A DNA stretch of 39,547 bases, taken from NCBI GenBank assembly GCA_938009735.1, contig CALLIG010000091.1, forward strand, positions 1-39,547, written 5' to 3'. The translations under genes were made by a program, and so were the position numbers. The first letter of the stretch is position 1; every line of letters starts with the position of its first letter. This DNA comes from an uncultured Flavobacteriaceae bacterium. GTDB lineage: Bacteria; Bacteroidota; Bacteroidia; Flavobacteriales; Flavobacteriaceae. This document shows, piece by piece, positions 1 to 39,547 of this stretch. The notes below the pieces were generated by a model that did not search any database, had not been told where the DNA came from, and saw only the letters and a program-made list of their open reading frames with translations.

Positions 1-553
1 ATTGACTGCAGTCCTTTTTAACTACTTCGTTAGGTAAGGTAGATTGGCTCCAAATCTGACCATGTGGATGTGGGTTACTACACCCCATAATGGCACCTTT
101 ATTCTCAAATATTTGAACATAATTCACAAAATCAAGACCTCCTAACTCCACATATTCACGTTTCCATACTCCAACTACTTTTGTAATGTCTTCAACGCTC
201 ATTTGAGCAAGGCTTTTACTATGGTCTGGACTGAAGCAAACCACCTTACAGATTCCTTTTTCAGCCTCAGCCCATAAAAGACCATCTTTCATTTCACCTT
301 CTTCTGTTTGCTGCTGTAATGCCCCAAAATCATTCGTAAAGACAAAAACATCTTCATAGCTAGGATTGACCGTACCGCTTGCCCTTTCATTACCGGGACA
401 TAAATAACATGTAGGGTCGTATTGTGGGCGCACCTCATTGACTAACTCTTCTTCTTGCCCCTGCCACGGGCGTTTAGACCTATGAGGAGATACCAAAACC
501 CATTCTTGAGTTAGAATATTAAACCGTTTATGAGAAAGCTCTTGTAAATTCAT
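1..553 (-). CDS. galT: Galactose-1-phosphate uridylyltransferase, N-terminal part (cut by window edge)
   Basis: Transfers UMP from UDP-glucose to galactose-1-phosphate in the Leloir pathway, in the cytoplasm. The visible 184 residues begin MNLQELSHKRFNILTQEWV and carry the family landmarks: a zinc-site CYLCPGN segment near residue 45-51 and the catalytic His-Pro-His in NPHPHGQIWS near residue 160-170. The C-terminal half lies beyond position 1. The ATG at 553-551 is chosen because it sits 6 bases after the galK stop and starts the conserved N-terminus. It is the third gene of a minus-strand operon: symporter, galK, galT. Identity is firm; the catalytic His-Pro-His is intact in the part seen. 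Confidence 0.95.
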   Translation of the reverse strand, partial: MNLQELSHKRFNILTQEWVLVSPHRSKRPWQGQEEELVNEVRPQYDPTCYLCPGNERASGTVNPSYEDVFVFTNDFGALQQQTEEGEMKDGLLWAEAEKGICKVVCFSPDHSKSLAQMSVEDITKVVGVWKREYVELGGLDFVNYVQIFENKGAIMGCSNPHPHGQIWSQSTLPNEVVKKDCSQ

Positions 554-559
554 TGTTTA

Positions 560-1708
560 TTAATTGAGTAAATGTGTTCCGTCTGATAAAGCAACATGAT
601 ATATACTGCAGGCTACCCCGAACTTATTTTTATATGTATTTGCTACCTTTTCGGTAAATGCCTGACTTTCGTCCTTTTTGACAAGGTTTATCGTGCATCC
701 GCCAAAACCCCCACCCATCATTCGCGCACCAGCTACTGCCCTATCTTCTTTTGCCAAGTGCACCAGAAAATCTAACTCGGCACAACTTACCTTGTATTGG
801 TTACTGAGCCCCGCATGGGATTCAAAAAGCAATTTCCCTACGCCCTCCATATTTTCATCCTTAATCTGAGAAACTGTGCGCTGAGTTCTGGCAATTTCCT
901 GAATAACGAAAAGTGCCTTTTGATAATCAGCTGCTGTAATTTCTTTCTCTATTGCGTCCAACTCATGTTCAGAAGCATCCCTTAAGGCTTTCTTTCCTAA
1001 TTTTTTTGCGACCATTTCACAAGTTGTACGCCTTTCATTGTAGGCACTATCTGAAAGTGTATGCTGAACGTTGGTGTTGATAAGTACTAACTCATAAGTG
1101 CCTAAATCTACCTTATATGATATGACCTTCATATTCCGGCAATCCAACAATAAAAAGTGGTCTTTTTGCCCGAACATACTCGCGTATTGGTCCATGATAC
1201 CACAATTGACGCCCACGAACGAATGCTCAGATTTTTGAGATATTTCGACCATTTCAATTTTGGTCAAGCCTAGATTGAAAAGTTCATTCAATGAAAAAAC
1301 AATACCGTTCTCTAGGGCCGCTGAAGAAGAAAGACCAGATCCAGCAGGAATATCGCCTGCAAAGACCATATTAAAATTACCGATGGGCAACGACCGCTGT
1401 TGCAATTCAGAAATGACTCCTAAAAGATAGTTTCGCCAACCCCCGTTCATTTGTTTTGAAATGTTCTTTAAATCGAACCGATAGGTTTCTTCAAAGTCAA
1501 GGGCGATAGCCTTACAGTGCGGTTCACTACTTTTCTCTATTGCAACCATAATGCTCTTGTCGATTGCTGCCGGAAATACAAAGCCGTCATTATAATCAAC
1601 ATGCTCTCCAATGAGATTAATTCTTCCTGCGGATTTTACCATAAGAGGATCGCCTGAAAACTGAGCCTTATAGTTTCGTTTGACCTTTTGATAGAGTTCA
1701 TTATTCAT
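560..1708 (-). CDS. galK: Galactokinase
   Basis: ATP-dependent phosphorylation of galactose at C1, the first step of the Leloir pathway. At 382 residues it has normal family length. The GHMP-kinase signatures are all visible: the galactokinase signature GRINLIGEHVDYNDG near residues 28-42, the phosphate-binding loop PAGSGLSSSAALE near 121-133, and a C-terminal GGGFGGCTINL motif near 337-347. The gene lies 2 bases downstream of the symporter stop and 6 bases upstream of galT, so the three are almost certainly cotranscribed. No aldose-1-epimerase (galM) or regulator is seen in the window; one could lie to the left of position 1. Function is secure. Confidence 0.97.
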   Translation of the reverse strand: MNNELYQKVKRNYKAQFSGDPLMVKSAGRINLIGEHVDYNDGFVFPAAIDKSIMVAIEKSSEPHCKAIALDFEETYRFDLKNISKQMNGGWRNYLLGVISELQQRSLPIGNFNMVFAGDIPAGSGLSSSAALENGIVFSLNELFNLGLTKIEMVEISQKSEHSFVGVNCGIMDQYASMFGQKDHFLLLDCRNMKVISYKVDLGTYELVLINTNVQHTLSDSAYNERRTTCEMVAKKLGKKALRDASEHELDAIEKEITAADYQKALFVIQEIARTQRTVSQIKDENMEGVGKLLFESHAGLSNQYKVSCAELDFLVHLAKEDRAVAGARMMGGGFGGCTINLVKKDESQAFTEKVANTYKNKFGVACSIYHVALSDGTHLLN

Positions 1709-1710
1709 AT

Positions 1711-3291
1711 TTAAGCAAAATAGATATAGATGGATACAACGATTACAAAAATTAGCCCACCTGTTATTTTAAGATATTTATAAGGTTGTATATCTACTTG
1801 GTGGGTATAAGCTTGTGCATAAGCTTCTTTTAATGGGTAAAACCTTCCTATCAGAAGCATTAAAACCACATTGAATGCGAAAAGTATCGCCATTACGTGA
1901 AGGTAGTGGGGAAAAATACCGGGCCATACGAATTCGTCTAATAAGATGTACGCTATGTAAAATATTACCCCTGAACCAATTGAGATCTTGGCTGCAATTG
2001 CAGGAACGAATTTGGTTAGATAACCCACAATGATGATCGTTAAAATAGGAATACTGTAACAGCCATTCACTTTTTGTAAATAACCAAAAAGACCATTTGG
2101 CGCATAGGCAATCAAGGGCGCAACGACCATAGCCAACAAAGCAAGCACGATACCGAACATCTTACCAGCCTTCACCGTTTGTTCTTGAGAAGCCTCTGGT
2201 TTGATATAGGTTTTATAAATATCCAAACCAAACAGTGTGACGGAACTGTTTAGCGCAGAATTAAAGGAGCTTAGAATGGCACCGAAGAGCACCGCCGCAA
2301 AAAACCCGACCAGATAAGTGGGTAAAACCTTTGTCACCAAGGTTGGATATGCCTCATCCCCATTCTGTAAGACATCACCAAAAAGGTGAAACGCAATTAT
2401 TCCTGGAAGCACCACGATTACCGGCCCAAGTATCTTTACAAAGGACGCCAACAATAGGCCCTTTTGCCCTTCTTTCAGGTTCTTTGCACCCAAGGCCCGT
2501 TGAATGATAGCTTGGTTGGTGCCCCAGTAAAAGAGGTTCACCAATAGCATACCCGTAAAAACGGTACCAAACGGAACCGAAGTTTCAGGCCCGCCCATAG
2601 CCGTGAACTTTTCAGGATGTTCATGAAACAATACCGCCAAGCCTTCAAAGACATCACCTGAGCCCACTAATTTTAATCCGAAATAAGGGATTAGAACGCC
2701 GCCTATCAACAAACCGATCGCATTTATAGTATCTGATACCGCAACAGCTTTTAATCCTCCAAAAATGGCGTAAATCGATCCGATTATACCAATACCAAAA
2801 ACAGTAACCCAAAGGGCTCCGGATTTTGAAACTCCTAAAAGTTCGGGCACATCGAACATTGTATTAATGGCAAGAGCACCTGAATAAAGAACGATTGGAA
2901 GCAATACCACGACATATCCACTTAAAAAAAGTACCGTAGTAATAGTCTTGGTCATCGTATCATACCTGCGCTCAAGAAATTGGGGAATGGTAGTAATGCC
3001 CCCTTTCAAATATCTGGGCAATAGAAATATTGCAGTGATTACCATAGTGATTGCAGCTATAGTTTCCCACGCCATTACCAGGATACCTTCTTTAAAAGAT
3101 GCTCCGTTCAACCCAACTATTTGTTCGGTAGATAAATTAGTAAGCAAAAGAGAACCTGCCACCGTGGCCGCCGTTAAACTTCTACCTCCCAAAAAATAAC
3201 CGTCGGCTGTATTTTCTGGAGTGCCTTTTGTTCTGATATAAGAAATTAAGGCAACCAGTAAGGTAAACCCAATAAAACATAGAATTTGCAT
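1711..3291 (-). CDS. Sodium/solute symporter (SSS/SLC5 family), probable galactose or sugar importer
   Basis: Inner-membrane transporter of 526 residues with about 13-14 hydrophobic segments, starting with a membrane helix (FIGFTLLVALISY). The family signature region GGLKAVAVSDTINAIG near residues 178-193, and the early GRSLTAATVAGSLLLTNLS segment, match SGLT-type sugar symporters such as the Vibrio galactose transporter. It is the first gene of the operon with galK and galT, so import of galactose is the natural inference; the sequence alone does not fix the sugar. The ATG at 3291 gives a full first helix. The 268 bases upstream (3292-3559) carry no gene or clear promoter that I could identify. 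Confidence 0.88.
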   Translation of the reverse strand: MQILCFIGFTLLVALISYIRTKGTPENTADGYFLGGRSLTAATVAGSLLLTNLSTEQIVGLNGASFKEGILVMAWETIAAITMVITAIFLLPRYLKGGITTIPQFLERRYDTMTKTITTVLFLSGYVVVLLPIVLYSGALAINTMFDVPELLGVSKSGALWVTVFGIGIIGSIYAIFGGLKAVAVSDTINAIGLLIGGVLIPYFGLKLVGSGDVFEGLAVLFHEHPEKFTAMGGPETSVPFGTVFTGMLLVNLFYWGTNQAIIQRALGAKNLKEGQKGLLLASFVKILGPVIVVLPGIIAFHLFGDVLQNGDEAYPTLVTKVLPTYLVGFFAAVLFGAILSSFNSALNSSVTLFGLDIYKTYIKPEASQEQTVKAGKMFGIVLALLAMVVAPLIAYAPNGLFGYLQKVNGCYSIPILTIIIVGYLTKFVPAIAAKISIGSGVIFYIAYILLDEFVWPGIFPHYLHVMAILFAFNVVLMLLIGRFYPLKEAYAQAYTHQVDIQPYKYLKITGGLIFVIVVSIYIYFA

Positions 3292-3559
3292 AGTTAAATA
3301 ATTGCGGTAAAATTCTAGAAAATGGAAAGACCTAAGAGGGTGTTATTCGGTTTTATTAGGGAGGTGAATTATACTTTTCGTTTTAAAAAATCAAATAAAA
3401 ATTAAAACAACGTGAGATGAAGAAACAGTCTTTTGATTAATGTATCAAATTGAATTTGCAGTCAATCCTTCCTTAATAGATTTTAAATAAACGTATTCTT
3501 AGGTGGTTTTGAAAAATTTATTAGGAAAATAAAACTAAATTTAGGCTTCCCTAAAAAAA

Positions 3560-4801
3560 CTAAGAGCTTTTACATTCAATAGTATTAAAATGCTTCCTTA
3601 ATCGATTCATATCGTCACTTACCTTGCGTTCAATAACCTTCGCATAAATTTGAGTAGTAGCTATCTTTGAATGTCCCAATAATTTAGAAACGGTTTCTAT
3701 AGGCATCCCGTTATTTAGGGTGACGGTTGTCGCAAAAGTATGTCTAGCTATATGAAACGTGAGATTCTTTTCTATACCGCATACGTCTGCTATTTCCTTT
3801 AAGTAAGTATTTAATTTCTGGTTTGATATTTTGGGAAATATCCTGCCTTGTAAAATCGCTTTTGAATTATCCTTATACTTTTCTATGATATCCAAAGCCT
3901 TTGGCAATAAAGGAATATGAATAGGCTTGGTTGTTTTTTCACGGTTATAATAAATCCATAGTTCCCCATCAATACCAATGCGAATATTATCGGCGCTAAG
4001 ATTAATAGCATCGATATAACTCAAACTCGTATAACAGCTAAACACAAACAAATCCCTTACCAATTGTAATCTTGGAATAGTGAAATTCTTTTTTTCTATT
4101 TCCTGAAGTTCTAATAGACTTAAGAAGCCTCTTTCCGTTTTAATAAACTTTGCATGAAAATTAGCGAACGGGTCGCTCACCATCCATCCTAATTTAAAAG
4201 ATAAATTAATTAATTTTCTAAAGCGTTCTATGTGCTTCATTACCGTGTTATTACCCATTTTTTTATGATGGTCTTGGGGAATGTAAGCCCGTAAATATTT
4301 CTCGAACCTTATGATAAAATCATAATCTAATTCTTTTAGAAACATATCCGTAGAATTGTACGCTTTTAATATAAAGTTAGAGATATAGCGCTGTGTAGTA
4401 AAATAGTTCTTTTGAGTGCCCCATTTTAGCTTACCTTTCATATCCTCATTATGATAGCTAATAATATCCATAACCGAATGGTTGATTTCATCCAAACCAA
4501 GGAAGCGTGCTTTAATCGATCGTGCTGTTATCTGCTTATGTTCGGACTTTAAATTTTGATAGGCTTGAAATAACTGATTATAAGTTTCGTCTAGATAGGT
4601 ATTAAGTATGCGTGATTTTTGCCCGGTTCCCTTTGCCCTATTTCTGTCACTATCCCAGTCGGTTATTAAGACTTTGCGATTTAAACTGATGGCAGCCCTT
4701 TTTCCGTTTACGGTAATCCGTGCGTAAAGAGATGCCTCGCCGTTCTTTGTTCTAGATAAATTTACCCAAAACAGAATACTGAATGAAGAAGATGTTTTCA
4801 T
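3560..4801 (-). CDS. Tyrosine-type site-specific integrase, Bacteroidetes family
   Basis: A 413-residue recombinase with three parts: an arm-type DNA-binding domain (about 1-100), a SAM-like core-binding domain (about 105-210) and a C-terminal catalytic domain. Visible catalytic residues are H350-x-x-R353 (HIARHTFAT), H377 (LGHSK) and nucleophile Y386 (TQIYAKV), with K289 or K292 as the likely lysine. The usual first arginine is replaced by Ser261 (CYTSLSYID), as known for the IntDOT-like integrases of Bacteroides conjugative transposons. The gene appears complete and stands alone: no excisionase, relaxase or other mobility gene flanks it. It lies downstream of the 3' end of tRNA-Pro, a favoured attachment position. 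It may be the remnant end of an island or a domesticated integrase. Confidence 0.92.
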   Translation of the reverse strand: MKTSSSFSILFWVNLSRTKNGEASLYARITVNGKRAAISLNRKVLITDWDSDRNRAKGTGQKSRILNTYLDETYNQLFQAYQNLKSEHKQITARSIKARFLGLDEINHSVMDIISYHNEDMKGKLKWGTQKNYFTTQRYISNFILKAYNSTDMFLKELDYDFIIRFEKYLRAYIPQDHHKKMGNNTVMKHIERFRKLINLSFKLGWMVSDPFANFHAKFIKTERGFLSLLELQEIEKKNFTIPRLQLVRDLFVFSCYTSLSYIDAINLSADNIRIGIDGELWIYYNREKTTKPIHIPLLPKALDIIEKYKDNSKAILQGRIFPKISNQKLNTYLKEIADVCGIEKNLTFHIARHTFATTVTLNNGMPIETVSKLLGHSKIATTQIYAKVIERKVSDDMNRLRKHFNTIECKSS

Positions 4802-4893
4802 AATTTCGTCTTTTTGTTAACATTAGATGTTGTTATCAGACGAAAGTCAAATCACTTAAAGATACATTTATTTAGCCTACACAGATAAATTTT

Positions 4894-4946
4894 AACAATT
4901 CGGTCAACACTTTTTAAAAAATTAATTTGTTAACCGAATTGTTGAC
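4894..4946. repeat. Inverted repeat upstream of the integrase gene
   Basis: An 11-base arm AACAATTCGGT (4894-4904) is matched by ACCGAATTGTT (4933-4943) 28 bases away; a second nested pair, GTCAAC (4904-4909) and GTTGAC (4941-4946), overlaps the outer arms. It lies in the 249-base gap between the integrase start and the tRNA terminator. Such nested symmetric sites are typical of integrase binding sites or of an autoregulatory operator, but neither role can be shown from the sequence. Confidence 0.55.
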
Positions 4947-4992
4947 GTGTTCTTTGGATATAATTGTTTTATTATGATATCCCTAAAACCAT

Positions 4993-5026
4993 AAAAACCT
5001 GTTAATCATATGATTAACAGGTTTTT
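4993..5026 (-). terminator. Perfect 34-bp palindrome, terminator of the tRNA unit
   Basis: AAAAACCTGTTAATCAT is followed immediately by its exact reverse complement ending in TTTTT. Read on the minus strand it follows the tRNA-Pro 3' end by 24 bases and ends in a T run, so it is a good intrinsic terminator for the tRNAs. Because it is symmetric it would also work on the other strand. It isolates the integrase from tRNA transcription. Confidence 0.85.
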
Positions 5027-5050
5027 GGTATAGATTGATACTATAATTTG

Positions 5051-5125
5051 TCGGGGTGGCAGGATTCGAACCTGCGACCTCCTCGTCCCAAACGAGGCGC
5101 GATAACCGGGCTACGCTACACCCCG
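5051..5125 (-). tRNA. tRNA-Pro (anticodon UGG)
   Basis: Reverse complement starts CGGGGTGTAGCG and ends CCACCCCGA. The 7-base acceptor arms CGGGGTG/CACCCCG pair fully, the T arm GCAGGTTCGAATCCTGC is canonical, and the anticodon stem CTCGT/ACGAG encloses the loop TTTGGGA with anticodon TGG. The 75 bases end at discriminator A; CCA is not encoded. It lies downstream of tRNA-Ser in the same orientation. Its 3' end faces the integrase gene. Confidence 0.97.
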
Positions 5126-5172
5126 ATGCGGTTATCTAAATTTTTTAATTCTGTCTTTTCCACAGAATTTAG

Positions 5173-5261
5173 CGGAGAGACAGGGATTCGAACCCTGGGT
5201 ACCCTTGTTAGAGTACGACGATTTAGCAAACCGTTCCTTTCGGCCACTCAGGCACCTCTCC
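5173..5261 (-). tRNA. tRNA-Ser (anticodon GCU)
   Basis: Reverse complement starts GGAGAGGTGCCTGAGTGGCC. The acceptor arms GGAGAGG/TCTCTCC pair (one G-U), the anticodon loop TTGCTAA carries GCT inside stem ACGGT/ATCGT, there is a long variable arm (GTACTC...GGGTAC), and the discriminator is G as expected for serine. The length of 89 bases fits a class II tRNA. It is the first gene of the Ser-Pro tRNA unit. Confidence 0.97.
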
Positions 5262-5296
5262 TAATTTTATTAATGAACTTAGCCCGAAAGCGGTTG

Positions 5297-5328
5297 CAAA
5301 TGTACATTTTTCTAATACTATAAAGCAA
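5297..5328 (-). promoter_or_regulatory. Promoter of the tRNA-Ser/tRNA-Pro unit
   Basis: On the minus strand TTG (5328-5326) is followed after 21 bases by TACATTTG (5304-5297), an exact match to the Bacteroidetes -7 consensus TAnnTTTG with its -33 TTG. Transcription would start about 7 bases on, near 5290, giving a short leader before tRNA-Ser at 5261. The gap 5262-5425 otherwise holds nothing recognised. Confidence 0.7.
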
Positions 5329-5425
5329 CTATTTAATTGATTTTTTTAGAGTATTTTTTAGTACTCATCAAAGCGATCCTATCTATCATTTCAAAAAATA
5401 TAGTCTTATCGTTTTTAAATGCAAT

Positions 5426-7474
5426 CTACTCAGGGTATTCCACTCTTAAATGATAAATATTTGTGAGCTTTTGCTTGAAGATTTTTTTAATAGATTCTAT
5501 TTCTTTAAACGTAATATCTGCATTCAAAAACTGGTTTGCTGCCATTTGACCAGCGATAATCTTATCTACGAACTCATCAATAATTAAAAAAGTTGGATTC
5601 TTCAAACTTTTTGAAGCCGCCTCAACTGAATCTGCCATCATTAAAATAGCCGTCTCTTTTGAGAAAGGTATCGGCCCAGGGTATCTAAAATCATCTTCAT
5701 TCACATTTGGATCAATCTCTTCCTGCTTCTTAAAAAAGTAATATACCAAAGTAGTACCATGATGACATCGAATAAAGTCAATAACACGATCAGGTAAGTT
5801 GTTTTTACGAGCAAGTTCAATACCACCAATAACATGGTCTATTATGATTTTAGCACTATCTTTTGGAGACAACTCATCATGTGGATTTACATTCGTAATC
5901 TGATTCTCTGTAAAATAGGTTGGGTTCAACATTTTCCCAATATCATGATACAAGGCCCCTACCCTAACCAACATGGCATTTGCCCCAACTTCATTTGCAG
6001 CAGCTTCTGCAAGATTCGATACCTGAAGTGAATGATGAAACGTACCCGGTGCCTTATTAGAAAGCTCTTTCAATAGTTTTGAGTTAGTATCAGAAAGTTC
6101 TAAAAGTGAAACGTCTGAAACCAATCCGAATAATTTTTCATAAATATAAATGAGCGGCTGCACGAAGAGCGTTATCATTCCATTTAATAGAAAAAGACCT
6201 AAGGTTACCCACACTATGTTTTCAAGGTTACCCTCGTGAATTATATGAAAGGCTAAATAGCCAATCATATAAATCAAAGTTATTTGAGCTACTGAAATAA
6301 ACAAGTTTGCTCTCTTATATAGTTCTGACACCGTTAATATTGTAACGATACCAGCAACTATTTGCAAGAAAATATATTCAAAGCTATTGGGCACCACAAA
6401 GCCCAAAATTAAAACAGTCAGAACATGAACAAAAAGACCAAGACGAGCATCAAAGAACGTTTTAAGAATCAGAGGAAGTATACAAAGCGGCACTACAAAA
6501 ACATAATTCTCATTGTACTTCACGACCATGGTCGTAACAAATACCATGAGTAAAATATTAAAGAAAATAAAGGTCACACGCGTATTATTCTCATATACTA
6601 AAGGTCGGTATTTTTTCAAAAACAAAAGCAACATCATTAATGCCAAGGCAACTAAAATTGCATATCCAAAAAGAATAAAATATTGATTCTTACTCGTATA
6701 TAATTCAGATTGATATTCTCCTTTTAATGATGTTATTACCTTAAAATTGTCTGCATCAACCAGTTCTCCCTTTGCAATAATAAGACTGCCTTCATCAATA
6801 GTACCTCTTGTATGCGATACTTTCGAAAGCTCGTCATTCAAAGCTTTCTTAGACAAGTTCTCGTCATAAGTGACATTGGGTAGTATTAGATTTAGAAACA
6901 ACTCATGATAAGCTCCTTTAAACGTTTGTAGTTGATTTTCTCTGAGCGTTTGATCTATTACCTTATCTATATCCTTTAGGCTGTTCAAATCTTTATAGCC
7001 TACCTGATCTGCTTCGTTATTCCTAAGCAAATAAATTTGATCTGGTGGATTGGTGAGATTTGTTTTGTTGGTAACCCCTTTTTTATAAAGCCGATCAATA
7101 ATAGATTTTCCTGCTAACGATAATGATTCTAATTGTTCCTCATTGTAAACATCGTCAGAAAAAACAGATGAAAATTTAGTTGAAAAATTTTTAAGCACCT
7201 TATCTCTTGTCGAAATATTATATCGGTAGAAAGTAATCTGATTATCAACTATCGCTTGTTCTTCTGCTTCAATTTCAGCAGTCTTTTTTTTAATTGAAAA
7301 ATCAAAAGGTGCTTTTAAATTTTCATGTTGCCAGGCTTTTCCCTTTTGAAATTCATATTTAAATTGTCCTCCCTTTGGGAAGAAAAAAACAATACAAAAT
7401 AACGATACCCCGTATAAGATATATTTATAAATAAGAGATTGATTTTTATACAGCGGATCTAGCGATTTGCTCAT
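5426..7474 (-). CDS. pgpH: Seven-transmembrane HD-domain phosphodiesterase (PgpH/YqfF type, c-di-AMP hydrolase family)
   Basis: A 682-residue inner-membrane protein. After an N-terminal membrane helix (about 15-32) comes an extracytoplasmic region (7TM-HDED type, about 35-260), seven membrane segments (about 265-455) and a cytoplasmic HD domain from about 475. Metal-binding residues are visible: HHSLQVSNLAE, then the YHDIGK HD pair near residue 508-513, then a later CHHGT. Firmicute relatives degrade cyclic di-AMP to pApA, so control of this second messenger, and through it turgor and wall homeostasis, is the expected role; the substrate in this organism is inferred. It is transcribed alone, divergent from the thiolase gene. 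The ATG at 7474 gives the canonical cytosolic start before the first helix. Confidence 0.9.
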   Translation of the reverse strand: MSKSLDPLYKNQSLIYKYILYGVSLFCIVFFFPKGGQFKYEFQKGKAWQHENLKAPFDFSIKKKTAEIEAEEQAIVDNQITFYRYNISTRDKVLKNFSTKFSSVFSDDVYNEEQLESLSLAGKSIIDRLYKKGVTNKTNLTNPPDQIYLLRNNEADQVGYKDLNSLKDIDKVIDQTLRENQLQTFKGAYHELFLNLILPNVTYDENLSKKALNDELSKVSHTRGTIDEGSLIIAKGELVDADNFKVITSLKGEYQSELYTSKNQYFILFGYAILVALALMMLLLFLKKYRPLVYENNTRVTFIFFNILLMVFVTTMVVKYNENYVFVVPLCILPLILKTFFDARLGLFVHVLTVLILGFVVPNSFEYIFLQIVAGIVTILTVSELYKRANLFISVAQITLIYMIGYLAFHIIHEGNLENIVWVTLGLFLLNGMITLFVQPLIYIYEKLFGLVSDVSLLELSDTNSKLLKELSNKAPGTFHHSLQVSNLAEAAANEVGANAMLVRVGALYHDIGKMLNPTYFTENQITNVNPHDELSPKDSAKIIIDHVIGGIELARKNNLPDRVIDFIRCHHGTTLVYYFFKKQEEIDPNVNEDDFRYPGPIPFSKETAILMMADSVEAASKSLKNPTFLIIDEFVDKIIAGQMAANQFLNADITFKEIESIKKIFKQKLTNIYHLRVEYPE

Positions 7475-7668
7475 AGTGGCGTTATCTTAAGTCAAAAATA
7501 GAAAAATATAAAGTAAATAGGCTTTTGAAGGATGTTCATTTTACGCTTACTAGTCATAAAAGAAATTCATACATATCTACTTTGAAACAAAATACCAGGA
7601 TTATGAAAAGTGATGTTTCGGGTTAAATTTAGTATTTTCGTAGCCTTAGAAACAAACTAAAAATCAGT

Positions 7669-8844
7669 ATGAAAGAAGTCGTAATAGTTTCTGCCGTTAG
7701 AACCCCAATAGGTTCTTTTATGGGTAAATTATCAACTATACCAGCTCCGAAATTAGGTGCGATTGCCATTAAAGGCGCTTTAGATAAAATTGGTTTAACA
7801 CCGAACATGGTGGAGGAGGTTTTAATGGGAAATGCTGTACAGGCTGGTACGGGCCAGGCACCCGCTAGACAGGCCGCTATTTATGCTGGCATTCCTGATA
7901 GCGTGCCATGCACTACTGTAAATAAAGTTTGTTCTTCTGGAATGAAAACGGTGATGCTTGCAGCCCAAGCTATTGCTTTAGGAGATGCTTCTATAATTGT
8001 AGCAGGAGGAATGGAAAACATGAGCCTTATTCCTCATTATGTATACATGAGAACAGGTAATAAATTCGGACCTACTTCAATGATAGATGGCATGCAAAAA
8101 GATGGTCTTGTAGATGCTTATGACCAAAATGCTATGGGAGTTTGCGCAGATGCCTGTGCTACCGAACATGAATTCAGCAGAGAAGATCAAGATAATTACG
8201 CCATTCAATCATATCAAAGATCAGCAGAAGCTTCAAATTCTGGGAAGTTTAAAAATGAGATTATTCCTGTTGAAGTTCCACAACGTAGAGGTGAACCGTT
8301 GATCGTTTCTGAAGATGAAGAGTTTAAGAATGTGAAGATGGAAAAAATTCCTTCATTACGACCAGCCTTTTCAAAAGATGGTACGGTAACCGCAGCAAAT
8401 GCTTCAACAATAAATGATGGTGCTGCAGCCTTGGTTTTAATGAGTGCAGAAAAAGCAAAAGAACTAAATCTAAAGCCATTAGCAGCCATTAAAGGGTATG
8501 CTGATGCAGCACAAGAACCTGAATGGTTTACTACCGCACCGGCAAAAGCATTGCCAAAAGCTTTAGATAAAGCAGGTATTGCAATTGACAATGTGGACTA
8601 CTTTGAATTCAATGAAGCTTTTGCTGTAGTTGGCCTAGCTAATATGAAATTGTTAGGATTAACAGATAAAAATGTTAATGTAAATGGAGGAGCAGTTTCT
8701 TTAGGGCATCCATTAGGTTGTTCTGGTGCTAGAATTTTAGTAACTCTTTTACATACTTTAGATCAAAACAATGCAAAAATTGGCGCAGCAGCAATTTGTA
8801 ATGGTGGAGGCGGCGCTTCTGCAATTGTAGTAGAAAATAACTAA
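7669..8844 (+). CDS. Acetyl-CoA C-acetyltransferase (thiolase)
   Basis: A 391-residue thiolase with the full catalytic set: nucleophile C88 in [17 protein letters not shown] near residue 316, H347 in [10 protein letters not shown] and C377 in the C-terminal CNGGGGASA. It condenses or cleaves acetoacetyl-CoA; degradative and biosynthetic thiolases are hard to tell apart, but the length and loop pattern fit the 2-carbon-chain acetoacetyl-CoA type (AtoB/ThlA). It is followed after 21 bases by the NlpC/P60 gene, so they may be cotranscribed. A TATTTTCG box at 7633-7640 may be its -7 element, but no convincing -33 partner was found. Confidence 0.92.
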
Positions 8845-8865
8845 TATGTACCAGTTACTTTAAAC

Positions 8866-9618
8866 ATGGAGTACGGTATTTGTCCTCTTAGTGTTATTCC
8901 CATGCGATCAAGCGCAGATGATTCTGCAGAAATGATCTCTCAAATTCTTTATGGAGAGCATTTTAAAATCCTAGAGCGACGTAAATTCTGGAGTCGCATA
9001 CGCATAGCTTTTGATAGCATTGAAGGATGGGTTCAAAACAATCAAATTCAATTGATTGAGCAAGCAACCTATGAAACTATTCAAAGCTATAAAAATCCTG
9101 AATATGCAGCCGATCTAATTTCTTTTGTATCAAACAAAGCAGCTGTCTTGATTCCTATTGTAATGGGATCATCAGTTCACAATACCACCCTACTACCTAA
9201 TACTTTTGAAGGTCAAGCTATAAATGCTGTTACTAACAAGTCAGAACTAATCAAAACAGCGCTATTATACCTTAATGCTCCATTTCTTAAAGGAGGGCGC
9301 ACACCTTTCGGCATTGACTGTTCGGGCTTCACCCAAATGGTATATAAAATAAATGGATACCATTTAAAACGAAAAGCTACAGAGCAATCATTGCAAGGAG
9401 ACGCACTCAGTTTCATTGAAGAAAGCGAACCAGGAGATTTAGCCTTTTTCGATAACAACGAAGGTAATATTGATCATGTGGGTATTATTATGAAAGATAA
9501 CTACGTTATTCATGCACATGGTAAGGTACGGATTGATCGCATTGATCATACTGGAATTTTTAATACGGAGATTCGAGACTACACGCACTCGCTACGAGTC
9601 ATCAAAAAAATCATATAA
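8866..9618 (+). CDS. NlpC/P60 cysteine peptidase with N-terminal SH3-like domain (cell-wall hydrolase)
   Basis: A 250-residue protein. The first ~60 residues resemble a bacterial SH3 domain (YGICPLSVIPMRSSADDSAEM ... WVQNN in part), followed by a C40-type catalytic domain. The triad is visible: C152 in GIDCSGFTQMVY, H204 in IDHVGII and H216 or H218 in HAHG. Such enzymes cut D-gamma-glutamyl-meso-diaminopimelate bonds in peptidoglycan stems. No signal peptide is evident at this start, which is the only ATG that keeps the SH3 part; many flavobacterial orthologues look the same, so a cytoplasmic role on recycled muropeptides is possible. It lies 21 bases behind the thiolase and ends at a shared convergent terminator. 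Confidence 0.88.
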   Translation: MEYGICPLSVIPMRSSADDSAEMISQILYGEHFKILERRKFWSRIRIAFDSIEGWVQNNQIQLIEQATYETIQSYKNPEYAADLISFVSNKAAVLIPIVMGSSVHNTTLLPNTFEGQAINAVTNKSELIKTALLYLNAPFLKGGRTPFGIDCSGFTQMVYKINGYHLKRKATEQSLQGDALSFIEESEPGDLAFFDNNEGNIDHVGIIMKDNYVIHAHGKVRIDRIDHTGIFNTEIRDYTHSLRVIKKII

Positions 9619-9619
9619 A

Positions 9620-9651
9620 AAAACCTCCTCTGTTTTCACAAAGGAGGTTTT
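9620..9651. terminator. Bidirectional terminator between convergent genes
   Basis: AAAACCTCCT (9620-9629) pairs with AGGAGGTTTT (9642-9651) around a 12-base loop, with an A run on the left and T run on the right. It serves the NlpC/P60 gene on the plus strand and the TPR gene on the minus strand, which end 2 bases left and 21 bases right of it. Confidence 0.85.
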
Positions 9652-9671
9652 AATATTACAAAGAGTTTTTA

Positions 9672-10934
9672 TTACTCTCCTAATAACTTTTTGATACGCA
9701 TGAAGTTTTCATTATCTCCCATAGCACCATATATATTCTTCAATTGACTTAAAAGTCCTTGATTGTCTGGCTTAACTTTTAAAGCATCTTCTAAAATCTT
9801 AGCACCCTGACTGAATAAATCATCTTTATTTTGCTTTAATTCATCATATCGTGCGATATCTTTTCTAGAGTTGCCAAGTGTATTCATTTCATCAATTAAA
9901 CCGTTACCTTCATTTACATATGTCGTCGAAAGGTTCAACTGTGCATTTGTATAATCAGGATCAACTTCTAAAGCCTTAATGTAAGAAGCTCTAGCCTCTT
10001 CTAAATTACCTTGCTCCATATTAATAACTCCAATATTATAATGAAGATCAGCATTGTCTGGTTCCATTTCAGAAGCCTTTGCCATTAGTACCTTGAATTT
10101 ATCTTTGTCTCCTAATTTGTAGTGAAGGTTCGCTTCTTGCAAAATAAGATTAACATCATCAGGGTTACTAGCTCTAGCTTTCGCGTAAGCCTCAAGTGCT
10201 TTATCATCTTGACCAAGTTGTCCGTAAATTAAAGCTGTGTTCTTTACAATTTCAGCCGTTTTCGAAGGTGTCTTTTCGTCAATAGGATCTGAATACGTAC
10301 CTGACTTAACATAAAGGTCTCTTGTAACCTTGTCCATTTCTTCTACTTCACCAGTTTCTGTATTTGTAGCCTTATAAAGTGTTGCGCTACCATCGTAACC
10401 AACTTCTTGAAGCTCATTATAATACTCTAGTGCTTTCTCATAGTGAGCGCCATTAACAGCACTACTAGCTGCATAATACAAGTAAGAAGTATCTTTTGGA
10501 CTTATCTTATAACTCATATATAATTTTTCAGCTGCCTCTTTGAATTTCTTGTTCCCATTGTCTTCAACAGCAGAATTTACCAAGTCGGCTGTAACCGCAG
10601 CAAGTCTTTGGTTAGTTTCATCAGTATATTTTGCTTTTCCGCTTTTTTCTTCAACAGCTACAACTTCTTTAAAAGAATTTACCGCCTCAGTAAACGCGGT
10701 ATTATCACCACCTTTTGCTAATTCAGCATATGCTTTTCCTCTTAAAAAATGATACAGAGACTGAACTTTAGCATCCGCACCAGAAATCATGCCTGCTGCA
10801 CCTTCTAAAGCAGTTTTAGCAGCCATTGCATCACCGCCTTTAAGCGCTTTTTGTGCCGCTTTAATCTCATCTTTCTGAGCAAAACCGACCATCGTAAAAG
10901 ACATGGCCGCAAGTATTAAAATTTTAGTTTTCAT
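9672..10934 (-). CDS. Exported tetratricopeptide-repeat protein
   Basis: A 420-residue protein with a signal peptide (MKTKILILAAMSFTMVGFAQ, cleavage probably after AQ) and several TPR units, clearest at about 225-325 (GQLGQDDKALEAYAKARASN, then IGVINMEQGNLEEARASY). TPRs mediate protein-protein contacts; the partner is unknown, and the location is probably periplasmic. It lies 41 bases downstream of gyrA on the same strand and is probably cotranscribed with it. A gyrA-TPR gene order is common in Flavobacteriaceae to my knowledge. No catalytic motif is seen. Confidence 0.85.
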   Translation of the reverse strand: MKTKILILAAMSFTMVGFAQKDEIKAAQKALKGGDAMAAKTALEGAAGMISGADAKVQSLYHFLRGKAYAELAKGGDNTAFTEAVNSFKEVVAVEEKSGKAKYTDETNQRLAAVTADLVNSAVEDNGNKKFKEAAEKLYMSYKISPKDTSYLYYAASSAVNGAHYEKALEYYNELQEVGYDGSATLYKATNTETGEVEEMDKVTRDLYVKSGTYSDPIDEKTPSKTAEIVKNTALIYGQLGQDDKALEAYAKARASNPDDVNLILQEANLHYKLGDKDKFKVLMAKASEMEPDNADLHYNIGVINMEQGNLEEARASYIKALEVDPDYTNAQLNLSTTYVNEGNGLIDEMNTLGNSRKDIARYDELKQNKDDLFSQGAKILEDALKVKPDNQGLLSQLKNIYGAMGDNENFMRIKKLLGE

Positions 10935-10975
10935 TACGTACTTATTTAAAATATTAGTGTTAATTAATTTTGAGT

Positions 10976-13525
10976 TTATTCTTCTTCTGAGCTTTGGTTA
11001 TCTAGATCCGAACTTGGATTATCAATAGCCGTGCCATCTTCCGTATCTACTTCAATATCAAGAACATCCACTTCTTCTAGATCATCTTCGTCTTTCATTA
11101 CTTTGGCAACAGCGGCGATAGAATCATCCCCTTTTATGTTGATCAACTTCACACCTTGTGTTGCTCTACCCATCACACGTAAATCTTCAACGCTCATTCG
11201 AATGGCAATTCCAGAACGATTAATAATCATCAAATCATCAGAGTCTGTAACATTTTTAATAGCTACTAAGCCACCTGTCTTTTCTGTGATAGAAATAGTC
11301 TTTACGCCTTTACCACCACGGTTAGTTACGCGATAATCATCTATGCTGGATCTTTTACCATAGCCATTTTCTGAAACTACGAGTAATTCATCTTCGAAAT
11401 TATGAACGGAAACCATGCCAATTACTTCATCATTTTCATGCTGTAATGTGATTCCTCTTACACCTGAAGCGTTACGCCCCATAGGTCTTGTCTTGCTTTC
11501 TTCAAAACGAATTGCCTTACCAGATTTAAGTCCTAAGAAAATTTGACTTGTTCCTGTTGTCAATTTAGCTTCTAATAGCTCATCTCCCTCTCTAATACCA
11601 ATGGCATTAATACCATTTTGTCGAGGTCTTGAATATTGCTCCAAAGAAGTCTTTTTAACCGTACCCTTTTTAGTAGCCATAATCACATAGTGACTATTTA
11701 CATATTCTTCGTCTTTAAGATCTTGAGTACAAATGAATGCTTTAACCTTATCATCGCTTTCAATATTGATTAGGTTTTGTATAGCTCTTCCTTTTGACGT
11801 TTTACTTCCTTCAGGAATTTCAAAAACTCGCATCCAGAAACATTTTCCCTTTTGGGTAAAGAATAACATGTATTGGTGATTCGTACCAACAAATAGGTGT
11901 TCTAAGAAATCTTCATTTCTTGTTGAAGACGCTTTTTGACCCACTCCACCCCTATTCTGAGTTTTATATTCTGTAAGTGGCGTTCTTTTGATATATCCTG
12001 CATGAGAAATGGTAATAACCACTTGCTCATTCGGAATCATATCTTCCATACTTAAATCTCCACCCGCAAAATTGATTTCAGAACGACGCTCATCTCCGTA
12101 CTTCTCTTTAATTTCAAAAAGCTCTTCCTTAATAATATCCATTCTACGCTCTTTGCGATCTAAGATATCTTTTAAGTCAGCGATTGTCTTAATGATCTCA
12201 TCAAACTCATCACGAAGTTTATCTTGTTCTAGTCCCGTCAACTGACGCAGACGCATCTCAACAATTGCTTTCGCTTGAATTTCAGAAAGCTTGAAGCGCT
12301 CAATTAAGTTATTTCTAGCTTCATCACCGTTAGAAGAAGCTCTAATTATTTTAATAACCTCATCAATATTATCAGAGGCAATAATCAATCCTTCTAATAT
12401 ATGTGCACGATCTTCAGCTTTTTTCAAGTCGTACTTTGTACGTCTGACAACCACTTCATGACGATGCTCCACAAAATAGTGAATCATCTCCTTAACATTC
12501 AATAGTTGTGGTCTACCTTTTACTAAAGCAATATTATTGACACTAAATGAAGATTGTAGTGCTGTATACTTATAAAGGGTGTTCAATACTATATTAGGTA
12601 TAGCATCCCTTTTTAAGATATAAACGATGCGCATTCCATTTCTATCCGATTCATCTCGAATAGTCGAAATACCTTCTATTTTTTTTTCATTAACAGAATC
12701 AGCAGTCTTTTTAATCATATCAGCTTTATTAACCTGATATGGTATTTCCGTAACAATAATACATTCTCTACCTTGAACTTCTTCAAAAGTAGCTTTAGCA
12801 CGCATTACAACACGACCTCTACCGGTATGAAAAGCTTCTTTAACTCCATCATAACCATATATAATACCTCCTGTTGGAAAGTCAGGAGCCTTTATATGGG
12901 TAATCAATTCATCTATTTCAATGTCATTGTTTTCTATATACGCAATAGTACCGTCAATAACCTCAGTTAAATTATGAGGTGGCATATTTGTTGCCATACC
13001 TACAGCAATACCTGATGCACCGTTGACTAATAAGTTTGGAACTCTTGCTGGTAAAACAGTTGGTTCTTCTAGAGAATCATCAAAGTTTAGTTGGTGATCA
13101 ACCGTGTCTTTATCTATATCAGCCAACATGTCATCTGCGATCTTACGCATACGCGCCTCAGTATAACGCATTGCTGCTGGGCTATCACCATCGATCGAAC
13201 CAAAGTTACCCTGACCGTCTACTAACATGTAGCGTAAACTCCATTCTTGAGCCATACGAACCATAGAATCATATACAGAAGTATCGCCATGAGGGTGATA
13301 CTTACCTAAAACTTCACCCACAATACGGGCAGATTTCTTGTGTGAACTATTAGATCGAACACCTAATTCATGCATTCCGTAGAGCACTCTTCGGTGAACT
13401 GGTTTTAAGCCATCCCTGACATCTGGTAGTGCACGTGACACAATGACCGACATTGAATAATCAATGTAGGCAGATTTCATTTCGTCTTCGATGTTAATCG
13501 GTATCAATTTTTCGCCTTCCGCCAT
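10976..13525 (-). CDS. gyrA: DNA gyrase subunit A
   Basis: The DNA-breaking subunit of gyrase, working with GyrB to introduce negative supercoils. The 849 residues carry the winged-helix/tower core with catalytic Y121 (AAMRYTEAR), a long coiled-coil arm, and a C-terminal beta-pinwheel with the GyrA box QNRGGVG, ending in an acidic tail ([18 protein letters not shown]). This box distinguishes it from ParC. The quinolone-determining segment reads [13 protein letters not shown]: Thr82 and Asp86 occupy the positions of E. coli Ser83 and Asp87, so no classic resistance replacement is evident. The gene is divergent from clpC across a 259-base gap. Confidence 0.98.
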
Positions 13526-13784
13526 TTTAAAATTTTGCTAATTTTTATTGATTAAAAAAGTAAGCCAATATACTCAAAATCGAAGCCTTTAAAGCACATA
13601 TCAAATACTTTAGTAAACAATTTATTAACACTTTCTTCGTTGTGATTAGTTTACAATTAGAATGTTAAATATTTTGTAATTCATTCCTTTTTTCGTCATT
13701 TCGAAATAATTAAATGAATTGAGGTATAGTATTTGCCTTAGATTGCTTGAGATTTACTAATTTTATTGCTGATAAGCAGAATTT

Positions 13785-16334
13785 ATGGATGATAATTTTT
13801 CCCCAAGAGTTAAAGATGTGATTGCTTTCAGTAAAGAGGAGGCGTTAAGGCTAGGCCATGATTTTATTGGCACCGAGCACCTAATGCTTGGTTTATTACG
13901 TGATGGTAATGGTAAAGCTATAAGCATTCTTGACGCACTTGATGTTGACCTAGACCACCTACGACGAAAAGTAGAAATTCTTAGTCCTTCAAACCCGAAC
14001 CCGAGTAGTCTTCAAAAAGATAAAAAGAACCTGCATTTAACAAGGCAGGCGGAAAGAGCCTTAAAGACCACTTTTTTAGAAGCTAAACTTTTTCAAAGTT
14101 CTTCTATTAATACAGCGCACCTCCTACTTTGTATTTTGAGAAATGAAAATGACCCAACCACTAAACTACTTCACAAGTTGAAAGTAGATTATGATGGTGT
14201 AAAAGAACAGTTTAAATTTATGATTACGAGTGACGATGATATAGTTGATGCACCTACTTCAGAATCTTTTCCGAGTGAAAATGAGGATACCAATGAAGGT
14301 AAGGAAAGTAGTTTTGGTGGAGCATCAAATCAAAAAGGGAATAAAAAATCCAAAACTCCGGTTTTAGATAACTTCGGACGCGATCTTACTGCAATGGCCG
14401 AAGAGAATAAATTAGACCCTGTTGTTGGTAGAGAAAAAGAGATTGAACGAGTTTCTCAAATTTTAAGTAGAAGAAAAAAGAATAATCCATTATTAATTGG
14501 GGAGCCTGGTGTTGGTAAAAGTGCCATTGCTGAAGGTCTTGCTTTACGGATTATAAATAAAAAAGTGTCACGCATTCTTTACGGAAAACGCGTGGTAACC
14601 TTAGATCTTGCTTCTTTAGTAGCTGGAACTAAATATAGAGGTCAGTTTGAAGAACGCATGAAAGCGGTTATGAATGAATTAGAGAAGAATGATGATGTTA
14701 TTCTTTTTATTGATGAAATTCATACCATAGTAGGTGCTGGTGGGGCTACAGGAAGTCTAGATGCTTCTAACATGTTCAAACCTGCATTAGCGCGTGGTGA
14801 AATTCAATGTATAGGTGCTACTACTTTAGATGAGTATAGACAGTATATTGAAAAAGATGGCGCTTTAGAACGTCGTTTTCAAAAGGTTATCGTTGAACCT
14901 ACTAGTGTAGATGAGACGATTGAGATACTTCAAAATATCAAAGGTAAATACGAAGATCACCATAATGTGAGCTATACTGATGAAGCTATTGTTGCTTGTG
15001 TTAAGCTGACGAATCGATATATGACGGATAGATTTCTTCCAGACAAGGCTATTGATGCCTTAGATGAAGCTGGTTCTCGTGTTCATATTGTTAATATGGA
15101 TGTTCCTAAGCAAATTGTTGAACTTGAAAAGCAGCTTGATGATGTTCGCGAATTGAAAAATAGCGTTGTTAAAAAGCAGAAATATGAAGAGGCTGCAAAG
15201 CTTCGTGATGACGAAAAACGTATAGAAAAAGAACTGGCTATTGCTCAAGAAAAATGGGAAGACGATAGTAAATTAAATAAAGAAACTGTTTCTGAAGATA
15301 ATGTGGCTGATGTTGTTTCTATGATGAGTGGGATTCCAGTAAATAGAATCGCTCAGACAGAAAGTAATAAACTAGCAGAATTACCTGAATTGATTAAAGC
15401 CAATGTAATTGGTCAAGATGAAGCTGTTTCCAAGGTTGCAAAAGCTATTCAAAGAAACAGAGCAGGCTTAAAAGATCCAAACAAGCCTATCGGATCATTT
15501 ATTTTCTTAGGTCAAACTGGTGTCGGTAAAACGCAATTGGCTAAAGTACTAGCAAAAGAGCTATTTGATTCTGAAGATGCTCTTATTCGTATTGACATGA
15601 GTGAGTATATGGAGAAATTCGCAATCTCACGATTGGTAGGTGCACCTCCAGGATATGTTGGTTATGAAGAAGGCGGTCAACTTACAGAAAAAGTACGTCG
15701 CAAACCATATTCAGTAATACTATTGGATGAAGTTGAAAAAGCGCATCCTGATGTCTTTAATATGCTATTGCAGGTTTTAGATGACGGTTACCTTACTGAT
15801 AGCTTAGGTCGAAAAATTGATTTTAGAAATGCAATTATTATTATGACTTCCAATATTGGAGCACGTCAATTGAAAGATTTTGGTCAAGGTGTAGGTTTTG
15901 GTACATCTGCTAAGAAATCTCAAGCAGACACTCACCAGAAAGGAGTTATTGAAAATGCATTAAAGAAAGCTTTTGCTCCAGAATTCTTGAATAGAATTGA
16001 TGACGTTATTGTTTTCAATCCTTTAGAAAGAGAAGATATTCATAAGATCATTGATATTGAGCTTGCTAAATTATACGCAAGAATTAAAGATATCGGTTAT
16101 GAATTAACGCTTACTGACAAAGCTAAAGATTATATCGCCGAAAAAGGATTTGATAAACAATACGGTGCGCGACCACTCAAAAGAGCCATTCAAAAATATA
16201 TTGAAGATACGCTAGCTGAGGAAATCGTTAATTCAAAGCTTGAAGAAGGTGATAGTATTCATATGGACCTTAATAAGAAGACCGAAGAGCTTACTATTAA
16301 AATTAAAAAAGCTCAAAAATCTACTAAAACCTAA
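13785..16334 (+). CDS. clpC: ATP-dependent Clp protease ATPase subunit ClpC
   Basis: A Hsp100 unfoldase of 849 residues that feeds proteins to ClpP. It has an N-terminal double Clp_N domain (1-145), a charged linker (about 147-195), AAA domain 1 with Walker A GEPGVGKSA (239-247), a UVR/coiled-coil segment (KYEEAAKLRDDEKRIEKEL, about 465-485), AAA domain 2 with GQTGVGKTQ near 575-583, and a VGF tripeptide loop at about 703-705 that fits ClpP docking. The UVR segment and loop mark it as ClpC rather than ClpB. It is monocistronic, ending at a strong terminator. No CtsR-type operator is recognisable in the 259-base upstream gap. Confidence 0.96.
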   Translation: MDDNFSPRVKDVIAFSKEEALRLGHDFIGTEHLMLGLLRDGNGKAISILDALDVDLDHLRRKVEILSPSNPNPSSLQKDKKNLHLTRQAERALKTTFLEAKLFQSSSINTAHLLLCILRNENDPTTKLLHKLKVDYDGVKEQFKFMITSDDDIVDAPTSESFPSENEDTNEGKESSFGGASNQKGNKKSKTPVLDNFGRDLTAMAEENKLDPVVGREKEIERVSQILSRRKKNNPLLIGEPGVGKSAIAEGLALRIINKKVSRILYGKRVVTLDLASLVAGTKYRGQFEERMKAVMNELEKNDDVILFIDEIHTIVGAGGATGSLDASNMFKPALARGEIQCIGATTLDEYRQYIEKDGALERRFQKVIVEPTSVDETIEILQNIKGKYEDHHNVSYTDEAIVACVKLTNRYMTDRFLPDKAIDALDEAGSRVHIVNMDVPKQIVELEKQLDDVRELKNSVVKKQKYEEAAKLRDDEKRIEKELAIAQEKWEDDSKLNKETVSEDNVADVVSMMSGIPVNRIAQTESNKLAELPELIKANVIGQDEAVSKVAKAIQRNRAGLKDPNKPIGSFIFLGQTGVGKTQLAKVLAKELFDSEDALIRIDMSEYMEKFAISRLVGAPPGYVGYEEGGQLTEKVRRKPYSVILLDEVEKAHPDVFNMLLQVLDDGYLTDSLGRKIDFRNAIIIMTSNIGARQLKDFGQGVGFGTSAKKSQADTHQKGVIENALKKAFAPEFLNRIDDVIVFNPLEREDIHKIIDIELAKLYARIKDIGYELTLTDKAKDYIAEKGFDKQYGARPLKRAIQKYIEDTLAEEIVNSKLEEGDSIHMDLNKKTEELTIKIKKAQKSTKT

Positions 16335-16354
16335 TTTTCGTAAGAAAATAGAAC

Positions 16355-16386
16355 AAAAGGAGTCATATATAATGACTCCTTTTTTT
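16355..16386 (+). terminator. Intrinsic terminator of clpC
   Basis: AAAAGGAGTCAT (16355-16366) pairs with ATGACTCCTTTT (16372-16383) around a 5-base loop, followed by more T. It lies 21 bases after the clpC stop and separates it from the next plus-strand gene. Confidence 0.9.
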
Positions 16387-16533
16387 ATTTCTAAAACTTA
16401 GGGTAGTAAGAAATGAAACACAGTAAATCGCAGAGCTAAGCAGTATACACGATATTTTCGTTGTTCATCTATTATTTTTTCCATTCGAGTTATGTAACTA
16501 TACTTTCGTCTAAGATGCTATAAAACATTTGAG

Positions 16534-16932
16534 ATGAGAGTGGGACAAACGAAGAAAACGATTATTGTTAGAGAGTACCAATTAGAAATCGGAACCGTTC
16601 AGGTATACGATAATTATATGGTATCGGTATTTGATGAAGGAGCAACATTAACTTTAGAGCGTGCTTATCAAATATTAGGAATTGCTGAAATACATTTTAG
16701 AGATAAAGATTTTGGCTATATCAGCTTAAGAAAAAACTCGTATGCTATAGATCCTACTGTATATACATATATAAGAGGTCTCGCTAACTTAAAAGCATTT
16801 GCAATAGTTTCTGTAAAGGAAATTGATATGCACAATTTCAAAATTGAAAAACTTTTCTATAAGAAGCCAATGAAATTCTTTATTGAATTTGACAATGCAT
16901 TAGCTTGGGTAAGACGCCGAGTTAAATCATAA
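16534..16932 (+). CDS. Conserved-looking hypothetical protein, 132 residues
   Basis: I do not recognise this family with certainty. The product is 132 residues, soluble, mixed alpha/beta, with no signal peptide or membrane segment; the N-terminus (MRVGQTKKTIIVREYQLEIG) and a late aromatic/basic end (ALAWVRRRVKS) stand out. The alternating strand-helix pattern, with VYDNYMVSVFDEG then a helix, resembles the SpoIIAA/STAS-like fold, but this is only a shape-level impression. It is a single-gene unit, bounded by the clpC terminator and its own strong terminator. The preceding bases contain TACTTTCG (16501-16508), one mismatch from the TAnnTTTG box, as a possible promoter. Confidence 0.75.
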   Translation: MRVGQTKKTIIVREYQLEIGTVQVYDNYMVSVFDEGATLTLERAYQILGIAEIHFRDKDFGYISLRKNSYAIDPTVYTYIRGLANLKAFAIVSVKEIDMHNFKIEKLFYKKPMKFFIEFDNALAWVRRRVKS

Positions 16933-16955
16933 AATTAAACTTCATATCTAAATAC

Positions 16956-16988
16956 AAAAAAAGGACCCTTTAATAAGGGTCCTTTTTT
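16956..16988. terminator. Bidirectional terminator between convergent genes
   Basis: GGACCCTT (16963-16970) pairs with AAGGGTCC (16975-16982) over a TAAT loop, flanked by seven A on the left and six T on the right. It serves the 132-residue gene on the plus strand and the NAD(P)HX repair gene on the minus strand. Confidence 0.92.
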
Positions 16989-17009
16989 ATTTGTATTATA
17001 TCTTCTTGA

Positions 17010-18554
17010 TTATTGTTGTGGCTGTTCTTCTTGAGGCTTAGGTGGCTCTGGCATTTTAAATAAATCAATAAAAGCCATTCCAATACCCTGTATGATTTTA
17101 GAAGCAGTTAAAGATTGATACCCAGTTTGCTCAACAGCAATATCACCTGCTCTACCATGAAGATATACTCCAAAAATTGCAGCCTTTAGTGGTTCGTAAC
17201 CTTGAGCAACTAAACCTGTTATAACACCTGTTAAAACATCTCCAGTACCTGCGCTTGCCATACCTGGGTTGCCAGTTGTATTGACATACGCTTTGTCATC
17301 ATAAATTGTAATGGTATTTGCCCCTTTGATAACTACTATGCAATCATATTTTTTTGAAAAGACTTTGGTTTTTTCAAGCTTATCAAAATCATCTTTCCAT
17401 TTTCCAATTAATCGTTCTAATTCTTTTGGGTGAGGTGTTAGAATAGTTTGAGGTGGTAATTTTTTAAGTGCTGTTTTCTTAAGTGATAGTATGTTTAAAC
17501 CATCTGCATCAACAACTAAAGGAGATTTATTGGCTTTAAGAAAATCTGTAAATGCCTTAACAGTAACATCATCAGTTCCTAGTCCTACCCCTACTCCAAT
17601 AACATCTGGAGAAATAGTGTATTCAATTTTCGAAATTATTGCATCACCTTCGGTAATAACGATAATCTCAGGTAAAGCTGTTTGCATGGGCACATAACCA
17701 CAATCAGGAATGTAAGCAGTTACCAAACCGCTACCGATATTCAAACATGCTCTAGCAGCTAATTGTACGGCACCAATCTTACCTTTGCTACCACCAATAA
17801 TAAGCGAATGCCCATGAGAACCTTTATGCGAAAATTTTTCTCTAGGGATGTAAAAAGGTAATACCTCATGCTTTCCAATAAGTTCATATTCGGTCTCTGT
17901 CTTGGTTAGAAATTCAGGGTCTAAACCAATATCTAAAATCTCCCATTGATTGCTATAAATTCCCGTTTCAGGAAGAAAAAAAACCAACTTAGGAGCTTGA
18001 AAACTCAATACAAAATTTGCTTTTACCACAGCATTTGCATCCTCAGGAAGTTTATCCGTATATAATCCTGACGGAATATCTACAGAAAGAATAAAAGCTT
18101 CTGTTTTATGAAGATGATCCATCAATTTTACTACCCAACTGGCTGGTTTTCTATTCAACCCAATTCCAAAAATAGCATCAACAATAATATCATCGCGACC
18201 AATTGCCGGAAGCATACATTCTGAATCCAAAAATTCTGGCCATATTTTACGATCCTTTAATCGGTCTAGATTAATTAGAAAATCTTTCGAACGTGTTTTA
18301 CTATAATTCACCACATAAACACCAATGTTATAACCATGCTCTTGTAAGTGCCTTGCTAAAGCAATACCATCTCCTCCATTGTTACCAATTCCGCAGAATA
18401 AATGAATTTTTACAGGTGCTCCCTGCATGCGTGAATGTATCCAATTAAAAATCTGAACTGCGGAACGCTCCATGAGTTCATCGCTCGTAATTTCTTGTTT
18501 TTCAATTGTAAATTTATCAGCAGCATAAATCTGCTCTGCAGAAAATATTTTCAT
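17010..18554 (-). CDS. nnr: Bifunctional NAD(P)HX epimerase/dehydratase (YjeF family)
   Basis: Repairs hydrated NADH and NADPH: the N-terminal domain (about 1-220) epimerises NAD(P)HX and the C-terminal ADP-dependent dehydratase (about 225-500) restores NAD(P)H. Visible signatures are FCGIGNNGGDGIALARHL and DAIFGIGLNRKP in the epimerase half and NTTGNPGMASAGTGDVLTG in the ribokinase-like half. At 514 residues it has the usual length of the fused bacterial protein. It ends in a Pro/Gln/Glu-rich tail (EPPKPQEEQPQQ) beyond the fold. It is divergent from the threonine operon and appears to be monocistronic. Confidence 0.95.
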   Translation of the reverse strand: MKIFSAEQIYAADKFTIEKQEITSDELMERSAVQIFNWIHSRMQGAPVKIHLFCGIGNNGGDGIALARHLQEHGYNIGVYVVNYSKTRSKDFLINLDRLKDRKIWPEFLDSECMLPAIGRDDIIVDAIFGIGLNRKPASWVVKLMDHLHKTEAFILSVDIPSGLYTDKLPEDANAVVKANFVLSFQAPKLVFFLPETGIYSNQWEILDIGLDPEFLTKTETEYELIGKHEVLPFYIPREKFSHKGSHGHSLIIGGSKGKIGAVQLAARACLNIGSGLVTAYIPDCGYVPMQTALPEIIVITEGDAIISKIEYTISPDVIGVGVGLGTDDVTVKAFTDFLKANKSPLVVDADGLNILSLKKTALKKLPPQTILTPHPKELERLIGKWKDDFDKLEKTKVFSKKYDCIVVIKGANTITIYDDKAYVNTTGNPGMASAGTGDVLTGVITGLVAQGYEPLKAAIFGVYLHGRAGDIAVEQTGYQSLTASKIIQGIGMAFIDLFKMPEPPKPQEEQPQQ

Positions 18555-18660
18555 AAATAGAAACTTATCTTATTGGTTTAATGGCAAATAGAATGTCTTT
18601 CGTCCATTTTGTGATTTTTACTCATGTTTTTTAACAATTCTGTAAAAATAATAACGGAGG

Positions 18661-18691
18661 TTTGTTTAGACTTTCAAAAGTACTACTTTTA
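18661..18691 (+). promoter_or_regulatory. Probable promoter of the threonine operon
   Basis: TTTG (18661-18664), a 19-base spacer and TACTTTTA (18684-18691) match the Bacteroidetes -33/-7 arrangement, with one mismatch in the TAnnTTTG box. A start about 7 bases on would leave a leader of about 10 bases before the Thr-rich leader ORF. The match is visual only. Confidence 0.45.
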
Positions 18692-18707
18692 CTACTTTAA
18701 TAGACTT

Positions 18708-18797
18708 ATGCTTTTTCAAAAAACGGACATAGCAACACTTTTTTCTAACACAAATGGCTACAGCTCTACAACTGCCACTACAACCCCTTTGGGGTAA
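18708..18797 (+). CDS. thrL: Threonine operon leader peptide (29 residues, 8 Thr)
   Basis: A short ORF begins at ATG 18708 and ends at TAA 18795-18797, 72 bases before thrA. It reads MLFQKTDIATLFSNTNGY and then SSTTATTTPLG, with eight threonines, five of them in the six-codon stretch TTATTT just before the stop. Such a cluster directly upstream of thrA is the hallmark of a ribosome-mediated attenuation leader: translation speed over Thr codons reports charged tRNA-Thr. Downstream, the stop codon lies in a small hairpin (ACCCC/GGGGT, 18783-18795, with outer ACAA/TTGT), but I see no GC-rich stem with a clean T run, so the terminator step is not identified. The leader itself is well supported. 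Confidence 0.75.
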   Translation: MLFQKTDIATLFSNTNGYSSTTATTTPLG

Positions 18798-18869
18798 ATT
18801 GTTATATAATATTCGTCCGTTACACCTATTTAGGTACTTGTTTCAAAAATTTATTCTAATTCCTGTATC

Positions 18870-21314
18870 ATGAAAGTCTTAAAATTCGGAGGCACTTCTG
18901 TTGCCAACGCTACTAATATTACACTTGTAAAAGAAATCGTATCAAACGAAAGTTCCAATAAAACCATAGTTGTTGTTTCTGCTTTCGGTGGCATAACCGA
19001 TGTTCTGTTACAAACGGCGCAATTGGCGTCTAATCAAGATTCTGAATACAAGACTTCTTTGTCAGGTATTGAAAATAGGCACCTAGCAACAATCAAAGAA
19101 CTAATACCAATAAAAGCTCAAAGTAAAGTTTTAAGCAAAGTAAAGAGTGATTTAAATGCTCTGGAGACTTTACTGGAAGGTGCTTTTTTAATTGGAGAGA
19201 TCACGCCTCAGTTATCTGATAAAATTGTGAGCTATGGTGAAATGCTATCTTCTTATATTATCTGCGAATATTTTAAAGAACAAGGTTTAGATGCGATTCA
19301 AACAAACAGCAGAGATCTTATTAAAACTAATGATATCAACGGAAAGGCCGCAGTAAATTTTGAAACTACTTATAGCAATTGCGCGAAATATGTGAATTCG
19401 ACGTCAAATAAAATTATAGTCGCCCCAGGTTTTATTGCTTCTTCGGCCAACGGAAATCCAACAACACTAGGTCGTGGCGGATCAGATTATACAGCAGCTA
19501 TTTTTGCTGCTGCAATTGATGCACAGGTATTAGAAATTTGGACAGATGTTAGCGGTATGTATACTGCAAATCCTAAATTGGTAAAGCAAGCAAAAGCGAT
19601 TCCGCATATATCTTATGAAGAAGCAATGGAGCTTTCTCATTTTGGTGCTAAAGTTTTATATCCCCCAACTATACAACCAGTTCTTGCAAAAGGCATATCG
19701 ATAGTTATTAAGAATACTTTTAAACCTGAAGATGCTGGAACTTTAATTACTAAAAATAAAAATACTAAAGGCAAGACTGTTCGTGGTATCAGTCATATAG
19801 AAAACATTTCTCTTTTATCTTTAGAAGGGCCAGGAATGGTTGGCATACCTGGTATTTCAAAACGTTTCTTTGAAGTACTTTCACAATCAGAAATAAGCGT
19901 AGTTCTTATAACACAGGCCTCTTCAGAGCATTCAATATGTGTAGGTATTTCAGCAGATGATATTCATAAAGCAGTTATTATCGTTAATTCGGCTTTTGAA
20001 TATGAAATCGAAAGAGGGAAAATAAAACCCGTTATCGCTGAGAAAGATTTGGCAATTATCGCTCTTGTTGGTGACAATATGAAAAGTCATCAAGGCCTAA
20101 GCGGTAAAATGTTTAGTACGCTCGGCAAGAATAATGTTAATATTAGAGTCATTGCCCAAGGGGCCTCAGAACGTAATATTTCAGCCGTAATTAAGGCGGA
20201 AGATGTTAAGAAAGCTTTGAATGCATTACATGAGCAATTTTTCGAGGAGAATATCAAACAACTCAATCTATTTGTAATGGGTGTTGGAAATGTTGGTGCT
20301 AAGTTCTTAAATCAAATTGCTCAACAGAAGAAATACCTTAAAGAAAACTTGAAACTTAATATAAGAGTTGTTGGTTTATCAAACTCCCGAACCATGGTTT
20401 TTGATGAAGATGGAATTTCTCTAAAAAATTGGGAAGCTAATTTAGCTTCTGGCGAGAAAGCAAACAAAGAGCAGTTTTTTGAAAAAGTAAATCAACTTAA
20501 TTTCCGTAATAGCATCTTCGTTGACAATACAGCAAGTATGGAGGTTTCTGAAAGTTATAACGCTTATCTTAAGAATAGTATTTCTGTTGTTACTTGTAAT
20601 AAAATTGCTTGTTCTTCGAATTATTCAAATTATATAGAATTAAAAGAATTAGCGCGAACTTATAATGCTCCTTTTCTCTTTGAAACAAATGTAGGAGCTG
20701 GTTTACCGATAATAGACACTTTAAAACATCTGATTACTTCAGGAGATAAAATTTTAAAAATCCAAGCTGTTTTATCTGGCAGCTTGAACTTTGTATTCAA
20801 TAATTTTAATGACCAAACCACATTTCATGATGTGGTAAAACAGGCACAAGAAGAAGGCTATACTGAGCCAGACCCAAAAATAGATTTAAGCGGTGTTGAC
20901 GTTATGCGGAAGATTTTGATTCTCGCACGTGAAAGCGGAAACCAATTGGAAATTGAAGATATTCAAAATCAATCTTTCCTTCCACAAGAAAGTTTAGACA
21001 CCGATAATAATGAAGATTTCTTTGCTTCATTAGTTAAAAATGAAACCAGCTTTCAAAAACTATATACTGATGCAGTAAATGCGGAAAGCAAATTGAAATA
21101 TGTAGCGCAGTTCGAAGATGGGAATGCTAGTGTCGGTCTACAACAAATACCGAAAGGACATGATTTTTACAATCTTGAAGGAAGTGACAATATTGTTTTG
21201 TTCTTTACCGAGAGATACCCTAACCAACCTTTGATCATAAAAGGTGCAGGTGCAGGTGCTGATGTAACAGCTTCAGGTATATTCGCAGATATTATTCGAA
21301 TCGGAAATTTCTAA
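18870..21314 (+). CDS. thrA: Bifunctional aspartate kinase / homoserine dehydrogenase
   Basis: Catalyses the first and third steps from aspartate to threonine and methionine. The 814 residues comprise an N-terminal aspartokinase (KFGGTSVAN at the start, GRGGSDYTAAI near residue 204, about 1-290), two ACT regulatory segments (about 300-455), and a C-terminal homoserine dehydrogenase with the nucleotide-binding GVGNVGAKFLNQI near 470-483 and the FETNVGAGLPIIDTLK region near 600-620. Length matches enterobacterial ThrA. ACT domains imply feedback by threonine, and the Thr leader upstream adds a second layer. It is the first gene of thrABC, two bases from thrB. Confidence 0.97.
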   Translation: MKVLKFGGTSVANATNITLVKEIVSNESSNKTIVVVSAFGGITDVLLQTAQLASNQDSEYKTSLSGIENRHLATIKELIPIKAQSKVLSKVKSDLNALETLLEGAFLIGEITPQLSDKIVSYGEMLSSYIICEYFKEQGLDAIQTNSRDLIKTNDINGKAAVNFETTYSNCAKYVNSTSNKIIVAPGFIASSANGNPTTLGRGGSDYTAAIFAAAIDAQVLEIWTDVSGMYTANPKLVKQAKAIPHISYEEAMELSHFGAKVLYPPTIQPVLAKGISIVIKNTFKPEDAGTLITKNKNTKGKTVRGISHIENISLLSLEGPGMVGIPGISKRFFEVLSQSEISVVLITQASSEHSICVGISADDIHKAVIIVNSAFEYEIERGKIKPVIAEKDLAIIALVGDNMKSHQGLSGKMFSTLGKNNVNIRVIAQGASERNISAVIKAEDVKKALNALHEQFFEENIKQLNLFVMGVGNVGAKFLNQIAQQKKYLKENLKLNIRVVGLSNSRTMVFDEDGISLKNWEANLASGEKANKEQFFEKVNQLNFRNSIFVDNTASMEVSESYNAYLKNSISVVTCNKIACSSNYSNYIELKELARTYNAPFLFETNVGAGLPIIDTLKHLITSGDKILKIQAVLSGSLNFVFNNFNDQTTFHDVVKQAQEEGYTEPDPKIDLSGVDVMRKILILARESGNQLEIEDIQNQSFLPQESLDTDNNEDFFASLVKNETSFQKLYTDAVNAESKLKYVAQFEDGNASVGLQQIPKGHDFYNLEGSDNIVLFFTERYPNQPLIIKGAGAGADVTASGIFADIIRIGNF

Positions 21315-21316
21315 AC

Positions 21317-22237
21317 ATGGAAACAATCAAAGTCTTTTGCCCTGCAACTATAGCGAACATATCCTGCGGATTTGATGTTCTCGGGGTTGCTTTAGATTCC
21401 GTAGGTGATGAAATGGTGGTTCAAAAAACCTCGGTAAAAGGTATTCGAATTAGCAAACTCGAAGGCCAAGATCTACCCATGGAAACCTTGCAAAATGTTG
21501 CTGGTGTAGCCGGATTAGCATTATTAGAAGCAAGTGACTATCAAGGTGGTTTCGAAATTGAAATCTATAAAAAAATAAAAGCAGGTAGCGGAATTGGAAG
21601 TAGCGCAGCAAGTTCTACAGGTGCTGTCTGGGCTATGAATGAATTATTAGGAAAGCCTTTTTCTACATTAGAATTAGTAAAATTTTCTATGGAAGGTGAA
21701 CGCCTAGCAAGTGGCGTAGCGCACGCTGATAATGTTGCTCCTGCCCTATTTGGTGGTTTCACATTGGTTCGCAGCTATGATCCTTTAGATGTAGTAACCA
21801 TTCCGAGTCCGAATGAATTGTTTGCAACCGTAATTCATCCACAGATCGAAGTTAAAACCTCAGATTCTAGAAAAGTACTAAAAAACAACATCTCTTTGGC
21901 CGATGGAATTAAGCAATGGGGAAATGTTGGCGGCCTAGTTGCCGGGCTCTTCAAAGACGATTACGATTTAATAGGTCGCTCATTAGAAGATCATATTATT
22001 GAGCCAATTCGATCGATTTTAATTCCGGGTTTTGATGATGTCAAAGCAGCTGCAATAGAGGCTGGCGCTCTTGGATGCGGAATTTCAGGCTCCGGCCCTT
22101 CTATCTTTTCATTTAGCAAAGGTGGAGAAACTGCTCAAAACGTTGGGGAGGCAATGAAGCGTATCTATCAAGATATAGGAATAGACTTTGATATTCACAT
22201 CTCAAAAATTAATTCAGAAGGAATAAAGATGATGTGA
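21317..22237 (+). CDS. thrB: Homoserine kinase
   Basis: GHMP-family kinase making O-phosphohomoserine from homoserine. The 306 residues begin with VFCPATIANISCGFDVLG and contain the ATP-binding KAGSGIGSSAASSTGA loop near 90-105 and a C-terminal GCGISGSGPSIFSF motif near 253-266. The start is 2 bases after the thrA stop, so it is translated in concert. In other flavobacteria thrB is normally followed closely by thrC; here 483 bases containing a four-helix-bundle gene separate them. Confidence 0.97.
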   Translation: METIKVFCPATIANISCGFDVLGVALDSVGDEMVVQKTSVKGIRISKLEGQDLPMETLQNVAGVAGLALLEASDYQGGFEIEIYKKIKAGSGIGSSAASSTGAVWAMNELLGKPFSTLELVKFSMEGERLASGVAHADNVAPALFGGFTLVRSYDPLDVVTIPSPNELFATVIHPQIEVKTSDSRKVLKNNISLADGIKQWGNVGGLVAGLFKDDYDLIGRSLEDHIIEPIRSILIPGFDDVKAAAIEAGALGCGISGSGPSIFSFSKGGETAQNVGEAMKRIYQDIGIDFDIHISKINSEGIKMM

Positions 22238-22244
22238 AATTGGA

Positions 22245-22710
22245 CAGAAGACTGATGACGGAAGATGGAAGATGGATTGTTTGAATAATGTTACTAAAAC
22301 ATTAAAATTATGAACAAGTTTAAATTTGAAAAACTCCTTATTTGGCAAAAAGCAATGGACTTTGGTGAAATCATTAACCAATTAGCATTGGGTTTTCCAG
22401 ACAGGGAAAAATTCAATTTAGCGTCACAAATTAGTAGAGCATCAGATTCTATAGCATTGAATATTTCAGAAGGTTCAATCGGGCAATCAAATCCGGAACA
22501 GAAAAAATTCATAGGATACTCAATTCGATCGTTAGCAGAAGTTATAACTTGCCTATTTAAAGCCAAAAGAAGAAATTATATCAAGGAAGAGAAATTTACC
22601 GAACTATACAATGAAGCATACCATCTTATGAACATGATGAGTGCTTTTAGAAAAAACATAAAATAAAAACCTGGAATTCATCGGTCATCCGTCATCCATC
22701 ACCCGTCAAA
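22245..22710. mobile_element. Candidate four-helix-bundle cassette between thrB and thrC
   Basis: The left flank (22245-22279) is a purine-rich run of degenerate units (GATGACGGAAGATGGAAGAT); the right flank (22680-22708) is its pyrimidine-rich counterpart (TCATCCGTCATCCATCACCC). GATGACGGA at 22254-22262 is the exact reverse complement of TCCGTCATC at 22688-22696, so the flanks form a short imperfect inverted repeat around a single gene. The insert splits an otherwise contiguous operon. No transposase is present, so if mobile it would be non-autonomous. The boundaries given are approximate. Confidence 0.5.
22310..22666 (+). CDS. Four-helix-bundle protein (23S rRNA intervening-sequence protein family)
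   Basis: A 118-residue, all-helical protein. The family pattern is clear: FEKLLIWQKAMDFGE at the start, FPDREKFNLASQISRASDSI in the second helix, NISEGS, then YSIRSLAEVITCLFKAKR. Relatives are encoded in intervening sequences of bacterial 23S rRNA and as Avd accessory proteins of diversity-generating retroelements, but most free-standing copies in Bacteroidetes have no known function. There is no reverse transcriptase or variable repeat nearby, so an Avd role is not supported. It lies between thrB and thrC, inside the short inverted-repeat flanks described separately, and is likely carried along on the thr transcript. Confidence 0.9.
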   Translation: MNKFKFEKLLIWQKAMDFGEIINQLALGFPDREKFNLASQISRASDSIALNISEGSIGQSNPEQKKFIGYSIRSLAEVITCLFKAKRRNYIKEEKFTELYNEAYHLMNMMSAFRKNIK

Positions 22711-22720
22711 TTTTACGTTA

Positions 22721-24016
22721 ATGAAATTCTACAGCCTAAATAAACAAGCACCTGAAGTATCTTTTAAAGATGCAGTTATTAAAGGAATTGCACCAGATCG
22801 TGGCTTGTACTTTCCTGAAAGTATCACGCCACTACCCGATTCATTTTTCAAGGGTATTGAAAATCTTTCTAATCAAGAAATCGCATTTAATGCCATTCAT
22901 CAGTTTGTTGGTGATGAGATACCGAATGAGAAACTACGAGAGATTTTAGCAATTGTTTTAGACTTTGATTTCCCTGTTGTTGAAATCGAAGAAAATATTG
23001 CTACTCTAGAATTATTTCACGGCCCTACTATGGCTTTTAAAGATGTAGGCGCTCGTTTTATGGCCAATTGCTTAGGGTATTTCTCTGAAAACACTACAAA
23101 TGAGGTTACAGTTTTGGTTGCAACCTCTGGAGATACTGGAGGCGCCGTAGCAAACGGATTTTTAGGTGTTGACGGAGTTAAAGTTGTTATTCTATACCCT
23201 AATGGTAAAGTAAGTGATATTCAAGAGCGTCAACTTACCACCTTAGGTCAAAACATTACTGCTTTAGAAGTAGACGGTACTTTTGATGACTGTCAGAAAA
23301 TGGTAAAGACTGCTTTCTTAGATGAAGCACTTTTAAGTAAAATGCAATTGACTTCAGCGAATTCGATAAATGTTGCGCGATGGTTACCACAGTTATTTTA
23401 TTTCTTATTCGCCTACAAACAAGCTAAATCGCAAGGAAAAGAAATCGTTTTCTCTATTCCTAGTGGTAATTTTGGTAATGTTTGTGCTGGTATGGTAGCT
23501 CAGAAACTTGGAATGCCTGTAAAGCATTTCATTGCAGCTACGAATGTAAATGATACCGTGCCTGAGTTTATGAATACTGGTGTTTATAATCCTAAACCAT
23601 CTATAGCTACTATTTCAAACGCAATGGATGTTGGTGATCCGAGTAATTTTATTCGCATTCGTCATTTGTTTGATGACAATTTGGAAAAACTAAAACAAAA
23701 CCTTTCTTCTTTTACCTTTTCAGATGAGGAAACTAAAGAAGCAATGAAATCGATTTACAGAGATTCTAAATACGTCGCAGACCCACATGGCGCAATTGGA
23801 TACTTAGGATTGAAAAAACATCAAATATCTAATCCTGACACCTACGGCATCTTTTTAGAAACGGCACATCCTGTGAAATTTTTAGATGTCGTTGAAGAAA
23901 CCATTCCAGAGACTATTTCGATTCCTGAACAGATTAAAAAAGTGATGGATAAAGAGAAGAAATCCATACCAACTAAAAGCTATGACGATTTAAAAGCGTT
24001 TTTATTGCATCGATAA
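22721..24016 (+). CDS. thrC: Threonine synthase
   Basis: PLP enzyme converting O-phosphohomoserine to threonine, the last step of the pathway. The 431 residues include the PLP lysine in TMAFKDVGARF near residue 102-112, the phosphate-binding VATSGDTGGAVANGF near 131-145 and SIPSGNFGNVCAG near 245-257. It starts MKFYSLNKQAPEVSFKDAV, the usual N-terminus. It follows the four-helix-bundle cassette by 54 bases, which lie in that cassette's right flank. Cotranscription with thrAB depends on read-through of the cassette; I see no terminator in it. Confidence 0.97.
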   Translation: MKFYSLNKQAPEVSFKDAVIKGIAPDRGLYFPESITPLPDSFFKGIENLSNQEIAFNAIHQFVGDEIPNEKLREILAIVLDFDFPVVEIEENIATLELFHGPTMAFKDVGARFMANCLGYFSENTTNEVTVLVATSGDTGGAVANGFLGVDGVKVVILYPNGKVSDIQERQLTTLGQNITALEVDGTFDDCQKMVKTAFLDEALLSKMQLTSANSINVARWLPQLFYFLFAYKQAKSQGKEIVFSIPSGNFGNVCAGMVAQKLGMPVKHFIAATNVNDTVPEFMNTGVYNPKPSIATISNAMDVGDPSNFIRIRHLFDDNLEKLKQNLSSFTFSDEETKEAMKSIYRDSKYVADPHGAIGYLGLKKHQISNPDTYGIFLETAHPVKFLDVVEETIPETISIPEQIKKVMDKEKKSIPTKSYDDLKAFLLHR

Positions 24017-24105
24017 TTCTCTAAATAAAATAGTTTAGAAAACAATCAGTTCTCTTTTTTGGTCCTGTAATTATTCAATAGCTTTGCTATATAAACAATA
24101 GCAAA

Positions 24106-25194
24106 ATGAAAAACACCGCTTTAAGTGCAACCCATGAAGCTTTAGGTGCCAAAATGGTTCCTTTCGCAGGATACAATATGCCAGTTTCTTATGAAGGCGT
24201 GAATGCAGAACATGAAACAATACGAAAAGGTGTTGGTGTTTTTGATGTTTCCCATATGGGAGAGTTCTTAATTGGAGGTCCTAATGCTTTGTCCCTAATT
24301 CAGAAAGTCACTTCTAACGACGCTAGTAAATTAACTGTCGGAAAAGCGCAGTATAGCTGCTTACCTAATGAAACAGGTGGTATTGTTGATGACCTGATCG
24401 TTTATAAAATCAAAGAAGAACAGTATCTTTTGGTTGTAAATGCTTCTAATATAGAGAAGGACTGGAATCATATTTCGAAATACAATGATGAATTCAACGC
24501 TGATATGCGCGATATTTCAGAAGGATATTCTCTTTTAGCTATACAAGGCCCTAAAGCAGTTGAAGCGATGCAAAGTTTGACTTCTGTGGATTTGGCTGCA
24601 ATAAAATTCTATCATTTTGAGGTTGCCGATTTTGCAGGCATTGATAATGTTATTATTTCTGCAACTGGATATACCGGTTCTGGCGGATTTGAAATCTATT
24701 GTAAAAACGAAGAAGTAAATCAAGTTTGGGATAAAGTCTTTGAAGCCGGAGCAGATTTCGGCATCAAACCAGTTGGATTAGCCGCCAGAGATACTTTACG
24801 CTTAGAAATGGGGTATTGTTTATATGGAAACGATATTAGCGATACAACCTCTCCTTTTGAAGCTGGCTTAGGATGGATAACAAAGTTTACGAAAGATTTT
24901 GTGAATTCAGAAGCCTTATCTACGATCAAAGCTCATGGTCCTGAACGAAAACTAATCGCTTTTGAATTAGACGAACGCGGAATTCCAAGACATGATTATG
25001 ATATTGTAGATTCACAAGGAAAGAAAATCGGCATCGTAACTTCGGGTACCATGTCTCCCTCAATGGGTAAAGGTATTGGTCTTGGTTATGTACCAACAAT
25101 TTTTTCTACAGTAGGAAGTAAAATTTTGATTCAGATTCGTAAAAATGCTGTGCCAGCGACCGTTGTCAAGCTCCCTTTTTACAAAACCCAATGA
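24106..25194 (+). CDS. gcvT: Aminomethyltransferase, glycine cleavage system T protein
   Basis: Moves the methylene group from the aminomethyl-lipoyl H protein to tetrahydrofolate, releasing ammonia. At 362 residues it has normal length, with N-terminal MVPFAGYNMPVSYEGV, DVSHMGEF near residue 48-55 and GYTGSGGFEIYC in the folate-binding core. It lies 89 bases after thrC, so is probably a separate unit, and overlaps the glutaminase gene by 4 bases (ATGA). The gcvH and gcvP genes are not in the window. No glycine riboswitch is recognisable upstream. Confidence 0.95.
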   Translation: MKNTALSATHEALGAKMVPFAGYNMPVSYEGVNAEHETIRKGVGVFDVSHMGEFLIGGPNALSLIQKVTSNDASKLTVGKAQYSCLPNETGGIVDDLIVYKIKEEQYLLVVNASNIEKDWNHISKYNDEFNADMRDISEGYSLLAIQGPKAVEAMQSLTSVDLAAIKFYHFEVADFAGIDNVIISATGYTGSGGFEIYCKNEEVNQVWDKVFEAGADFGIKPVGLAARDTLRLEMGYCLYGNDISDTTSPFEAGLGWITKFTKDFVNSEALSTIKAHGPERKLIAFELDERGIPRHDYDIVDSQGKKIGIVTSGTMSPSMGKGIGLGYVPTIFSTVGSKILIQIRKNAVPATVVKLPFYKTQ

Positions 25195-26105
25195 TAGATT
25201 ACCAAAAAATTATTGATGGTATACACGTTACTTGTTCTCAGGCTTCAGAACGAGGAAAAGTAGCTGCATACATTCCTGAATTGGCTAAGGTAGATGCACA
25301 AAAATTTGGAATATTCTTAGTAGATCATAACAAAAAAGGATACTCCTCGGGTGATTGGTCAGAACGATTTTCTATACAAAGTATCTCTAAGGTACTTAGT
25401 CTAACAAAGGCAATTAATATAATTGGACCCGCAATATGGGAACGGATTAATGTGGAACCATCGGGAGACCCCTTCAACCATTTATCATTGCTTGAAGCTG
25501 AAAACGGAATTCCTAGAAATCCATTAATAAATCCTGGTGCAATTGTAGTCGCTGATATTTTAGTAACTCATCTTAAAAACCCGAAAGAAGATTTTTTAGC
25601 ATTTGTTAGAGAATTAGTAGACGATCAAAGTATTGACTTTGATAAAAGTGTCGCTCAATCGGAAAAAACAACTGGCTATAGAAATTATGCAACTGCTAAT
25701 CTTTTAAAGTCATACGGCAATTTAGAAAATGATGTAGAAACAGTTCTTGATTTTTACTTTCATCAATGTTCTATTGCAATGAACTGTGAACAACTTACTC
25801 AAGCTTTTTACATTTTTATGAATCGCGGAAAATGCCAAAGAGATAATACCTTCTTGACCTTAACTCAGGTTAAAAGAATAAATGCTTTGATGCTAACTTG
25901 TGGCTTTTATGATGAAGCTGGTGAATTTGCTTTTGAAGTTGGACTTCCAGGTAAAAGTGGCGTTGGTGGAGGGATTACTGCCTTGCTACCAAATCAGTTT
26001 TGCGTAGCTACTTGGTCTCCCGGTCTCAATAAAAAAGGAAATTCAAAATTAGGAATGGAAGCTTTGGAACGTCTAACGACTGAAGCTGAACAATCAATAT
26101 TCTAG
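25191..26105 (+). CDS. glsA: Glutaminase A
   Basis: Hydrolyses glutamine to glutamate and ammonia. The 304 residues fit the serine-dependent glutaminase family: the catalytic S-x-x-K in FSIQSISKVLSL near residue 63-70, NPLINPGAIVV near 103-113, and a C-terminal GKSGVGGGITALLP. It starts within the gcvT stop codon (ATGA overlap), implying translational coupling. The link to glycine cleavage is through ammonia or glutamate handling only by inference. Confidence 0.94.
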   Translation: MIDYQKIIDGIHVTCSQASERGKVAAYIPELAKVDAQKFGIFLVDHNKKGYSSGDWSERFSIQSISKVLSLTKAINIIGPAIWERINVEPSGDPFNHLSLLEAENGIPRNPLINPGAIVVADILVTHLKNPKEDFLAFVRELVDDQSIDFDKSVAQSEKTTGYRNYATANLLKSYGNLENDVETVLDFYFHQCSIAMNCEQLTQAFYIFMNRGKCQRDNTFLTLTQVKRINALMLTCGFYDEAGEFAFEVGLPGKSGVGGGITALLPNQFCVATWSPGLNKKGNSKLGMEALERLTTEAEQSIF

Positions 26106-26108
26106 CTT

Positions 26109-26930
26109 TTGGAACGAAAAAAAATACTTATTCTAGGCGGAAGTGGTTTTATCGGAAATGCCATTTATAAGGAGCTCTGCAAATATTTTGACACTTATGG
26201 CACCTATTTTTCTGCCCGAAAATCTTTTGAAAGTAACAAGCAGTTTTTTAAATATGACCTGCAAGAAGATGACATCTTCGATATTCTTGAGAAAGTAAAG
26301 CCCGATTTTATAATATCTGCCTTGCGGGGAAACTTTGCAGCACAAGTTCAGGCGCATCAGCATATCACAGAATACATTTCAAAAATTAATTGCAAGCTCT
26401 ATTTTATTTCTTCTGCAAATGTATTTGATGCCTACAGCAAATATCCATCTTATGAAAATGACAAAACACTCTCAGAAAGTGTTTATGGTCGCTTGAAAAT
26501 TAAGATTGAGAATATGTTACTTCGGCTTCCTAAAAACAAAATGGCCATTTTACGAGTACCTATGGTATTTGGTAATGGGTCACCTAGAATAAAGGAAATT
26601 AAGAAATTTATTCTTGAGAATGAACCCATTGAAGTCTTTCCTAATTTGGTGTTGAATGTAACTAATGACGATAAGCTAACGCAACAAATTCATTATCTAA
26701 TTAATCGAAATAAAAGTGGCGTTTATCATTTGGGTAGTCAAGACCTTGTTCATCACGAAGATTTCACCAAAGAAGTTATTGATCGTATTGGAACTTTTAA
26801 CCCAATTTATAAAAGGGTTTTTACAACTAATGAAGAACGATATTTAGCTGTATTACCAAAGGATAACAGATTACCTAAAAACCTTCAATTTGGTTATCAA
26901 GATATTATAGATCATCATGTTTTAATTTGA
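26109..26930 (+). CDS. NAD-dependent sugar epimerase/reductase-like SDR protein
   Basis: A 273-residue extended SDR, probably RmlD/epimerase-like. The nucleotide-binding GGSGFIGNAIYKEL is at residues 9-22 and the catalytic YxxxK is in VYGRLKIKIENML near 129-141, with FISSANVFD ahead. The start is TTG at 26109, three bases after the glsA stop; the next ATG (26159) would destroy the Rossmann motif, so TTG is required. Substrate is not predictable; dTDP-4-dehydrorhamnose-type reductases are the closest general class. It is downstream of gcvT-glsA in one apparent transcript. Confidence 0.85.
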   Translation: MERKKILILGGSGFIGNAIYKELCKYFDTYGTYFSARKSFESNKQFFKYDLQEDDIFDILEKVKPDFIISALRGNFAAQVQAHQHITEYISKINCKLYFISSANVFDAYSKYPSYENDKTLSESVYGRLKIKIENMLLRLPKNKMAILRVPMVFGNGSPRIKEIKKFILENEPIEVFPNLVLNVTNDDKLTQQIHYLINRNKSGVYHLGSQDLVHHEDFTKEVIDRIGTFNPIYKRVFTTNEERYLAVLPKDNRLPKNLQFGYQDIIDHHVLI

Positions 26931-27004
26931 TTACTTTTAGAATATTAATTTGAAGAAAACTAAAAATTTCCGCCTCATCGGAAATGACAATAAAACTATT
27001 AAAA

Positions 27005-27289
27005 ATGGAAAAATTATCAGACCAGCAAATACATGAATATTTAGGGAAATTAGACGGATGGGAATTTGTTGAAGGTGCTATTGAAACTTCATTTGAGTTT
27101 GACAATTTCAAAGAAGCATTTGCAACCATGACCCGAATCGCCTTTGAATGCGAAGCACAAGACCATCACCCTGATTGGAGTAACGTCTACAAAAATTTAC
27201 ATATTCGTTTGAATACGCATGATGCAGGTGGCGTAACTGAAAAAGATTTCAAGCTAGCCCATACGATTGAAGAGATTATTGAAGGGTAA
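27005..27289 (+). CDS. phhB: 4a-hydroxytetrahydrobiopterin dehydratase (pterin-4a-carbinolamine dehydratase)
   Basis: A small pterin enzyme that dehydrates 4a-hydroxy-tetrahydropterin during aromatic amino-acid hydroxylase turnover. The family pattern is visible: FEFDNFKEAFATMTRIAFECEA... then the active-site HHPDWSNVY and the THDAGGVTEKDFKLA end. The start at 27005 (MEKLSDQQIHEYL) gives 94 residues, in family range; an in-frame upstream ATG at 26984 would add MTIKLLK, which is not family-like. No hydroxylase gene is seen alongside. It sits 74 bases after the SDR gene and just before the heptamer repeat. Confidence 0.92.
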   Translation: MEKLSDQQIHEYLGKLDGWEFVEGAIETSFEFDNFKEAFATMTRIAFECEAQDHHPDWSNVYKNLHIRLNTHDAGGVTEKDFKLAHTIEEIIEG

Positions 27290-27296
27290 AATAAGA

Positions 27297-27366
27297 AGTT
27301 AGCAGTTAGCAGTTAGCAGTTAGCAGTTAGCAGTTAGCAGTTAGCAGTTAGCAGTTAGCAGTTAGC
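27297..27366. repeat. Tandem repeat, ten perfect copies of AGTTAGC
   Basis: Seventy bases (27297-27366) are ten exact copies of the heptamer AGTTAGC, starting 8 bases after the pterin dehydratase stop and 94 bases before the YebC-family gene. There is no ORF in it. Perfect identity of all copies suggests recent slippage, so copy number is likely to vary between strains. Confidence 0.98.
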
Positions 27367-27460
27367 AAAATTGAAAATTTAACGAGGAATAAATTTCTCA
27401 TTTGTGCTTGCGATTGATTTTATTAAATTTGCTTTAGCGCATATAAAATAACAATATACT

Positions 27461-28171
27461 ATGGGAAGAGCTTTTGAATTTCGAAAGGCTAGAAAAATGA
27501 AACGATGGTCAGCCATGTCTAAGGCCTTTACACGTATTGGCAAAGACATTGTTATGGCTGTAAAAGAAGGAGGCCCAGACCCTGATTCGAATTCTAAGCT
27601 TCGTGCAGTTATTCAGAATGGAAAGTCTGTCAACATGCCCAAAGACAATATTGAGCGTGCTATAAAGCGTGCTAGTGATAAAAACTTAGGTGATTTCAAG
27701 GAAATTTTATTTGAAGGTTACGCACCTCATGGCATTGCTATATTGGTAGAAACCGCGACAGATAACAATACACGAACCGTAGCAAATGTGAGAAGTTATT
27801 TCAATAAGTGCAACGGAAACCTAGGTACTTCAGGTTCTGTTGAATTTATGTTCGACCATACTTGTAATTTTAGAATTCCTGCAGAAGGTATTGACCCTGA
27901 AGAGCTAGAATTAGAAATGATTGATTTTGGTGCAGAAGAGGTTTTTGTTGATGACGATGGTATTTTAATTTATGCGCCCTTTGAAAGTTTTGGGGCTATT
28001 CAAAAGGAATTAGAAACTCGTCAACTCGAGATTCTATCTTCTGGTTTTGAACGCATTCCTCAAGTGACCAAGCAACTCTCTGAAGAAGAAGCTGCTGATG
28101 TAGAAAAGCTTCTAGAAAAGATTGAAGAAGATGATGATGTACAGAATGTATATCATACCATGCAAGAATAA
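27461..28171 (+). CDS. YebC/PmpR-family protein (TACO1-like)
   Basis: A 236-residue cytoplasmic protein with the typical start MGRAFEFRKARKMKRWSAM, GKSVNMPKDNIERAIKRA near residue 50-67 and GTSGSVEFMFDH near 120-131. Members were described as DNA-binding regulators; recent work in the family points to relief of ribosome stalling on proline-rich stretches. Which applies here cannot be decided from sequence. The gene is downstream of the heptamer repeat and ends at a convergent terminator. The presence of F at position 5 (FEFRKA rather than HKW) marks a Bacteroidetes subgroup variant. Confidence 0.93.
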   Translation: MGRAFEFRKARKMKRWSAMSKAFTRIGKDIVMAVKEGGPDPDSNSKLRAVIQNGKSVNMPKDNIERAIKRASDKNLGDFKEILFEGYAPHGIAILVETATDNNTRTVANVRSYFNKCNGNLGTSGSVEFMFDHTCNFRIPAEGIDPEELELEMIDFGAEEVFVDDDGILIYAPFESFGAIQKELETRQLEILSSGFERIPQVTKQLSEEEAADVEKLLEKIEEDDDVQNVYHTMQE

Positions 28172-28228
28172 AATTAGAGGCAAGACCGCTGCGCTGCAAG
28201 AACAAAGAGAAAAAATGAAATAAAAAAA

Positions 28229-28255
28229 GCGACCTGAAATTCAGGTCGCGTTTTT
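28229..28255. terminator. Bidirectional terminator between convergent genes
   Basis: GCGACCTGAA (28229-28238) pairs with TTCAGGTCGC (28240-28249), flanked by seven A on the left and five T (28251-28255) on the right. It serves the YebC-family gene and, on the minus strand, the large T9SS cargo gene that ends at 28273. Confidence 0.9.
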
Positions 28256-28272
28256 AACACGTGAGACTTACA

Positions 28273-31200
28273 TTATTGTTTTTTAATGAGCATTTGCCCA
28301 CTATGAGCACTCCCTTTTATATCTATGGCTTTAATGAAGTAATTACCAGATTGTAATGACTTGACATCAAGATTATATATTTCGCCTTGTCTCGTTTTTT
28401 CGCCCTTAAAGGTTCGTACTAGTCGACCATGCGTATCATAAATTACTATGCTCATTAGTTCAACAGGAGTATCAAAACTTAGATTAGCTCTAATATTCGA
28501 AGGGTTTGGAGAAATAATCAAGCTATTTACACTTTTTCCATCTCGTTCGGTATCCACAATTTCGAAATTAATGGTCAAGGAAGTTCCCATTTCACCATTC
28601 ATTCTATCTAGAGAATATGGTACAGCAGTTACCGCGTAGGTACCAAGAACAAAATCGCTGCCTTTATAATTTCCTATTGGTAAATCTTGAAATAATGCAT
28701 AAGGAACCAGGCTCTCTGTTCGCTCAGTTGTGATGGCACCAGCTAATGATAATCTTACACTTTCTACATCATCAGTAGTAATAGCGCGAATATCTAAATG
28801 AACTGTTGGCAAATCATTAATATAGATCATCATTCCTTCTTCAATTAAAAATAAATCTTCATTGGTATCTGCATTTACTAACATAAACGCTGTTACTGAC
28901 AAATTTGGATCAACCAATTCAAAATTGATATCAAACGGATTCCCTAATTCACCTTTAGCACTATCTAAAGAATACGGTACTCCGGTAACCGTATACGCTC
29001 CTACAACAAAATCATTTCCTTTGTAATCACCAATAGGTAAATCTTGAAACAACGCATACGGAATTAAACTCTCCGTTCGCGAGGAAGTCTGTGCGCCTGA
29101 TAATGATAATCGAACACTCTCTACCGAAGCTGACGTATTTGCACGAATATCTAATCTTAATGTTGGTAGGCTATTAATATCTATGACCATTCCCTCTTCA
29201 AGATCAAATAAATCTTCGTTAGTCTCCGCATTAACAAGTGTATAGCTTTCAACAGCTAATACTTCTGCTGATGTTACTTCTATTTCACCGGTTGCAGAAT
29301 TCTCACAACCTGTCAATTCATCAATGTAGGTATAGGTGATTTCATAAATGCCTTTTCCAACGGATGGATTAAATTCTCCGTCTTCAACTCCCTCCCCGCT
29401 ATAACTCCCACCAAATGGTTGCCCTTCAAAAAGTACGATGGACTCGTCGGTATCTAAAACTGGATCAAATGGAAGCATTGTAACTTCAGGAAGCTCAGGA
29501 TCACTCATACTAAATATCAACACAGCAGAACAATTATTAGCATCAATTGCCGTAACTGTATAATTGCCAGCTGACAATTCAGAAGCCATATCACTATTTA
29601 ATTGTTCATCATGACTCCAAACAAAGTTTATTGGGGCTACTCCCCCATTGGTCGCAACAATTGCAGCGCCGTCTGTACCTGTACAGGTCAAAATATCTGT
29701 AATAACATCTAATACAATTTCAAAATCTTGACAACTATCAGTTAAACTAAAGTTGATAGTAAACGGATTACCAATATATCCTCTTAGACTATCATCAGAA
29801 TACGGAATTGCTGTGGCCATATAATCTCCTATTACAAAATCACTTCCTTTATAATCTCCGATAGGTAAATCTTGAAACATAGCATACGGGAGTAGACTTT
29901 CTGTTCTTGAATTACTTAAGGCTCCGGCTATAGAAAGTCGCACACTTTCAACATCTTCGGTGGTATTTGCTCTAATATCTAAATGCATAGTCGGTAACGA
30001 ATTGATATCAATTTGCATACCTTCATCTATGGTAAATAAATCTTCATTGGTATCAGCATTTATTAAAGTAAAACTGAGTACTTCAAAATCGTTGATCTCA
30101 ATAGGATTAACAATTATGGTCTCTGCAATGACTGTAGTATTTACACCATCACTCACTTGATATATCACAGTAAAAGGTCCGCCTTCTTGCGAGGTATCAA
30201 CTAATTCATCGTCTGTAATATCTGTAGTTGTAATACTTTCATCAACTATGTTTGTTACTAAGCCCACAAAGTAGGTATCGCCAACTTCTAATTCTGTTGT
30301 GAAATCTGATGTATTTCCATTTACTTCAAAAGTAGGAGCTGTTACATCTTCTTCTATTTGTACGTCTACAATCCATTCTTGAGTTGTGCCGTCTTGAGCC
30401 GTCACAATATAAGCTTGAGTTGTACTAAAATCAACAGGTATACCAATTCCAGCGACAGCTGTTGCATAAGTTGATATTTCAAATTCAGGTATTAAAGCGG
30501 TAACATCTGTACCAATGGGCACTACTAATTGAATTGTGTTATTTTCTTGATCAATTTCTGTTTCTCCTATTTGACCATCGATAACAAATGATGTGATTTC
30601 ATTTTCTTCAGAAGGAACAAAACTAACCGTAACGGTTTGTGTGCATTCTGCCATATTCCCTGAGCTATCAACAGCCACCCAAGTAATAATCGTTTCTCCT
30701 ACAGGGTATAATGCATCTAATTCTTCTCCATCCATTCGAACACCACTTAAGGACACATCGGTATCACAAAGATCAGAAGCAGTTGCACTACTAAATTCGG
30801 CCATTACTGAATCGCCATCTAAACTTATTGCTTCTATGTTTTCAGGACAATTAACAATAGGATTAGTTTCATCAACAATTATAATTACTTGCAAGCAAGG
30901 TTCTGAAGTGTTTCCTGCTTCATCAATTGCCGTCCAAGAAATGGTTGTTTCTCCTAAGGGAAAAGGAAAAAACAAATCTAATCCGTCACTACGCTCTCCG
31001 TTTAAGGTTAATTGACCATCACTATTATCAGTTGCTTCAGGTAATTCTACTGAAAAACTAGCATCACAACTTTCTGAATCTGTGGGCATTGTAAAACCTT
31101 CAGGGCATATAATTATAGGTTTTTCGGTATCTTCTAGGCCAGCTTGCACTCCTGGAGAACCAATATCAGCGCCTGAATTATCATGAAGTTCTATACTTAC

Positions 31201-31773
31201 ATAAGCATTATTTAAAGGCGTTTCTACACCATCAACACTTAACATCCAATTAGCACCCGTCTCATTATCTAAATCAAGCCCCATTAGAAAAATAGATGAC
31301 ATTCCATCATCATTTGGCCAGCCTTCATCTGTATTTTTATATGCTACATTTTCAAAAGCATTCAATTGTGTTTGATGATCGCCATCATAACTCTGATAAC
31401 TATCCCATATTCCAATGGCATCTCCAGAGTTTCCTAAAGTCGGCCAATTACTAACTGCAATTAAATCGACATCACCCCATACCTCTTCAAATTGTTCTGC
31501 AGCTATATCATCTGCATCAAAAAGAATGGCTGATTGTTGAGGATTTAAAAGTCCTGACATAATATTTGAAGTGGCCAATTCCGTTCCTGAAGCGTCATCC
31601 AAAACATAACCAGATAAATCTATAGTCTCCGAACCAGCATTATATATTTCTATCCATTCCCAAGGATTATCTCCCCCACCTGGGTTATACATAATTTCTG
31701 TAATCTTCAAGTCTTGGCCGAAGCTAATTATCGTGAAAAGGAATGAAATAAAGAAGAGCGTAATTTGTTTCAT
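28273..31773 (-). CDS. Secreted lamin-tail domain protein with HYR and triplicate modules, T9SS C-terminal domain
   Basis: A 1166-residue exported protein of unknown function. In order: signal peptide (1-20, ending SFGQ); lamin-tail domain (about 22-165, KITEIMYNPGG ... WEWIEIYNAG); two HYR domains (about 217-389); an Ig-like/DUF5018-type region to about 475; a DUF5011-like segment; module copy 1 (about 564-678); a SprB-like repeat (about 680-755) and PKD-like region; copies 2 (about 841-954) and 3 (about 960-1073); and a type A sorting domain (about 1080-1166) with NPSNIRANLSFDTP and an IKKQ end. The sorting domain sends it through type IX secretion to the surface. The module includes VESVRLSLSGA and RTESLIPYALFQDLPIGDY, seen in many bacterial adhesin-like proteins. 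No catalytic domain is present; an adhesive or scaffold role is likely. Confidence 0.9.
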   Translation of the reverse strand: MKQITLFFISFLFTIISFGQDLKITEIMYNPGGGDNPWEWIEIYNAGSETIDLSGYVLDDASGTELATSNIMSGLLNPQQSAILFDADDIAAEQFEEVWGDVDLIAVSNWPTLGNSGDAIGIWDSYQSYDGDHQTQLNAFENVAYKNTDEGWPNDDGMSSIFLMGLDLDNETGANWMLSVDGVETPLNNAYVSIELHDNSGADIGSPGVQAGLEDTEKPIIICPEGFTMPTDSESCDASFSVELPEATDNSDGQLTLNGERSDGLDLFFPFPLGETTISWTAIDEAGNTSEPCLQVIIIVDETNPIVNCPENIEAISLDGDSVMAEFSSATASDLCDTDVSLSGVRMDGEELDALYPVGETIITWVAVDSSGNMAECTQTVTVSFVPSEENEITSFVIDGQIGETEIDQENNTIQLVVPIGTDVTALIPEFEISTYATAVAGIGIPVDFSTTQAYIVTAQDGTTQEWIVDVQIEEDVTAPTFEVNGNTSDFTTELEVGDTYFVGLVTNIVDESITTTDITDDELVDTSQEGGPFTVIYQVSDGVNTTVIAETIIVNPIEINDFEVLSFTLINADTNEDLFTIDEGMQIDINSLPTMHLDIRANTTEDVESVRLSIAGALSNSRTESLLPYAMFQDLPIGDYKGSDFVIGDYMATAIPYSDDSLRGYIGNPFTINFSLTDSCQDFEIVLDVITDILTCTGTDGAAIVATNGGVAPINFVWSHDEQLNSDMASELSAGNYTVTAIDANNCSAVLIFSMSDPELPEVTMLPFDPVLDTDESIVLFEGQPFGGSYSGEGVEDGEFNPSVGKGIYEITYTYIDELTGCENSATGEIEVTSAEVLAVESYTLVNAETNEDLFDLEEGMVIDINSLPTLRLDIRANTSASVESVRLSLSGAQTSSRTESLIPYALFQDLPIGDYKGNDFVVGAYTVTGVPYSLDSAKGELGNPFDINFELVDPNLSVTAFMLVNADTNEDLFLIEEGMMIYINDLPTVHLDIRAITTDDVESVRLSLAGAITTERTESLVPYALFQDLPIGNYKGSDFVLGTYAVTAVPYSLDRMNGEMGTSLTINFEIVDTERDGKSVNSLIISPNPSNIRANLSFDTPVELMSIVIYDTHGRLVRTFKGEKTRQGEIYNLDVKSLQSGNYFIKAIDIKGSAHSGQMLIKKQ
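28552..28893 (-). repeat. Module copy 3 of three (about 114 codons)
   Basis: Third copy, with NADTNEDLFLIEEGM, RTESLVPYALFQDLPIGNYKG and PYSLDRMNGEMGTSLTINF. It directly precedes the sorting domain. Confidence 0.85.
28909..29250 (-). repeat. Module copy 2 of three (about 114 codons)
   Basis: Second copy, with NAETNEDLF, RTESLIPYALFQDLPIGDYKG and PYSLDSAKGELGNPFDINF. It adjoins copy 3 with only a few residues between. Confidence 0.85.
29738..30080 (-). repeat. Module copy 1 of three (about 114 codons)
   Basis: First copy of the module, shared landmarks NADTNEDLF, RTESLLPYAMFQDLPIGDYKG and a PYSDDSLRGYIGNPFTINF end. Copies 2 and 3 lie at 28909-29250 and 28552-28893. It is separated from copy 2 by a SprB-like repeat and a PKD-like region. 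Confidence 0.85.
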
Positions 31774-31964
31774 CTTAAAATTAAATTAATAGTTTGTATT
31801 TTTTTTCTTACAAATATTAACGAAAGCTATTTCGATATATTATACGAAAAATTCGATTAACTGTCTGATTTATAAGATGAACGGTAAAAATATCGTTACT
31901 ATTTAAGTGTTTTTAATTTTGTAATTATTATGATACAACTACGACTCAATACCTAAATTTCATA

Positions 31965-32477
31965 ATGAAAAATATGCGCTATCTCTGTCTTTTATTTAGT
32001 CTAACCTTTTTAACTGCAATTCAATCACAAGACATGAGTTCGGAAAAATTAACCGATCTAATTACCAAAGTTTCAGACACGATAATAACGAGTGGAAATT
32101 CAATACAATTTTCTTACAAACAAAGACCTTTGTACTGCATTTATGATGAAAACGCGAACAGAATGCGTATAATATCCCCGATTATTGAGACAAAAGATTT
32201 AGAAGAAGAACAATTATTAAATGCCTTAGTAGCAAATTTTCATTCAGCATTAGATGTGAAATATGCGCTTAGTGATGAAGTTATGTGGTCTGTTTTTATA
32301 CATCCGTTAAAAGAATTACAAGATCATCAAGTTTTAGATGCTATAGATCAAGTTTATGCTGCTAGCATTACTTTCGGAAGTTCGTACTCTAGTACAAATT
32401 TGGTTTTTCCGGGGAATACAAAAAAGAAAGAATATCCTAAACTTAAAAGGATAGAGAAGATTGAAAAGTTAGATTAA
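31965..32477 (+). CDS. Small exported protein of unknown function
   Basis: A 170-residue protein with a signal peptide (MKNMRYLCLLFSLTFLTAIQSQ) and a mature mixed alpha/beta domain. The core reads NRMRIISPIIETKDLEEEQLLNAL then VANFHSALDVKYALSDEVMWSVF and ends TFGSSYSSTNLVFPG; this faintly recalls the YbjN/type III chaperone-like fold, which is only an impression. It ends in a Lys-rich tail. It is divergent from the T9SS gene across 191 AT-rich bases in which I see no clear promoter, and its stop overlaps that of the convergent acyltransferase by 4 bases. Function unknown. Confidence 0.75.
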   Translation: MKNMRYLCLLFSLTFLTAIQSQDMSSEKLTDLITKVSDTIITSGNSIQFSYKQRPLYCIYDENANRMRIISPIIETKDLEEEQLLNALVANFHSALDVKYALSDEVMWSVFIHPLKELQDHQVLDAIDQVYAASITFGSSYSSTNLVFPGNTKKKEYPKLKRIEKIEKLD

Positions 32478-33019
32478 CTATAACTGTAAGCGGCAACTTT
32501 ACCGTTTACTCCTTTAAAAAAAGCATCTATCTTATCAAAATCAGCTTCTAAATCATCTGAAGTAGTGATGGGTTCAGCAATCTTTACCTGTTTGTTTTCA
32601 AAATCAAAGGCTACCATTAAAATGGGAACATCAGCAGCTTTGGCTATATAATAGAATCCGGTTCTGAGTTTTTGAACTTTTTTTCGAGTGCCTTCTGGGG
32701 CCAATGCCAATCGAAAAACATCCTTTTCTTCAAAAACCTTAGCAGTAGCTGTTACAAAATCTGTCGACTTGGTTCGATCAATAGGTGTACCACCCATCCA
32801 ACGAAAATACCACCCGAAAGGGGCTCTGAACAAGCTTTTCTTTCCGACGAAGTTGATTTCAGCTCTCCAAACATTTCGAATAATAATACCAATGTAGAAG
32901 TCATGCCAACTTGTGTGCGGCACAACTGCAACTACGCATTTTTTAAGATGTAAAGGAAAATCCCCTTGGATCTTCCATCCCATTAACTTGAAGTATATAA
33001 ATTTAGCGATTGCATGCAT
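32474..33019 (-). CDS. PlsC-type 1-acyl-glycerol-3-phosphate acyltransferase-like protein
   Basis: A 181-residue membrane-associated acyltransferase of the short Bacteroidetes type. The catalytic HX4D is in VVPHTSWHDFYIGI near residue 35-40, and the glycerol-phosphate-binding EGTR in LALAPEGTRKK near 107-117. Full-length PlsC is longer (about 240), and the N-terminus here lacks a long membrane anchor, so acyl acceptor and lysophosphatidate specificity are inferred. It lies 52 bases behind the KdnB-like gene on the same strand. Its stop overlaps that of the convergent exported protein at a shared TTAA. An acylation step in lipid or LPS synthesis is plausible. Confidence 0.85.
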   Translation of the reverse strand: MHAIAKFIYFKLMGWKIQGDFPLHLKKCVVAVVPHTSWHDFYIGIIIRNVWRAEINFVGKKSLFRAPFGWYFRWMGGTPIDRTKSTDFVTATAKVFEEKDVFRLALAPEGTRKKVQKLRTGFYYIAKAADVPILMVAFDFENKQVKIAEPITTSDDLEADFDKIDAFFKGVNGKVAAYSYS

Positions 33020-33071
33020 AAGGTAAAAAATTCAATAGCATTCAAATGCCATTAGTACGGTGTAAATAAAT

Positions 33072-34205
33072 TTATATTTTTTCGTAAATCGAACGTAGCT
33101 TTTCCTCAGTAATAGTAGCTCTCCAGTTTGGTCCTAAAGCGTTTTCCCATAACGGATGCATGCCTATTGCTACCGAAATCATGGTATTAAAGTCACTATC
33201 GCTAAGATTCGAACAAATACCTGTTGGAAGTTTTATGTCATGTTTTGCTATCATTTTATTAAATAGCGTTACACCTTCTGGATAAAACTCAGACAAATGT
33301 TGAAAAACCAAACAGTTACCAATTCCATGTTTCACACCTAGTAAATAACCCAAGCCATAACTTAATGCATGAGCAACACCTACTTGAGAATATGCTATAC
33401 TCATGCCACCATGCCAAGAAGCCATCATCAACTTATCGCGAGAATCTTCTGGCGATATATCACCAAGAAATACATCATGACATAACTCTAAAGCCTTTTC
33501 ACCATAGCTCTGACTAAATGCATTGAGGTAAGTGCCATTTAATGATTCGATACAATGTATATAACAATCCATACCAGTATAAAACCATTGTTCTTTTGAA
33601 ACATCTTGGGTTAAATTAGGATCTAATATAACTTGATCAAAAGTGGTGAAATCTGAATTGATTCCTAATTTTTTATCCGGACCTAATAAAACGGTTGTTC
33701 TTGAAACTTCAGCTCCTGTTCCACTAATGGTCGGAATACCTACGTGATAAATTGCAGGTTTTTGCACCAAATCCCATCCTTGGTATTCAGCTGCTCCTCC
33801 TTTATTTGTGAGCATTATGGCAACTGCTTTTGATAAATCTAACAGGGTACCTCCACCTATGCCTACAATACCAGATGGTAATTCAGAAAAACTTTCTAAT
33901 ATTTTATTTACCAAAGCATCTACTTGTGTAGTTTTCGGTTCTTCATTAGCCGAAACAAAAATAATTTGATCACTAAAAATCAATGGTATTCTATCAGCCA
34001 ATGCTTTTCCCTCGAACACATCATCTACTAAAAAAATAAACGGAGCATCGGAATGAGCTCGTTTTGACAATAAAATAGCTCCCAATTGATCAAAACTATC
34101 GGCACCAAAAACCACTCTTGGAACCATTGGAAAATTACGATAAGTCGTCCCTTTTGCGGAAAGCTGCTTTTCAGCCTTAATGTCCTTCTTTACATCCATA
34201 GTCAA
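33072..34205 (-). CDS. kdnB: Iron-dependent Kdo 8-oxidase-like alcohol dehydrogenase (KdnB family)
   Basis: Group III metal-dependent alcohol dehydrogenase of 377 residues. Its landmarks, RNFPMVPRVVFGADSF at the start, GIGGGTLLDLSKAVAIMLTN near 117-136, AEYQGWDLVQKPAIYHVGIPT, then ISGTGAEVSRTTVL, DQWFYTGMDCYIHC-like EQWFYTGMDCYIHCIES and HALSYGLGYLLGVKHGIGNC, closely follow Shewanella KdnB, which oxidises Kdo at C8 before transamination to 8-amino-Kdo. Metal-binding Asp and His residues are visible in the last two segments. It lies 2 bases after the HAD gene and downstream of kdsB in one operon, matching a Kdo-modifying role. The aminotransferase partner KdnA is not in the window. Confidence 0.8.
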   Translation of the reverse strand: MTMDVKKDIKAEKQLSAKGTTYRNFPMVPRVVFGADSFDQLGAILLSKRAHSDAPFIFLVDDVFEGKALADRIPLIFSDQIIFVSANEEPKTTQVDALVNKILESFSELPSGIVGIGGGTLLDLSKAVAIMLTNKGGAAEYQGWDLVQKPAIYHVGIPTISGTGAEVSRTTVLLGPDKKLGINSDFTTFDQVILDPNLTQDVSKEQWFYTGMDCYIHCIESLNGTYLNAFSQSYGEKALELCHDVFLGDISPEDSRDKLMMASWHGGMSIAYSQVGVAHALSYGLGYLLGVKHGIGNCLVFQHLSEFYPEGVTLFNKMIAKHDIKLPTGICSNLSDSDFNTMISVAIGMHPLWENALGPNWRATITEEKLRSIYEKI

Positions 34206-34207
34206 AA

Positions 34208-34906
34208 TTAAAAATACTTTAAAATATCGCTTAAAGTATTAATTTTCAAATATTTAAATTCGTCTTCATTAATCGTTACTTCCTCATGCTGCCAAGTGGT
34301 ATGAAACGGGACGTGTACCGCTTGCGCACCTATATTAATTAGTGGTAATACATCTGATTTCAGAGAATTACCTATCATTAAAAATTCTTTTACATCTATC
34401 TCTAAATGATCGAGCAAATGTATATAGTTTTCTTCTTTCTTATCACTTAATACTTCAATATGATGAAAGTATTTTGATAATCCTGATCGTTTAATTTTTC
34501 GTTCTTGATCTAGCAAATCACCTTTGGTTAAAACAATCAAACGGTACTTGCTACTCAATTGTTCGAGAACCTCCTTTACACCAGGTAATAACTCAACTGG
34601 TTGCATAATCATCTCCTTACCTAGATTCAAAATTTTAGAAATCGTTGCTTGCGATATCGTATTATTCGATAAATCTAAAGCCGATTCTATCATAGAAAGC
34701 ATAAAACCTTTCACTCCATAACCATATACCTCTAGGTTCTTCATTTCCATTTTAAAGAGCTCCTGATCGATCTTGTTCTTGGTCTCAAAACCATCTAAAA
34801 GACTAGCAAATTTTTCCTCTGCATCTCTAAAATAGGTTTCATTAACCCATAAAGTATCATCTGCATCAAAACCAATAACTTTAATCTTACTAAAATCTAC
34901 TTCCAT
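34208..34906 (-). CDS. HAD-superfamily phosphatase
   Basis: A 232-residue HAD hydrolase with helical cap. Motif I is [14 protein letters not shown] (D14 nucleophile region), motif II VLTKGD, and the C-terminal motif [18 protein letters not shown] carries the metal-binding Asp. The substrate is not predictable from motifs. It overlaps kdsB by 10 bases and is 2 bases from the KdnB-like gene, so all three are translated together; a Kdo-pathway phosphatase (for example acting on Kdo-8-phosphate in place of KdsC) is a reasonable hypothesis, but this HAD is larger than, and different from, the capless KdsC type. Confidence 0.88.
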
Positions 34907-35625
34907 GCTGCTTGCGCTCTTTTCAGATCTTCAGGCGTATCTATTTCAATACCACTAACATTGGTTTCTACCATTTTTATTTTCTTACCATATTCTAAAT
35001 AACGAATAGCTTCAATCTTTTCAGTCGCTTCTAGTTCAAGCATGGGTAGTCTCTGAAAATCCATCAAAGCGCTTTTACGAAAAGCATAAATACCTTTATG
35101 TTTATAATAAGGAGCGTCTATTTCTTTTGCTCTAGGATAAGGAATTGGTGACCTCGAAAAATATAAAGCAAAATTTCGATTATCAACAATCACCTTTACA
35201 GTATTCGGATTTTCTATTTCTTCGCTATCAGATATACGCACCATAAGCGAAGCTAGATCGATTTCTGATTTAGTATCCGTCTTAAAAACTGCTAAAACTC
35301 CAGCCAAACTTTTTTTATCTGTAAATGGCTCATCACCTTGAACATTGACAATTATATCGACATCCATATTAGTAACGGCTTCTGCAATACGATCACTACC
35401 ACATTCATGTTCTTTAAGACTCATAATGGCCTTACCGCCTGCTTCAGTTATAACATCAAAAATTATGCTACTATCGGTAACTACATAAACCTCATCAAAC
35501 AATTCGGTATTTATTGCAGCCTCGTATGTTCTCAAGATTACTGGTTTTCCAGAAAGATCTTGCATTAATTTCGCTGGAAATCTTGATGCCGCATACCGCG
35601 CAGGTATCATCGCAATTATTTTCAC
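34897..35625 (-). CDS. kdsB: 3-deoxy-manno-octulosonate cytidylyltransferase
   Basis: Activates Kdo, or its 8-amino derivative, as the CMP sugar for lipid A core assembly. The 242 residues show the family N-terminus [28 protein letters not shown] near residue 76-84 and VNVQGDEPF near 92-100, and a C-terminal [13 protein letters not shown]. It overlaps the HAD gene by 10 bases and follows the DUF4126 gene by 23. In Shewanella, KdsB prefers the 8-amino sugar made by KdnA/KdnB; whether this enzyme has that preference cannot be read from the sequence. Confidence 0.96.
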
Positions 35626-35648
35626 AATTCTTGAGTTTTAATGGGAAA

Positions 35649-36218
35649 TTATGTTTTGGCTCTAGGCCGTATTTTTCTATAGATTCGGAAAATGATAAAC
35701 AGGATAATAATCACTAAAATCACAGCAATTACTGGTGCAAAAATAGACGCCGCAGTAACGGCAACTGCAGTTCCTGTTTCTACGGTTGAAACAATTGGAT
35801 TGCCTAATCCACCAGTTGAGGTAGAAGATGCAAGTCTTGTCGTCGCGCCCGCTCCTTTTATAGCAGTAGCGGTTCCACCGCCAGCAATAATCGCCAACGA
35901 CCATGTAACCATAGGATCTAAACCTGCAACCGTACTAACCATTACAGCTGTACCTGCAATAGCTGCCAAAGGTATTGCTATGCTATCAAGCAAATTATCT
36001 ACCCAAGGAATAAAATAGCCAAAAATTTCAATCAACATCGCCACGCCTAATGTAATTAGCGCTGCTAGGCTTCCAATCCATTGCCAACTTTCATTGAGCT
36101 CCCACTCACCAAAAAAAGCTGCAAGGCTCAAAGCAAATAAGGGAAGAAAAATTCTAAAACCTACAGAAGCTGCAAGCCCTATTCCTAAAAATATACTAGT
36201 AACGGTTTCGGCTGTCAT
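35649..36218 (-). CDS. DUF4126-family membrane protein
   Basis: A 189-residue inner-membrane protein with several hydrophobic helices, including LGIGLAASVGFRIFLPLFAL at residues 11-30 and VIAVILVIIILFIIFRI near the C-terminus. A Gly/Ala/Thr-rich central segment (IIAGGGTATAIKGAGATTR) follows the second half of the bundle, and the C-terminal tail is basic (RKIRPRAKT). The family has no established function. It is the first gene of the kdsB operon on the minus strand. The intergenic region before it (36219-36360) shows no clear promoter box. Confidence 0.85.
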   Translation of the reverse strand: MTAETVTSIFLGIGLAASVGFRIFLPLFALSLAAFFGEWELNESWQWIGSLAALITLGVAMLIEIFGYFIPWVDNLLDSIAIPLAAIAGTAVMVSTVAGLDPMVTWSLAIIAGGGTATAIKGAGATTRLASSTSTGGLGNPIVSTVETGTAVAVTAASIFAPVIAVILVIIILFIIFRIYRKIRPRAKT

Positions 36219-36360
36219 TATTTTTATTCAAAATTTAATATAGAAAACTTTACAGTCTTCAGGTCAACCAAATACTTAAGTCATCCTATTTATTTAGTAA
36301 CAAATTTTATACCATTGTTACACATGTCTTTTGAACATATATATTCATAACGAATTTAAC

Positions 36361-37800
36361 TTATTCCCCATCAAGAAAAAAATCGTTCTTGAAACCGATA
36401 AGATAGAGCTGTTTTTTGGCCCTTGTGACCGCCGTGTATAGCCAGCGTAAATATTCCTTATCCACACCATTTGGCAAATAGGGTTGCTCCACAAAAACAG
36501 AATCCCATTGTCCTCCTTGAGATTTATGACAAGTGATTGCATATGAGAATTTTACTTGTAAAGCATTAAAGTATTTATTCCCTTTTACACCCAAGAATTT
36601 TTTATATTTCGATGTCTCACCATCATAATCTTCCATAACGCTTTGATAGAGTCGATTACCATCTTCATAAGAAAGCGAAGGGGTTACCGCTTGAATAGTA
36701 TCTAAAAGCAAAACGGTTTCAAAAGGTTTCATATTAGGATAATCAACGAGCTGCACTTTTACCTCTGCAAACTTAAAAGAGTACAATTCTTTAATAGCGA
36801 AAATTTCTAATACTTCTATGATATCACCATTAGCAATAAAACCAGCCTCAGATTTAGGCTCTAACCAAAAATAATTGTTCTTCACAACCATCATAAAATC
36901 ACCTACAGCAATTTCATTTTCTAAATACAATATGCGTTGTCGAATATTCTCATTGTACAAATTTGCTCTTTTATTAGAGCGAACGATAAATGCTGTCTCT
37001 TCTTTTCCGTTTACCGCATATGACGTATCAATGGCTTCTTGTATTTCGTTTCCATCAATTAGCCTAACTATATCTTTAAAAGGACTTACATCAAATTGAA
37101 AGCTTTCAAAAAACTCACTTTGTAATTGTTCACGAAGCATCGTTGCATTCACAAGAATTCCTGAATCTTCAGCCTGGCGTACAACTTCATCTAGCTCTAG
37201 ACGAATAACATCTTTATTATAATTCAATTCTAATTTATCAGCATCAAGTGCAGGACTCAAATCTAAATGAACAGGAGGAAGCTGAGCAGTATCGCCAATT
37301 AAAATCAATTTGCAATTATGACCAGAATATATAAATTGTAACAAATCATCTAACAAAGATCCGTTTTCAAAAAGTTTTGAATCAGCAGGTGTATCAGGAA
37401 TCATTGAGGCTTCATCGACAATAAAAATTGTATTTGTATGCTTGTTAGGTGCTAAAACAAATTGTACACCACCCCCACTTTGCTTTTTCGGAAAATATAT
37501 TTTTCTATGGATGGTGAATGCCTGAGTGTTTGAATAATTCGCCATAACCTTAGCCGCCCTACCTGTAGGTGCCATTAACACAGACTTCATTGTTGTCTGC
37601 CACAAACTATTCACTAAAGTTCCAACAAGTGTTGTTTTTCCTGTTCCGGCGAAGCCTTTTAGCAAAAAGATGGCATCTTTTTTGTTACTAAGAATAAAGG
37701 ACGCCAATTTTTGTAAAGCCACCGATTGCTTAAGTGTAGGCTCATGTGGGAATTTTTCTTTTAAAACAGCAAAAAATGAAGCGTCTGTAAGGGTTTTCAT
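36361..37800 (-). CDS. SF1B DNA helicase, RecD/Dda-like
   Basis: A 479-residue ATP-dependent helicase. Walker A is LLKGFAGTGKTTLVGTL near residue 43-59, Walker B is TIFIVDEASMIPD near 124-136, motif III is LIGDTAQLPPVHLD near 171-184, and the C-terminal motifs are AITCHKSQGGQWDSVFVE and YTAVTRAKKQLYLIG near 430-470. The arrangement matches 5'-3' helicases of the RecD2/Dda group, which act in DNA repair and restart. It has no N-terminal nuclease or RecD2 extension, so it is a short stand-alone form, common in Bacteroidetes. It is divergent from the small membrane-anchored gene across 102 bases. Confidence 0.9.
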   Translation of the reverse strand: MKTLTDASFFAVLKEKFPHEPTLKQSVALQKLASFILSNKKDAIFLLKGFAGTGKTTLVGTLVNSLWQTTMKSVLMAPTGRAAKVMANYSNTQAFTIHRKIYFPKKQSGGGVQFVLAPNKHTNTIFIVDEASMIPDTPADSKLFENGSLLDDLLQFIYSGHNCKLILIGDTAQLPPVHLDLSPALDADKLELNYNKDVIRLELDEVVRQAEDSGILVNATMLREQLQSEFFESFQFDVSPFKDIVRLIDGNEIQEAIDTSYAVNGKEETAFIVRSNKRANLYNENIRQRILYLENEIAVGDFMMVVKNNYFWLEPKSEAGFIANGDIIEVLEIFAIKELYSFKFAEVKVQLVDYPNMKPFETVLLLDTIQAVTPSLSYEDGNRLYQSVMEDYDGETSKYKKFLGVKGNKYFNALQVKFSYAITCHKSQGGQWDSVFVEQPYLPNGVDKEYLRWLYTAVTRAKKQLYLIGFKNDFFLDGE

Positions 37801-37860
37801 AGGCTGGCTAAGATAATCAGGATTTTTATGCCAAAAACTTTTACGATTGAAAAAAAAATG

Positions 37861-37868
37861 TAAATTTG
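37861..37868 (+). promoter_or_regulatory. Putative -7 box before the membrane-anchored protein gene
   Basis: TAAATTTG matches TAnnTTTG exactly, 34 bases before the ATG at 37903. The nearest TTG (37847-37849) is only 11 bases upstream, shorter than usual, so the -33 element is uncertain. Confidence 0.4.
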
Positions 37869-37902
37869 CTTAAACCTCTAAATTTAACTAACACAGAACG
37901 AA

Positions 37903-38553
37903 ATGAAGACTGGAATACAGATTTTACTTTGGATACTTTGCGGAGTATTGGCTTATTTTATTTACAACTCGATAACGGGTCCAATCAGGTTTGCGGAAGT
38001 TAAGGAAGAACGTTATGCAAAGGTGATTTCTAATTTAAAAGATATTAGAAGTTCACAAGAAGCTTATAAAAGTGTTACTGGAAAGTATGCTAACGATTTT
38101 AAAGGTTTAGTGGATTTCGTTGAGAGAGGAAATTACACGATCACACAACAAAGAGACACATCGTTCACATATTTTAATGAGGAATATAAAATTGACATGC
38201 CAAAAGATAGTGTCATGATTGATACTTTAGGTACTGTCGCAGTCCGTGATTCTCTCTTTAAAAAAGATGATCGTTATAAAACCATGATGAATGTACCTGG
38301 AGCATTAAACGGAGAGAAATTTACTATGTCATCTAAAATCATTGACAAAGGTGGTTATAAAGCTCCTGTTTTTGAAGCTACCGTACTTAAGGAAGTAGTT
38401 TTATCTGATCAACCTAAAGATTTACTTTCAAGAGAGAAAGCACAAGTAAGTGTTGAAGAAGTAAATGGTAACGCAATAACAGTAGGTTCGTTAACACAAG
38501 TTAGTACTAGTGGTAACTGGCCAGTAATCTATGACAGAAAAGAAAACAAATAA
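37903..38553 (+). CDS. Membrane-anchored hypothetical protein
   Basis: A 216-residue protein with one N-terminal membrane helix (IQILLWILCGVLAYFIY, residues 5-21) and an extracytoplasmic domain. After the helix comes a predicted helical segment (EERYAKVISNLKDIRSSQEA) resembling the N-terminal helix-linker of pilin-like and pseudopilin proteins, including a TGKYANDFKGL motif; a prepilin cleavage site is absent, so this is only a structural likeness. The rest is beta-rich with many charged residues. It overlaps the DUF3822 gene by 23 bases, and these together precede rsmD. Conserved-looking but unassigned. Confidence 0.8.
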   Translation: MKTGIQILLWILCGVLAYFIYNSITGPIRFAEVKEERYAKVISNLKDIRSSQEAYKSVTGKYANDFKGLVDFVERGNYTITQQRDTSFTYFNEEYKIDMPKDSVMIDTLGTVAVRDSLFKKDDRYKTMMNVPGALNGEKFTMSSKIIDKGGYKAPVFEATVLKEVVLSDQPKDLLSREKAQVSVEEVNGNAITVGSLTQVSTSGNWPVIYDRKENK

Positions 38554-39349
38554 TTCTACAAAAGAATTTCATAAACTGTCCATTCAAGTTAGCTTGAATG
38601 GACTTTCTTTTTGTATTGTTGATACCATCAGCGATACCATAATTAGTTCTGAAATTATAACCTTTGAGGAAGAACGAACTCCGTACGGACTTCAAAAAGG
38701 TCTTGTTGCTTTATTTGAAAAGCATCAAATCACCAAAAAGAAATTTTCTGAAGTTATAGTTGTTCATCGTAATAAGCTCTTTAGTCTCGTACCAAAGTCT
38801 TTGTTTGACGAGAACGAAATGGCAAATTATTTGAAATTCAATACCAAGATACTTGCCAATGATCATATCGACTATGATGAACTAGAAAGCTATGATATGG
38901 TAAATGTTTATGTACCGTTTACGAATGTAAACAACTACATATATGAGCTTTTCGGTGAATTTGTTTTCAAACATAGTGGAACGGTCATGGTAGAATCATT
39001 ATTGTCAACTCAGAACAATACCAAGACTCCTATATGTTTTGTACATGTTACACAGAAGCAAATGGAAGTGACGGTTATATCGCAAAAGAAATTAATGCTC
39101 TATAACAGTTTTGATTTTAACTCTAAGGAAGATTTTATCTATTACTTACTCTTTGCTTTTGAACAACTAGAATTGGATACCGAAACTACACGTTTGAAGT
39201 TGTTTGGAGATATAGAAGAAGGCGACACTATCTACAATATTTGTTATACCTACGTAAAACAAGTTTCTATATTGGTACCCTCAACTAGTTCTTATCCTAT
39301 GGATTTAGGTAAAGAATCTATCGATTTCACAGTTTTAAATACGCTCTAA
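38531..39349 (+). CDS. DUF3822-family protein
   Basis: A 272-residue cytoplasmic protein. Its start (HKLSIQVSLNGLSFCIVD) and the LFGEFVFKHSGTVMVESLL section match DUF3822, a family found in Bacteroidetes and thought by its shape to be related to actin-like ATPases; no function is established. It begins inside the end of the membrane-anchored gene and its stop codon overlaps the ATG of rsmD by one base (TAATG), so all three are translated as a coupled set. The pairing with a 16S rRNA methyltransferase suggests a link to ribosome maturation or a shared transcript only. Confidence 0.88.
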   Translation: MTEKKTNNSTKEFHKLSIQVSLNGLSFCIVDTISDTIISSEIITFEEERTPYGLQKGLVALFEKHQITKKKFSEVIVVHRNKLFSLVPKSLFDENEMANYLKFNTKILANDHIDYDELESYDMVNVYVPFTNVNNYIYELFGEFVFKHSGTVMVESLLSTQNNTKTPICFVHVTQKQMEVTVISQKKLMLYNSFDFNSKEDFIYYLLFAFEQLELDTETTRLKLFGDIEEGDTIYNICYTYVKQVSILVPSTSSYPMDLGKESIDFTVLNTL

Positions 39350-39547
39350 TGCGCATCGTTTCAGGAAAACATAAAAGCAGGCGAATCACAGCCCCTAAAA
39401 AGTTACCCGTTCGCCCAACAACTGATATGGCGAAAGAAGCCCTATTCAATATCTTAAATAATGCATACTATTTTGATGAAATAGCAGTACTTGATCTTTT
39501 TGCTGGCACAGGAAATATTTGTTATGAATTTGGCTCTAGAGGAACCA
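39349..39547 (+). CDS. rsmD: 16S rRNA (guanine966-N2)-methyltransferase, N-terminal part (cut by window edge)
   Basis: Methylates G966 of 16S rRNA. The first 66 residues are visible: MRIVSGKHKSRRITAPKK is the characteristic basic start, followed by RPTTDMAKEALFNIL and the SAM-binding DLFAGTGN at about residue 49-56. The ATG at 39349 shares a base with the DUF3822 stop. The C-terminal catalytic part lies beyond the window. Confidence 0.93.
   Translation, partial: MRIVSGKHKSRRITAPKKLPVRPTTDMAKEALFNILNNAYYFDEIAVLDLFAGTGNICYEFGSRGT

Follow-up and report, generated by a model that had tools for sequence, protein, structure and literature searches.

The closest described counterpart of the locus analysed here is the intervening sequence (IVS) in the 23S rRNA of Coxiella burnetii, an element of 428 nt with tandem GACAGAT heptamers on its 5' side, terminal inverted repeats and a sense open reading frame (ORF) of the IVP family (PMC4990558). 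According to that paper, it is not clear where rRNA intervening sequences come from, and a relationship between the IVP family (PF05635) and the Avd proteins of DGRs is stated in PMC10053308. Genes of this family, annotated as IVP, 'S23 ribosomal' or 'four helix bundle' genes, are found in many genomes without a known function. They form one of two puzzles that are possibly linked, the other being the heptamer microsatellites of cyanobacteria, where such heptanucleotide repeats are called STRRs, and of Xanthomonas. Repeats of the GGGNATC type in Xanthomonas and Nostoc are mostly intergenic, and GGGAATC arrays are abundant in Xanthomonas, where arrays mostly consist of 4 units and form 70 convergent inverted pairs in X. 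campestris (PMC4692102). The solved IVP structure 2gsc likewise comes from X. campestris. Against a common cause of the known heptamers and the element described below stand the few inverted heptamer pairs of Nostoc 7120 and, in the available text of PMC4692102, the lack of a general link to known mobile elements, as well as the TAACTGA arrays of Beggiatoaceae, almost all of which are direct, with one inverted repeat among 170 sets (PMC4679880). Neither S23 nor four helix turned up in a term search of the available text of these two papers, and the literature covered, which included few subscription-journal papers or bioRxiv preprints, yielded no description of IVP genes tied to inverted heptad arms, the Coxiella heptamers aside.

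The window analysed here is a stretch of 39,547 nt (contig C91) from an uncultured Flavobacteriaceae bacterium, whose draft genome comprises 3.99 Mb in 390 contigs and is about 85% complete. The ORF list and a profile search agree on an intact 118-codon IVP gene (22310..22666, + strand) located between thrB and thrC. Its upstream operon neighbour thrB encodes homoserine kinase (21317..22237, + strand; NF002288, 399 bits; TIGR00191, 229 bits) and its downstream operon neighbour thrC encodes threonine synthase (22721..24016, + strand; TIGR00260, 287 bits). The predicted protein of 118 aa matches PF05635 (23S_rRNA_IVP) with 104.2 bits at a curated cut-off of 33.8 and TIGR02436 ('four helix bundle protein') with 99.9 bits at a cut-off of 24, which bears out the initial annotation of this ORF as an IVS-type four-helix-bundle gene inside a biosynthetic operon. 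The left arm (22243..22276, + strand) is a lag-7 array of about five degenerate heptads of the AAGACTG, ATGACGG and AAGATGG types and constitutes the left half of an inverted repeat; the right arm (22678..22716, - strand) consists of heptads of this type in inverted orientation, the minus strand reading TTGACGG, GTGATGG, ATGACGG and ATGACCG, with the lag-7 array proper at 22678-22708. The longest inverted repeat around the gene has 39-nt arms (22234-22272 and 22678-22716) that are 72% complementary and 405 nt apart. An exact inverted pair that had been claimed for these flanks is indeed present, and can be read directly from the sequence as GATGACGGA (22254-22262) and TCCGTCATC (22688-22696). 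With up to 3 mismatches GATGACGGAAGATGG has three matches in the window, all of them within the two flanks of the IVP gene, where 0.49 were expected, and this count was reached by none of 100 shuffles of the window; a lag-7 scan found three arrays, namely both IVP flanks and one solo array, compared with 0, 1, 0, 0, 0 and 0 arrays at lags of 5, 6, 8, 9, 10 and 11. The repeat content of the IVP flanks is thus above chance. The earlier description of the flanks as degenerate short units was correct as far as the arrays are concerned, but it missed the 7-nt unit, the frequent occurrence of the layout among IVP genes and the difference in heptads between copies.

Terminal inverted repeats and heptamers enclosing a sense IVP ORF are thus found at the thr locus as in the Coxiella-type rRNA IVS, which indicates that the rRNA element and the free-standing cassettes share their anatomy. 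The differences are that the thr copy resides in a protein-coding operon and not in 23S rRNA (an Rfam search of 21200-28300 gave no match), that the free-standing ORF is under purifying selection whereas the ORF of the rRNA IVS is decaying, and that the heptad of free-standing copies varies by copy while being matched on both arms. The element is best explained as a relative of the rRNA intervening sequence that stands by itself, and the 23S rRNA intervening sequences of the Coxiella type would then represent an rRNA-inserted branch of the same element. It resembles IS elements and MITEs in being a short unit whose ends are inverted, in occurring at several loci and in having gene-less derivatives. 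It differs from these in that its ends are copy-specific tandem heptads instead of a family-wide terminal repeat and in that no transposase was found in the cassette by profiles; between the arms of the thr copy, IVP was the sole match and neither a transposase nor a recombinase was detected among the ORFs profiled, a set to which the only other ORF of at least 90 aa (22294-22566, antisense to the IVP gene) did not belong. On balance, and with slightly better than even confidence, we favour the reading that the thr copy represents an element which is widespread and apparently undescribed, and whose IVP ring reads its own heptads.

This arrangement is frequent among IVP genes. We examined 182 full-length copies, of which 109 came from the own and related genomes (after removal of 7 partial copies from 116) and 73 from a named set of loci from many phyla (80 loci, 4 left out because of short flanks, leaving 76 usable, and 3 further ones dropped for short ORFs). 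A strong lag-7 array was present on both sides of 88 copies and on either side of 143, compared with 1 and 52, respectively, of 535 control genes, which were calls in stretches of two genomes (G020 and G000) with the IVP genes left in; in 94 copies a strong array is missing from one side or from both. A lag-7 score of at least 8 was reached by 116 left and 115 right flanks, but by only 4 of 178 control stretches. Among the 109 relatives' copies, the self-match of the flanks at lag 7 was 0.418 on the left and 0.413 on the right, with further signals at lags 14 and 21 and a mild shoulder at lag 8, compared with 0.257 at lag 7 and no periodic signal in control stretches 400 nt off the IVP copies. 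The match between left and right arm exceeded the 95th percentile of cross-copy comparisons in 80 of these 109 copies and did not do so in 29; this refers to wider windows, the narrower 110-nt flanks of our first analysis having placed 70 of 109 above the threshold. In the named set the threshold was exceeded by 23 of 32 further Bacteroidota loci, under which Ignavibacteriales were counted, and by 34 of 44 loci from other phyla, a group drawn up from record titles that includes one unassigned bacterium; the labels of above-threshold loci include Acidobacteria, Planctomycetota, Patescibacteria, Nitrospirae, Clostridia and Deltaproteobacteria.

Heptad consensus and polarity were determined for the 88 copies scoring at least 8. 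Consensus heptads differed at 1.51 of 7 positions within a copy and at 3.40 between copies, and up to rotation there were 82 distinct heptads in these 88 copies. The element is an IVP gene between two arrays in opposite orientation, each typically with 4-5 units of 7 nt, and its heptad varies from copy to copy yet is common to both arms of one copy. The median array size is 31 nt. Arrays of 4-5 units account for 72 of 116 on the left and 57 of 115 on the right, and some extend far beyond 35 nt. In copies with an arm score of at least 15 and a clear upstream ORF (n = 79), the left arm starts at a median of 2 nt past the upstream stop codon, and within 15 nt of it in 59. The inward-reading strand contains more G than C in 76 of 86 left arms (two ties left out) and in 81 of 88 right arms, and this common polarity of a G-rich strand hints at single-strand recognition.

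The IVP protein of Xanthomonas is described as a homopentamer (PMC4990558). An IVP ring of identical subunits probably reads the arms, each subunit recognising one heptad. Such a ring would account for a fixed period with a word that is free as long as it is repeated, for the likeness of the units of one array and for the shared word at both ends; in the case of a pentamer, it would also explain the median array of 31 nt (5 x 7 = 35). IVP would then be the end-recognition, and possibly the mobilisation, protein of a minimal element riding on the transcription of host operons. If this is true, the ends of the element are free to take almost any seven-letter word, provided that both arms share it, and IVP could be a naturally retargetable repeat-reading ring; in any case, the arm-matched, copy-specific heptads provide a testable hypothesis for what the IVP protein recognises. 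A more far-reaching proposal, which we consider tentative and rather doubtful, is that IVP represents a new sort of mobility protein, that the cassette belongs to a novel class of mobile elements, that the unexplained over-representation of heptamers is largely due to arms or their relics, and that the rRNA IVS is one branch of this class.

Arms that face each other in a transcribed region could also act as RNA. They might pair in the operon mRNA, where RNase III would cut the stem and excise the IVP segment as in 23S rRNA, and they would be kept for RNA pairing and not for DNA recognition. We regard this as a possible, though not a probable, alternative. The predicted RNA fold of the thr copy pairs both arms, and IVP genes are usually in sense orientation in operons: both neighbours were co-directional with IVP in 100 of 116 copies, compared with a baseline of 56% under crude ORF calling, a bias that also speaks for the favoured reading. 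Moreover, the Coxiella rRNA IVS with its heptamers has a 28-bp terminal stem and is excised by RNase III in vitro (PMC4990558), and a gene-less hairpin in Chryseobacterium (L305, see below) has new matching arms and a strong fold. However, differences between arms of the G-U type are fewer than those of the A-C type (115 versus 174, a comparison confounded by the A-rich sense strand), and arm changes can be unit-wide, as in L134 with AGTGGTC on the left and mostly AGTGTTC on the right. In addition, RNA of the window is only 1.84 sd more stable than shuffled sequences, 2 of 100 of which fold equally well.

The predicted structure of the IVP protein (AlphaFold2, pLDDT 95.5) comprises four helices, and its best Foldseek match is 2gsc (2gsc_B, TM 0.91); this four-helix bundle is shared with 2gsc and 2rld and also with DGR Avd (4dwl_D, TM 0.79; 8ub7, TM 0.75-0.77). 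The likeness to Avd speaks for a reading in which a reverse transcriptase or, alternatively, a Y1/RAYT transposase moves the cassette in trans, and an activity in trans had also been suspected in the initial annotation. We consider this very improbable and found little support for it. The window's contig contains no reverse transcriptase, in which it differs from a DGR, the only RVT_1 match of the genome being located on contig C222. Across the relatives, in which IVP is present in 64 of 98 genomes with 0 to 16 matches each, the number of IVP copies tracks Y1_Tnp weakly (partial r 0.27, p 0.008) but not RVT_1 (partial r -0.07). Among the 64 IVP-positive genomes, some of which are incomplete, RVT_1 is absent in 43, Y1_Tnp in 31 and both families in 22.

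If gene and arms relocate as one unit, as the favoured reading of a self-recognising element would have it, heptads should be expected to travel with the protein. In 110 copies with both arms scoring at least 7, pairs in non-matching gene contexts had a heptad cosine of 0.308 at a protein identity of at least 60% (n = 61) and of 0.042 below 45% identity (n = 4682); the largest value among 2000 label shuffles was 0.097, and the mean was still 0.223 for the 48 pairs left after exclusion of the fad-operon groups. Two pairs of copies at different loci show DNA homology that covers the gene and extends into arm sequence on either side (L096/L082, -63..+36 in L096; L131/L139, -25..+69 in L131) and that stops in the arms or no more than about 20 nt from them. 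Most between-locus DNA alignments in the thr subfamily stop at the ORF end or slightly inside, and hence the arms there are too diverged to align. In three genomes (L191, L202 and L209), one subfamily is found in three different slots of what aligns as a single operon. Since similar IVP proteins at different loci have similar heptads, gene and arms look like one relocatable cassette; that they form a unit which relocates is what we infer from these comparisons of sequences, although no transposition event was observed and the correlation between heptad and protein above 60% identity could also reflect mere co-inheritance. The operon with the three slots looks by eye like a fatty-acid operon. 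A contig labelled Limnohabitans from a MAG (L229) carries a cassette and an operon near those of Flavobacterium (L191, 77% DNA identity), which is due to either transfer or a binning error.

It had also been proposed that the flanks are a repeat common across the host genome, and a search for further copies had been put forward as its test. This proposal failed: a search of the genome (~85% complete) for the flank motif with up to 2 mismatches gave 7 matches, compared with 1 for a reversed control, and while two overlapping matches at the thr locus are within an array (lag-7 score 17), the other five are not (scores 3-4). A mobile repeat family or REP spread over the genome was therefore rejected as an identity of the flanks, the heptad occurring in array context at the thr locus only. 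The broader idea of a cassette with its own flanks survives, because each of the other full-length IVP copies in this genome is flanked left and right by heptads of its own. Seven IVP matches occur in the genome, one of them with a stop codon, and all 6 full-length copies, including that at the thr locus, are above the cross-copy threshold for matching arms.

The thrB-thrC junctions of the genus agree with the suggestion that a small cassette is seated between genes without breaking them, as junctions with and without the gene occur. In 12 readable junctions from 14 genomes (G003, at a contig end, and G009 were left out), the gene is intact in three, a pseudogene in one and missing in eight. 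The comparison of junctions in close relatives, for which the initial annotation had asked, showed that in five of the eight gene-less junctions thrB and thrC nearly abut, 5-11 nt past the last aligned thrB residue with the stop codon included, which leaves no space for arms, and no array is present. Compared for a target site duplication, gene-less junctions offer only these 5-11 nt, which differ between species. At the same time the IVP proteins at this locus are 82-86% identical, a divergence similar to that of thrB and thrC (82-87%), so that the thr copy looks mainly vertically inherited. Gene-bearing and gene-less genomes alternate on the genus tree, whose supports are weak (0.07-0.87). 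The divergence of the IVP proteins suggests that the gene has long resided at the thr locus and been lost repeatedly, or that alleles were exchanged, rather than recent jumps. An apparent IVP remnant seen by eye in the thr junction of G011 was dropped (E 1.8).

Vertical inheritance at this locus raises the question of whether IVP is a host regulatory gene whose arms are its own operator sites, without any mobility. The divergence equal to that of the neighbours is what such a gene would show, and so is purifying selection, under which the IVP gene is according to its codon sequences: dN/dS was 0.044-0.060 for the three intact thr copies (at a dS of 1.4-2.8, near saturation), and its median was 0.089 when 27 intact copies were compared in 316 pairs; these came from a set of genomes whose genus was inferred to be Chryseobacterium, where stop codons were found in 2 of 29 copies and IVP has been present at one locus in the long term. 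Purifying selection speaks for the favoured reading as well. Nevertheless, we consider a purely regulatory role unlikely, given the patchy presence of IVP in the relatives' genomes, its location in three slots of one operon in three genomes and its repeated loss.

Among the matches listed, 29 of 98 Chryseobacterium genomes align across the whole cassette. Of the remaining 69 genomes, for which no alignment over the full length was listed, we read 20 gene-less junctions; the right arm is kept in 15 and the left arm in 12, the latter count being inflated by stop-codon bases in the query. The retained arms indicate decay and not clean excision. No IVP remnants were found in these 20 junctions by a protein-level search; in two genomes (G110 and G177) DNA alignments reach into the 3' end of the IVP gene. 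The idea that the gene-less Chryseobacterium junctions are virgin empty sites was rejected, as most of the 20 retain an arm. One of the genomes (G117) contains a strongly folding gene-less hairpin (L305), both arms of which read GGGATTA, unlike the heptad of its relatives, as though one arm had been adjusted to the other despite the absence of the gene.

Heptad arrays also occur apart from IVP genes. The third array of the window is a solo array of ten AGTTAGC units (27297..27367, + strand; TRF: 100% matches, score 142), a related array type with no adjoining IVP gene, located 4.6 kb downstream between a pterin-4a-carbinolamine dehydratase gene and yebC; at the same spot, other members of the genus have eight units of AGTTAGG, three to about six of AGTTGGC, or almost nothing. 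A lag-7 scan of 400 kb of a related genome (G020) found five strong arrays, one run of N having been removed from the list, compared with 0 or 1 at lags of 5, 6, 8, 9, 10 and 11. None of the five is within 7 kb of the three IVP ORFs in these 400 kb, which argues against a one-to-one link between array and gene. The same genome contains a gene-less inverted heptad array of the GAGATTT/ACTCAAT type (L318, 14828-14890), with the nearest IVP ORF at 7 kb. Solo arrays may be relics as in Chryseobacterium, or they may be an independent repeat. The arms of the cassette could themselves be pre-existing heptamer microsatellites or insertion targets in or beside which IVP genes land, and both the solo array of the window and the five arrays of G020 off IVP genes would fit this, as would the over-representation of heptamer arrays in several bacteria (PMC4692102). 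We nevertheless judge this explanation quite unlikely, as the gene-less thr junctions of five genomes have no array, heptads track the protein to other loci, and the arms, which point towards each other, share a polarity.

Some known bacterial heptamer repeats may in turn be explained by the IVP element. The two share units of 7 nt, a mostly intergenic location and, in Xanthomonas, inverted pairs (PMC4692102), and they differ in that the arrays described here frame IVP genes. This also applies to cyanobacterial plasmids: in the 11 copies analysed out of 31 plasmid matches, a lag-7 array was present on at least one side in 10 and on both sides in 6, with units of the TAGGGAG, CAGGGAA and TCAGGAG types. 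The arm match is above the 95th percentile of cross-copy comparisons in 6 of the 11, the heptads being alike among these copies, and in one copy (L333) the surroundings of the IVP gene are free of lag-7 arrays. On two of the plasmids (L332, 1201-1560; L335, 1189-1557), the IVP gene is located between cas6 and cas4, and the legend of a figure on CRISPR association in PMC10910872 names a '23S rRNA IVP'. An IVP gene next to cas genes may be a passenger, and the arm-matched heptads caution against taking IVP genes for functional partners of such neighbours. Three IVP cassettes (L008, L100 and L103) share related TTGACAG/TTGTCGG heptads, and the first of these is, as read by eye, located between what appear to be two separately encoded portions of methionine synthase.
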